From assembly GCA_902776455.1 (NCBI GenBank), contig CACYQI010000025.1:1-46378 (forward strand): DNA of 46,378 nt, read 5' to 3'. The notes below the pieces were generated by a model. It ran no database searches and was not told the DNA's origin. It worked only from the letters and a program-made list of their open reading frames with translations. Within the stretch, counting starts at the first letter, position 1. Each line of letters opens with the position of its first letter. Shown here piece after piece: positions 1-46,378 of this stretch. This DNA is from an uncultured Bacteroidales bacterium (lineage in GTDB: Bacteria; Bacteroidota; Bacteroidia; Bacteroidales; Bacteroidaceae). The translations under genes and the position numbers were made by a program.

Positions 1-1116
1 CTTGTCGAAGGGCAGGAAGCCGAAGCTCTCCTCGCCGCCGCCGATGTATTTCTGCTTGCCTTCGCTGATGGCAATCTCGTGGGCAATCCACTTGAAGCCT
101 GTGTAGCAGTCGCGCAACTCGATGTTGTTCTTCTGTGCCATCTTTGTGATGACCTCGGTCGTGACGATGGTCTTGACGAGGAAATCGGTGGGCTTGAGCT
201 GGCCGAGGGCAATCTTGTTCTTGATGATGTAGTAGCAGAACATCATGCAGGTCTGGTTGCCGTTGATGATGGTCCATTCGCCCTTGTTGTCGCGGCAAAC
301 GATGGCGAGGCGGTCGGCATCGGGGTCGGTTGCTACGACGAGGTCGGCATTGAGTTTCGTGCCGAGTTTCATGCCAAGGGTCATGGCCTCGGCGTTCTCG
401 GGATTGGGGCTGACCACGGTCGGGAAGTTGCCGTCGATGACCATCTGTTCGGGCACGACGTGAATGTTCTGGAAGCCCCAGCTGCGAAGGCAAAGGGGAA
501 CGATGACGCGGCCTGTGCCGTGCATGGCGCTATAGACGATATTGAGGTCTTTCTGTCGGAGGATGACGTCTTGGTCTATCATGGCCTCCTTGACGGCAGT
601 CATGTAGTCGTAGTCCATCTCGCCGCCGATGATTTCGATGAGGTCGGGGTTGCCCTGGAACTTCACGTCCTCGATGCGCACCTTGTTCACCTCGTCGATG
701 ATGCCTGTATCGTGTGGAGAGAGCACTTGTGCACCGTCCTCCCAATAAGCCTTGTAGCCGTTGTATTCCTTCGGGTTGTGGCTGGCCGTCACGTTCACGC
801 CTGCCTTTGCGCCAAGCTGACGGATGGCGAAGCTGAGTCCCTTCTGTCCGGGGAAAGCCTTCAGGATGTAGTTGGCAAAGCCTTGCGTAGCCATGCCGAC
901 GATGTACTTGTTCATGCGGTTGGTGCCTGCACCCATGATGCCGCGCAGACCGCCCGTGCCGAACTCGAGGTTCTGGTAGAAAGCATCGATGAGGGCTGTC
1001 TTGTCCACGTTCTCTAACATGGCCTTAATCTCGGCCTTAGTCTCTGCGTCGTAATAAGGAGAGTCGAGCCAGGCCTGAGCCTTGGCTTCACATTCTTTGA
1101 TTAACTGTGTGTCCAT
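1..1116 (-). CDS. Phosphoglucomutase/phosphomannomutase family protein, 3' end outside window
   Basis: Cytosolic alpha-D-phosphohexomutase that interconverts sugar 1- and 6-phosphates, feeding glycogen and nucleotide-sugar synthesis. The frame is open from ATG 1114-1116 to base 1. Visible are FGTGGLRGIMG (about residues 52-62), the phosphoserine loop TASHNPKEYNGYKAYW with Ser112, the metal loop DPDADR and the sugar-binding loop GGGEESFGF. Ser112 lies about 43 residues earlier than usual in Bacteroidales homologues: residues QGFANYILKAFPGQK run straight into GLSFAIRQLG, so the domain I strand-helix carrying HDCRNNS appears to be missing in frame (junction near bases 838-848). Motifs fix the family firmly; activity of this shortened form is doubtful. 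Confidence 0.93.
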   Translation of the reverse strand, partial: MDTQLIKECEAKAQAWLDSPYYDAETKAEIKAMLENVDKTALIDAFYQNLEFGTGGLRGIMGAGTNRMNKYIVGMATQGFANYILKAFPGQKGLSFAIRQLGAKAGVNVTASHNPKEYNGYKAYWEDGAQVLSPHDTGIIDEVNKVRIEDVKFQGNPDLIEIIGGEMDYDYMTAVKEAMIDQDVILRQKDLNIVYSAMHGTGRVIVPLCLRSWGFQNIHVVPEQMVIDGNFPTVVSPNPENAEAMTLGMKLGTKLNADLVVATDPDADRLAIVCRDNKGEWTIINGNQTCMMFCYYIIKNKIALGQLKPTDFLVKTIVTTEVITKMAQKNNIELRDCYTGFKWIAHEIAISEGKQKYIGGGEESFGFLPFDK

Positions 1117-1147
1117 AACTATATATATTAATATGTGTATTCCGATG

Positions 1148-1155
1148 CAAAGATA
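1148..1155 (-). promoter_or_regulatory. Bacteroidetes -7 box (TATCTTTG) for the phosphosugar mutase
   Basis: TATCTTTG on the minus strand matches TAnnTTTG and lies about 30 bases upstream of ATG 1116. No clear -33 TTTG is visible. Confidence 0.6.
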
Positions 1156-1159
1156 CAAT

Positions 1160-1245
1160 TAAATTAAGAATTAAGAAAGAAGAATGAAGAATTATTGGCT
1201 TTGGAAAGAAAATTAAGGATTAAGGATTAAGAATTATGAATTATT
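1160..1245. repeat. AT-rich 7-bp simple repeats between divergent genes
   Basis: Imperfect tandem units such as AATTAAG, GATTAAG and AATTATG fill the gap between the divergent promoters of the mutase and the next gene. The same unit families recur at many gene borders in the window. Confidence 0.6.
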
Positions 1246-1248
1246 TTA

Positions 1249-1256
1249 TATCTTTG
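1249..1256 (+). promoter_or_regulatory. -7 box TATCTTTG that decides the start of the 1284 gene
   Basis: TATCTTTG on the plus strand matches TAnnTTTG. It lies downstream of the first possible ATG (1236), so translation must begin at the later ATG, 1284. Confidence 0.6.
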
Positions 1257-1283
1257 CATAGCCTTTTCGCCATCAAGACTGCC

Positions 1284-1988
1284 ATGATTATTGACAGACA
1301 CTACAACAAAACCATCGAGGACAAGCTTCTGCCTTGCGTCAGGACGGGCGATGCCGAGGAACTCATCCGCCTGCTCGACTCCTTTTCCCGAAGCGGACAG
1401 CGCACCGCGGGCTACATCCTGGGCGAGCGGCTGCTGAGCGACTGCCCGGCTCCTATCTACTGGAAGATGACGGAGGCCTTGGTGAGATACGACAGCCGAG
1501 CCTACCTCATCACGCTCATGAAGACGTTGCTGGTGCGCTGGGAGCAAGGCACGGCCTCGCCCCTCGACAAGCCTTTTGCCCGACTGGCCGCTTCGTTCAA
1601 CGAGGTGGAGCGGCAGAAGGTCGCGCTCCTTTTACTCCCTGCGACGAAAGACCCACAGCAGGCCGAGGGACTCTTCCGCGTTCTGGGCATCGCCGAAGGA
1701 CGCGAACAGATGGTCTATCTCGTGCGCATCGACACGCTCCCCTGCCTCTTTCTCCTGCTTCGCTCGCTCCGCTACATCGAACACGACCGCAGCGAAGTGC
1801 TCCGAGTGGCAAGCACCCTCATGAAGCGCGGCACAGGACAAAGCTTCAACCTGGCGAGCATCATCAAAGTAGCCTTCGGACTCGACGAACTCAAAGGCAC
1901 CTTCTCCCTCCGACTGCAACCCTATCAAGTGGCCCGACTCGAACAGTCCTACGAAGCATTCTTGAAAAAAATGAAGAATGAAGAATGA
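1284..1988 (+). CDS. Conserved hypothetical protein, all-alpha
   Basis: A 234-residue soluble protein beginning MIIDRHYNKTIEDKL. An in-frame ATG exists at 1236 but precedes the -7 box at 1249-1256, so 1284 is preferred. It has no signal peptide or membrane segment. It is rich in Leu, Arg and Glu with regular helical spacing and ends in a charged EAFLKKMKNEE tail. I do not recognise a family; helical repeats or a scaffold are only guesses. It stands alone between divergent promoters, and the stop is followed at once by an AATGGTC repeat array. Confidence 0.7.
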   Translation: MIIDRHYNKTIEDKLLPCVRTGDAEELIRLLDSFSRSGQRTAGYILGERLLSDCPAPIYWKMTEALVRYDSRAYLITLMKTLLVRWEQGTASPLDKPFARLAASFNEVERQKVALLLLPATKDPQQAEGLFRVLGIAEGREQMVYLVRIDTLPCLFLLLRSLRYIEHDRSEVLRVASTLMKRGTGQSFNLASIIKVAFGLDELKGTFSLRLQPYQVARLEQSYEAFLKKMKNEE

Positions 1989-2007
1989 AGAATTTGCTGC
2001 CGCCCTT

Positions 2008-2070
2008 AATGGTCAATGCTCAATGGTCAATGGTCAATGGTCAATGGTCAACGTTCAATGCTCAATGGTC
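2008..2070. repeat. Nine-unit AATGGTC heptanucleotide array
   Basis: Exactly 63 bases of 7-bp units, mostly AATGGTC with variants AATGCTC and AACGTTC. It begins 20 bases after the stop of the preceding gene. The same unit occurs inside the TPR gene (22221-22256), in its leader, and inside the large surface protein (about 8029-8055). Confidence 0.85.
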
Positions 2071-2127
2071 AAAGTCCCGAAAATTCACGACACCATTTTC
2101 CTCCTCTCCATAGGGTAATCCCCTCCC

Positions 2128-2436
2128 CTGCACGCCATTCTTTTCAACACTCCACGTTGTGTGAGCCGATTCTCCACGTTGTATCGCCTTTTCCTCCACG
2201 TTAACTTTCCCCTTTCAACTTTCAATTTTCAACTTCATTCTTTGTTCCGTTTGACGGCATGCCATGCTGTCCTAACACTTTCTTAACTCCCCTTGGCAAA
2301 ATGCCCCTTTGTAACTTACTGATTATCAAACACAATTCGATTTAAGCCCATTTCTCGCCTTCGGTGGACCAAAGTGCCACAGAAGCAAAAAAACGCCGCC
2401 AGAACGCGTCCCATTGCGAAAACTTCTGACAAACAC
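2128..2436. repeat. Dispersed 0.3-kb element, copy A
   Basis: This stretch aligns from end to end with 31192-31497. Shared blocks include ACACTCCACGTTGTGT, TGTTCCGTTTG, ACTTTCTTAAC, TGATTATCA, TAAGCCCATTTC, GTGCCACAGAAGC, AACGCCGCCAGAACGCGTC and GCGAAAACTTCTGACAAA. I estimate roughly three quarters identity by eye. No credible gene lies inside. Nothing else is evident between 1989 and the tRNA. Confidence 0.75.
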
Positions 2437-2565
2437 CCCTGTCGCCATCGACGAAGAGAAAAGGCGAAAGAAGGCCTTTATGAACACAAAAAGAGAGATC
2501 TTTCAAGAACTCTCTAAAATGCGTTTCCTGCTTAAAAAACGGACAGACTTCCGTCCATCCGTTTG

Positions 2566-2639
2566 AGCCTCTTGTCGGATTCGAACCAACGACCCCGAGA
2601 TTACAAATCACGTGCTCTGGCCAACTGAGCTAAAGAGGC
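2566..2639 (-). tRNA. tRNA-Thr (anticodon UGU)
   Basis: On the minus strand the cloverleaf reads acceptor GCCTCTT paired with AAGAGGC, D-arm TAGCTCAGTTGG, anticodon loop TTTGTAA with anticodon TGT, and T-arm GTTCGAATC. The discriminator is U and CCA is not encoded. The anticodon stem CGTGA/TCTCG contains one U-U mismatch. It lies three bases after the SRP RNA, so the two are probably co-transcribed. Confidence 0.92.
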
Positions 2640-2642
2640 GGG

Positions 2643-2740
2643 TGGGAAAGCTTGCTATATCGCGCCGCTACAACCTGCTGCCCTTGCTGCGGTCAAGCCC
2701 TGGGGGATTCACCGGGAGCATGCCGTATAGGACTTTCCCA
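2643..2740 (-). ncRNA. ffs: Small bacterial SRP RNA (4.5S)
   Basis: The 98-base RNA starts and ends with complementary TGGGAAAG and CTTTCCCA and carries the SRP domain IV signature CCCCCAGGGC...GCAGCAAGGG near the apex. It binds Ffh and targets nascent exported proteins to the membrane. The apical loop reads TTGACC rather than the common GGAA. A TACCTTTG promoter box lies about 13 bases upstream. Directly downstream is tRNA-Thr. Confidence 0.85.
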
Positions 2741-2752
2741 TGTAAGCGGGTG

Positions 2753-2760
2753 CAAAGGTA
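2753..2760 (-). promoter_or_regulatory. -7 box TACCTTTG for SRP RNA/tRNA-Thr
   Basis: Matches TAnnTTTG on the minus strand, 13 bases before the SRP RNA 5' end. The expected -33 site falls in a GTGAAAA repeat (2771-2798) and offers only TTTC. Confidence 0.6.
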
Positions 2761-2770
2761 CGACAAATAA

Positions 2771-2798
2771 GTGAAAAGTGAAAAGTGAAAAGTGAAAA
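2771..2798. repeat. Four-unit GTGAAAA heptanucleotide array
   Basis: Four perfect 7-bp units lie between the divergent SRP RNA and DUF4199 promoters, overlapping the expected -33 region of the SRP RNA promoter. Confidence 0.8.
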
Positions 2799-2855
2799 AT
2801 TATTTGTTAAGGTGATTTTTTTGCTGCTTTATACATTATTTATATTATAATTTCG

Positions 2856-2863
2856 TAACTTTG
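2856..2863 (+). promoter_or_regulatory. -7 box TAACTTTG for the envelope operon
   Basis: TAACTTTG matches TAnnTTTG and lies 25 bases before the chosen ATG of the DUF4199 gene. It excludes the upstream in-frame TTG start at 2861. Confidence 0.6.
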
Positions 2864-2887
2864 CCGGCTCGTAAACAGTATAGTTCG

Positions 2888-3448
2888 ATGAACGAAAAGC
2901 CTACTTTGACAGATGCAGCAGGATGGATGGCTTTGCCGATAGGGATAATGTGGTCGGCAAGTTTCCTCTGCGCGATGTACGGCACGAAGCTGCCGCTGCT
3001 CTCGATGCTGGGCACAGCATTGGGCATCATCAGCATCTACATGCTCTACAAGCAGCTGACGAACTACCGCCGCTTCTTCCCTTCTACAGGCTGGTTGCAC
3101 GTCTTCCGCCTGTCGCTGCTCACGTGTCTGCTGGCAGGTCTGCTGACGGATGGCGTGCAGTACCTCTACTTCGCCTTCCTCGACCAAGGGCGGATGCTCT
3201 CCGTCATGTCTGCTGCCATGCAAAGCGAGGAGTACCGCGAAGTTTGGAAGCAACTGATGCCCGAGACTGACTTGAAGGAGGTGCAGGAGCAGATTCAGTC
3301 GTTGACCGTCCGCGACATCATGCTGCAGATGGTCATCTACAATGCCTTCCTGGCTCCCGTGGTTGCTCTGCTTGCAGCACTTCCAAGCAGACCTCCTCTA
3401 ACGCCCCCTCAAGGGAAGAAGGAGAAGGGACAGACTCCCTCCCTTTAA
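2888..3448 (+). CDS. DUF4199-type inner-membrane protein
   Basis: A 186-residue polytopic membrane protein beginning MNEKPTLTDAAGWMALPIGI. Four hydrophobic segments are visible (about residues 13-30, 33-50, 72-92 and 150-168), the layout usual for DUF4199; its biochemical role is unknown. In Bacteroidales such genes commonly precede a GtrB-like glycosyltransferase, as here. The C-terminus RPPLTPPQGKKEKGQ is not membrane-like and is encoded by a CCCTCAAGGG-type repeat, so the native tail may have been replaced or extended. First gene of the operon running to 6842. Confidence 0.75.
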   Translation: MNEKPTLTDAAGWMALPIGIMWSASFLCAMYGTKLPLLSMLGTALGIISIYMLYKQLTNYRRFFPSTGWLHVFRLSLLTCLLAGLLTDGVQYLYFAFLDQGRMLSVMSAAMQSEEYREVWKQLMPETDLKEVQEQIQSLTVRDIMLQMVIYNAFLAPVVALLAALPSRPPLTPPQGKKEKGQTPSL

Positions 3449-3616
3449 GTCAAGGAGCGAGTCGCCTTTCAAGTTTGAATTATGAATTTACTCATGTTTC
3501 GCATGTCAAGAAGATATAAGAAGATAAAGGAAGATATGCCGCTTATAGCGGCGAAGATAGAGGACGATACCCACGGCAGGTGGCAAGGCCAAGCGGCAAA
3601 ACTAACGTCATTTATC

Positions 3617-3644
3617 TTCTTCGGCAAGCCTCAGGCGCAGGCGG
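3617..3644 (+). repeat. Single copy of the CTTCGGCAAGCCTCAGGCGC element
   Basis: The block TTCTTCGGCAAGCCTCAGGC followed by GCAGGCGGA is the same element found three times at 38180-38325. It contains the inverted repeat GCCT-C-AGGC. The gap 3449-3702 has no convincing gene: a 74-codon frame here reads through the repeat and looks spurious. Confidence 0.75.
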
Positions 3645-3702
3645 AACTTCCATCTACTTCTAACTCCTTCTATCTACATGGCAAGCGGAGCCACAGCGAA
3701 AG

Positions 3703-4713
3703 TTGAATGAATTTATAAACTTTGAATTATTAATTGTTGTGAATTGCGAATTGGACATAAGTGTAGTGGTTCCTCTCTACAACGAGGAGGAGTCTTTGAC
3801 TGAGCTCTTCGGCTGGATAAAGCGTGTGATGGAGGCCAACGGCTTCTCCTACGAGGTCATCTTCGTGAGCGACGGCAGTACCGACGGCTCTTGGGAAGTC
3901 ATCGAGGAACTCAAGAAAGAGAACCCGGAGACGGTTCGCGGCATCAAGTTCCGCCGCAACTATGGCAAAAGCCCTGCCCTCTATTGCGGGTTCGGCGCAG
4001 CAAGGGGCGATGTGGTCATCACGATGGATGCCGACTTGCAGGACTCGCCCGACGAGATTCCCGAACTCTACCGCATGATAAAGGAGGAAGGCTACGACCT
4101 CGTGAGCGGCTACAAGATGAACCGTAGCAAGGGCGACCCGCTCTCGAAGACGATTCCCACGAAGCTCTTCAACGCCACGGCTCGCCAAGTGAGCGGCATA
4201 CACAACTTGCACGACTTCAACTGCGGGCTGAAGGCCTATCGCAGGGAAGTAGTCAAGAACATAGAAGTCTATGGCGAGATGCACCGCTACATTCCCTATT
4301 TGGCCAAGAACGCCGGCTTCACGCGCATCGGAGAGAAGCGTGTACATCACCAGGCACGCAAGTTCGGCAAGTCGAAGTTCATGGGACTCAACCGCTTCGT
4401 CAACGGCTACCTCGACCTCCTCTCGCTCTGGTTCCTGAACAACTTCGGGCTTAAACCCATGCATGTGTTCGGCTTCATCGGCACGCTGATGTTCCTGTTG
4501 GGCTTCCTCGCCGTAATGGTAGTGGGCGGCACGAAACTCTATTGCTTGGCAAAAGGCATCCCCCACCCTCTCGTCACCAACAGCCCCTACTTCTACATCG
4601 CGCTGACCATGATGATTCTCGGCACACAGCTCTTCGTGGCAGGCTTCCTCGGCGAACTTGTCAGCCGCAATGCTCCCGAACGAAACAACTATCAGATAGA
4701 GGAAACAATATGA
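3703..4713 (+). CDS. GtrB/DPM1-like family 2 glycosyltransferase
   Basis: Membrane glycosyltransferase expected to move a sugar from a nucleotide donor to polyprenyl phosphate at the inner face of the inner membrane. The GT-A core has ISVVVPLYNEEESL, VSDGSTDGS, MDADLQDSPDEIP (metal DxD) and HDFNCGLKAYRREV. Two C-terminal membrane segments follow (about residues 252-278 and 292-318), as in GtrB proteins. Homologues usually begin MDISVVVP; here the matching position is Leu17, codon TTG 3751, and residues 1-16 are encoded by an AATTAT-type repeat. The start is therefore uncertain: ATG 3703, GTG 3739 or TTG 3751. Its stop overlaps the next ATG. Confidence 0.9.
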   Translation: MNEFINFELLIVVNCELDISVVVPLYNEEESLTELFGWIKRVMEANGFSYEVIFVSDGSTDGSWEVIEELKKENPETVRGIKFRRNYGKSPALYCGFGAARGDVVITMDADLQDSPDEIPELYRMIKEEGYDLVSGYKMNRSKGDPLSKTIPTKLFNATARQVSGIHNLHDFNCGLKAYRREVVKNIEVYGEMHRYIPYLAKNAGFTRIGEKRVHHQARKFGKSKFMGLNRFVNGYLDLLSLWFLNNFGLKPMHVFGFIGTLMFLLGFLAVMVVGGTKLYCLAKGIPHPLVTNSPYFYIALTMMILGTQLFVAGFLGELVSRNAPERNNYQIEETI

Positions 4714-5180
4714 GGCGGAGACTTCTCTTCATCGTGATGGGACTTGGGATGCTTGCAGCCTGCGAATCCTACGACTGCACCCTCTACAACCATGTAGGCA
4801 TGTATGCAGCCTTCGACCATGAGGGCAATGCCGTACAGATTAGAGACACACTCACCATCACAGCCGGCAAGTCCGGACCCGTCCTGCTGAACAAATCCGT
4901 GGGTACAGCCAGCCTTGACCTCCCGTTGAGCTTTTGGCAAGACGAAGACACGCTCGTACTGAGCGTCAAGGGCGAGGACTACTTCCTGCAAGATACCGTA
5001 TGGGTATCGAAGACAAACGAGGTTCACTACGAGTCGCCAGACTGCCCGACGACGCTTTTCCATACCATCCGGGAAGTCCGCAACACCCACCAGTTCATCA
5101 AATCCATTACCGTCATACGCTCCTCCGTGAACTATGAAAATACTACCAACCTTCAGTTTCATTTGCTTACTGACAATTAG
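4710..5180 (+). CDS. Putative lipoprotein, DUF6452-like
   Basis: A 156-residue protein whose ATG overlaps the GT2 stop as ATGA. MRRRLLFIVMGLGMLAACES is a lipoprotein signal with lipobox LAAC, so it should be lipidated in the envelope. The rest is beta-rich (DTLTITAGKSGPVLLNKS, LDLPLSFWQDEDTL) with conserved-looking ESPDCPTTLFHTI. The pairing with a following exported beta-barrel-like protein resembles the DUF6452-DUF6048 pair of Bacteroidales; this name is from memory. Function unknown. The last 47 bases overlap the next gene. Confidence 0.75.
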   Translation: MRRRLLFIVMGLGMLAACESYDCTLYNHVGMYAAFDHEGNAVQIRDTLTITAGKSGPVLLNKSVGTASLDLPLSFWQDEDTLVLSVKGEDYFLQDTVWVSKTNEVHYESPDCPTTLFHTIREVRNTHQFIKSITVIRSSVNYENTTNLQFHLLTDN

Positions 5181-5841
5181 CCCCTGCTTCCCCGCTCATG
5201 CCCAGGAGGAAACGAAGCAAAAGGAGAAGGCTCCTTTGCTGAGCGGCGTTGCTGTCAGCGCCGACCTCGTCGGCTTTGCCATGAAGGCCTGCAACGCCAA
5301 GTATGCGAACATGGAGGTCGGTGCACGCATAAACATCCTCGACAAATACTTCCCCGCAGCAGAACTCGGCATAGGCGACTGCAAACGCGAAGGAGCTGAG
5401 ACGGGCAACATCTTCAGCACGACGTCTCCGTACATGCGCTTCGGCCTCGATTACAATTTCAACAAGAAGCACAACGGCAACCGCCTCTTCGGCATCTTCC
5501 GCTACGGATTCAGCAGCTTCAAATACGACATCCGAAACGATGAGTTCGACGACCCTACCTACCACCAAACCATCAGTCTCGACCTGAGCGGACAGAAGGC
5601 TACGGCGCACTGGCTTGAGTTCGGTATCGGACTCGAAACAAAGCTTTGGAGCTTCATCAGACTCGGATGGAGCATCAGATACAAATTCCGGGCCGCTTTG
5701 AGCCATCCCGAAGAAGGCAAGCCCTACTACATCCCTGGCTTCGGCAAGAACGACAGCAACGGATGGGGCGGCACCGTGAACCTCGTCTTCGACGTAGGCA
5801 AAACAAAAAGGAAACAGAAAACAGAAAAACAAGACCAATGA
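5134..5841 (+). CDS. Exported outer-membrane-type protein, DUF6048-like
   Basis: A 235-residue protein with signal peptide MKILPTFSFICLLTISPCFPAHA before QEE. The mature part alternates Gly/aromatic beta-strand segments (GVAVSADLVGFAMK, MRFGLDYNFNKK, LFGIFRYGFSSF, FIRLGWSIRYKF) and ends NLVFDVGKTKRKQKTEKQDQ, which suggests a small outer-membrane barrel or lipocalin-like fold. It starts inside the end of the DUF6452-like gene (47-base overlap), and its stop overlaps ATG of apbE, so translation is likely coupled. The product is probably a structural or assembly partner of the upstream lipoprotein; no enzyme motif is visible. Confidence 0.75.
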   Translation: MKILPTFSFICLLTISPCFPAHAQEETKQKEKAPLLSGVAVSADLVGFAMKACNAKYANMEVGARINILDKYFPAAELGIGDCKREGAETGNIFSTTSPYMRFGLDYNFNKKHNGNRLFGIFRYGFSSFKYDIRNDEFDDPTYHQTISLDLSGQKATAHWLEFGIGLETKLWSFIRLGWSIRYKFRAALSHPEEGKPYYIPGFGKNDSNGWGGTVNLVFDVGKTKRKQKTEKQDQ

Positions 5842-6842
5842 CAAAGCGTAGCGTACTTCTGACTTTGCTGGCTCTCGTCGCGCTTGTCGGACTGCTGCTC
5901 CTCGTTCCCAATCGGGAGAAGACTGGCAGAGAGAGCTACATATACAACGAGGGCACCATCTTCGGCACGCTCTATCACGCAAAATACCTCTCCGACAAAG
6001 ATTTGAAGGAAGAGATTGAGGCCGAACTGCACAAGGTGGACACTTCCCTCTCCATGTTCAATCCGCAGAGCACCATCAGCCGGATAAACCGGAACGAAAC
6101 GGACGAAGCCGACGAGATGCTTGCCGAAGTGCTCTCCCTCGCGTTCCTCGTCAACAAAGCCACCGGCGGAGCCTTCGACCCGACTGTCGCCCCACTGGTC
6201 AACGCTTGGGGCTTCGGCTTCAAGAGCGGCCAACTGCCCGACAGCACACAGGTTGACAGCCTGCGTGCCCTGGTAGGTCTCGCTGGCATACACCTCAAGG
6301 AAGGCAGGCTGGGGAAGGACAACCCGCTCGCCATCCTCGACTTCAGCGCCATTGCCAAAGGCTATGGGTCAGACAAGGCGGCACAAGTACTGAAAAGCCA
6401 CGGCATCAAGAACTTCATGGTGGAAATAGGCGGCGAAGTGGTCACAAAGGGCGTCAACGAGAAGGGAGAGCCGTGGCGCATCGGCATCAACAAACCCGAT
6501 GACGACTCCACATCGACAAGTACCGAACTGCAAGACGTCATCACCATCTCCGAAGGAGCCATTGCTACCAGCGGCAACTACCGCAACTACTACATCCATG
6601 AGGGCAGGAAGATAGCGCACACCATCAACCCGCTGACAGGCTATCCCGCTCAGCAGGACATCCTCTCGAGCACCGTCATCGCCCCCACCTGTGCCGAAGC
6701 CGACGCCTTCGCCACCGCCTTCATGGTGTTGGGACTGGAAAAGGCAAAGAAAGTTCTGCTGCAGCAGCCACAGCTAAAAGCATACTTCATCTATTCCGAC
6801 CAGCAAGGGAACTACCAAACATGGAGTTCAATTCAAAATTAA
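5838..6842 (+). CDS. apbE: FAD:protein FMN transferase (ApbE)
   Basis: A 334-residue periplasmic enzyme that transfers FMN from FAD to Thr residues of flavoproteins such as Rnf or Nqr subunits. An N-terminal membrane anchor (MTKRSVLLTLLALVALVGLLLLV split by the ATGA overlap start) precedes the ApbE core: FGTLYHAKY, STISRINRNE, GGAFDPTVAPLVNAWGFG, LDFSAIAKGYGSD, EIGGEVVTKG, ISEGAIATSGNYRNYY, HTINPLTGYPA and the C-terminal TCAEADAFATAFMVLG. Length and motifs fit the family. Last gene of the operon; its stop is followed directly by a 93-bp repeat array. Confidence 0.95.
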   Translation: MTKRSVLLTLLALVALVGLLLLVPNREKTGRESYIYNEGTIFGTLYHAKYLSDKDLKEEIEAELHKVDTSLSMFNPQSTISRINRNETDEADEMLAEVLSLAFLVNKATGGAFDPTVAPLVNAWGFGFKSGQLPDSTQVDSLRALVGLAGIHLKEGRLGKDNPLAILDFSAIAKGYGSDKAAQVLKSHGIKNFMVEIGGEVVTKGVNEKGEPWRIGINKPDDDSTSTSTELQDVITISEGAIATSGNYRNYYIHEGRKIAHTINPLTGYPAQQDILSSTVIAPTCAEADAFATAFMVLGLEKAKKVLLQQPQLKAYFIYSDQQGNYQTWSSIQN

Positions 6843-6852
6843 TAAATTCAAA

Positions 6853-7131
6853 AAAGATTAAAGATTACAGATTACAGATTAAAGTTTGGTTGTTTTGCTG
6901 CCAGCCATCACTATCAGCCTTAATCCTTAATCTTAAAGGGGGAGAAAAGATTAAAGATTAAAGATTACAGATTAAAGTTTGGTTGTTTTGCTGCCAGCCA
7001 TCACTATCAGCCTTAATCCTTAATCCTTAATCTTAAAGGGGGAGAAAAGATTAAAGATTACGGATTAAAGTTTGGTTGTTTTGCTGCCAGCCATCACTAT
7101 CAGCCTTAATCCTTAATCCTTAATCTTAAAA
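6853..7131. repeat. Three tandem copies of a 93-bp element
   Basis: The identical 39-base core (from AAAGTTTGGTTGTTTTGCTG through CCAGCCATCACTATCAGCC) starts at 6881, 6974 and 7067, a period of exactly 93. GATTAAAGATTACAGATT units flank each core on the left and CCTTAATCCTTAATCTTAAA on the right, so the flanks are imperfect inverted repeats of one another. A fourth copy in opposite orientation lies at 14443-14533. It fills the whole gap between apbE and the Crp-like gene; no gene is present. Confidence 0.9.
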
Positions 7132-7149
7132 AAAATGGTAAATGATTAA

Positions 7150-7824
7150 ATGGTAAATGACTATGCTCTTCTCACTCGCCTTCCGCTACTGCAAGGCATC
7201 AGCAGCACAGAACTTCTGGGCTGGGAGGAGGCTCTTCGGCTCGACATCGACGAGCTGCCGGCCTCCAGCCTCCCCCTCATCCGGCAAGGCGACAACTGCT
7301 CGCAGCTGCTCTATCTGGTCTCCGGAGAACTGCTGAGAGAGCATCGTTCAAGCGATGGCATCTACACCACGCGCTCCCTGCTGAAAGCCCCTGCCGCCAT
7401 CGAAGTGGACCGCCTTTTCGGCCTCAAGCCCACCTACAAGCATACGTACCGCGCAAAGACCGACGTCAAGATGCTGGGCATACGGAAGTCCCTGCTTAGC
7501 AGCCACCTGATGAAGAGCGAAGTCTTTCGCCTCAACCTGCTCAACGCCCTCTCGGCCTGTGCCCAAAAGCGCGAAGCGGCACTCCTCCCCACCAGACAGG
7601 AAGAAGCAGAAGAACGGCTGAGACACTTCCTCGCCACCATCTTTCCAGACAGCGAAGGCGAAGCGGAACTCATCATCCAAATGAAAGACCTTGCCACCTA
7701 CATCGGCGAAACGCGCCTCACCGTCTCGCGCCTCCTCAACCGCTGGCAGGCAGAAGGCCTCATCAGCCTCGGCAGAGGACACTTCGCCATTCACGACATC
7801 GCGGCATTCAAGGAACGTTTCTAA
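7150..7824 (+). CDS. Crp/Fnr-family transcription regulator
   Basis: A 224-residue regulator with an N-terminal cyclic-nucleotide-binding-like barrel (about residues 10-110; LIRQGDNCSQLLYLVSGEL) and a C-terminal winged helix (about 150-215; MKDLATYIGETRLTVSRLLNRWQAEGLI). No cysteine cluster for iron-sulphur binding is seen, so the ligand is unknown. Start ATG 7150 follows a five-codon mini-frame ATGGTAAATGATTAA (7135-7149) whose sequence nearly duplicates the true start context. The gene stands alone and converges on the large surface-protein gene across a hairpin. Confidence 0.85.
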   Translation: MVNDYALLTRLPLLQGISSTELLGWEEALRLDIDELPASSLPLIRQGDNCSQLLYLVSGELLREHRSSDGIYTTRSLLKAPAAIEVDRLFGLKPTYKHTYRAKTDVKMLGIRKSLLSSHLMKSEVFRLNLLNALSACAQKREAALLPTRQEEAEERLRHFLATIFPDSEGEAELIIQMKDLATYIGETRLTVSRLLNRWQAEGLISLGRGHFAIHDIAAFKERF

Positions 7825-7840
7825 ATGTCTGAAAATACGT

Positions 7841-7878
7841 CACCCCACCCTCGAGGCATAAACCTCTCGGATGGGGTG
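7841..7878. terminator. Hairpin terminator between convergent genes
   Basis: CACCCCACCCTCGAGG pairs with CCTCTCGGATGGGGTG across a six-base loop, with three mismatches. It lies just after the regulator stop and before the convergent surface-protein gene. The trailing T-run is weak. Confidence 0.55.
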
Positions 7879-7934
7879 TCGTCAATTATACAAATCCTAT
7901 GGATTCACTTTTTCACCTTTTTACTTTTTAACCT

Positions 7935-10900
7935 TTACCTTATCAGCACCTTCTTCTTGTCGATGATGTTGACTTGGTTCTCCTTCGGCACGGCTTGCCT
8001 GCGGCCGCTCAGGTCGTAGATTGATTGACCATTGACCATTGACGATTGACCATTAGCCTCGTCGATTCTATCCTCAAAGTCCTGTCCGTAGGTCTTGAAG
8101 CTACGCTCGCGCTGGATGACCTTCTGCTCCACGTTGCCTGCCGAGTCGGTTGCCAATACGCAGAAGCCGTAGTCGATGCCCTCGAAGATATGGTAGTCGA
8201 ACTGCGGACTTTCCGTCTCGCCTTCCTTCCACCACGGCGCATTCTCGCCAGCCTGCACGTACCAAGTGTACTTCCAGACGCCCGACCTGGCATCGAAAGC
8301 ATCCGCCGTAATGCGCAACGTGCTGTCGTTCACCATCCACGAGTTGTCGATGACACTGCTCGGCGCCACCGCATCCACGATGTTCGTCCAAGTGGGAGTC
8401 AAGATGGCTTCCTCGTAGTCGAAGACGATGCCAGCGCGGTTCTTGATTTGCGTGCCGTCGGCCTTACCAGACTTCACACCAACCTCGAACATCACTTCGC
8501 CGATGCCCGACGTGCCGTTGTAGTTGACGGGCAGGATACCTTGCATCAAGTCGTCCGTCGGCTCCATCGTCATCGGGTCGAGGCTCTGGAGTGTCCATTG
8601 GGCGATGCCGTTCTTCTGGTTGAACGTCCCATCCACTTGAGCAATGGCATTGATTTCAGGCCGCATGTCGATGGTCTTCACGAAGCTCGTCACATTGTTC
8701 TTGGTCACGACATCCGCCGCATCGAGGAACGCCTCTCTACTGCCAATCCTGATGCCCGTCGGCATGAACCTCGTCAAGTCAAAGACCTTGTTATCCAACG
8801 TGTCCTTGATGACAATCGTATGCGCCGCCGCCGTAGCAAACGTCGTGTCGTTCTCGAACTCAATCGTGTAGTTCACCCGAGCCACACTGTCTGCAATGAA
8901 CTTGCTCCCAGCTTCCGACAGATAACCGTAGATGTCATTGGGGTCAGAAGGAGGTTGAGGCGTAGAAGTGCCACCGCCGCCGTCTGGATCTGGAGGACAA
9001 TTTGGCTTTGTCTTGAATGAGGAAGAACAATTCATAATACTTGCAGGAACTGTTACACCTCTACCCATAGCAACAACAACCTCTGCGGCTAATTTCAATT
9101 TCTTAAAGCCTCCACATGATAAAATTGCACCTAAAGTAGATATGCCATTAGCTAAACCGTTAAATGAGAACAACTTATCTTTTAGGCTTTTATCTCTGTC
9201 ACATGCAAGAGTTGCGGAAAAAGACGAAGCACTACCAATGGCAGAACTTGCGCATCCAGCAATTTCTGCAATAATAGCACCAACTCCAGAAGTTCCTGCT
9301 GTTTCTGGTGCAGCCGCTGCGAGCAATAATGCTGTTATATCTGCTATAGCTGATGCAGCATCAGCTATACATTCAATTTTCTCATGATAGCAACAAAAGC
9401 TTTCTACAGGTCCTTTTCGTCTTGAATCATTTGGATTAACAAAACCGCTATCATATTGATCTGGAATTCCAGCCCAAAGTTCAACCGTTTCCGTTGCATT
9501 AATCTTTATTGTAATTGTTTTTGTTGAATGTGGAGATAAATTGACAAAAAAACAAGCACAACGAATAGTTATACTGTCATTGATGCTTTCGTCAAAGCTA
9601 CGAACTTTCACAAAATAATGATCGTCACCTACCTCTTCGGATAATTCTTTTATTTTGCTTAGTTCAGATATTGACATTCCTTCTTTATCCGTTATGTAAT
9701 CATAAAGGCTATTCAACGCTAATCCGTTTATTTTCAAATGGGAGATATCCTCTGTGCTGTGACTTGAAATATGCATCGAGATAGGCACCGCATACGCTGT
9801 CATATTACCTTTGTTGGAAATCTTGATGGTGTATGTCGTTGATGTGCCACGCAGGAAGGTTGATGGGAAGGTGACATCTGTTGCCAGTTCGATGTCAACA
9901 GCTTCTTCGACTGTCACGACATTAGCGACGGGCTTGTCCTCTTCTGTGAAGTGGAACACGGCATTGTAATCGCCAAGCGTTGCGGCGGTGAAGTCAAAGG
10001 TCACGGCTGTCTCGGCATCGCTGTCGTGGCTGACATCAACAGAGTGTATTGTGTCGCCTGGGGCAATCACTAAGTCAACTGCGTAGAGGTCGCGGAAGCC
10101 ATTGCCCTTGAAGGAGATGGTGCTGCAACCGCCGTTGCCGACCCGATGCACGTCCCAATCGACCACATCGTACTTATCCATGTGCATGTATTCAAGCGTC
10201 ATATCTTCTTTGCTGCCTGTTACATCATGCACAGCAAGGTAGTACGTACCATTCTCCCAAGTATGGATGCCGCTCCAGTTGACAGAAGCAGACTCCGAGG
10301 TCTTGAAGACCTCTTCGCCGCTTGGCGCGAACATCTGCACTGTCGCGGGCTGGCTAAGCTTGAACGCCGCCGTGTCACCTGGAGCTACTTGCATCGTGTA
10401 CCAGCGGACATCGTTCTCTGCCACCTTCGGGAATGTCTGTGTTGCCTGAAGCTCACCCACAGGATTAACCTCCTTGCTGACGCTATAGTCAATGAACTGC
10501 CTGCTTTCATCGGCAAAGTACCCAGCGGCATCGTAGAAGCGGATGTGGAAGTCGTTCTTTGCATACATCATGGGGTTGCCGTCTTTCATTTCGAAGTGGA
10601 AGCATGAGGAACGAATCGGCTCGTGCTGCATCGGCAGCAGGGCGATGAGGGTGTAGGGGTTGACTGGTTCATCAATCGCCACCGTCTGCACCGTCGAGCT
10701 GTTGCTGTTCAGCCAGTACTGATACTTCGTGATGCCGTTATGCCCACTTGCTATTGCCTTTTCGAAGCTCTTCATGAAGATTCGTGTCACAGGTACGCTC
10801 ACTTTGCCATTGCTGTCTATCAGCTGGTAGTTCAGCGTGTGAAGGCCTGTCGGCATGTCTGCCACATCGAGCGTCTGCGTGCCGTTGGCTACGTCTATCA

Positions 10901-12083
10901 CATTCACCGTCGCTGCATCGTCGTCGAACCAGTAGCGGATGCTCCGGGCAGTAGCCGAGGCCATGTCGCTGTTTATCTTGAGGAACACCGACGAGCAGGG
11001 AGCGCCCAGCGTGCCGTTGCTGTTGGCAATTTGATAGTGTACGGTGTGTAGGCCTTCCATCAGTTCGGAGGCATCCAAGAGCTGTACGCCATCGGTGACA
11101 GCCACCTCCACTGCCTCTTGCCCTTCGTCGAACCAATAGCGCAGGGACTTGGCAGTGACGGTTTCGATATCGACACTCAGCCGCAGGAACACCGACGAGC
11201 AGGGAGCACCCAATGTGCCGTTGCTGTTGGCAATTTGATAGTGTACGGTGTGTAGGCCTTCCGTCAGTTCGGAGGCATCTAAAAGCTGTGTGCCCTGACT
11301 GATGTCGGCGTTCTGTATCGTCATCTCATCGTCGAACCAGTACATCAGCTTGCTCGCCTTGACACTCTCTGCTTCGAAGTTGCTTCCTGTCTTCAGGAAG
11401 ATGCCAGAGGCGATGTAGGCTGCTATGCCGTCGCTGCCCGTCACCTGATAGTGGATGGTGTGGAGGCCGTCAAGCAAAAGAGAAACGTCGATCGTCTGGA
11501 TGCCCGCCGAGGTTGCGGTCTTAGCGTTGCCTGCATCGTCGTCGAACCAATAGTTCAACGACTGGACTGTGGCGGCTTCGCTTTGGCTGTTCATCTTCAG
11601 GAAGATGCTTGAGCCGACATAGGCCAGGACATCGTTGCTGCCGGTTATCTGGTAGTGCAGGGTGTGCAGACCCTCTAACAGACTTGAGGCATCGAGCATG
11701 TATGTTCCCGCCAAGCCGTTGGCAGTTCTCACGCTATTGGCATCGTCGTCGAACCAATAGCGGAGCGACTGGGGGGTGGCGGTTTCGCTGTGTCCTGTCT
11801 TGAGAAACACGCCGGAGCTGATATAGGCCACATCATCCTCGCTGTCAATCACCTGATAGTGCAGGGTGTGTAGTCCTTCTGTCAGGCCCGACACATCGAG
11901 CGTCTGCTGTCCCGACACCTGGCTGACGGTCTGCACATTGCCGTCATCGTCGAACCAATAGCGCAGAGCCTTGGCCTGTGTGGGCTGAGGCAGCCACGAG
12001 AGGTCGAGTTCGTCCGGCACGGTCTGCCCTCGTGCCACAATTTGCAAGCAGAGGGCTATAAATAATATAATGTATTTACGCAT
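7935..12083 (-). CDS. Large repeat-containing surface protein with C-terminal sorting-type motif
   Basis: A 1382-residue exported protein; signal peptide MRKYIILFIALCLQIVARGQ. Residues about 30-450 hold six full units of about 69 residues plus one degenerate unit, each with RYWFDDD, a LDASxLxEGLHTLHYQ segment and an SSxFLK end. A Greek-key-like central region follows (GTSTTYTIKISNKGN). Next is an AT-rich Ala/Cys-rich stretch (about bases 9000-9800), a GGGG linker, then a DPNDIYGYLSE...YTIEFENDTTFATAAAHTIVIKDTLD domain of a type common in surface proteins. The C-terminus SIYDLSGRRQAV...NIIDKKKVLIR resembles secretion/sorting ends. An AATGGTC repeat encodes NGQSSMVNGQS just before it. Probably an adhesin or binding protein; ligand unknown. 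Confidence 0.85.
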   Translation of the reverse strand: MRKYIILFIALCLQIVARGQTVPDELDLSWLPQPTQAKALRYWFDDDGNVQTVSQVSGQQTLDVSGLTEGLHTLHYQVIDSEDDVAYISSGVFLKTGHSETATPQSLRYWFDDDANSVRTANGLAGTYMLDASSLLEGLHTLHYQITGSNDVLAYVGSSIFLKMNSQSEAATVQSLNYWFDDDAGNAKTATSAGIQTIDVSLLLDGLHTIHYQVTGSDGIAAYIASGIFLKTGSNFEAESVKASKLMYWFDDEMTIQNADISQGTQLLDASELTEGLHTVHYQIANSNGTLGAPCSSVFLRLSVDIETVTAKSLRYWFDEGQEAVEVAVTDGVQLLDASELMEGLHTVHYQIANSNGTLGAPCSSVFLKINSDMASATARSIRYWFDDDAATVNVIDVANGTQTLDVADMPTGLHTLNYQLIDSNGKVSVPVTRIFMKSFEKAIASGHNGITKYQYWLNSNSSTVQTVAIDEPVNPYTLIALLPMQHEPIRSSCFHFEMKDGNPMMYAKNDFHIRFYDAAGYFADESRQFIDYSVSKEVNPVGELQATQTFPKVAENDVRWYTMQVAPGDTAAFKLSQPATVQMFAPSGEEVFKTSESASVNWSGIHTWENGTYYLAVHDVTGSKEDMTLEYMHMDKYDVVDWDVHRVGNGGCSTISFKGNGFRDLYAVDLVIAPGDTIHSVDVSHDSDAETAVTFDFTAATLGDYNAVFHFTEEDKPVANVVTVEEAVDIELATDVTFPSTFLRGTSTTYTIKISNKGNMTAYAVPISMHISSHSTEDISHLKINGLALNSLYDYITDKEGMSISELSKIKELSEEVGDDHYFVKVRSFDESINDSITIRCACFFVNLSPHSTKTITIKINATETVELWAGIPDQYDSGFVNPNDSRRKGPVESFCCYHEKIECIADAASAIADITALLLAAAAPETAGTSGVGAIIAEIAGCASSAIGSASSFSATLACDRDKSLKDKLFSFNGLANGISTLGAILSCGGFKKLKLAAEVVVAMGRGVTVPASIMNCSSSFKTKPNCPPDPDGGGGTSTPQPPSDPNDIYGYLSEAGSKFIADSVARVNYTIEFENDTTFATAAAHTIVIKDTLDNKVFDLTRFMPTGIRIGSREAFLDAADVVTKNNVTSFVKTIDMRPEINAIAQVDGTFNQKNGIAQWTLQSLDPMTMEPTDDLMQGILPVNYNGTSGIGEVMFEVGVKSGKADGTQIKNRAGIVFDYEEAILTPTWTNIVDAVAPSSVIDNSWMVNDSTLRITADAFDARSGVWKYTWYVQAGENAPWWKEGETESPQFDYHIFEGIDYGFCVLATDSAGNVEQKVIQRERSFKTYGQDFEDRIDEANGQSSMVNGQSIYDLSGRRQAVPKENQVNIIDKKKVLIR

Positions 12084-12087
12084 AAGG

Positions 12088-13101
12088 CTATTCTGCTGCG
12101 CTGACTTCAATCTCCACACTCAGTTTGCCGTCGGCTGTCGTCTTGTTGGCAACGTTCATCTTGGTAATCTGCGGATAGGAAGGTGTCGTATTGTAAGGCA
12201 GTATGCCGCCGTGCATGCCAACTTCTGTTCCGTCGTTGCCCAAATAAGTAGTTTTGGCATCATCGCTCAACTCAAACTGCTGGTTTTCGGAGTAAGTACC
12301 GGTAAAGGACTTGAACACTTTGGACCACTCATTGTGGTTAACACTCTTATTGCCGGTGTTAGCAGCTTGGGCACCGAAAAGATTGCTAAAGCCAATAGAT
12401 ACACAGTTGGTGGCGATAGTGGTAGAAGGGAGTTGGGGACTCAAATTACTATTAGTGTACGTCTGATATATAATGCAATTAACCAACTGTGAGTTATGGA
12501 TATATCCAGGATTAGTTCCTCTATCACATGGCTGTATCACACAATTGATAAATGCTGCCGCCGTATTGCTTTGACCATAGTTATCGAACTCACCCACATA
12601 GCTGTTGACAAACTGTATAGTGCTTGTACCTCTGGGATAATATCCACTTGCTATTCTGCAATTGGCAAACATGGCATTCTTGATGTTGGCGTTGTCATCG
12701 TAGCTGAATTTGTAGAATTGGCTTTTCACGAAATACGGGCTGTTGAAAGTGCCTTTCATCGTGATGGTGCCTGTGTTGCGGATGCCTTCCATCGACAGGC
12801 GGTTGGCATCGGTGGAAGGAACATTGATGGTGTAGTCGCCGCTGATGTAGGTTGGTGAGGCATCGTCGATGCCTGTGCCGCGCAGGGTCAGTGCCTTTTT
12901 GATGTTCACGGCCTGAAAAGCACCGCCAGAGAGATTGATTACGTCGCCGCTCTGCGCTGCTGCGTGTGCCTGCTGTAGGGCATAAGTGCCGTAGTACATC
13001 GTGATGTTTTCACCATGGCTCAGTGTAGCCACCAAGGTGCTCTGTGCATAACTCATGGCTGCGACTACGAGGGCAACCAAAGAAAAGAATAACTTTTTCA
13101 T
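12088..13101 (-). CDS. Exported beta-helix-like protein
   Basis: A 337-residue protein with signal peptide MKKLFFSLVALVVAAMSYAQ. The mature region reads like a right-handed parallel beta-helix: GDVINLSGGAFQAVNIKKALTLRG, then short coils ending in TITMKG, NAMFANCRIASG, STIQFVNSYVG, AAFINCVIQPC and LVNCIIYQT. The C-terminus TADGKLSVEIEVSAAE lacks the sorting motif. It ends four bases before the ATG of the 1382-residue protein, so the two form an operon and probably act together at the cell surface. Polysaccharide binding or cleavage is possible but no catalytic residues can be assigned. Confidence 0.75.
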   Translation of the reverse strand: MKKLFFSLVALVVAAMSYAQSTLVATLSHGENITMYYGTYALQQAHAAAQSGDVINLSGGAFQAVNIKKALTLRGTGIDDASPTYISGDYTINVPSTDANRLSMEGIRNTGTITMKGTFNSPYFVKSQFYKFSYDDNANIKNAMFANCRIASGYYPRGTSTIQFVNSYVGEFDNYGQSNTAAAFINCVIQPCDRGTNPGYIHNSQLVNCIIYQTYTNSNLSPQLPSTTIATNCVSIGFSNLFGAQAANTGNKSVNHNEWSKVFKSFTGTYSENQQFELSDDAKTTYLGNDGTEVGMHGGILPYNTTPSYPQITKMNVANKTTADGKLSVEIEVSAAE

Positions 13102-13153
13102 TTTACCTTTAATTTTGTAAGTTAATAAAAATGTGAATTAAAAAGGGTTTGTT

Positions 13154-13333
13154 GTTTGGCGATTGGCAAGACACAATAAAAATAGGTGCAAGTCTTCCCG
13201 ATTTGCTGTCCTGAAGGTATCGCCAAACACCTATAATAGCACAAATGGAATCCCGCACCTACATCGGCGCGAGCATTCACATCTTACTTTGGCTATTATG
13301 TGTCGGATAAATTTTGGCGAAATTCTCAGGACA
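13154..13333. other. Intergenic region with several long complementary segments
   Basis: Complementary pairs are TTTGGCGAT (13154) with ATCGCCAAA (13218), ATAGGTG (13181) with CACCTAT (13227), TGTCCTGA (13206) with TCAGGACA (13326), and GACACAATA (13169) with TATTATGTGTC (13294, one bulge). The order of the arms is partly crossed, as in a pseudoknot or alternative folds. No credible gene lies between 13102 and 13472. It could be a structured RNA or the remains of a mobile element end; I cannot assign a known family. Confidence 0.4.
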
Positions 13334-13472
13334 CTAACCGCAAGAGTAAACACTCTATCTTCTTATGTCTATATGTTCTATGTCATTGTTGTCTTATTTA
13401 TGAATGATTGACAATTATATGTTTCACAATGATAGGGATTGGGTCAACCAATGACCCATTCATTCTTGGTTG

Positions 13473-13730
13473 CTATGTTGCGAGACTGCCATTATGGAGT
13501 TCATTGATGGGGAAGTACAGGTCGCGGTTCTTGCCCCAGGCGATGTTGCCCATGTCGTCGATATAAAACTTCTTGAACTTTTTCTCGTCAAGGTAGCGAT
13601 TGTACTGAGGATGAGGGTTTGCCGCAATCCACGAACCGAAGTTGATGGTTACTACTGCTCCATCGTTAAAGGTTAGCATTACCGTAAGCTTCCCCATGTA
13701 ATCGGCTTTCTCTATTCTCAAGTATTTCAT
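13473..13730 (-). CDS. DUF2442 protein
   Basis: An 85-residue protein beginning MKYLRIEKADYMGKLTVMLTFNDG; start ATG 13730 is chosen because it overlaps the upstream stop as ATGA. The pattern TVMLTFNDGAVVTINFGSW...FKKFYIDDMGNIAWGKNRDLYFPINELHNG matches DUF2442, a small beta-rich domain. DUF2442 genes are often paired with DUF4160 and have been grouped with toxin-antitoxin-like modules on context; the activity is not established. Confidence 0.85.
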   Translation of the reverse strand: MKYLRIEKADYMGKLTVMLTFNDGAVVTINFGSWIAANPHPQYNRYLDEKKFKKFYIDDMGNIAWGKNRDLYFPINELHNGSLAT

Positions 13731-14032
13731 TTCAATCTCTTTTTTATTGTGGTGCAAACAACTCTCTTCTTCTTTATGAAGTAATTGGTCCACTTGTCTA
13801 TGATGTTGTTAGCATACTGTCTTACGAACTGTTCTGCCACGTGCTGGTCTTTTGAAGTCAGAGGTGGAACTCCTTTCTTCTCCCGCATGGTAACTTCCTT
13901 GACCTTGCCATTCTCCATGATAATGTCAAACACAGACTCTTTATGGTCATGTTGCACATGAACATGTATGGAGTCATGTTCATTGGAGTGAAAGAAGAAT
14001 ACAAATCCAAAATATCTATAGATGTCAGGCAT
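13727..14032 (-). CDS. DUF4160 protein
   Basis: A 101-residue protein with the typical start MPDIYRYFGFVFFFHSNEHDSIHVHVQHD: the HVHV and HD residues are the hallmark of DUF4160. The C-terminal part LTSKDQHVAEQFVRQYANNIIDKWTNYF is helical, with basic residues at the end. It overlaps the DUF2442 gene by four bases and has its own promoter. The pair resembles a small toxin-antitoxin-like module; no toxic function can be read from sequence. Confidence 0.85.
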   Translation of the reverse strand: MPDIYRYFGFVFFFHSNEHDSIHVHVQHDHKESVFDIIMENGKVKEVTMREKKGVPPLTSKDQHVAEQFVRQYANNIIDKWTNYFIKKKRVVCTTIKKRLK

Positions 14033-14054
14033 TGTTTTGTGTATATTCCTGCCA

Positions 14055-14085
14055 CAAAGTTAGGGATTATTTCTTTACGAACAAA
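14055..14085 (-). promoter_or_regulatory. Complete promoter for the DUF4160-DUF2442 pair
   Basis: -7 box TAACTTTG (14055-14062) and -33 TTTG (14082-14085) are separated by exactly 19 bases on the minus strand, 22 bases upstream of the DUF4160 ATG. Confidence 0.7.
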
Positions 14086-14217
14086 GAAAAGCGAGAAAAA
14101 AGTTTTATTGCTGTCCGAATAAGGCAAGGAGCAACTATTCAGTGATTACCATATATCAGTAGTCCGTGCTTAGAACAAAGCGCGGCATTGCCCGACACAG
14201 CACGCCGCATTTACAAA

Positions 14218-14380
14218 TTACCCGTCACCCGTCACCTTTTGCGCTAACAGGGTGAAAATAAGCAGGGTAACGAGGTGACGGTACTGTCACCCTACCATCA
14301 CCCTCTCGTCACCTCGCACCCTGTTGTATCAAAGTGCAATAACTGGTAAGAGTAACGAAGTGACTGATATTAAGCAACAT
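14218..14380. repeat. GTCACC-rich dispersed element, copy 1
   Basis: Related in order and wording to 42128-42270: AGGGTGAAAATAAGCAGGGTAA, a GGTGACGGTACTGTCACC palindrome (one mismatch), then repeated GTCACC blocks, a TTGTATCAAAGTGCAATAA segment and GTGACTGATATTAAGCAACA. A looser relative lies at 18598-18752. No gene is present between 14033 and 14695. Confidence 0.75.
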
Positions 14381-14442
14381 TGTCCATTTGAGCCTATGAT
14401 ATATGGGGCGAGGAGCAAGGGGCAAGGGGCAACCATTTTTTT

Positions 14443-14533
14443 TAAGATTAAGGATTAAGGCTGATAGTGATGGCTGGCAGCAAAACAACCAAACTTTAAT
14501 CCGTAATCTTTAATCTTTTCTCCCCCTTTTTAG
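14443..14533 (-). repeat. Inverted fourth copy of the 93-bp element
   Basis: The 39-base core is present without change in reverse complement at 14459-14497. The flanking TTTAATCCGTAATCTTTAAT matches tandem copy 3 (GATTACGGATTAAAG) rather than copies 1 or 2. Short GGGGCAA heptamer runs flank it at about 14409-14433 and 14537-14552. Confidence 0.85.
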
Positions 14534-14561
14534 GGGGCGAGGGGCAAGGGGCTGGAATGAA

Positions 14562-14600
14562 AAAGGAGAGGAACAGCGGCGATTGCCGGTCCTCTCCTTT
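14562..14600 (-). terminator. Terminator after rplT
   Basis: AAAGGAGAGG and CCTCTCCTTT form a ten-base stem, followed on the minus strand by CTTTTTC. It lies about 95 bases downstream of the rplT stop. A perfect 18-base palindrome GTGAGAGCGCGCTCTCAC lies between them at 14673-14690. Confidence 0.65.
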
Positions 14601-14695
14601 GTTGATTTGTAAATCCTAAAGCGGTTACTTTACTTCACCTTGGACTTCGCTCGAGTTTGCTCCCGCTTGGAAGTGAGAGCGCGCTCTCACTTCGC

Positions 14696-15043
14696 TCACT
14701 TATTTGCAACCTTTGCTACCACGGCCTTGAAGGCTTCGGGGTAGTTGACGGCGAGGTCAGCGAGCACCTTGCGGTTGATTTCGATACCGGCCTTGTGCAG
14801 GAGTCCCATCAGTTGGCTATAGCTGAGGCCTTCCATGCGGGCAGCGGCATTGATACGCTGAATCCAAAGGGCGCGGAAGTTGCGCTTCTTGTTGCGGCGG
14901 TCGCGGAAAGCGTAGGTGAGACCCTTCTCCCAAGTGTTCTTGGCAACGGTCCATACGTTCTTGCGGGCACCGAAGTAACCTCTGGTCAAACCCAGAATTT
15001 TCTTTCTCTTAGCTCTTGAATTTGAATGACAGCGACAAGGAAT
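14696..15043 (-). CDS. rplT: 50S ribosomal protein L20 with non-ATG start
   Basis: L20 binds 23S rRNA domain I early in large-subunit assembly and represses its own operon in several bacteria. The body is unmistakable: [69 protein letters not shown]. No ATG exists in frame. A TAA (15044-15046) is followed directly by ATT (15041-15043), and reading from there gives [22 protein letters not shown], matching the usual [18 protein letters not shown] and a normal length of 115 residues. The only other plausible start, TTG 14989, would remove the first 18 residues. A TTTACGA repeat abuts the gene immediately upstream. Confidence 0.85.
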
Positions 15044-15115
15044 TTACGATTTGACGATTTACGATTTACGATTTTAATCTTTAATCCTTAATCCTTAATC
15101 CTTATTCTTTAAAGG
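15044..15115. repeat. TTTACGA and TTAATCC heptamer arrays between rpmI and rplT
   Basis: TTTACGATTTGACGATTTAC units run directly into the apparent rplT start, followed by TTAATCCTTAATCC units. The region normally carrying the rplT ribosome-binding site is made of repeat sequence. Confidence 0.75.
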
Positions 15116-15173
15116 GGCTGTGCATTCGGTTAATAACTAAAGTAAATTTCTCTTTCCTGAGTGTTTCAGAGGT

Positions 15174-15371
15174 TTAGCGGAGGCAGAGGAGGTCGCGGAC
15201 CTGCTTCATGTTCTCGCGAACAACGATAGCGCTGTGGTCGAGGTTACGCTTCTGCTTCTTTGTCTTCTTTGTCAGGATGTGGCTGTGGTAGGCGTGGTGA
15301 CGCTTTACCTTGCCGGTTCCGGTGAATGTGAATCTCTTCTTTGCGCCGGAGTTAGTCTTTACTTTTGGCAT
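15174..15371 (-). CDS. rpmI: 50S ribosomal protein L35
   Basis: A 65-residue, strongly basic ribosomal protein of normal length: [50 protein letters not shown]. It sits between infC and rplT in the conserved order infC-rpmI-rplT and is part of the large subunit. Confidence 0.97.
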
Positions 15372-15429
15372 TTTTTTAAATTTTTAATTATTTGTTATTA
15401 ATTAATATATGATGTGGCAACGCATATAC

Positions 15430-15560
15430 CAGGGCGTTACGCACTATCCTTTTCTGTAATTCATAATTATTAATTCATAATTCATAATTGTTTTCTTGTA
15501 ATACTTCTCTCAACCATTACTCAGCCGCTGCTAAATTATGAATTGAGAATTATGAATTAT
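15430..15560. repeat. AATTCAT/ATGAATT repeats in inverted orientation
   Basis: TAATTCATAATTATTAATTC units on the left face ATTATGAATTATGAATTG units on the right, immediately beyond the infC stop. The two blocks could form a long AT-rich hairpin in the infC-rpmI spacer. Confidence 0.6.
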
Positions 15561-15570
15561 GAATTGGACT

Positions 15571-16230
15571 TTAGTCGTCGAAGTCCTCGCCTTCTACCTT
15601 CGGCCCTGTGTATTCCTTGCGGGCTTTCTGCTGCGGGGCTTTCTTCTCGCGGACAGGAGCTTCGGCGGGAGCCTCGGCTTCTTCCTGGACTTTCTTGGGC
15701 GCTGCCTGCTTCTTCGGGGCAAGGAACATGATCATGCGCTTGCCTTCGAGCTGCGGCATCGACTCTACCTTGCCGTATTCCTCCAAGTCGGCTGCGAAGC
15801 GAAGCAGCAGCACTTCGCCCTGCTCCTTGAAGAGGATGCTGCGGCCCTTGAAGAAGACGTAGGCCTTCACCTTGTCGCCGTCGCTGAGGAAGCCTTGGGC
15901 GTGCTTGAGCTTGAAGTTGTAGTCGTGGTCGTCGGTCTGCGGTCCGAAGCGGATTTCCTTGACATCGACTTTCACTTGCTTTGCCTTGATTTCCTTCTGA
16001 TGCTTCTTCTGCTGATAGATGAACTTGCTGTAGTCGATGAGTCGGCACACAGGAGGCTCTGCATTTGGAGAAATCTCTACGAGGTCAACGCCACGCTGCT
16101 CTGCCATCTGCAGGGCTTTGGAGATGGAGACGACGCTGCTTTCGATATCGTCGCCTACGATACGGACATCGCGGACACCACGAATCTGTTCGTTGACGCG
16201 ATACTGCTGTTTCAGGTTTGGTTTCTTCAT
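15571..16230 (-). CDS. infC: Translation initiation factor IF-3
   Basis: IF-3 binds the 30S subunit, checks initiator tRNA pairing and prevents early 50S joining. N-domain: [19 protein letters not shown]...[32 protein letters not shown]-domain: [41 protein letters not shown] and [12 protein letters not shown]. Start is ATG (16228-16230), not the AUU used in enterobacteria. A C-terminal Ala/Glu/Lys-rich extension of about 35 residues ending [14 protein letters not shown] is usual in Bacteroidetes. Co-transcribed with thrS. Confidence 0.97.
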
Positions 16231-16354
16231 TAATGATGTTAAAGCGTTAAACTGTTAAAGTGTCAAAGAATTAAAGAATTAAAGAGTTGGCGACCTGGCC
16301 TGATGCTTTTAACCTTATAATTCTTTAGCCTTTTAACCTTTTCGGGGTGCAAAT

Positions 16355-18310
16355 TTAGCACTTTTCTGTCATTCTACGAACTTCTTCGAGGATTTTCTTT
16401 GCAAATTCTTCGTATTTCATTGTTCCTTGCTCTCCTCCGCCACGTTGGCGGAAGCTAACAGTGCCCTCTTCCTGCTCTTTTTCACCTACGATGAGCATGT
16501 AGGGGATGTGCTTCAGCTCGGTGTCGCGAATCTTGCGGCCTATCTTCTCGCTGCGGTCGTCAATGGTGGTGCGGACGCCTACTGTATCGAAGTAAGCCTT
16601 GAGTTTCTCGGCGTACTCCTGATACTTCTCGCTGACGGGAAGGATAGCGACCTGGTCGGGCGTGAGCCAGAGGGGGAAGTGGCCTGCTGTGTGCTCGATG
16701 AGGACGGCCACGAAGCGTTCCATGGAGCCGAAGGGAGCGCGGTGAATCATGACAGGACGGTGCTTCTGTCCGTCCTCGCCGACGTATTCGAGCTGGAAGC
16801 GCTGGGGCAACTGATAGTCAACCTGGATGGTGCCGAGCTGCCAGCGGCGACCGATGGCGTCCTTCACCATGAAGTCGAGCTTCGGACCGTAGAAGGCGGC
16901 CTCGCCAAGCTCTTGACGTGCCTTCATGCCCTTCTCGGCGCAAGCGTCGATGATGGCCTGTTCAGCACTTGCCCAGTCTTCATCGGAGCCGATGTACTTC
17001 TCCTTGTCGTTGGGGTCGCGCAGGGAAATCTGGACTTCCACATTCTCGTCGCTGAAGTTGAAGGTAGCGAAGACACGCTGGATGATGTCCATCACGTTGA
17101 TGAACTCCCTTTTCACCTGGTCGGGACGGCAGAAGATGTGGGCGTCGTCTTGCGTAAAGCAACGGACGCGCGTCAAGCCGTGCAGCTCACCGCTCTGTTC
17201 GTAACGATAGACCGTTCCGAACTCTGCGCACCGGAAAGGCAGTTCCTTGTAGGAGCGCGGACGGTTGGCAAATATCTCGCAGTGGTGGGGGCAATTCATG
17301 GGCTTCAGCAGGTATTCCTCGCCCTCTTCGGGTGTCTGAATGGGCTGGAAGCTGTCCTTGCCGTAGTGGTCCCAGTGGCCGGAGGTCTGATAGAGGTTCT
17401 TGCCGCCGATATTGGGCGTGATGACTTCCTGATAGCCGTACTGCTTCTGAATCTTGCGAAGCATTTCCTGCAGGCGAAGACGCAGGTCGGTGCCTTTGGG
17501 AAGCCAGATGGGAAGACCTTTGCCCACACGCTCGCTGAACATGAACAGCTCCATCTCCTTGCCTATCTTGCGGTGGTCGCGCTTCTTGGCTTCCTCGAGC
17601 ATGACGAGATACTCGTCGAGCATCTTCTTCTTGGGATAGGAGATGCCGTAGAGGCGCTGCATTTGGTCCTTCGTAGCGTCGCCGCGCCAGAAGGCTCCGG
17701 CTATGCTCATCAGCTTGACGGCCTTGATGATGCCTGTGCTGACGATGTGCGGACCTTTACAGAGGTCGGTGAAGTTGCCTTGGGTATAGGTCGTGATGCT
17801 GCCGTCCTCGAGGTCTTGCTCGATGTGCTCGCACTTGTAGGTCTGGCCTGCAGCCTTAAACTGAGCCAAGCAGTCGGCCTTGCCTACTTCCTTGCGTACA
17901 ACGGCCTCGTCCTTGTGGGCCAGCTCGAGCATCTTGTCCTCAATCTCCTTGAAGTCGCCTTCGCCTATCTGCTTTCCGTCGGGAAGCAGCACGTCGTAGA
18001 AGAAGCCGTTCTCGATGGCGGGACCAAAGCCGAACTGGATGCCGGGATAAAGCTCCTGCAGCGCCTCGGCGAGGAGGTGGGCGCTGGTGTGCCAGAAGGC
18101 GTGCTTGCCCTCTTCGTCCTCGAACTTATAGAGCTTGATACTTGCATCGGCGTTGATGGGACGGTTGAGTTCCGTTGTCTCACCATTCACGCCACAGGCC
18201 ACAACGTCCTGTGCCAATCGGGGTGAAATACTCTGTGCAATCTCAAAACCGGTGACACCGCTCTTATATTCACGAACAGAGCCATCGGGGAAGGTGATCT
18301 TTATCATCAT
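16355..18310 (-). CDS. thrS: Threonyl-tRNA synthetase
   Basis: A 651-residue class II synthetase that charges tRNA-Thr. Domains in order: TGS (residues 1-62), editing domain with [12 protein letters not shown] (zinc-type His motif), catalytic core with [37 protein letters not shown] and [13 protein letters not shown], and an anticodon-binding domain with [31 protein letters not shown] and [15 protein letters not shown]. The start may be the first or second Met. First gene of the thrS-infC-rpmI-rplT group, with its own strong promoter. A TTTACGA-type repeat lies in its leader. Confidence 0.98.
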
Positions 18311-18359
18311 GTCATTTACGATTTGACAATTTACGATTTACTATTTATTTTTGCGGGTG

Positions 18360-18390
18360 CAAAGATAGTGCTTTTTCATTATATAACAAA
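18360..18390 (-). promoter_or_regulatory. Complete promoter for the thrS operon
   Basis: -7 box TATCTTTG (18360-18367) and -33 TTTG (18387-18390) are separated by exactly 19 bases on the minus strand, with about 50 bases of leader before thrS. Confidence 0.75.
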
Positions 18391-18439
18391 GGAAAAAGGG
18401 AAAAAGAAAGTCTAAAGGACGAAAAGGTGAAAAAAAGGC

Positions 18440-18752
18440 ACGGTGCGATTGCCGACGCAACACGTTAAGTTGGCCAACACAACACGTTAAGTTGCCAAAC
18501 TAAGCGTGCTGCGTTTGCAGAAGACCTTAAGGTTCCTAAAGTCCCTAAGGTCCCTAAAGTCTTTAGGGTCTTTAGAAAATGCAAAATGAAATTGATTTTA
18601 CTCGTCACTCGTCACCAATAGGCTTGAATCCCTTTATAATAGGCAAGTTGCAGTGGTGACGAGTGCCTGACGACTCGTCACCACTCGTCACCCACTCATC
18701 ACCCTCATAATTCTTTGACAATCAAAACCATACAAGGCAAGGTGATGAGTGA
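18440..18752. repeat. Composite repeat region upstream of thrS
   Basis: Holds two AACACGTTAAGTTG units (about 18459-18505), a 9-bp-unit run related to AAGGTCTTT (about 18525-18580) and a GTCACC/GTCACT-rich element (about 18598-18752) with long inverted segments GGTGATGAGTGACGAGTG and CACTCGTCACC. No gene is visible from 18311 to 18972. Confidence 0.65.
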
Positions 18753-18865
18753 CGAGTGTTTTTAATTTTAATTTTTTTTCTTCTAAGGAGAAAAGGAGTC
18801 AAGGAGGTTCGCTGCAAGGCAACGATAAAACTCCTATACTCCCAGACTCCTTAGAAAATAAAAGA

Positions 18866-18902
18866 AGCCCCGTAAACAGGATTCGTTTCTGTTCGCGGGG
18901 CT
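18866..18902 (-). terminator. Terminator after the surface-protein fragment
   Basis: AGCCCCG pairs with CGGGGCT, with inner AACAG/CTGTT pairing, followed on the minus strand by TTCTTTTATTTTC. It lies about 70 bases downstream of the stop at 18973. Confidence 0.6.
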
Positions 18903-18972
18903 ACTATTTTCAGAGTGTGACACTCAGGCGCCAAGCGACGCAATCTTCAATCCTCAATCTTCAATCCATTCC

Positions 18973-19310
18973 TCACTTAATCACGACCTTTCTGCCATTT
19001 TGGATGTTGACACCTTTCGTGGGCTTGCTCATGCGCTGGCCGGCGAGATTGTAAATCTTTAAGTCCTTTCCTTTAGGAGAGGATTTAGGAGAGGCAATCC
19101 CTGTCGCAGTCTCTTTGCCAGCATAGCTTACGGCATCCGTATCTGCAAAGCGTATGTTGTAGAGCCTTGCTGTGCTTTCGCCGTTGATATTGATAGGGAT
19201 ACGGAGCAGTTCGCCGTCCTTGAAGGTGTTGAGGTTCATGCTGTAGAGAATGAAGAGCAGGTCACCATTATCAAGCGTCTCCATGCAGAGTGTGTGTCCG
19301 TCTGTAGGAC
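18973..19310 (-). pseudogene. C-terminal fragment of a surface protein
   Basis: Only the last 110 or so residues of an exported protein remain. They read LDNGDLLFILYSMNLNTF, then DGELLRIPININGESTARLYNIR, then ASPKSSPKGKDLKIYNLAGQRM, ending NIQNGRKVVIK, a sorting-type C-terminus. The frame stays open to about 19545, but that part is antisense to the neighbouring gene and not credible. The fragment therefore appears to lose its 5' end near 19300. The segment 19059-19095, encoding SPKSSPKGKDL, is a mobile CCCTAAAGGG repeat. A close copy of the same 3' end lies at 42354-42572. Confidence 0.7.
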
Positions 19311-20250
19311 GCACGGCGACTTCGACTATCTGGCGGAGCAAATCGAGAAGCGAACTGGCGAAATGCTGAGCAGCAACACGCTGATGCGGCTTTGGGGCTA
19401 CAGGTCTTCGGTGACTGCGCGGCAGTCCACGCTCGACATCCTGTCGCGTTTCGTCGGATATGAAGACTACACGCACTTCATGGCGGCAAATGAAATCGAG
19501 GAAGAAGAGGCTGGCTCGGATACAAACGAAGATGTTCCTGCGCAAGAAGAAGAGCAGGAAGCTCCCACAGCCTCAACCCCTCATCGTTTCATTTTCTCTC
19601 CATTTTATCGCAGGATTCTGTTTCCTATAGCAGTACTTGCTCTCGTGATTGGAGCAAATTTCTTCCTTTATGAAAAGACCAAGACAAAGCCCGAGCCAAT
19701 GCTTTTGACAAGCGTGTCCGAGCTACGCAACGACAGGAAGTACCTTATTCATACGCGCAACATGGAGCGAGGTTCGCTGGGCATTGAGAGTCCCGAACTT
19801 GCCACGACTTGTCCCAGGGCTATCTTTCATAGCTGCGACACGGCATCTGCCTTTGCCATACTTAAATTCGAGGACAACTTTTTCCTTTACAGCACTGTCA
19901 GCAACCGCTTCATCAGCATCAATTCCTTCGAGAGCAACGACCCGCTCTACCAAAATCGTTGCGCTATCGACATCATCATGGAGCAGGGCTATTTTGTCTT
20001 CAATTTCTGGTTCGACAAGTCGCTGGGCAGGGTTGCTACGCTGAACGTGAACTGGAAAGACGGGGTAGTCATTACACCATGGGGCACATACAACGGCATC
20101 TTCGACAACGGCAACCTCTTTACCATCGAAGATGCAGGTCATTTCGACCCGACTGAGGCTTTAGAAAAGCTACGAGAGAGTGCCGACAAACATCGGTACG
20201 ATGTCTATCATCCCGACAGCTTAGAGTGGAGGCAAATCCTGTTTAAGTGA
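19294..20250 (+). CDS. Membrane-anchored hypothetical protein, probably 5'-truncated
   Basis: The frame from GTG 19294 gives 318 residues. The N-terminal domain HGDFDYLAEQIEKRTGEMLSSNTLMRLWGYRSS...ARQSTLDILSRFVGYEDYTHFM is a small helical domain common in Bacteroidales proteins, where it is usually preceded by about 20 more residues; here these are missing and no ATG is available. A membrane segment (about residues 108-126) follows, then an extracytoplasmic domain with SVSELRNDRKYLIHTRN, EDNFFLYSTVSNRFIS and VVITPWGTYNGIFDNGNLF. Function unknown; perhaps signalling. The missing 5' end coincides with the truncation of the opposite-strand fragment. Confidence 0.7.
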   Translation: MSVCRTHGDFDYLAEQIEKRTGEMLSSNTLMRLWGYRSSVTARQSTLDILSRFVGYEDYTHFMAANEIEEEEAGSDTNEDVPAQEEEQEAPTASTPHRFIFSPFYRRILFPIAVLALVIGANFFLYEKTKTKPEPMLLTSVSELRNDRKYLIHTRNMERGSLGIESPELATTCPRAIFHSCDTASAFAILKFEDNFFLYSTVSNRFISINSFESNDPLYQNRCAIDIIMEQGYFVFNFWFDKSLGRVATLNVNWKDGVVITPWGTYNGIFDNGNLFTIEDAGHFDPTEALEKLRESADKHRYDVYHPDSLEWRQILFK

Positions 20251-20279
20251 CCCTGATGACAGCATGAAACAAAACGCCG

Positions 20280-22325
20280 TCATTTTTTAGTGTTTTTCGA
20301 TGTTAACTCTTTCGAGTATTTCTTAATAAGGTTATAGGCAGTATAAAGTCCCAGTTCACCTGCTTGAGAAAGGTCGCTCAGTCCTTGTTCTATTTGTCCT
20401 CCAAGAATATATGCGACACCTCTGCTATAGTATGCGCTCGGGAAGTGGGGGTCGAGTTCAAGGGCACGGCTAAACGACTTCTGAGCTGCAAGATAATCTG
20501 CCAGTTGAATCTGTACGCAGCCTATGTTGTAGTGCAGGAAAGGTGCATCAGGCATGAGGTCGGAGGCCTTGCTGTAGTCTTGAACTGCCATGAGATAACC
20601 GAGGCGGAGGTCGGAGGCGTTGGCCGTCGTTCTCGACACTTCGAGCTGAGCAAAGCGACACTGGGCTCGCAGGATATAAGCCAATGGGTCGGAGCCGTTC
20701 ATTTGAATAAGGTGAGTCATATCCCAAATGGCATTCTCAAAGTCGCGGATATGATAGTAGTCGAGAGCACGATTCAAGAGCAGATTGCGGTCTGCCATGT
20801 CGAGGGTCTTTTGTTCAAACTCCTCTATCCGTTCGGAGAGTGCCGTTATTGAGGCTTGGTGAGCTTCTGTCTGCTTCTCGGTCAGCGGAGCCTCGTTGTC
20901 CGTCAGATACAGTTGCAAAGGGAACACATGCTGATTGTTGAGTTCCTCTATCTGAGGGCAATAGGCGACGTATGTGTTGGTTTCTGAAGTTCGCCTGTAG
21001 TATGTGAGTGAGAAGATAGGTTCCGGCCTCAGTTCTGTCTGGCGGTTCTGCACCTTGCCACGAAACTCGCTGACGTATTCGTTCTCTTCCTCGTGGGTAT
21101 CTTCTTCGACAAGTGCTGCATAGTCCTCGATATTGTGCTCACTCTTTTTCCGAGTACGCACAGGACGTTTCTTTCCCTGTACGGCATCGAGCTGAGCCTG
21201 CAGCACCTTAAACTCGTCGCGCTCGGCTCCGTTGATGTCGCCAATCTTTCGCTTGATGGCCGCCCGCTGACGATACCCGTCCCAGAACTCGGGATAGTCC
21301 TTGATGACGGCGCTGATGTCGCGGATGGCACCCTTGTGGTCGCCGATGTTGTCGAGCAAGAGGGCGCGATTGTAGAGAGCGATGGTGTTGTCCGGCTCAA
21401 GCTCCAGCACGAAGTTGAAGTCCTCGATGGCAAGATTGTCCTCGCCCACGTTGGCCCGAAGCAGGCCGCGATTGTAGTGGGCAAGGTAGTTGCGCGGTTC
21501 GAGGTCGAGGCAGGCATCGTAGTCCGACATGGCTCCCCGAAGGTTGTCCTGATTGTAGCGAGCCAGGGCGCGGTTGACATAAAGAGCGGCCATGCGGGGC
21601 ATCTGCGTGATGGCCTTGTCGAGCGAAGCTTCGGCCTCCTTGTACTCCTTGCGGTTCCCCTGGAACATCGCCTTCATGCTCCACGCCTTGCCGTCGTACT
21701 CGTCGAGTTCGAGAGCACGGTCTGCCCATTTCTCCGCCTTGACGGTATCTTGCCGGAGCAACGAGACCTGTGCCTTCATGGTGTACTGCTCCGTCTCTTT
21801 AGGCCAATGGCGGAGGGCAACGTCGAGCGAAGAATCGGCCCGCTCGTACTCCTTCAACTCTATCTGGCACAGCACGATGTTGTGCCAAGCGTTGTGGTCG
21901 AGCGGGTTGATGGCGATGGCTTTCTTGTAGTCCTCCTCGGCCAAGGCGTAACGGCTCTGGTTGATGCGACAAAGGGCACGCAGGATGTAGTGGTTGAGGG
22001 CGTAGGGGTTGCGCTCCACGGCATTGTTGCAGTCGATTTCCGCTCCCTGAAAGTCCTCCAGATAGAACTTGGCTAAAGCACGATAGAAATAAGGCTCACC
22101 CAGCCACGGCTTTGCGCTTATGACCATATTAAAACGCTGGATGGCCAGCACATAGTCTTCATAATAAAGCGCATTACGCCCCATCAGGAGGACGCGGTCC
22201 GTGTTGATCTGAGCGGAAGCACATTGACCATTAGCCATTGACCATTGACCATTAACCTCACGCCAATGAAAGCTGAACATACCCAAAAGCATAGCCACAA
22301 GCAATGTCAGTCGCTTTACCCTCAT
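20280..22325 (-). CDS. TPR-repeat protein
   Basis: A 681-residue exported protein. The signal region MRVKRLTLLVAMLLGMFSFHW is followed by EVNGQWSMANGQ, which is encoded by AATGGTC heptamers (22221-22256), before the CASAQ cleavage-like site. About seven tetratricopeptide units occupy residues 45-400 (FYLEDFQGAEIDCNNAVERNPY, YALAEEDYKKAIAINP, YNRGLLRANVGEDNLAIEDFNFVLELEP) and three more residues 525-670. A charged linker RTRKKSEHNIEDYAALVEEDTHEEENEY separates them. Likely a periplasmic or outer-membrane scaffold. It lies between def and thrS as in other Bacteroidales. Confidence 0.9.
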   Translation of the reverse strand: MRVKRLTLLVAMLLGMFSFHWREVNGQWSMANGQCASAQINTDRVLLMGRNALYYEDYVLAIQRFNMVISAKPWLGEPYFYRALAKFYLEDFQGAEIDCNNAVERNPYALNHYILRALCRINQSRYALAEEDYKKAIAINPLDHNAWHNIVLCQIELKEYERADSSLDVALRHWPKETEQYTMKAQVSLLRQDTVKAEKWADRALELDEYDGKAWSMKAMFQGNRKEYKEAEASLDKAITQMPRMAALYVNRALARYNQDNLRGAMSDYDACLDLEPRNYLAHYNRGLLRANVGEDNLAIEDFNFVLELEPDNTIALYNRALLLDNIGDHKGAIRDISAVIKDYPEFWDGYRQRAAIKRKIGDINGAERDEFKVLQAQLDAVQGKKRPVRTRKKSEHNIEDYAALVEEDTHEEENEYVSEFRGKVQNRQTELRPEPIFSLTYYRRTSETNTYVAYCPQIEELNNQHVFPLQLYLTDNEAPLTEKQTEAHQASITALSERIEEFEQKTLDMADRNLLLNRALDYYHIRDFENAIWDMTHLIQMNGSDPLAYILRAQCRFAQLEVSRTTANASDLRLGYLMAVQDYSKASDLMPDAPFLHYNIGCVQIQLADYLAAQKSFSRALELDPHFPSAYYSRGVAYILGGQIEQGLSDLSQAGELGLYTAYNLIKKYSKELTSKNTKK
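22221..22256. repeat. AATGGTC heptamers inside the TPR signal region
   Basis: Five 7-bp units, read on the plus strand as ATTGACC/ATTAGCC, lie in frame in the coding sequence. A second AATGGTC run (about 22334-22381) lies in the leader, so the start codon is flanked on both sides by the same repeat. Confidence 0.8.
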
Positions 22326-22388
22326 AGCCTTCTATGGTCAATATCTAATGGTCAATGGTTCAATGGTCAATGGTCAATGGATGAAAGT

Positions 22389-22946
22389 TCAACGCTTTAC
22401 TTTCACCTTGTAGTTGCAGGAAAAGTTTCCCTGCCTGATGTCTTGGAGTTTGGATTTGGTGAGCTGGCGGCGCAGGCCTTTCAGGTGGTCGGTAAAGACA
22501 ACGCCGTCGAGGTGGTCGAACTCGTGCTGCATGACGCGGGCCAGGTAGCCCTCAACCCATTCGTCGTGCTCCTCGAACTGCTCGTCCTGATAGGTGACGC
22601 GGATGCGCTTCGCCCGCTTCACCTTCTCGTGAATGCCTGGCAGGCTGAGGCATCCCTCCTCCATGATGTCGGTCTCCGTTTCGTCGTATTCCTCGATGAA
22701 TGGATTGATGAACGTACGGACGTAGCCCTTGTACTCGGGAAGGTCTTCGCTGATGACGTCGAGATTGATGATGGCAAGCCGGATGGGAACTCCCACTTGC
22801 GGCGCTGCAAGGCCGATGCCTTCGCTTCGCTCCAGCGTTTCGTACATATCCTTGATAAGCTGGTCGAGCTTCGGATAGTCTTTGTCTATTTCCTCAGCCT
22901 CTTGCCTAAGCACGGGCTGACCGTATGTGTAGATTGGTAGAATCAT
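22389..22946 (-). CDS. def: Peptide deformylase
   Basis: A 185-residue metalloenzyme that removes the formyl group from nascent peptides. All three motifs are present: GIGLAAPQVG (motif 1), EEGCLSLPG (motif 2, Cys metal ligand) and QHEFDHLDG (motif 3, two His ligands and the catalytic Glu). Length is normal. It is flanked by ruvX upstream and the TPR gene downstream on the same strand, a conserved order. Confidence 0.97.
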   Translation of the reverse strand: MILPIYTYGQPVLRQEAEEIDKDYPKLDQLIKDMYETLERSEGIGLAAPQVGVPIRLAIINLDVISEDLPEYKGYVRTFINPFIEEYDETETDIMEEGCLSLPGIHEKVKRAKRIRVTYQDEQFEEHDEWVEGYLARVMQHEFDHLDGVVFTDHLKGLRRQLTKSKLQDIRQGNFSCNYKVKVKR

Positions 22947-23043
22947 GTCTGTTTCAATTAAGAGTTAAGGACTAAGAAGTAAGGATTCCTTCTTTCGGGC
23001 AAACGCCTTTACCTTCACTTAATTCCTCTCTTCCTTTCCTTAA

Positions 23044-23457
23044 TCATTGCTTTCTCCCCATCCATCCTTGCAGGATGATTGTAGCGCTCACTTCATCGAC
23101 GAGTGCTTTGTTGCGGCGCGCCATCTTGCCTATGCCGCTTTGCAGGATTGTCTGCTGGGCAAGGATGCTGGTGTAGCGCTCGTCCCACATGTCGATAGGG
23201 ACGGCAGGGAACGCCTTCTGCAACTGAGCGATGAAGGCTTTCACTCGCGGAAGATTGTCGCTGTCCCGACCGTTTGTCTGCTTAGGAAGGCCTACGACGA
23301 AGCGTTCCACCTGTTCCCTCGAAAGGTAGTCCTTCAGGTAGGGAAGCAGTCTGTGCGTCTCGACTGTAGTAAGCCCGCCCGGAATAATCTGCAAAGGGTC
23401 CGTCACAGCCAAGCCGGTGCGACGAACCCCATAATCTATTGCGAGAACTCTTCCCAC
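23044..23457 (-). CDS. ruvX: Putative pre-16S rRNA nuclease YqgF/RuvX
   Basis: A 137-residue RNase H-fold nuclease implicated in 16S rRNA 5'-end maturation. Motifs: VLAIDYGVRRTGLAVTDP (first catalytic Asp), VVGLPKQTNGRDSD, DMWDERYTSILAQQ (Glu) and ALVDEVSATIILQGWM (last Asp). Upstream of def with about 100 bases between. Directly upstream lies a long 9-bp repeat array, so its promoter is not evident. Confidence 0.93.
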   Translation of the reverse strand: MGRVLAIDYGVRRTGLAVTDPLQIIPGGLTTVETHRLLPYLKDYLSREQVERFVVGLPKQTNGRDSDNLPRVKAFIAQLQKAFPAVPIDMWDERYTSILAQQTILQSGIGKMARRNKALVDEVSATIILQGWMGRKQ

Positions 23458-23481
23458 ATTATTATAATTAGAGTGCCCTTG

Positions 23482-23632
23482 AAGGTCGTTAAGGACTTTA
23501 AGGACTTTAAGGTCTTTAGGGACTTTAAGGTCATTAAGGTCTTTAGGGTCTTTAAGGTTTCTAAGGTCGTTAAGGACTTTAAGATCTTTAGGGTCTTTAA
23601 GGACTTTAACGACGCTAAGGTCTTAGGGTCTT
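23482..23632. repeat. 9-bp repeat array (AAGGTCTTT/AAGGACTTT)
   Basis: About sixteen successive 9-bp units with substitutions, such as AAGGACTTT, AAGGTCTTT, AGGGTCTTT and AAGGTCGTT. It occupies almost the whole space between ruvX and the SPOR gene. Related runs lie at about 18525-18580 and 35391-35440. Confidence 0.85.
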
Positions 23633-23648
23633 GGGAAGCTTCAGGGAT

Positions 23649-24134
23649 TTATTTCTTGTAGAGCAGCCAAGCACCAGGGTACTGTCCTTCGAGCTGGTCG
23701 CGCTTCTGAGCGGCTTCGGGCTTTGTGTCGTAGCTGCAAGCAACGACGCGATAGAATGTCTGGCCGTTCACCTGAGCCTGAGCCAAGCAGCTGTTGTAGC
23801 CCTGACCTGCAAGCTTCTGCATGAGAGCCACGCCGTTGCTCTTGATTGTAACGGAAGCCACTACCACGCCATACTGCTTCAGGGGACTTCCCTCAACGAA
23901 GGCAACGCTTTCGTTGCGTACGGCTACATTGCTGTAGTCAGCGACGGGAGCCGTGGTGACGGGTGTCACGGTGGTCTGTGTCGTTACCTGCTGTACAGGA
24001 GTCGTCGTGGTGGTTTCTGTCTGTTGGGCTTTTGCTTTTTCGTAAGCCTTCTTGTAAGCGCTTTCTTTACTCTTGCATGATGACATCATGAACACAGCGC
24101 AAACGGCGGCGCCCATCAAAAGAATCTTTTTCAT
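23649..24134 (-). CDS. SPOR-domain lipoprotein
   Basis: A 161-residue lipoprotein: signal MKKILLMGAAVCAVFMMSSC with lipobox SSC, a Thr/Val/Gln-rich linker (TETTTTTPVQQVTTQTTVT), then a C-terminal SPOR domain (about residues 80-160; KQYGVVVASVTIKSNGVALMQKLAGQGYNSCLAQAQVNGQTFYRVVACSYDTKPEAAQKRDQL). SPOR domains bind denuded glycan strands of peptidoglycan, often at the septum. Single gene with its own -7 box. Confidence 0.9.
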   Translation of the reverse strand: MKKILLMGAAVCAVFMMSSCKSKESAYKKAYEKAKAQQTETTTTTPVQQVTTQTTVTPVTTAPVADYSNVAVRNESVAFVEGSPLKQYGVVVASVTIKSNGVALMQKLAGQGYNSCLAQAQVNGQTFYRVVACSYDTKPEAAQKRDQLEGQYPGAWLLYKK

Positions 24135-24180
24135 AAACTGATTTCTTGTTAATAGTTACTTGTTCTTTCAAATTTCCTCG

Positions 24181-24188
24181 CAAAGATA
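24181..24188 (-). promoter_or_regulatory. -7 box TATCTTTG for the SPOR lipoprotein
   Basis: Matches TAnnTTTG on the minus strand, 46 bases upstream of the ATG. A weak ATTG lies 20 bases further upstream. Confidence 0.6.
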
Positions 24189-24283
24189 CTGCTTTTTCCA
24201 CAAAAGCACAATAAAAAGGACAGAAAATGCCGCCTTTTCAACATTTTTTTGCATTTTTGTGTTCAACGAAAGCCAAAATTCAC

Positions 24284-24291
24284 TATATTTG
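24284..24291 (+). promoter_or_regulatory. -7 box TATATTTG for the YtxH trio
   Basis: Matches TAnnTTTG about 85 bases upstream of ATG 24377. A TTTG lies 24 bases upstream, longer than the usual 19. Confidence 0.5.
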
Positions 24292-24376
24292 TAGCAGGAA
24301 ACGACCAAAGTGGTGTTTCCCGGGAGTAATAATAGAAGTAATCATCGGTAGTAAAAAAGAAAGAAAGGAGAAAACG

Positions 24377-24589
24377 ATGAAAGCATTAGATTTTTTGGTA
24401 GCCTTCGTAGGCGGTGCAGCCGTCGGTGCTGCTTGTGGTTTGCTGTTTGCCCCGGAGAAGGGCAGCGAACTCCGTGAGAAGATTGCAGAAGCCCTGCGCA
24501 AGCGTGGCATCAAGCTCAACCGCAAGGAGATGTCTGAGCTGGTTGACGAGATCGCCGAGGAGCTGCAGGCTGCAAAGGAAGAGGAATAA
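24377..24589 (+). CDS. YtxH-like small membrane protein
   Basis: A 70-residue protein: one hydrophobic Gly/Ala-rich segment (LDFLVAFVGGAAVGAACGLLFAP), then EKGSELREKIAEALRKRGIKL and an amphipathic helix MSELVDEIAEELQAAKEEE. This is the YtxH/gas-vesicle-GvpP-like layout. ATG 24377 is chosen because AAGGAG (24365-24370) lies at proper spacing. First of three small genes that are probably co-expressed and act at the inner membrane; role unknown, perhaps envelope stress. Confidence 0.8.
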   Translation: MKALDFLVAFVGGAAVGAACGLLFAPEKGSELREKIAEALRKRGIKLNRKEMSELVDEIAEELQAAKEEE

Positions 24590-24604
24590 CCTTTAACAAC
24601 AGTA

Positions 24605-24695
24605 CATAGTCCATAGTTCCCGGTTCGAGGCCGGGCTGCGCTCCAACACGAACGAAGCCAAGCATGAACCCGCGACTATGGACTATGAACTACGG
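24605..24695. repeat. Inverted repeat with CATAGTCCATAGT arms
   Basis: ACATAGTCCATAGT on the left and ACTATGGACTATG on the right are complementary, and CCCGGTTCGAGGCCGGG forms an inner hairpin. The right arm and following AACTACGGACCATGAAC run into the start of the next gene, supplying its upstream in-frame codons. Confidence 0.65.
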
Positions 24696-24698
24696 ACC

Positions 24699-25058
24699 AT
24701 GAACTATTCAAGCAGTTTGCAGTCGCTCTGGAAAGAAGCGAAGAACTATCTGGGGTTGCAGAAAGAGTATCTGAAACTGGATACTGCAGAGAAGCTGAGC
24801 GTTCTGCTCTCTGCAGTAGCCACGGTTGCCGTGTGTCTGATACTTGCGCTGGCGGCATTCTTCTTCTTCGTGACAGCCTTTGCACTATGGCTGGCAAAGC
24901 TGGTGGGCGGGGCTTGGAGCTTTACCATCATGGGCGGCGTGCTGCTGCTCGTCATCATCATAGTTCTCGCCTGCCGCAAGCGTTGGATTGTGCAGCCCGT
25001 GGCACGTTTCGTGGCCGGACTGTTTGTGGGCGATGAAGCAGAGGAGGAGGTACCATGA
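24699..25058 (+). CDS. Phage-holin-family-like membrane protein
   Basis: A 119-residue protein from MNYSSSLQSLWKEAKNYLGLQ; the in-frame ATG at 24678 lies in repeat sequence and is less likely. An amphipathic N-terminal helix (about residues 5-35) is followed by two membrane segments (about 38-68 and 75-97) and a short cytosolic tail with KRWIVQPVARFVAGLF. This matches small two-helix proteins annotated as phage holin or Actinobacterial holin-X-like in chromosomal, non-phage settings. The stop overlaps the next ATG. Confidence 0.75.
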   Translation: MNYSSSLQSLWKEAKNYLGLQKEYLKLDTAEKLSVLLSAVATVAVCLILALAAFFFFVTAFALWLAKLVGGAWSFTIMGGVLLLVIIIVLACRKRWIVQPVARFVAGLFVGDEAEEEVP

Positions 25059-25324
25059 ACAGCATAGTTGATTCTCCCGATGTACTCGCTGCATTGCAGC
25101 AGAGAAAGCTCGCCATCAGGCGCAAGCTCGATGCGTCGCGTCAGCAGATGACGGAAAAAGCCTCCTATCTGACTGGCTCTTCCGCGCAGAAGAAGGCAGA
25201 CAGATTGCAGGGCATAGGCCGCATCATCATCAATGGCCTCGTCGTTTACCGAGGGATTCGGTTCTGCTCGGAAATCTTCACGGGCATCCATTCCCTGTTC
25301 AGCTCCCGCAAGCGTCGCCGCTAA
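25055..25324 (+). CDS. Small hypothetical protein of the YtxH trio
   Basis: An 89-residue basic protein starting in an ATGA overlap with the holin-like gene. It has a helical N-terminal half (ALQQRKLAIRRKLDASRQQMTEKA), a modest hydrophobic segment (IGRIIINGLVVYRGIRFCSEIFTGI) and a basic end FSSRKRRR. No family is recognised. Translational coupling suggests a complex with the two preceding membrane proteins. It ends three bases from the convergent msrA stop. Confidence 0.7.
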   Translation: MNSIVDSPDVLAALQQRKLAIRRKLDASRQQMTEKASYLTGSSAQKKADRLQGIGRIIINGLVVYRGIRFCSEIFTGIHSLFSSRKRRR

Positions 25325-25327
25325 GGG

Positions 25328-25837
25328 CTATTTCTCCCGCGCTTTCCTGGCAAACTCGAAGAGCGACAAGGGCAGGTGGCAGTAGCCATCCGGATTCTTG
25401 TCGAGGTAGTCTTGGTGGTAGTCTTCGGCTGCGTAGTAGTTCTCCAGCGGAAGTTTCTCCACGGCCAAGGGCTGCGGATAGTCTTTTTGTACCTCGGCAA
25501 ACACCTTTTCTATGACGGGAAGATCCTCGTCGGAGGTGTAGTAAACGCCTGTGCGATAGCGTGTTCCTTCGTCGTGCCCCTGCTTGTTGAGGCTCAAGGG
25601 GTCGATGGCCTTAAAGAACATCTGCAGCAGGAACTGCAGGCTGACCTTCTCCGGGTTGTACTCCACGCGGACCGTCTCGGCAAAGCCTGTCGTGTCGGTA
25701 TATACTTCCTTGTACGTCGGGTTCTGCGTATGTCCGTTGGCAAAGCCGACCTCCGTCGCCGTCACTCCCTCAATCTGTTTGAAGTAATGCTCTGTTCCCC
25801 AGAAGCATCCTCCTGCAAGATAAATCTCCTTCGTCAT
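25328..25837 (-). CDS. msrA: Peptide methionine sulfoxide reductase MsrA
   Basis: A 169-residue enzyme that reduces methionine-S-sulfoxide in proteins. The active-site motif GCFWGTEHYFKQ (catalytic Cys about residue 12) is near the N-terminus, with GFANGHTQNPTYKEVYTDTTGFAE, VEYNPEKVSLQFLLQMFFKAIDP, GTRYRTGVYY and YHQDYLDKNPDGYC. Start ATG 25837 is chosen because MTKEIYLAGGCFWG is the usual beginning; the longer frame is repeat-derived. MsrB is not fused. Confidence 0.96.
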   Translation of the reverse strand: MTKEIYLAGGCFWGTEHYFKQIEGVTATEVGFANGHTQNPTYKEVYTDTTGFAETVRVEYNPEKVSLQFLLQMFFKAIDPLSLNKQGHDEGTRYRTGVYYTSDEDLPVIEKVFAEVQKDYPQPLAVEKLPLENYYAAEDYHQDYLDKNPDGYCHLPLSLFEFARKAREK

Positions 25838-25949
25838 ATCCGTAACTGTTTGTTTCCTATTGTTTTCCTGTGAATAAGCGCCGAGGGTGCAAGAGAACAC
25901 AGAGGTAGTTGCAACCCTTGGGAACGAGGTCTGCAACAAGACCTTACCC

Positions 25950-26100
25950 TGAAAGGGTGACGGAACAAGTGATTCGTTTAGTATCCGTCCGCATTTGTCT
26001 CTGTCGTCCCTTCGGGACTTCCTTTGCTGTTGCGCGATTACCGGGGGTCACACCCCCGTCTGTGGTCTGTCGTCTCTTCGAGACTTTTGGACGCACAGCA
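25950..26100. repeat. Palindromic ACACCCCCGTCTGTG-type element
   Basis: Holds CTGAAAGGGTGACG, GTCGTCCCTTCGGGAC and ACCGGGGGTCACACCCCCGT followed by CTGTGGTCTGTCGTCTCTTCGAGAC. The same phrases occur as an inverted pair at 30770-30985. Each phrase is a short hairpin. No gene is visible between 25838 and 26302. Confidence 0.7.
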
Positions 26101-26110
26101 TTCGGCATCT

Positions 26111-26198
26111 GTTCACACTCCACGAGGCATCCGTTCACACTCCACGGAGCATCGGCTTACACTCCACGGAGCATCGGCTTACGCTCCACGGAGCGTGA
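26111..26198. repeat. Four-unit 22-bp palindromic array
   Basis: Units at 26111, 26133, 26155 and 26177 have an exact 22-bp period and share ACACTCCACGGAGCATCG with few changes; the last unit contains GCTCCACGGAGC. The opposite-strand version forms the array at 39571-39658. The units have no spacers, so this is not a CRISPR array. Confidence 0.85.
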
Positions 26199-26302
26199 GA
26201 CGCCCCCCTTGCAGGCACCTCTTCCGAGGCCTTGTGGAAGGAGCTGATTCGCGGTGTTGCTTCGTAATCCAACGTATTGATAATCATTTATTATATAGTG
26301 TC

Positions 26303-27415
26303 TTATAGCTTCACGCTGAGCGCGCAGGGAGCCGCAAAGCTGGGGTCCTGACGCTCGTAGAGTGTCTGCCGGTAGGTCTCCTCGCTGGGCTGAAGCTTTC
26401 CCTTGAAGACCTTCTTGCCACGATACTTCACGGTGACTGGTTTCTTGAGGTTCACCAGTTCGTCGCTCAGATACAGAGTCAGAGAGGAATAGTCGCAGCG
26501 AGAGATGCTGATGACGTTGCCCTCGACCTCCACATCGACGCGCTTGCCGCGCTGCAGCTCCTCGCGAGGAGCCGCAAGCCAATAGAAGGTCGGGCGATAG
26601 ACTGCCTCTTGCTGCCAGATGATGTGCTTGGGCCAAGCCTGCCGCCTGTACTTCGCCATCCACGGAAGCGCCGCGGCATCTTCGCGGTCCATCCAGTGTC
26701 CTTTGCCTTCCATGATGTGCGTCTCGTGGACGTAGCCCTCGGGGCAAGTGCGTTGGAGGGAGTCCATCTGGAGGCCTCGCTCGCGGTCGAGCCGGTTGCG
26801 ATTGTAGGCGGCATCGTTCGCTCCGCACCATATCATGAAGGGCGTATTCAGCAGGTTCTCCAGTCGGACGTCGCCTGGATGACCCGCCATCATGCTTGCC
26901 GCAGCCCAATGGTCCGCCATGCGCGGAGCCATACGCCAAACGCCGTCGCCTCCAGCGGAATAGCCCATGAGATAAACCTTATCGGGGTTGACGTCGTAGT
27001 GGGCAATCATGGTGCGGATGAGGACGCGGTACATGCTGTCGATGGGCTGCTGGCACCACATGTCCCAAGCTTCGAGGGGAGAGCGAGGAGCTACATAAAC
27101 GCCTTCCTTCGGACGGTAGAGATGCTTCTGGTTGCGCCATTGCTGGTCGTTCACTTCGGGCGTCGTCCCTCCTCCGCCATGCAGGCTTATCCAGAGGCTC
27201 CGACCGTCGGCAGGTTTCTCGCCATAGACCGTCCACCAGAGCTTCATGCTGTCGGCGTCCTGACGAATGATGCTGTCGCGGACGATGCTGGCCGTCGCTG
27301 CCTTCAGACTGTCGAGCCAATGCTGCCGGATGCTATTGGCCTCGCCGTTCCCTTTAGGAGGAGCGATGAAGCTGACGAGGAGCAACGGAAGAAGTAACAA
27401 TAGGTATCGTCTCAT
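26303..27415 (-). CDS. Exported alpha/beta-hydrolase (esterase-like)
   Basis: A 370-residue protein with signal peptide MRRYLLLLLPLLLVSFIA. Hydrolase features: LWISLHGGGGTTP (oxyanion side), GYSAGGDGVWR (nucleophile Ser), MIWCGANDAAYN (Asp) and EGKGHWMD (His), so the triad appears complete. A C-terminal beta-rich part (VISISRCDYSSLTLYLSDELVNLKKPVTVKYRGKKVFKG) follows. The PPKGNGEA stretch after the signal comes from a CCCTTTAGGAGG repeat. It ends the pair with the GH84 gene, 30 bases away, which suggests removal of acyl groups from or release of a glycoconjugate. Substrate unknown. Confidence 0.8.
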   Translation of the reverse strand: MRRYLLLLLPLLLVSFIAPPKGNGEANSIRQHWLDSLKAATASIVRDSIIRQDADSMKLWWTVYGEKPADGRSLWISLHGGGGTTPEVNDQQWRNQKHLYRPKEGVYVAPRSPLEAWDMWCQQPIDSMYRVLIRTMIAHYDVNPDKVYLMGYSAGGDGVWRMAPRMADHWAAASMMAGHPGDVRLENLLNTPFMIWCGANDAAYNRNRLDRERGLQMDSLQRTCPEGYVHETHIMEGKGHWMDREDAAALPWMAKYRRQAWPKHIIWQQEAVYRPTFYWLAAPREELQRGKRVDVEVEGNVISISRCDYSSLTLYLSDELVNLKKPVTVKYRGKKVFKGKLQPSEETYRQTLYERQDPSFAAPCALSVKL

Positions 27416-27445
27416 ATCTCTGTATGTTTTTCCCAAGAAAGAGTG

Positions 27446-29572
27446 TCAGGGAGCCTTTATCTGGAAGGTGCCCGACTGCTTGCCGTTCTTGATGCGGTCG
27501 TCTTCCACATACCATGAGCCTGAGGCACGGCCGCCGCATTGGATGGTGTAGCCGTCGGGCGTCTTGATGAAGACGTAGGTGTTCCACTCCTCATTGTACG
27601 GCTTTGTGTTCTTGTCGGCCCAGAATGCGCCCAGTTCATTGACGTAGCGTCCGTCCTGGGCATTCGTTATCTTGAAGCGTCCCGTAGCGGGCACCAGCTC
27701 GATGCTCCACAGTTGTCGCTGCGGATTGATAGTGTCCGGCTCGGCCACAAAGACGGGGAAGTCGCCGTCGCGGTCGGGCGAAGCATGCACGTCGGTGAGG
27801 TACTTGCCCTTATACATTATATAATATATGCCGTCCTCGATGGCTTGCTGAGGCAAAAACTCAAGGCCGTAGCTATAAAAGTGTTTGTAGTCCTTGACGA
27901 GCTGGACGGTCATCGCATCCACCCAAGGAGTCAGACGCGAGCCGCTCACAACGGGCTTTGCCTTTACGACTGAACCCTCGTAGTTGCGGCTGATAATGCC
28001 GTTCTGCTTCTCCTTGAGCTTCTGCAAGGCACGATAATGAGCTATGAAACTAACGGAATCCTTCTGCTGGAGTGCTCTCTGCATATAAAAGACTTGCAAG
28101 CCACTTTGGCCAAGCAATCGCATCGTCTCCACCCAAGGCTTTATCTCCTGCAACATTTCCGGCTGGGAAATGCTGTCGGCAAGCAAGGCATCAGCTTCAG
28201 TCACAAGTGCTCTGAAGTAATGGTCATTCGGAACTTTACCCCAACCGGAACTCTCGCCCTCGCGACGCAATCCGTGGGCTGTCTTGCCCAAATCGACATT
28301 GTTGTCGCAGAAGAGGCGGAACGCAGCTTTGCTTGTCGGCATCAGTTCGGCAATGGCGTTCTCCCAGGACTTCTCTGCATCGTAGGCAGGCATGTTCCAG
28401 CAGTAGTCTGCGATGCTGTAGAGTGAGACTTTGGATGCCTCGGCGTACTCCATCGGATTGCTGCAAAAGCCCGACACGAGGTCGGCAATATCGAGGCCGT
28501 TGCCGTATGTCTTGCCCATGAGCAAGCGGCTCTGGCAATAGTCGTTGACAGGATAGTTGAGCCAAATGAAGGCCTTGCGCTTGATCTGAGCATTGATCCA
28601 TTCCAAGTCGTCGCGCTCTATCATATCGACCACCGAGTTGCCCGTCCACATGATGCGCACCTCGGGGTACATCTGAGTGCCGAGCGTGGAGAGATAGTCG
28701 CCGTGGCTCCAGGACTTGTTGTACTGTGTAGGACAGATGATGAGCGGCTCCACATCCTTGTGCTTGCGCACGAAGTTGTCGGTCAGATAGTTCATCAGGC
28801 CTGCCTGCTTCTCGCCTCTCGCGCCCTCGCCGCCTATGTCGTCGAAGAAGACGGCAAAGGAGCGGATGCCAAGCCCGTACATGAGGTTCAGCTTGTTCAC
28901 TACGGCAAGGCTGTCGGCCCTGTTCCATTGGATGTCGCCGCCCGGGTGGATGGCCCAGACGAACTGCACGTGGTTGCGATGAGCAGCCTGTACGAGTTCC
29001 TTCAGCCTTGCAGCCTCTGCCTCGGGATAGGGTTCGCGCCAATGTGTCCGATGGTAGGGGTCGTCCTTCGGCCCATAGACGTAGATGTTCAATCGGCGTT
29101 TTCCGTAGAAATCGAACTGCCGCAGGCGGTCCTCATGGCTCCAGGGATTGCCGTAGAAGCCCTCGATGACGCCTCGGCAGGCAACACTCGGCCAGTCGCG
29201 TATCTCGAAGGAGGAACCTCCAACTCCCTCAAGAGGAAGGACTTCCTTATACTGTTCCCGAAGGCTACGAAGCAGGTTCTCTCCTTTTAAGGAAGAGCCT
29301 GTGATGGCCTTCAGCGCCTGCCTGCCATAGAACGTGCCGCTTTCGTCTCGGCCTGCCACAACGACCTCTGTCGGCGTGACCTTCAGGTAGTAACCCTCTG
29401 CCTGCAGAGGAATCTTCTTCCGATAAGCCTTCACAGCCTTGTCGCCAAACGTTCCGACAACAACGGCGGTCCCTTCTCCGTCCCCCCTCGGAGGGAGAGT
29501 CTCTTTGGCATGCACACTAATGATACTGAGGAAAAAGAGCGAAGAAATCAAGAATAAAGCATGTCGTTTCAT
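27446..29572 (-). CDS. GH84 beta-N-acetylglucosaminidase
   Basis: A 708-residue secreted enzyme (signal MKRHALFLISSLFFLSIISVHA) cleaving terminal beta-GlcNAc by substrate-assisted catalysis. The N-terminal domain ends near residue 130; the catalytic barrel carries GVIEGFYGNPWSHEDR, YGPKDDPYHR, FVWAIHPGGDIQWN and the catalytic Asp pair in FAVFFDDIGGEG, then CPTQYNKSW, IMWTGNSVV and FIWLNYPVNDY. The C-terminal 120 residues look like a beta-trefoil binding module (GKYLTDVHASPDRD...GRYVNELGAFW). Compared with remembered homologues, 25 or so residues around LLRSLREQYKEVLPLEG are inserted (bases about 29210-29300) and look repeat-derived, as does LPPRGDGEG after the signal. Probably acts on host mucin glycans. 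Confidence 0.92.
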   Translation of the reverse strand: MKRHALFLISSLFFLSIISVHAKETLPPRGDGEGTAVVVGTFGDKAVKAYRKKIPLQAEGYYLKVTPTEVVVAGRDESGTFYGRQALKAITGSSLKGENLLRSLREQYKEVLPLEGVGGSSFEIRDWPSVACRGVIEGFYGNPWSHEDRLRQFDFYGKRRLNIYVYGPKDDPYHRTHWREPYPEAEAARLKELVQAAHRNHVQFVWAIHPGGDIQWNRADSLAVVNKLNLMYGLGIRSFAVFFDDIGGEGARGEKQAGLMNYLTDNFVRKHKDVEPLIICPTQYNKSWSHGDYLSTLGTQMYPEVRIMWTGNSVVDMIERDDLEWINAQIKRKAFIWLNYPVNDYCQSRLLMGKTYGNGLDIADLVSGFCSNPMEYAEASKVSLYSIADYCWNMPAYDAEKSWENAIAELMPTSKAAFRLFCDNNVDLGKTAHGLRREGESSGWGKVPNDHYFRALVTEADALLADSISQPEMLQEIKPWVETMRLLGQSGLQVFYMQRALQQKDSVSFIAHYRALQKLKEKQNGIISRNYEGSVVKAKPVVSGSRLTPWVDAMTVQLVKDYKHFYSYGLEFLPQQAIEDGIYYIMYKGKYLTDVHASPDRDGDFPVFVAEPDTINPQRQLWSIELVPATGRFKITNAQDGRYVNELGAFWADKNTKPYNEEWNTYVFIKTPDGYTIQCGGRASGSWYVEDDRIKNGKQSGTFQIKAP

Positions 29573-29582
29573 GGTGAGGTGT

Positions 29583-29765
29583 TTTGAGGTTAGAGGTTAG
29601 TGGTTAGTGGTTAGAGGTTAGTTTGGCAGGTAAGTGGTAAGTGGTTAGAGGTTAGAGGATTGTTTGGGATGCTGGCTTCGGAGCCAAAGGTCTTCTCTAA
29701 CCATTTACAGCTAACGACTAACCGCTCTTTTCAACTTTTTGACTTTCTGACTTTTTAACTTTGAA
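29583..29765. repeat. GGTTAGA/GGTTAGT heptamers and CTTTTTGA runs
   Basis: GAGGTTAGTGGTTAGTGGTT units at the left face TCTCTAACCATTT and CTAACGACTAACCG at the right, so the blocks are partly inverted. The right end is TTTTTGACTTTCTGACTTTT. The region separates the regulator stop from the GH84 start; no promoter box is evident. Confidence 0.7.
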
Positions 29766-29772
29766 AATGTCT

Positions 29773-30462
29773 TCATCCCATCTTCGAAATCTTCTGGAGC
29801 GCCGCTTCGTCGAGGATTGTAATCTTGCGTCCGTCGAGCGTGATGAGACCCTCTTGCACAAAGGTACTCAGCGTGCGGATGGCATTGCTGGTGGTCATGT
29901 TGCTGAGGTTCGCCATGTCTTCGCGGGTGGGGTACACGTTGAGCGTCTGCCCGTCCTCTTCCTTGCCGTAGCTCTCTTTGAGGAAGAGGATGCTCTCCGC
30001 CAAGCGGCCGCGTATGTGCTTCTGCGTGAGACCCACGGTACGTGCATCGCTCTTGCCCAGGGCAACGGCAAGTCGGCGGATGAAGAACCAACCGAGCTGC
30101 GGGTTGCGCAGCACGAGGCGCCGGATGAGGTTGATGGGGATGCTGGCAATGACGGAAGGCTCGAAGGCGGCCGCCGACGTCACGTAGTTCTCGTCGGAGA
30201 AGGCAGCACGGTAGCCGAAGTACTCCACCGCGTTCACCACCCGCACGATTTGCGTCCTGCCGCCCACGCCGTCCTTGTATATCTTCACCTTGCCGCTGAT
30301 GAGGCAAAGCATGTGCGACGGCACATCGCCCTCGCTGTAAATGAATTCGTTCTTACGATACAGACGTACCGTCATCTCGTCGAGCACCTGCTCACGCTCA
30401 TCGGGAGTTAGCGCGCTGTCGAGATCCGGCAACTTTGCAAGCACTTCTTCTTTCCTTTTCAT
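29773..30462 (-). CDS. Crp/Fnr-family transcription regulator
   Basis: A 229-residue regulator. The cNMP-binding-like domain (about residues 15-125) contains YRKNEFIYSEGDVPSHMLCLISGKVKIYKDGVGGRTQIVRVVNAVEYFGYRAAFS; the winged helix (about 165-215) contains YPTREDMANLSNMTTSNAIRTLSTFVQEGLITLDGRKITI. No Fnr-type Cys cluster is present. Upstream of the GH84 gene on the same strand but separated by 0.2 kb of repeats, so control of that gene is only a possibility. Confidence 0.9.
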   Translation of the reverse strand: MKRKEEVLAKLPDLDSALTPDEREQVLDEMTVRLYRKNEFIYSEGDVPSHMLCLISGKVKIYKDGVGGRTQIVRVVNAVEYFGYRAAFSDENYVTSAAAFEPSVIASIPINLIRRLVLRNPQLGWFFIRRLAVALGKSDARTVGLTQKHIRGRLAESILFLKESYGKEEDGQTLNVYPTREDMANLSNMTTSNAIRTLSTFVQEGLITLDGRKITILDEAALQKISKMG

Positions 30463-30484
30463 CTTATTTTTATGTTTTACAGCA

Positions 30485-30515
30485 CAAAGGTACGACTAAT
30501 AATTCAAAATTCAAA
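30485..30515 (-). promoter_or_regulatory. Complete promoter for the second Crp/Fnr gene
   Basis: -7 box TACCTTTG (30485-30492) and -33 TTTG (30512-30515) with a 19-base spacer on the minus strand, 23 bases upstream of the ATG. Confidence 0.7.
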
Positions 30516-30769
30516 ATTAATAAATTCAAAATTGCCTGTAGATGCCTTCGGAAAGTCATTATCGGCAACTTATGCAGTCGTTTTCATCGCCATTTTTGCC
30601 GAAAAAAGCAGCTAAGGCAGCAAAGACGAGGTCATGCCTGCGGTTCGAGCGGATTTTGGAATCCGGTCGTGAAGAGTTTTATCGCTGTCCGGGGAAAATC
30701 TTGAGCACCTCATTTTCTGCTTTATATCCATTGACTTCCTTGACGAAAAGCAGCTCATGGAGGCTTACC

Positions 30770-30985
30770 AGAAGTCTCGAAGAGACGAAAGAACACAGAC
30801 GGGGGTGTAAACCCCCCGGTAATGTTGCACCGACAGAGAAAGCCCTGAAAGGGCGACAGAGATAGATGCAAGCTGTTATTGAACAAGTTACATATTCTGT
30901 CGCCCCTTTAGGGCTTACTATTGTTCAGCGACCCTGTCCCGGGGGTTTCACCCCCGTCTGTGTTCTTTCGCGCCTTTGGCGCTTA
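30770..30985. repeat. Inverted pair of the ACACCCCCGTCTGTG-type element
   Basis: Left arm GAACACAGACGGGGGTGTAA followed by ACCCCCCGG; right arm CCCGGGGGTTTCACCCCCGT followed by CTGTGTTCTTTCG. Small hairpins CTCGAAGAG, GCCCTGAAAGGGC, CCCTTTAGGG and GCGCCTTTGGCGC lie between. Related to 25950-26100. From 30520 to 30760 nothing is recognised. Confidence 0.75.
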
Positions 30986-31191
30986 TTTAGCGGACAGCAA
31001 TAAAAGAGTTTAGGAATTAGCAATCCCTTCGGTCGTTCACAGCATTTCAAATGCTTTCTCTCTGTCCTGTCGGATTACAAATCCGCCAGAACAAAATTCC
31101 TTTCTGTGCTTTCTGTGATTTCCGTGTGAGCTATCCTCCCGAAAAAACACGACAGGATTTTCTCCTCCTGCATGCCGAAGAAACCGCCGCG

Positions 31192-31497
31192 GCACGCTGC
31201 CTTTTCCAACACTCCACGTTGTGTTGGCAAATTCTCCATGGAGTGTTGCTTTTTCCTCCACGTAGCGTTGCCCCTCCTTCCACGTCGTTTTTGCCGCCAA
31301 ACTATGTTCCGTTTGTCGGCATTCCATGCCGACCATATACTTTCTTAACACTCCTCGACAAAACCAGCCCTTGCAACCCATTGATTATCAGCAGCGATTA
31401 AAAATAAGCCCATTTCACGCCTTTCGTGGCCCTTAGTGCCACAGAAGCGAAAAAACGCCGCCAGAACGCGTCTCGCTGCGAAAACTTCTGACAAAAA
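31192..31497. repeat. Dispersed 0.3-kb element, copy B
   Basis: Collinear with copy A (2128-2436), including GTGCCACAGAAGCGAAAAAA and AACGCCGCCAGAACGCGTC near the right end. The CACGTTGTGT and CTCCACG phrases at its left also echo the 22-bp arrays. No gene inside. Confidence 0.75.
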
Positions 31498-31544
31498 CAA
31501 AGTTATCTCACACAGAAAGCAGAAAGCACAGAAAATTCTCTCTT

Positions 31545-31745
31545 AGAGAGAGAAGAAAAGCCTCCCCATAGAGGGGGAGGTTTAGAGAGGGTCTGAGGGG
31601 TTAGGGGTGGGGTCTGTCACACAGAAAAAGCCTCCTCTAAATCACCCCCTAAAGGGAGAGACTTAAGCCCCTGTCCCTTTGGAGTACAACCACAAAGAAG
31701 TCCTTCCCTTTAGGGGAGGATTTAGGAGAGGCTTGGGGAAGACCT
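31545..31745. repeat. Cluster of CCCTAAAGGG-cored elements
   Basis: CCTCCCCATAGAGGGGGAGG hairpin, then CCTCCTCTAAATCACCCCCT with AAAGGGAGAGACTTAAG (31632-31668), then AAGTCCTTCCCTTTAGGGGA with GGATTTAGGAGAGGC (31698-31733). The last two are inverted copies of the element that encodes SPKSSPKGKDL in three genes. From 31750 to 32063 no feature is clear; the sequence becomes AT-rich before the glycogen operon. Confidence 0.75.
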
Positions 31746-32063
31746 GGAAGGGGCTTCCTCCTTTATAATATATAATATGTAGGAACGCCATGAAACTATA
31801 GCCCCTTCGTGCCTTCCGCAACGGAAAAAGAGGAGCTTCAACAAACGGGAGAAGCCTCATTTTTGTGTTGCACAACATCTTTTGAAGCATTATTTCTGCC
31901 TCGCCTGCAAAAAAGGGAAGAAAATGTTTCGTTGTATGAAGAAAATTGTGTAATTTTACGAGCAGTTAACCACAATTTGAAAGCAGAAAGCAGAAAATAG
32001 AGAAAACAAAAGGCTCTGCTTCAATGTCCGACATTCAATGACTATACATAATAAGAATAAGTT

Positions 32064-34007
32064 ATGAGCTACTTACGTTTCGACAAGACACTGATGACGA
32101 ATCTGCGCGAGTCGCTGCCGAAGGAGGTGCTTCGTTCGAACCGCTCGGGAGCTTACAGTTGCACGACGCTGGTGGATTGCAATACGCGCAAGTACCACGG
32201 GCTGCTCGTGGTGCCTGTGCCCGAACTGGACGACGAAAACCACGTCCTGCTGTCGAGCCTCGATGCGACCGTCATTCAGCACGGTGCCGAGTTCAATCTC
32301 GGCCTTCACAAGTACAATGGTGACAACTTTAGCCCTCGCGGACACAAGTACATCCGCGAGTTCGACTCCCTGCAAGTGCCTACCACCGTCTATCGCGTGG
32401 GCGGTGTCATCCTGAAAAGGGAGATGATGTTCCAGCACTTCGAGAACCGCATCATCATCCGCTATACGCTGGTGGATGCGCATTCAGAGACGACGTTAAG
32501 GCTGCAACCCTTCCTCGCTTTCCGCAGCGTCCGCGAGTTCACGCACGAGAACGCAGGGGTGAACCGTAACTACGACCTCGTGCAGAACGGCATTGCCACG
32601 TGCATGTATCGGGGTTATCCGACGCTCTACATGCAGATAAACAAGGAGAACGAGTTCGTGTTCCGTCCCGACTGGTACCGCGGACTTGAGTATCCGAAGG
32701 AACAGGAACGCGGCTACGCCAGCACGGAGGACCTCTACGTGCCGGGCTACTTCGAGTTCAACATCAAGAAGGGCGAGAGCGTGGTCTTCTCGGCTGGTCT
32801 TGAGGAGATCGACACCAGCACGCTCGCCGACCTGGCAGACTTCGAGGTGAGCGTCCGCACGCCTCGCGACAACTTCTACAACACGCTCGTCAACAGCGCC
32901 CACCAGTTCATCGTCCATCGCGAGCACGAGGACTACGTGCTGGCAGGCTATCCGTGGTTCAAATGCAGGGCCAGAGACATGTTCGTCTCGTTGCCGGGCC
33001 TGACGCTCACCAACAACGAGGTGGACAAGTTCGAGGCCGTGATGCATACCGCCGAGAAGGCCATCCGCGAGTTCATCGAGGGGAAGCCCCTCACAGTCAG
33101 CGTCACCGAGATAGAGCACCCCGATGTGTTGCTCTGGGCCGTATGGTGCATCCAGCAATATGCCGACCATACCTCGATGGAAAAGTGCATCGAGAAGTAC
33201 GGCCAACTGCTTTTGGACGTGATGGAATGGCTTCGTGCCGAAGGACATCCCAACTTCCACGTCGAAAAGAACGGGCTGGTGAGCTGCGAAGGCCGCGACA
33301 AGGCTGTGACCTGGATGAACAGCACAGCCGGCGGACATCCCATTGTGCCGCGAACAGGATTCATCGTAGAAATCAACGCCTTGTGGTACAATGCCTTGAT
33401 GTTCAGCATCGAGGTCTGCCGCATCATGAACGACAAGAAGTTCAAGGGACAACTTGAAGCTGCCGCCCAGCTCTGCGAGAAGAACTTCGCCCCGATGTTC
33501 TACAACGAATACGGCTACTTGTGCGACTACTGCGTCGATGGCTATCGCGACTACGACGTGCGCCCCAACATGGTCTTCGCCATTGCCCTCGACTACTCGC
33601 CCCTCGACCGGGTGCAGCAGAAGAGCGTGCTCGACTATTGCACGAAGGAACTCATCACGCCCAAAGGCATGCGCTCGCTCTCGCCGAAGAGCCACGGCTA
33701 CAACCCGATGTACGTAGGCCCGCAAGTGCAACGCGACTATGCCTATCACCAGGGAACCGCTTGGCCCTGGCTCGCCGCCTTCTACATGGAGGCCTGTCTG
33801 AAGATATTCCGATATAGCAAGCTGAGCTATGTGGACCGCTTGCTGGTGGGCTACGAAGAAGAACTCTTCTACCATTGCATCGGCACGATACCCGAGCTGT
33901 TCGACGGCAACCCGCCCTTCCACGGACGAGGCGCCATCAGCTTCGCCATGAACGTCTCAGGCATCATGCGCATCGTGAAACTGCTTGACAAATATAATGA
34001 AGAATGA
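32064..34007 (+). CDS. Glycogen debranching enzyme (amylo-alpha-1,6-glucosidase, GH133)
   Basis: A 647-residue cytosolic enzyme expected to hydrolyse alpha-1,6 branch stubs of glycogen. The N-terminal GDE domain (about residues 15-260) includes RSNRSGAYSCTTLVDCNTRKYHGLLVVPVPELDDENHVLLSSLD; the C-terminal (alpha/alpha)6 domain (about 285-645) has GYPWFKCRARDMFVSLPGLTL, TWMNSTAGGHPIVPRTGFIVEINALWYNAL, SPKSHGYNPMY and YHQGTAWPWLAAFYMEA, with conserved acidic residues in the catalytic region. First gene of a four-gene set with glycogen synthase, GH57 and ThiD-AraC. Confidence 0.93.
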   Translation: MSYLRFDKTLMTNLRESLPKEVLRSNRSGAYSCTTLVDCNTRKYHGLLVVPVPELDDENHVLLSSLDATVIQHGAEFNLGLHKYNGDNFSPRGHKYIREFDSLQVPTTVYRVGGVILKREMMFQHFENRIIIRYTLVDAHSETTLRLQPFLAFRSVREFTHENAGVNRNYDLVQNGIATCMYRGYPTLYMQINKENEFVFRPDWYRGLEYPKEQERGYASTEDLYVPGYFEFNIKKGESVVFSAGLEEIDTSTLADLADFEVSVRTPRDNFYNTLVNSAHQFIVHREHEDYVLAGYPWFKCRARDMFVSLPGLTLTNNEVDKFEAVMHTAEKAIREFIEGKPLTVSVTEIEHPDVLLWAVWCIQQYADHTSMEKCIEKYGQLLLDVMEWLRAEGHPNFHVEKNGLVSCEGRDKAVTWMNSTAGGHPIVPRTGFIVEINALWYNALMFSIEVCRIMNDKKFKGQLEAAAQLCEKNFAPMFYNEYGYLCDYCVDGYRDYDVRPNMVFAIALDYSPLDRVQQKSVLDYCTKELITPKGMRSLSPKSHGYNPMYVGPQVQRDYAYHQGTAWPWLAAFYMEACLKIFRYSKLSYVDRLLVGYEEELFYHCIGTIPELFDGNPPFHGRGAISFAMNVSGIMRIVKLLDKYNEE

Positions 34008-34009
34008 AA

Positions 34010-34080
34010 TTAAGAATTAAAAAAGAAGAATGAAGAATGAACATAATTCTTAACTCTTAATTCTTATCTCTTAATTAAGA
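34010..34080. repeat. AATTAAG heptamers in the glycogen operon
   Basis: AATGAAG/AATTAAG units at the left face CTTAACTCTTAATTCTTATC at the right, forming an AT-rich inverted repeat between the debranching enzyme and synthase genes. Confidence 0.65.
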
Positions 34081-34087
34081 CTCAGCA

Positions 34088-35392
34088 ATGAAAGTTCTAA
34101 TGTTCGGATGGGAGTTTCCTCCCAAGATATACGGCGGCCTTGCAGTGGCTTCCTATGGCATCACCAAGGGACTGAGCCTGCAGGGAGACGTCGAGACGAC
34201 CTTCTGTATGCCGAAGCCAACGGGACAGGAGGAGAAGTTCCTCAAGATAATTAACATGAGCCAAGTACCCGTCGTTTGGCGCGACGTATGGTACGACTAC
34301 ATCAAGGACCGCTTCGTAGGCCATACGGCAGAGGACTACTACCGCTTCCGCGACCACCTCTATGCCGACTTCAACTACCTGCAAGGCCTCGACGACATGG
34401 GCTGCATCGGCTTCGCTGGCGGCTACCCCGGCAACTTGCATGAAGAAATCAACAACTTCTCCATCATCGCCGGCGTACTGGCAAGGAGCGAGCAGTTCGA
34501 CCTCATCCATGCACACGACTGGCTCACCTACCCCGCTGGCGTTCATGCCAAAATGGTGAGCGGCAAGCCTCTCTGCATCCACGTTCACGCCACCGACTTC
34601 GACCGTTCGCGCGGCAAGGTCAACCCCACCGTCTATAGCATCGAGAAGAACGGCATGGACCACGCCGACTGCATCATGTGCGTGAGCGAGCTGACCCGGC
34701 AGACCGTCATCCATCAGTATCATCAAGACCCCCGCAAGTGCGTAGCCATGCACAATGCGGTCTATCCGCTCGACGAAGAGATTCGCAACATCGTGCCCAA
34801 CAAGAAGAAGGGCGAAAAGGTGGTGACGTATCTGGGCCGCATCACGATGCAGAAAGGCCCCGAGTACTTCCTCGAAGCCGCCAAGCGAGTGCTGGAACGC
34901 AGCCGCAACATCCGCTTCTGCTTTGCAGGCAGCGGCGACATGATGAACGCCATGATAGAGCTGGCCGCCAGCTACGGCATAGCCGACCGCTGCCACTTCC
35001 CTGGTTTCCAGCGAGGCAAGCAAGTCTATGAGTGCTACAAGAACAGCGACGTCTTCGTGATGCCCAGCGTTAGCGAGCCTTTCGGCATCGCTCCCCTCGA
35101 AGCCATGCAGTGCGGCTGTCCGTCCATCATCTCGAAGCAAAGCGGCTGCGGCGAGATACTTCGCAACGTCATCAAAGTCGATTACTGGGACATCGACGCT
35201 ATGGCCGACGCCATCTACAGCATCTGCCAGTACGACGCCCTGCACGACTATCTGGCCGAGGAAGGCATGAAGGAGGTTGACCAAATCACCTGGGAGAAAG
35301 TAGGCCTGCGCATCCGCGAGTGCTACAACCAGCTCACCTCCCGCGGATGGTTCGACAACGGAGATTACCTCAACGCAGTAAAGAACATCTAA
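34088..35392 (+). CDS. Glycogen synthase-like glycosyltransferase
   Basis: A 434-residue GT-B enzyme. N-terminal half: MKVLMFGWEFPPKIYGGLAVASYGITKGL with the KxGGL-like glucan/donor loop, and LIHAHDWLTYPAGVHAK. C-terminal half: VTYLGRITMQKGPEYFLEAAKR, FCFAGSGDMM, FPGFQRGKQVYECYKNSDVFVMPSVSEPFGIAPLEAMQCGCPSIIS, the donor-binding E-x7-E-like motif. Together with its neighbours this points to elongation of alpha-1,4-glucan from nucleotide-glucose in the cytosol. It could also be classed as a GT4/GT5 family member; acceptor not provable from sequence. Confidence 0.88.
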   Translation: MKVLMFGWEFPPKIYGGLAVASYGITKGLSLQGDVETTFCMPKPTGQEEKFLKIINMSQVPVVWRDVWYDYIKDRFVGHTAEDYYRFRDHLYADFNYLQGLDDMGCIGFAGGYPGNLHEEINNFSIIAGVLARSEQFDLIHAHDWLTYPAGVHAKMVSGKPLCIHVHATDFDRSRGKVNPTVYSIEKNGMDHADCIMCVSELTRQTVIHQYHQDPRKCVAMHNAVYPLDEEIRNIVPNKKKGEKVVTYLGRITMQKGPEYFLEAAKRVLERSRNIRFCFAGSGDMMNAMIELAASYGIADRCHFPGFQRGKQVYECYKNSDVFVMPSVSEPFGIAPLEAMQCGCPSIISKQSGCGEILRNVIKVDYWDIDAMADAIYSICQYDALHDYLAEEGMKEVDQITWEKVGLRIRECYNQLTSRGWFDNGDYLNAVKNI

Positions 35393-35440
35393 AGACCTTA
35401 AAGTCCCTAAAGTCCTTAAAGACCTTAAAGACCCTACACA
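35391..35440. repeat. 9-bp repeat run (AAAGACCTT/AAAGTCCCT)
   Basis: Five 9-bp units follow directly on the stop codon of the synthase. Reverse complement of the AAGGTCTTT family at 23482-23632. Confidence 0.75.
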
Positions 35441-35482
35441 TTATTATATTATTAAATGGCAAATGATTAAATAGTAAATGAT

Positions 35483-37027
35483 ATGAAAACTATTTGCTTA
35501 TACTTTGAGATACATCAACCCATACATCTCAAGCGCTACCGTTTCTTCGACATCGGCACCGACCACTACTACTACGACGACTACGAGAACGAGCGCGTCA
35601 TCAACGAACTCTTCGAGAAGAGCTACAAGCCTGCCTTGCAGACGATGCTCGACATGATTGAAGAGAATGGCAAAGCCTTCAAAGTGGCCTTCAGCATCAG
35701 CGGTGTCTCCCTGGAACTCATCGAGCAGTATGCTCCCGAGATGCTCGAACTCCTTGGCCGACTGGCAGCTACAGGCTGCGTAGAGTTCCTTGCCGAACCC
35801 TACAGCCACGGCCTTTCGTCGCTGGCAGGCCCCGAGAACTTCGTGGCCGAAACGAAGCGTCAGGCCAAGAAGATAAAGCAACTCTTCGGACAAAGTCCCA
35901 AGGTGTTCCGCAACAGCTCGCTCATCTACGACGACGAGATAGGTGCTATCGTGGCCGACATGGGCTTCAAGGGCGTGATGGTGGAAGGCGCGAAGCACAT
36001 CCTCGGCTGGAAGTCGCCGCACTACATCTACTCCTGCGCTCAGGACTCCCGCCTTTCGCTCATCTTGCGCGACTACAAGCTTTCCGACGACATCGGCCTT
36101 CGCTTCAACGACGCCTCCTGGTCGGAGTATCCCCTCATGGCCGACAAGTGGCTCAGCTGGGTAGCAGCTCTGCCCGAAGGCGAGAACGTGGTGGGCATCA
36201 TGATGGAGCTTGCTGCACTCGGCTACTACCAGCCCCTCGGCAGCCACATCCTCGACTTCCTCCGCGCCCTGCCGATGCTCGCAAAGGACATGGGCATCCA
36301 GTTCGCCACACCTTCCGAAGTGCTTGCCAAGAACAAGCCCGTCAGTCCGCTCGAAGTCACATATCCCGTCAGCTGGAACGACGAGGAGCGCGACACCAGC
36401 AGCCTGCTCGGAAACGGCATGCAGCGAGAGGCCTTCAACAAGCTCTACGACGAGAACATCGTAGGCCGCATCCTCGCTTGCCGCGACCGCCGCATTCAGC
36501 AGGACTGGGACCGCCTGCAGGCCACCGACAACTTCCGCTTCATGACCACCAAGAACAACGGCATGGGCAACAACCGAGGCATCTACGACAACGAGTACGA
36601 CGCCTTCACCAACTACATGAACATCTTGGGCGACTTCCTCAAGCGCGTCAAGGACATGTTCTCCGACTCTGTAGAGAACGACGAACTCAACAGCCTCTAC
36701 ACGCAGATAGCCAACATGGGCGAGGAACTCAACGTCAAGGACAACGAGATAAGTCGCCTGCGTGCTCGCCTCAAGAAGCTTGGCGATGCCGAGGAAGAGG
36801 AAGAAGTAGAAGCCTCTCCTAAATCCTCCCCTAAAGGGAAGGACTTAAAGCCTGCAGCCAAGAAGGCTCCGGCAAAGAAGGCAGAACCAAAGGCAAAGCC
36901 AGCAGCCAAGAAGGCTCCGGCAAAGAAGGCAGAACCGAAGGCAAAGCCAGCAGCCAAGAAGGCTCCGGCAAAGAAGGCAGAGCCGAAGGCAAAGCCAGCA
37001 GCTAAGAAAGCACCGGCAAAGAAGTGA
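35483..37027 (+). CDS. GH57 family protein with Lys/Ala/Pro-rich repeat tail
   Basis: A 514-residue protein of the Bacteroidetes glycogen cluster. The GH57 fold is indicated by CLYFEIHQPIHLKRYRFFD, EFLAEPYSHGLSSL and GQSPKVFRNSSLIYDDEIG, with SWNDEERDTSSLLGNGMQREAF later. The usual GH57 nucleophile Glu (in NTEL) is replaced by Ser in NSSL (residues 144-147), and the region of the acid/base Asp (MDYETFGEH) reads MMELAALGYYQ (240-250), so canonical activity is questionable. A coiled coil (about 400-435) is followed by SPKSSPKGKDL (repeat-encoded) and then PAAKKAPAKKAEPKAK units to the end. The stop overlaps the next start. Confidence 0.85.
   Translation: MKTICLYFEIHQPIHLKRYRFFDIGTDHYYYDDYENERVINELFEKSYKPALQTMLDMIEENGKAFKVAFSISGVSLELIEQYAPEMLELLGRLAATGCVEFLAEPYSHGLSSLAGPENFVAETKRQAKKIKQLFGQSPKVFRNSSLIYDDEIGAIVADMGFKGVMVEGAKHILGWKSPHYIYSCAQDSRLSLILRDYKLSDDIGLRFNDASWSEYPLMADKWLSWVAALPEGENVVGIMMELAALGYYQPLGSHILDFLRALPMLAKDMGIQFATPSEVLAKNKPVSPLEVTYPVSWNDEERDTSSLLGNGMQREAFNKLYDENIVGRILACRDRRIQQDWDRLQATDNFRFMTTKNNGMGNNRGIYDNEYDAFTNYMNILGDFLKRVKDMFSDSVENDELNSLYTQIANMGEELNVKDNEISRLRARLKKLGDAEEEEEVEASPKSSPKGKDLKPAAKKAPAKKAEPKAKPAAKKAPAKKAEPKAKPAAKKAPAKKAEPKAKPAAKKAPAKK
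36812..36850 (+). repeat. CCCTAAAGGG element inserted in the GH57 coding sequence
   Basis: GCCTCTCCTAAATCCTCCCC followed by TAAAGGGAAGGACTTAAAG encodes ASPKSSPKGKDLK in frame. The same sequence, in reverse on the plus strand, lies at 19059-19095 and 42440-42475, in the same reading frame of unrelated genes. Confidence 0.85.
36851..37024 (+). repeat. 48-bp coding tandem repeat
   Basis: Three 48-bp units (36851, 36899, 36947) and a 30-bp partial unit encode 16-residue PAAKKAPAKKAEPKAK blocks. The units differ at only a few bases, so copy number may vary between strains. Confidence 0.9.
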
Positions 37028-38154
37028 AGGTTCGCACGCCCATCCTAAGCATAAACGGCTCCGACAGCACTGGTCAGTCCGGCATACAGGCTGACATACA
37101 GACCATTGCTGCCTTAGGCGGCTATGCGGTAACAGCGGTAACGTGTATCAGCACACTTGCGACCAAGATGGAGCAAGGGGCAAGGGGCATGGGGCAAGAG
37201 GATACTGACATCCACAGCATTTCTCCTGCCCCTTGCCTCCTGCCCCTTGCCCCTGAGATTGTGGTGAAACAGGTTGAGCAGAGCATCTCCCTCCTTCATC
37301 CCAAAGCCATCAAGGTCGGACTGGTGGCGGACGGCGAGACGGTCAGACTGCTGCGCGACGAGGTGATTGCTTGCCGACGGCTTGTCGTTGCGCCTGGAAT
37401 CTTTGACGCAGACGGCAGGCAGATGGTGGGGGACGATGTCGTCGAGGCCATCAAGCGCCACCTCGTTCCCGAGGCCTTGCTTCTGATGCTCCGTTGCAGA
37501 GACGCAGAGAAGTTGCTCAGCATCAGCATCCTGACCGATGACGACATGCTGGAAGCTGCCCGACTGCTTCACGAAATGGGAGCCGAATGGGTGCTCCTTC
37601 GCGGCGGCCAGCACGCGAAAGGAAGGGTGACAGCGCTACTCTTTAACTTTTCAACTTTTCACTTTTTCACCTCCTACAACGTTGACGGCTGGCAGCGGCA
37701 CGGCGTGGCGGCGGCTCTCTCGGCAGCCATCACCACGCGCCTCGGCATGGGCGACGACGTGCCGACGGCCATTCGCAACGCCCACGACTTCATCCACTCG
37801 CAAGTCGTCTATGCGAAACCCGACGAGACGGGCGGCCGCGCCATCGACATCTACAACCGCTTCGTCTCGCTCGTTGCCGGACATTATCGCGAAGCCCACG
37901 ATGTCGCCTTCTACGCCGACCGCCTTTGCATCACCACGCGTTACCTCTCTGGAGTCACGAACAACGTCGTCGGCAAGTCGCCCAAGCAAATCATCGCCGA
38001 CTACCTGATGAGCGAAGCAAAGACCTACCTCGACACCACCCGCCTTAGCATTCAGGAGGTTGCCGACCGCCTCGGCTTCTCCTCGCAAGCCCTCTTCTGC
38101 AAGTTCTTCAAGGCCCAAGAGAAACGTTCTCCCAGCGAGCATCGAAGCGCCTAA
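37024..38154 (+). CDS. ThiD-like kinase fused to AraC-type DNA-binding domain
   Basis: A 376-residue fusion. Residues 1-270 are a HMP-P/pyridoxine kinase-type ribokinase domain: GSDSTGQSGIQADIQTIAALGGYAVTAVT, IKVGLV, VLLRGGQHAKGRVTALLF and GVAAALSAAITTRLGMGDDVPTAIRNAHDFI. Residues about 325-370 resemble an AraC helix-turn-helix: LDTTRLSIQEVADRLGFSSQALFCKFFKAQ...SPSEHR. Start is GTG 37024, overlapping the GH57 stop as GTGA. Between residues about 48 and 78 is an insert (GARGMGQ...APCLLPLAPE) encoded by an inverted GGGGCAA heptamer repeat (37171-37255). LLFNFSTFHFF (about 37635-37668) also matches a TTTTCAA-type repeat. Likely thiamin or B6 salvage coupled to regulation. Confidence 0.85.
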   Translation: MKVRTPILSINGSDSTGQSGIQADIQTIAALGGYAVTAVTCISTLATKMEQGARGMGQEDTDIHSISPAPCLLPLAPEIVVKQVEQSISLLHPKAIKVGLVADGETVRLLRDEVIACRRLVVAPGIFDADGRQMVGDDVVEAIKRHLVPEALLLMLRCRDAEKLLSISILTDDDMLEAARLLHEMGAEWVLLRGGQHAKGRVTALLFNFSTFHFFTSYNVDGWQRHGVAAALSAAITTRLGMGDDVPTAIRNAHDFIHSQVVYAKPDETGGRAIDIYNRFVSLVAGHYREAHDVAFYADRLCITTRYLSGVTNNVVGKSPKQIIADYLMSEAKTYLDTTRLSIQEVADRLGFSSQALFCKFFKAQEKRSPSEHRSA

Positions 38155-38179
38155 TCATTAAATTAATAATTAACGTGAG

Positions 38180-38325
38180 TTCTTCGGCAAGCCTCAGGCG
38201 CAGGCGGAGCGATGAAAACTAAAGGACATATAATTTATGGTAATTCTTCGGCAAGCCTCAGGCGCAGGCGGAACATGGGCAATTCATGGTAATTCTTCGG
38301 CAGTCGCCTCAGGCGCAGGCGGAGC
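38180..38325 (+). repeat. Three copies of the TTCTTCGGCAAGCCTCAGGC element
   Basis: Copies start at 38180, 38244 and 38293; the third reads GGCAGTCGCCTCAGG. The spacers have related TGGTAATT and AATTCATGG phrases. A single copy is at 3617, and a shortened reverse copy lies at about 42650-42675. No gene is visible from 38155 to 38485. Confidence 0.8.
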
Positions 38326-38485
38326 GTGTTTTATCTTTAACATATAATTACCATGTAATTGACCATTAATTATTTTTCGTCGAATTCGCGTTAATTAAGA
38401 ATTAAGAAAGAAGAATTAAGAATTACTCCTTCGCGAAGACTCTGGGCGTAAGCTTATTATGAATTGTGAATTAACAAAGGACGAC

Positions 38486-39433
38486 ATGACAACCCCTGAA
38501 CCATTATCAAAGCCGGCAGACACGAGCGGGAAAAGAATCCCGTATTTTGATTTGGCGAAGGGAGTCTGCATCCTGCTGGTCATGTGGTTCCACCTTGGCG
38601 TACACACCCCTTTCGACCCCTATCTCGATGCCATCCGCATGCCCCTCTACGTCTTCTTGTCGGGTCTGTTCTTCAAGACCTATGGCGGCATCCTGCAACT
38701 GATGCTCAAGAAGACGAAAAAGCTGCTCATTCCCTTCTTCTTCTTCTATCTCACGACATCGGTGCTGCTCCCCATCCTGGCACATAACTTGCTGGGAATA
38801 AACTTCGAGACCGGACAGGACTGGCGATTGCTTTATGCCTTCCTGACGTACCACGACTTCCCCAACATCCCGCTGTGGTTCCTTTGGGGGCTATTCATGC
38901 TGAACGTCGCTTTCTATGTGTTGCACCGCTTCATCAAGTCGGACATCCTTCTGGGACTCTGCTGTTTCGTGCTGGGAATCGTGCTGGGAAAAATTCTGTC
39001 GCTGCCTGCATCAATCAGTAAAGCCTTCGTTTACATCTTCTACTTCTACCTTGGCTATATGGCTACGCGACACGACATCATAGGCAGACTGCCTGTCCGG
39101 AAAGCCCTGCCCCTTGCGCTCCTCCTGTTCGTAGCGCTGGGCTTCTTCAATCCCGCCTCCGACGTCCTACTTTACATCCAGCAGACCCTGCTCTCCGTCA
39201 CGGGCGTACTGGCACTTCTGCTTCTGTGCAAAGTCATCAAGCATCTGCCTTACATCTCCTACGTCGGCAGGTACTCCATCATGCTCCTTGTCACGCACGA
39301 ACCGCTGATCCGGCTTTTGGATGTAGCCCACATTGGGAATCCCTATGTCTGCTTCCTGATTCTGACGGCATCGTATCTCCTCATCATTCCCTTCATGCGC
39401 CGCTACATGCCGTACGTCACGGCACAGAAGTAA
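38486..39433 (+). CDS. Acyltransferase family 3 membrane protein
   Basis: A 315-residue polytopic protein with about ten hydrophobic segments. RIPYFDLAKGVCILLVMWFHLGVH carries the family His near the end of the first segment; RMPLYVFLSGLFFKTYGG matches the conserved second loop, and YVGRYSIMLLVTHEPLIRL the last. Such enzymes transfer acetyl, succinyl or fatty groups to extracytoplasmic glycans. ATG 38486 is preferred because AAAGGA lies just before it; the frame extends to ATG 38459, whose codons come from an AATTGTG repeat. No partner gene is apparent. Confidence 0.88.
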   Translation: MTTPEPLSKPADTSGKRIPYFDLAKGVCILLVMWFHLGVHTPFDPYLDAIRMPLYVFLSGLFFKTYGGILQLMLKKTKKLLIPFFFFYLTTSVLLPILAHNLLGINFETGQDWRLLYAFLTYHDFPNIPLWFLWGLFMLNVAFYVLHRFIKSDILLGLCCFVLGIVLGKILSLPASISKAFVYIFYFYLGYMATRHDIIGRLPVRKALPLALLLFVALGFFNPASDVLLYIQQTLLSVTGVLALLLLCKVIKHLPYISYVGRYSIMLLVTHEPLIRLLDVAHIGNPYVCFLILTASYLLIIPFMRRYMPYVTAQK

Positions 39434-39570
39434 CAGCCACATCCGCGTTCCGCCCTCACAACCACGTTGATATGAGCGCGTTATGAACCATTAGTTTAGA
39501 GTGTAGAGTGTATGGAATCTCCCAACAATCTCAGGGGGATTCTCGACCCTCCCGAAAGGGGGGAGTTTAC

Positions 39571-39658
39571 GCTCCGTGGAGCGTGGGCCGATGCTCCGTG
39601 GAGCGTAAGCCGATGCTCCGTGGAGCGTGAGCCGATCCTCCGTGGAGCGTAAACTGAG
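39571..39658. repeat. Four-unit 22-bp palindromic array, opposite orientation
   Basis: Units at 39571, 39593, 39615 and 39637 with an exact 22-bp period share GCTCCGTGGAGCGT(A/G)AGCCGAT. Each contains GCTCC-GT-GGAGC, able to form a hairpin. Reverse-complement relative of 26111-26198. It is followed by GCCTCATTGGGCCTATT repeats (about 39667-39708). No gene lies between 39434 and 39748. Confidence 0.88.
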
Positions 39659-39748
39659 CCACATAAGCCTCATTGGGCCTATTAGCCTCATTGGGCCTAT
39701 TGGGTCCCTCAGGCTTCCACCTTTCACGGAAGAGAAGCCCCGTTTTTC

Positions 39749-40585
39749 TCATTGCAATCTGAGGGCGCGCGGGCTTCGGTGGATGTACTGGCTGATGATG
39801 TGGCTCAAAGGTGTCTGCCCGTCGGTGACGCGCTCCAGTATCATCCAGTCGATGCCGATTTCTGTATGCTGTTCTACGGCGATGCGGTCTTTCGACAGCC
39901 ACTTCACCTGATGGGTGACATCATTATATGTATAGGATTTCTTCCCGTCGTATGTGGCATTGACCACAAAGCCACCGCCTCTATCCACGCGCACGACGTG
40001 CTTCGGAGAGAGAATCATAAAGTCGTTGAAGTATCTGCTCTGCGTGTACTCTTCGTGCAGCTTGGGCAGTCGCTTCTTGACATCGCGAAGTTCGTCCACC
40101 ATGCCAATCATGCGCCAAGTGCCTGTCAGAGGGTTCTTGGCATCGACCTCAGCCTTGCCTGTCATCGCGTCGAAGCAGGCACGGCTCTCTGCCGTGTATT
40201 GCCCCGACTGGTACTTCTCGACGCACCAATCGTTTTCGGGGAAAATCATGTGACCTCGGTAGTCGCTCCACCATTTCTCCGAGAAGTGCTCGGCATTGCT
40301 GTCATAAATCAGGATGCTCTTGTCGTCGTCCGACTTCGGCTGGTCGCCCGTGTAGTTAAAGACTTGATGGTCGTTGTTGTTCATGCTGAAGACGTTGTTT
40401 CGCCCGAAGACGACCATGAGGGTCAGGCTGTCGGTGCAGATCTTGTACTGGTGGAAGGGGGAGTTCACTTCGCCGTTCTTGCCGACGAGCGTCATCAGCT
40501 TGTAGATGCCGCGAGGGTTCTCTGTCTGAGCCTGCACCGCGAGGCTGGCGAGAGCAAGCAGGATGGTTGTGAGAGTCTTTTTCAT
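39749..40585 (-). CDS. Exported hypothetical protein
   Basis: A 278-residue protein with signal peptide MKKTLTTILLALASLAVQAQ. After TENPRGIYKLMTLVGKNGEV the sequence contains two similar beta-rich halves: the first with LMVVFGRNNVFSMNNNDHQVFNY, the second starting NPLTGTWRMIGMVDELRDVKKRLPKLHEEY and containing DFMILSPKHVVRVDRGGGFVVNATYDGKKSYTY. The GxYKL/GTWRM starts recall lipocalin-like proteins of Bacteroidales, but I cannot assign a family. Single gene; the stop lies close to a 22-bp array. Confidence 0.7.
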   Translation of the reverse strand: MKKTLTTILLALASLAVQAQTENPRGIYKLMTLVGKNGEVNSPFHQYKICTDSLTLMVVFGRNNVFSMNNNDHQVFNYTGDQPKSDDDKSILIYDSNAEHFSEKWWSDYRGHMIFPENDWCVEKYQSGQYTAESRACFDAMTGKAEVDAKNPLTGTWRMIGMVDELRDVKKRLPKLHEEYTQSRYFNDFMILSPKHVVRVDRGGGFVVNATYDGKKSYTYNDVTHQVKWLSKDRIAVEQHTEIGIDWMILERVTDGQTPLSHIISQYIHRSPRALRLQ

Positions 40586-40645
40586 CGTGTCTGTGCTTTA
40601 AATCCGACTTCTATCTAACTAAACGTTATTTGTCCACTTTGCAGT

Positions 40646-40714
40646 AGGGGCCGACGCTTCCGAGCGTCGGTACGTTTGACTGTCAGACTCCGGCGCTTGG
40701 AAGCGTCGGCTCCT
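40646..40714. repeat. Near-perfect 21-bp inverted repeat
   Basis: AGGGGCCGACGCTTCCGAGCG and its partner starting CGCTTGGAAGCGTCGGCTCC differ at two positions and flank a 27-base centre. It could act as a bidirectional terminator for the flanking minus-strand genes or be a palindromic mobile repeat. Nothing else is seen between 40586 and 40851. Confidence 0.7.
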
Positions 40715-40851
40715 ATTAGTACGCTGCAAGATAGCAAATTTATATGAAACGAAGCGTAGCCAATACGTGAAATGAGTGTAATTTGGGTGAAAAGAAGACT
40801 TTAATCCGTTTAATCAGTTCAATCCGTTGTTGAAAGAAGAAAGGCAGGTCG

Positions 40852-41898
40852 CTAATGAATCATGTTGTACCTGCGTATCTTCTCCAGCATCGCGTCGCAC
40901 CAAGCCTTGTTCCCTGACCGCTGAATGCGACAGTTGCCCGTGGCAGAGGGAGTGAAGATGGTCTCGGCCTGTTCGGTGAACACTACTGTGCCGCGCTCGG
41001 AGAGAGTGAAGTGTTCGTCGCCCTCTACAGCCTGGATGACGGCCATCGGGTCCCACATCATCTGCCCCGTGTTGCAGTCGCACTTCATATAGACCTGCTT
41101 GATGGGATGCGCATCCGTCCAGTTCACGTCAGCGATGACCTGTTCGGGCTTGTACTCGACGTCCTGCCCCACCTCCATCGGCGAGAACACCATGTCAACC
41201 TCCTTCGGCCAGAGGCGGAAGAACTCGCTGGCAAACGTGATGCCCTTCTCGAAGTTGAAGTCAGGCTCGACGGATTCGCCGAACACGCCGCCCATCAGAT
41301 AGATGCACTTCACCTTCTGCCGGACAAGGTCCACCCCGCCGAGCGGCGAGAACTCATCAGCCTCGGAGTCAAGCAACTGTGCCAAAGCGGGCAAGAACCC
41401 TACGGAGCAGATGCTCACGGAATGGTCGGGCTGAGCGGCAAGCAGACGGCGGTAGAGCTGCCATCCGTCGGGCAAAGAAGAATAGTCGGAAATCGAGCGA
41501 CGGAACATCGGCTGACCGTTCCCGTCGGTATAAGTGGGAAGGGCCTTGTAGTCTATCCATATTGGCGGATTGGCGATGCCTTGTCGCACATGTCCTATGG
41601 GCACATAGCCATGGCCGAAATACGTGTCCATGACGTCGGCACAGGCCGCATACTCCTCGCCCACGCGGTCCACTATCACGCCGAGCAAGCGGCAGCGTCC
41701 CTCGTCCTGATAGCGATGCAGCATCTCCAGGGCAAAGAGGTCGTCGGTCGAAGAACCGATGTCGGTGTCGTAGATGATGAGCGCCTCAGGCTTGTCCGTA
41801 ATGGGTGGTGTAACGTCATCGTCCGCCGAAGAGCACGACGTTATTATTATTGTGCCGCACACAATAGCGGCGAGCATCCATAGAAGATGCTTTTTCAT
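40852..41898 (-). CDS. Inosine/uridine-preferring nucleoside hydrolase-like lipoprotein
   Basis: A 348-residue protein: signal MKKHLLWMLAAIVCGTIIITSC with lipobox TSC, an SSADDDV linker, then the nucleoside hydrolase core. ALIIYDTDIGSSTDDLFALEML matches the calcium- and ribose-binding DTDxGxxxDD motif; VSICSVGFLPALAQLL, KCIYLMGGVFGESVEPDFNFEKG and MMWDPMAVIQA (late catalytic Asp) follow in order. Enzymes of this family release a base from nucleosides. The lipoprotein signal places it in the envelope, which suggests extracytoplasmic nucleoside salvage. Start ATG 41898 gives the proper signal. Confidence 0.9.
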   Translation of the reverse strand: MKKHLLWMLAAIVCGTIIITSCSSADDDVTPPITDKPEALIIYDTDIGSSTDDLFALEMLHRYQDEGRCRLLGVIVDRVGEEYAACADVMDTYFGHGYVPIGHVRQGIANPPIWIDYKALPTYTDGNGQPMFRRSISDYSSLPDGWQLYRRLLAAQPDHSVSICSVGFLPALAQLLDSEADEFSPLGGVDLVRQKVKCIYLMGGVFGESVEPDFNFEKGITFASEFFRLWPKEVDMVFSPMEVGQDVEYKPEQVIADVNWTDAHPIKQVYMKCDCNTGQMMWDPMAVIQAVEGDEHFTLSERGTVVFTEQAETIFTPSATGNCRIQRSGNKAWCDAMLEKIRRYNMIH

Positions 41899-41952
41899 TT
41901 CATAGCGCATAGTAAAATTTCAATCCTGTTTCTTTAACAGCTAATCGCGCTG

Positions 41953-41960
41953 CAAAGGTA
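41953..41960 (-). promoter_or_regulatory. -7 box TACCTTTG for the nucleoside hydrolase
   Basis: Matches TAnnTTTG on the minus strand, 54 bases upstream of the ATG; GTTG occurs 20 bases further upstream as a weak -33. Confidence 0.6.
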
Positions 41961-42127
41961 CAACATTTCCCGCAATCTGGCAACACATACCCGCAAAAGC
42001 ATCAAAAGACACCCACCGAGCTACACATTAATATATAATATATACGCAAACCCATCCAAAAGCAAGAGGGCGTGTCAAAATACAATTAATATAATATAAA
42101 CAACGGATTACACAGATTTCACGGATT

Positions 42128-42270
42128 TAAGCCCTTACAGAGTGAAAACAAGCAGAGTAACAGGGTGACAGTACTGTCACCCTATCGTCACCCTACCGTC
42201 ACCTCGCATCCTATTGAATCACAACGTAATAAACGGAAAGGTGACGAGGTGACAGTGATTAAGCAACATC
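42128..42270. repeat. GTCACC-rich dispersed element, copy 2
   Basis: Collinear with 14218-14380. At 42162-42183 it has a perfect 22-base palindrome whose left half is AGGGTGACAGT. It is followed by ACCCTATCGTCACC units and AGGTGACGAGGTGACAGTGA. No gene lies from 41899 to 42353. Confidence 0.8.
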
Positions 42271-42353
42271 CTCACACTCTCCTCCTCCTGCACTTCCCGG
42301 AGACCGCACGTCCACCTGCCTTCGCCTCCTTGTTCGTTTGTTGCTTTGGAACA

Positions 42354-42572
42354 TTACTTTATCAGAACCTTGCGACCATTCATGATGTTGATGCCACATT
42401 GCATCTTATTCAAGCGCTGGCCGGCGAGATTGTAAATCTTTAAGTCCTTTCCTTTAGGAGAGGATTTAGGAGAGGCTATCCCTGTCGCAGTCTCTTCCCC
42501 GGCATAGCTCACGGCTTCCGTGTCTGCGAAGCGTACGTTATAGAGCCTCGCTGTGCCTTCTCCGTTGATATT
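42354..42572 (-). pseudogene. Second C-terminal fragment of the surface-protein family
   Basis: Encodes NGEGTARLYNVRFADTEAVS, then the SPKSSPKGKDLKIYNLAGQRLN segment, then NIMNGRKVLIK and a TAA stop. It is about 90% identical by eye over bases 19055-19200 to the fragment at 18973-19310, including the inserted CCCTAAAGGG element. Homology stops near 42572 at GATATTGG; the upstream sequence is unrelated, so only about 70 codons remain. Confidence 0.75.
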
Positions 42573-42715
42573 GGCAATAAGAGCGTGCCTCGTTGGCTAA
42601 CACTGCACGCCTCGTTTTTGGGGATGACGTGCGATGATTTCTTTTTCGTCGCTCCGCCTGCACCTGACCGAAGGGAAGAACTCACGTTAAGTGAGTTATG
42701 CAATAATCAAACGGC

Positions 42716-42749
42716 AACGGCTTCCACTGAACTCTCAGTGGAAGCCGTT
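42716..42749 (-). terminator. Strong hairpin terminator
   Basis: AACGGCTTCCACTGA pairs perfectly with TCAGTGGAAGCCGTT over 15 bp with a four-base loop. It lies 30 bases downstream of the small-peptide gene. A second hairpin CTCAC-GTTAA-GTGAG is at about 42681-42695. Confidence 0.7.
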
Positions 42750-42779
42750 GTTTATAGACAAGTTCCTGATGTTTGAACT

Positions 42780-42941
42780 TTACCATTCATCATCCCAGAC
42801 ACTCTTGTGTTCTATGGCGAGGGCGTTGCCTGGAGGCTGTGGGTCATCGGTGTGAACACTTTGGGCTGTCTGGGAATTTGCCATCATCTGTTTGAGGTGA
42901 AGAGTGATTATCTCTTCATTTGGACTGATATATCTTTTCAT
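42780..42941 (-). CDS. Small peptide (53 residues) downstream of the LRR gene
   Basis: ATG 42941 to TAA 42780 encodes 53 residues: MKRYISPNEEIITLHLKQMM, then ANSQTAQSVHTDDPQPPGNA, then LAIEHKSVWDDEW. It starts 14 bases after the LRR stop and is followed by a strong terminator, so it closes that operon. There is no signal peptide or membrane segment. The N-terminal half looks helical, the middle Pro/Gly-rich and the end acidic and Trp-rich. Comparable short peptides with KKYISPxxE...MMA starts and acidic tails occur in Bacteroidales; whether they are precursors of modified peptides is unproven. Confidence 0.65.
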   Translation of the reverse strand: MKRYISPNEEIITLHLKQMMANSQTAQSVHTDDPQPPGNALAIEHKSVWDDEW

Positions 42942-42955
42942 AGTTGTGACTGTTT

Positions 42956-44476
42956 TTATTTGAAGAGAATCTTCTTTCCATTGATGATATACAGTCCATT
43001 TCCTGGAGCGCTGACCTTCTGTCCCTGCAGATTATAGATGTCTTCTGCCGTAATGTAATCTTCGATGTTCTGCAATGCGGTCGGGTCGTCGTCGTCAAAG
43101 GCGAGGCGGATAGCCTTTACATTCGAGACGCTCGCTGTCGGCAGTTGCAGATAAGCCTTGCCTGCAGCAAGCTCTCCGCTGGAAGAAAGCGTATAGAAGC
43201 CGACGCCGTGACTGCCAGTCGATAGGATGAAGTTGGTGTAACTGCCTTCTGTGGGAGAAATGGTTGTGGCGGTCGTTACGCCTTTCAGGAAGTTAGAGTA
43301 CAGCATATCTGTTGTTGTAGTAGGAATTTTGTATGTGCCTGGGTCGCCTACTATGTAAAGTCCCTCGCCTGCAGGCACTTCATCTACTCTTGTCAGTACA
43401 AGCCTACCTGTAGAAGGGCTGAACCCGCTGGCAATGTAAGCCCTCAACCCACTTACCCCAGAGAAGTCCAAATCACGCGTTGAGCTGTATGTGGCATAGC
43501 CTGAAGAACCAATCTCTACTTCTGTTTCTTCCACAACACCGCCTTTGAATACACTCGTTGTCCATTCTGCTGCGATATAAGCATCTCTTTTTCCCTTCGG
43601 CACAGTTAACACACAATCCGACGATATCCCTTCAAAAGCACCAGCACGAAGATTAAAAGGCTCTTTTATTTTTGAAACGACAGAGGTCAGACCGCTGCAA
43701 CCATAGAAGGCATAATCACCGATTGTGGTCACACTAGCAGGAATAGTAATAGAAGACAAATTTACAGTAGAAGGCTCAGTGTAATTATCGAACGCTCCTG
43801 CCCCTATGCCTAATGTACCGTCTCTCAATGTGATATTTGTATTAGCTGGCATAGAACCCTTATATCTATATGCGACATTACCTGCATACACCATTCCATC
43901 CGGCTGATTGTTATACCAAGCAGTACCATCAAATACAAATTCGCTATCATCGTCGGAAAAACCTATGTAACTCAAGTTACTGGGAAAGGTAATGTCTGCA
44001 AGTGAGCTACAGTCCGTGAATGCACCCCATGAGATTGAGGTTACACTCTCAGGTATTATGATGGAGGTTAGACCGCTACAGTCTCGAAAAGTAGCAGGAG
44101 AAATGGTGGTCAATACGTTTGGAATAGTAAAAGAGGTCAGGCCGCTGCAGTCTTCGAAGGCACTACTACCGATGCTTGTCACGCTGTTGGGGATGGTGAT
44201 GGAGGTCAGGCCGCTGCAGCCTTCGAAGGCATTACTACCGATGCTTGTCACGCTCTCAGGAATAGTGATGGAAGTCATATTTGTGCAATCAAAGAAAGCA
44301 TCGTCTTCTATACTTGTCACGCTGTTTGGGATGGTGGTATTTTGGCAACCCGCAATCAGGGTGTTTGTGGCAGTTTCAATAATGGCATTGCAGTTGTCAC
44401 GGGAATCATAGGTGGTATTACCGGTTTCAACCTGAATGAAAGTCAGGCTAGAGCAACCAGAGTATTTGTATATCAT
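42956..44476 (-). CDS. BspA-like leucine-rich repeat protein lacking a signal peptide
   Basis: The frame gives 506 residues. LRR_5-type repeats of about 23 residues (CSGLTSITIPNSVTSIGSSAFED and relatives, about residues 48-150 and 230-265) are followed by a KGKRDAYIAAEWTTSVF spacer, a beta-rich region beginning EIGSSGYATYSSTRDLDFSG, and a C-terminal AEDIYNLQGQKVSAPGNGLYIINGKKILFK sorting-type motif. Surface proteins of this class bind host or bacterial ligands. The first residues MIYKYSGCSSLTFIQVETGN enter mid-repeat with no signal sequence, and nothing suitable lies upstream, so the 5' end has probably been lost. Confidence 0.85.
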   Translation of the reverse strand: MIYKYSGCSSLTFIQVETGNTTYDSRDNCNAIIETATNTLIAGCQNTTIPNSVTSIEDDAFFDCTNMTSITIPESVTSIGSNAFEGCSGLTSITIPNSVTSIGSSAFEDCSGLTSFTIPNVLTTISPATFRDCSGLTSIIIPESVTSISWGAFTDCSSLADITFPSNLSYIGFSDDDSEFVFDGTAWYNNQPDGMVYAGNVAYRYKGSMPANTNITLRDGTLGIGAGAFDNYTEPSTVNLSSITIPASVTTIGDYAFYGCSGLTSVVSKIKEPFNLRAGAFEGISSDCVLTVPKGKRDAYIAAEWTTSVFKGGVVEETEVEIGSSGYATYSSTRDLDFSGVSGLRAYIASGFSPSTGRLVLTRVDEVPAGEGLYIVGDPGTYKIPTTTTDMLYSNFLKGVTTATTISPTEGSYTNFILSTGSHGVGFYTLSSSGELAAGKAYLQLPTASVSNVKAIRLAFDDDDPTALQNIEDYITAEDIYNLQGQKVSAPGNGLYIINGKKILFK

Positions 44477-44654
44477 TTTATATCAGTTGTTTACGTGTTA
44501 AACGGTAGAAAAGTGAAGACGTAGATTCTGTGAGCGATAAAAACGTCGAAGATTTAACACTTTTAACTTTATGAAACCACAAAAAACACTAAAATTAGCA
44601 GAATTTGAGTTGTTATTATGACTTAAAGTGGATGCTTCCTTCGATGGAGATTAT

Positions 44655-44679
44655 AAACTGCGACGGTCTGTCGCAGTTT
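44655..44679. terminator. Orphan terminator-like hairpin
   Basis: AAACTGCGAC pairs with GTCGCAGTTT across a five-base loop, followed by TTAC on the plus strand. No gene on either strand reaches it, so it may mark a deleted gene. The rest of 44477-45012 is AT-rich and empty apart from the promoter box at 44970. Confidence 0.6.
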
Positions 44680-44969
44680 TACTTTGAACAACCTAATTGG
44701 CTTTGGGGTATAAGTTTGAGGACGATGATAATATCATAATTTATATTACGCGCGTGAGAATACGTCAAGAGGGGAATCGCGAACTATTACCAATTCAGTC
44801 GTGTTACTGATGTGCAAGAGGGAAAATAAGCTATCGGATAACAACTTCGGAGCACAAACTGGTGTCAATTTGCTATCTCAGTATCTATTTTGTAGTTAAA
44901 TATGTATAAAATCGTATCGTAATTACAAAAATTAAGGATAAATACACTTTCTTTATCAGATATTATTTA

Positions 44970-44977
44970 TATTTTTG
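44970..44977 (+). promoter_or_regulatory. -7 box TATTTTTG for the ATPase gene
   Basis: Matches TAnnTTTG 35 bases upstream of ATG 45013; TTTC occurs near the -33 position. Confidence 0.5.
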
Positions 44978-45012
44978 TAGCAAAATTACGATAATAAACA
45001 AAATATTGTAGC

Positions 45013-46342
45013 ATGATACGAGATTTTTGGGTAAAGAACTATCTTTCCATTCGCGACAAGCAGGAATTAAGCTTCGTGGCCAAGGGACCTTCTTCAGAAC
45101 TTGTCACCGAAGTTGCAGATGGTGTGTTCTTGTATAAGTTGGGCATCCTATATGGTTCAAACGCTTCGGGCAAGTCGAATATGCTGATTGCCATGAACGA
45201 GGTGTTCCGCCTGTTAGTCATGCCAAAGGCTGATGCGACAGTCGAAATTGGCGGTTGCATACCCTTTGTGCTTACCAAAAATGAGCCAACGGAAATGCAC
45301 GTGTCATTCTATGCCGATGGCACCCGATATGACTACGATGTCAAATTCAACGGCAAACACATTCTGAGTGAAGCCTTGTACTATTACCCAAATAAATCCA
45401 AATCGCTGTTCTACGAGCGTAGTTTTGTGGGCGAGAATGTACAGGCCGACATCAAATTTGGCGCGAGCCTCAAACTGCAAGTCAAGACGCAGGAGAGCAT
45501 CCGCGAAAACACCTTGAACAACCACAGTGTACTGTCCGTTTGCCGAAAGGCAGCCTTGAAAGAAGATATAGCTCCATTCAACACGCTTCACGCTTGGATT
45601 ATGTCCAATTATCACGACGTAGATGGTGATGTAGAAAAGGGACTTGTTGAAATCTTGAAGGATGCTTACAGCAATCCTAAGAAGCGTAAGTTCTATAACA
45701 CCATGCTCCAGAAAGCCGACTTGAATATTCTAGAATATCGTCCTATTGTTGAAGACCGCATTGTACCCAACGATTTCCGCGAGCGTATCCAAAAGGAAAA
45801 TATCCCAGAGGAGATGAAAGATGTTCTGTTGAAGCCCACAACAGATTCTATCACATTCTTGAACCATTCCGACAATGGCGACTTTGACATTCCACTCAGA
45901 TGGCAGTCAAAGGGCACTCAGAAATACATCCGCATATTGGATGCCTTGTACGACCTGATAACGAGTCCTCATGTGTACTACCTTGATGAACTGCTTGTAC
46001 GACCTGATAACGAGTCCTCATGTGTACTACCTTGATGAACTGGGCGAGGACCTGCACAACGACTTGTTGTACTACTATCTCAATGTCTTCATCTTCAACT
46101 CCGACAAGTCGCAGTTGGTTATCACGAGTCAGGAGACTACCCTCCTGTCGCAGGACATGATTAATGAGAACCGAGGTGTGGTGTGGTTTGTCGAGAAGAA
46201 TAAAGAGACAGCTTCGTCCGAATATGCTCGTGGCGACTCCTTTGGCTTGCACAAGAACCTCTCGCTTTACAATTCATACCGCATAGGCCGATTGGGTGCC
46301 AAACCAGAACTGGGTAGTATCTTTATAAATCTGGAGGACTGA
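45013..46342 (+). pseudogene. AAA_15-type defence-like ATPase disrupted by a 49-bp duplication
   Basis: An SMC/ABC-like ATPase of the kind found in abortive-infection systems. MIRDFWVKNYLSIRDKQELSF opens the fold, and YGSNASGKSN (residues 47-56) is Walker A. The central helical region follows, then WQSKGTQKYIRILDALYDL and HVYYLDELGEDLH with Walker B. The first frame stops at 46035 after LVRPDNESSCVLP because a perfect 49-bp tandem duplication (45945-45993 and 45994-46042) shifts the frame inside Walker B. The second frame then continues HNDLLYYYLNVFIFNSDKSQLVITSQE...GSIFINLED to 46342. Removing one copy restores a 426-residue protein. The next ATG is one base downstream. Confidence 0.88.
45945..46042 (+). 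repeat. Perfect 49-bp tandem duplication
   Basis: Two identical 49-base copies beginning CTTGTACGACCTGATAACGA and ending CTTGATGAACTG abut at 45993/45994. Because 49 is not a multiple of three, it changes the reading frame of the ATPase gene. Confidence 0.95.
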
Positions 46343-46343
46343 T

Positions 46344-46378
46344 ATGGGAAAGCTACGACAAACAGCACTCATCCTGGG
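46344..46378 (+). CDS. Start of a downstream partner gene, cut by the window edge
   Basis: ATG 46344 follows the ATPase stop by one base, and the frame stays open to the edge as MGKLRQTALILG. The basic start leading into a hydrophobic strand with Gly resembles the beginning of RloB/TOPRIM-type proteins (ALILGEG...), which commonly follow such ATPases. With only 11-12 residues this is a context-based guess. Confidence 0.45.
   Translation, partial: MGKLRQTALIL

Follow-up and report, generated by a model that had tools for sequence, protein, structure and literature searches.

Near the right-hand end of the window, our name for the whole 46,378-nucleotide stretch analysed here, the gene for a defence-type ATPase is interrupted by a perfect 49-bp tandem duplication. 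A perfect repeat of this kind cannot be put down to chance, and what has to be asked is whether the organism itself carries it. The original prediction proposed a reversible duplication serving as on/off switch of an abortive-infection pair, and named recent inactivation and assembly error as alternatives. On the evidence set out below, these two alternatives are the likelier readings.

A tandem duplication shifts the frame of an AbiLi-type ATPase gene as assembled

The two identical copies adjoin on the forward strand at 45945..45993 and 45994..46042 and form a perfect tandem (score 196, 100% matches, 0% indels), just as predicted for the boundary at 45993/45994. This junction holds just two copies and not one further matching base, so that it is without microhomology. 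As a source of the duplication, slippage at short repeats was considered and rejected, given the lack of microhomology at the junction and the wrong spacing (48, by eye) of a nearby GACCTG repeat.

As assembled, the 5′ frame of the ATPase (45013..46035, forward strand) encodes 340 amino acids, composed of 327 family residues and 13 foreign, frame-shifted residues that run to a stop at 46035. Copy 1 ends with the codons of LDEL, which we take to be Walker B, and its last base completes codon 327, the final L of that motif; the frame shifts in copy 2. The shift had been placed within Walker B; its cause is indeed the duplication, but its position is just after the DE pair. The rest of the ATPase lies in a second open frame on the same strand (45971..46342), which PADLOC likewise assigns to AbiLi and within which 45980-46339 corresponds to residues 307-426 of an intact relative. 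When each piece was searched separately against that relative, the two window frames matched residues 1-327 at 98% identity and residues 307-426 at 96%. The intact ATPase has 426 residues in five relatives of the genus. Its stop ends at 46342 in the window and the next ATG stands at 46344, in agreement with the prediction that the following gene begins one base past the ATPase stop.

The assignment to a defence-type ATPase holds, with a different family from the one first proposed. Pfam AAA_21 scores well above its cut-off (65.8 bits, cut-off 27), while AAA_15, the family originally named, falls under its own (17.6 versus 32.1). The best PADLOC match is AbiLi (PDLC02335) for both window pieces (P0001, E = 2.1e-37; P0002, E = 1.2e-21) and for the intact relative (E = 7.6e-60), and the AriA match of the ATPase is weaker than that to AbiLi. 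A sequence that is presumably Walker A, GSNASGKS, was located by eye from the translation at residues 48-55 (45154..45177, forward strand), where seven of eight columns are invariant in a 19-sequence alignment. None of the four proteins searched against NCBIfam hit a family at E 0.01, and a sequence search of solved structures gave 0 matches for the ATPase at the same threshold. Its predicted structure is a weak model (mean pLDDT 62.3) and carries no weight as evidence.

The ATPase belongs to an AbiL-type pair whose partner is partly seen

Directly after the ATPase, the window holds the first 11 codons of what begins as an RloB/AbiLii-type gene (46344..46378, forward strand), which is cut by the contig end. 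By eye, these codons give the first 11 residues of the partner gene in a sister-species draft, G095, which is both Pfam RloB (PF13707) and PADLOC AbiLii. This is in line with the expected RloB/TOPRIM-like gene beside the ATPase. Judged by sequence, the locus is an AbiL-type two-gene pair of an AAA ATPase and an RloB effector, with the partner only partly seen in the window. The window copy is broken as assembled, its ATPase being frame-shifted. The rest of the draft to which the window belongs (G000) gave no RloB match, in a search that carried no positive control.

AbiL-type ATPases are common in gut and rumen Bacteroidales. We confirmed 136 ATPase stretches and kept the best 80, which come mainly from rumen and gut Prevotellaceae/Bacteroidales drafts, with some isolates; among these 80 are two Fibrobacter draft records and Segatella baroniae B14, which has copies on both chromosomes. 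Six of the 80 loci end inside the ATPase and four have too little downstream sequence. Where a full ATPase was followed by enough sequence, a full RloB gene adjoined it in 60 of 70 loci and was absent or broken in the other 10, in a list selected on the ATPase, so that broken ATPases are under-counted. Across 16 RloB sequences, the invariant acidic residues E13, D66, D68 and E105 fit what we take to be a TOPRIM-like site. A sequence search of solved structures returned 0 matches for RloB at E 0.1, and its predicted fold (mean pLDDT 71.8, a weak model that carries no weight as evidence) had 0 of 1132 matches at E 0.001.

Described systems suggest how such a pair may work. The window pair resembles AbiL of Lactococcus lactis (AbiLi and AbiLii) in having an AAA ATPase directly followed by an RloB/TOPRIM-related effector, with AbiLi and AbiLii as the best PADLOC matches; it differs in representing a Bacteroidales branch, in its frame-shifted ATPase and in a partner that runs off the contig, and its part in phage defence is a predicted one. 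PARIS (AriA and AriB) likewise pairs an ABC-type ATPase with a TOPRIM-family nuclease, but the AriA match is the weaker one here and the partner in G095 is RloB (PF13707)/AbiLii, with no AriB match listed. In PARIS, according to the available portion of PMC11455837, the ATPase, AriA, keeps the TOPRIM nuclease AriB sequestered and sets it free when a phage protein is sensed. Excerpts of PMC10440598 describe AAA antitoxins paired with TOPRIM_OLD toxins, name AbiLii as the toxic effector of AbiL and relate RloB to OLD_TOPRIM domains. By analogy, the ATPase most likely restrains the RloB effector in a window-type pair. That RloB is absent or broken beside a full ATPase in those 10 of 70 loci fits an ATPase that is the safe partner, bearing in mind that the list was chosen on the ATPase. 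If the ATPase does restrain RloB, a frameshift confined to the ATPase would leave the effector free, unless RloB is brought down as well through coupling of the two starts.

This arrangement bears on the proposed switch, in which recombination or slippage would remove one 49-bp copy and so re-activate the ATPase, with both states kept in the population. If the duplication were real and reversible, one duplication would suffice to arm and disarm a defence pair. In principle, a perfect 49-bp direct repeat can collapse; any sporadic duplication, however, is formally reversible, so that reversibility is no evidence for a switch. Phase variation by tandem duplication occurs in pneumococcal capsule genes, cap3A among them. 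The accessible text of PMC4243769 reports control of such genes by reversible sequence duplications (Waite 2001, 2003, cited therein) and documents in-gene duplications that disable cap8E and tts. The window shares with these cases a short in-gene duplication that disables a gene, and differs in that no reversion, mixed population or recurrence has been demonstrated for it. Moreover, since the ATPase is the antitoxin in the related AAA/TOPRIM pairs described in the parts available of PMC10440598 and PMC11455837, breaking the ATPase alone offers no obvious safe "off" state and would not be protective. A literature search on duplication and phase variation found no paper, from which we do not claim that a switch of this kind is absent from print.

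Relatives carry the ATPase gene without the duplication

We compared the site across relatives, as the original prediction had suggested for strains. The ATPase has a match in 35 of 139 genomes of the genus, the window's own included. From 120 hits we obtained 84 distinct alleles of 147 nt around the site, each with at least 70% protein identity and spanning residues 303-349 in one frame. The 49-bp duplication was present in 0 of these 84 alleles, for which in-frame reading was part of the selection, and all loci that failed this selection were cut by a contig end except that of G095. Nor did any other locus compared have a 49-bp tandem, and the relatives had no tandem repeat at the site. Of the features expected of phase variation, the window as assembled has a perfect in-gene tandem with a frameshift; recurrence of such duplications was found in none of the loci compared, where the one lesion at the same base is a deletion in G095. 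The ATPase sequence matches only once in G000, where neither a continuation nor a second copy of the locus was found, although a mixture would stay hidden in a consensus assembly. The switch is therefore not supported, and we consider it very unlikely.

The same comparison leaves room for a real, recent and private tandem duplication that inactivated the ATPase in the window lineage, ending it after 340 amino acids with loss of the region past Walker B. The RloB gene, whose start lies one base past the normal ATPase stop, would then lose its translational coupling, and the pair would be dead or dying. Both gene halves are otherwise open and retain 96-98% identity to the intact relative, so that the lesion would be recent. 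Decay of the pair is common, judging by the 10 of 70 loci in which the effector is absent or broken, and disabling in-gene duplications have the pneumococcal precedent given in the available text of PMC4243769. This reading has to accommodate a junction without microhomology, and losing the ATPase alone should be costly if the ATPase restrains RloB.

Other lesions of the ATPase also exist. G095 has a 98-bp deletion (twice 49) in the same gene, at L003:2481-2482, which corresponds to 46042-46043 of the window; its left edge coincides with the junction base of the window duplication, and by eye it too is without microhomology. It lies 11 kb from the end of its contig, and comparison of the G095 gene with its nearest relatives along its length found no identical block. 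A further draft, G112, is in frame at the site and has a 1-base deletion upstream of it. The frames in RloB's place in G095 and G112 have 203 or 201 amino acids, that of G095 alone having been matched to RloB. If these lesions are real, the ATPase can be lost with the effector frame kept.

The coincidence of the left breakpoint in two drafts of different species, together with 98 being twice 49, raises the idea that both lesions go back to a hot spot of breakage or recombination at the base that follows LDEL. We regard this as extremely unlikely: there are just two cases, noticed after the fact, the 84 other distinct alleles are undisturbed at the site, and the same type of assembly error may have affected both drafts. 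Very unlikely, too, is the combined proposal that a real reversible duplication keeps an AbiL-type pair dormant until loss of one copy re-arms it, with the base of the G095 deletion as a rearrangement hot spot.

At the site itself, two rumen drafts of other species match the window exactly with a single copy: RUG497 and RUG142, from a collection that holds one genome per species. Their identity with the window extends through 73 bp left of the unit, one 49-bp unit and 68 bp right of it. Both contigs stop at the position of window base 46110, and the adjoining base differs in allele L062. Over the whole left match, shared block included, differences from the window occur at 110 of 1498 positions for RUG497 and 107 of 1532 for RUG142. 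The identity of the nearest relative shifts all along the window ATPase gene, and the shared block could accordingly stem from natural recombination instead of an assembly join.

The assembly context points to a possible untrimmed join

A complete contig of a Prevotellaceae-like draft (94 contigs, 87.25% complete) makes up the window. Position 46378 is therefore the end of a contig, 336 bp past the end of the duplication. Among the 14 genus genomes with an ATPase match of at least 74% identity, the window's own included, contigs end inside the ATPase gene in six (G131, G133, G130, G125 with two such ends, G031 and G091), and at least eight of the matches listed at 80% identity or more start at contig base 1-3. 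We also compared 82 contig termini of G000, from 41 of its 94 contigs. In seven pairs of termini the shared sequence is exactly 99 bp long, which fits an assembly graph with k near 99-100, and six further end-to-end overlaps of 95, 95, 89, 86, 81 and 31 bp remain unmerged. Contig C41 of the draft has one run of five N, which may mark a gap in a scaffold or sequence that was masked.

Graph assemblers branch at sequence blocks that are shared between genomes. Here we infer a join in a graph-based metagenome assembly: two pieces with a 49-bp end overlap would have been placed end to end with the overlap untrimmed, inside a stretch that is near-identical to the drafts of two other species (RUG497 and RUG142), and the organism itself would have an ordinary single-copy ATPase gene, like those two drafts at the site. 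Untrimmed joining of ends that overlap by 49 bp would yield a perfect two-copy tandem without microhomology, as is seen, and the zero extra bases at the junction, which are unlike slippage between short repeats, count for such a join. The frequent contig ends in the ATPase gene, the shared block and the unmerged short overlaps make an assembly origin a serious reading. It gains further from G095, a second draft with a lesion at the same base, in which one pair of contig starts shares 99 bp.

Several considerations weigh against a join. The window contains no N, to our knowledge exactly such an untrimmed-overlap error has no published description, and reads across a junction are ordinarily required before a graph path is taken. 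The lesion of G095 lies far from its contig end, and the shared block could be a product of natural recombination. Untrimmed joins are also at best rare, given the few perfect tandems with long units in the part of G000 that we surveyed (966,378 of 3,394,765 bases). Most perfect tandems in those bases belong to 7-bp or 22-bp families, and the other perfect tandems with units above 30 bp are those of L145 (55 bp and 66 bp), L184 (48 bp) and L164 (36 bp), which may be natural. The 55-bp tandem of L145 has two copies and zero extra bases, lies 317 bp from its contig start and resembles an intergenic repeat elsewhere in the contig. Per-sample assembly with idba_ud is documented, for the RUG sets only, in the accessible parts of PMC5830445 and PMC6785717.

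Taken together, we favor an assembly join artefact over biology as the origin of the 49-bp duplication, at about an even chance. Real private inactivation explains the window as directly and is nearly as likely; what tells against it, besides the junction, is that the site lies close to where the contig stops, in a stretch common to other species and in an assembly with unmerged short overlaps. On present evidence, the main value of the locus is as a caution about pseudogenes in draft metagenome genomes, for which read support is needed. Defence genes that are near-unchanged between species are where draft contigs end, and there they may be mis-joined.

Other repeats and neighbors of the locus

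Sequences related to the ATPase were also sought among viruses, where one stretch matched the search pattern and none encoded an ATPase relative. Upstream of the ATPase, on the opposite strand, the window carries a BspA-type leucine-rich repeat gene (42956-44476) with a 69-bp repeat at 44121-44277. A GH57 family gene (35483-37027) carries at its end an in-gene 48-bp repeat of about 3.7 copies (36847-37024), and a 93-bp tandem array of 2.9 copies with AAAGATT heptamers inside it is found at 6852-7130. Many tandem arrays of a 22-bp unit, which is often a variant of a single sequence with CTCCACGGAG in it, occur throughout G000 (for example, L129:19374-19430 and L143:12030-12209), and two of them lie within the window, at 26105-26194 and 39571-39650.
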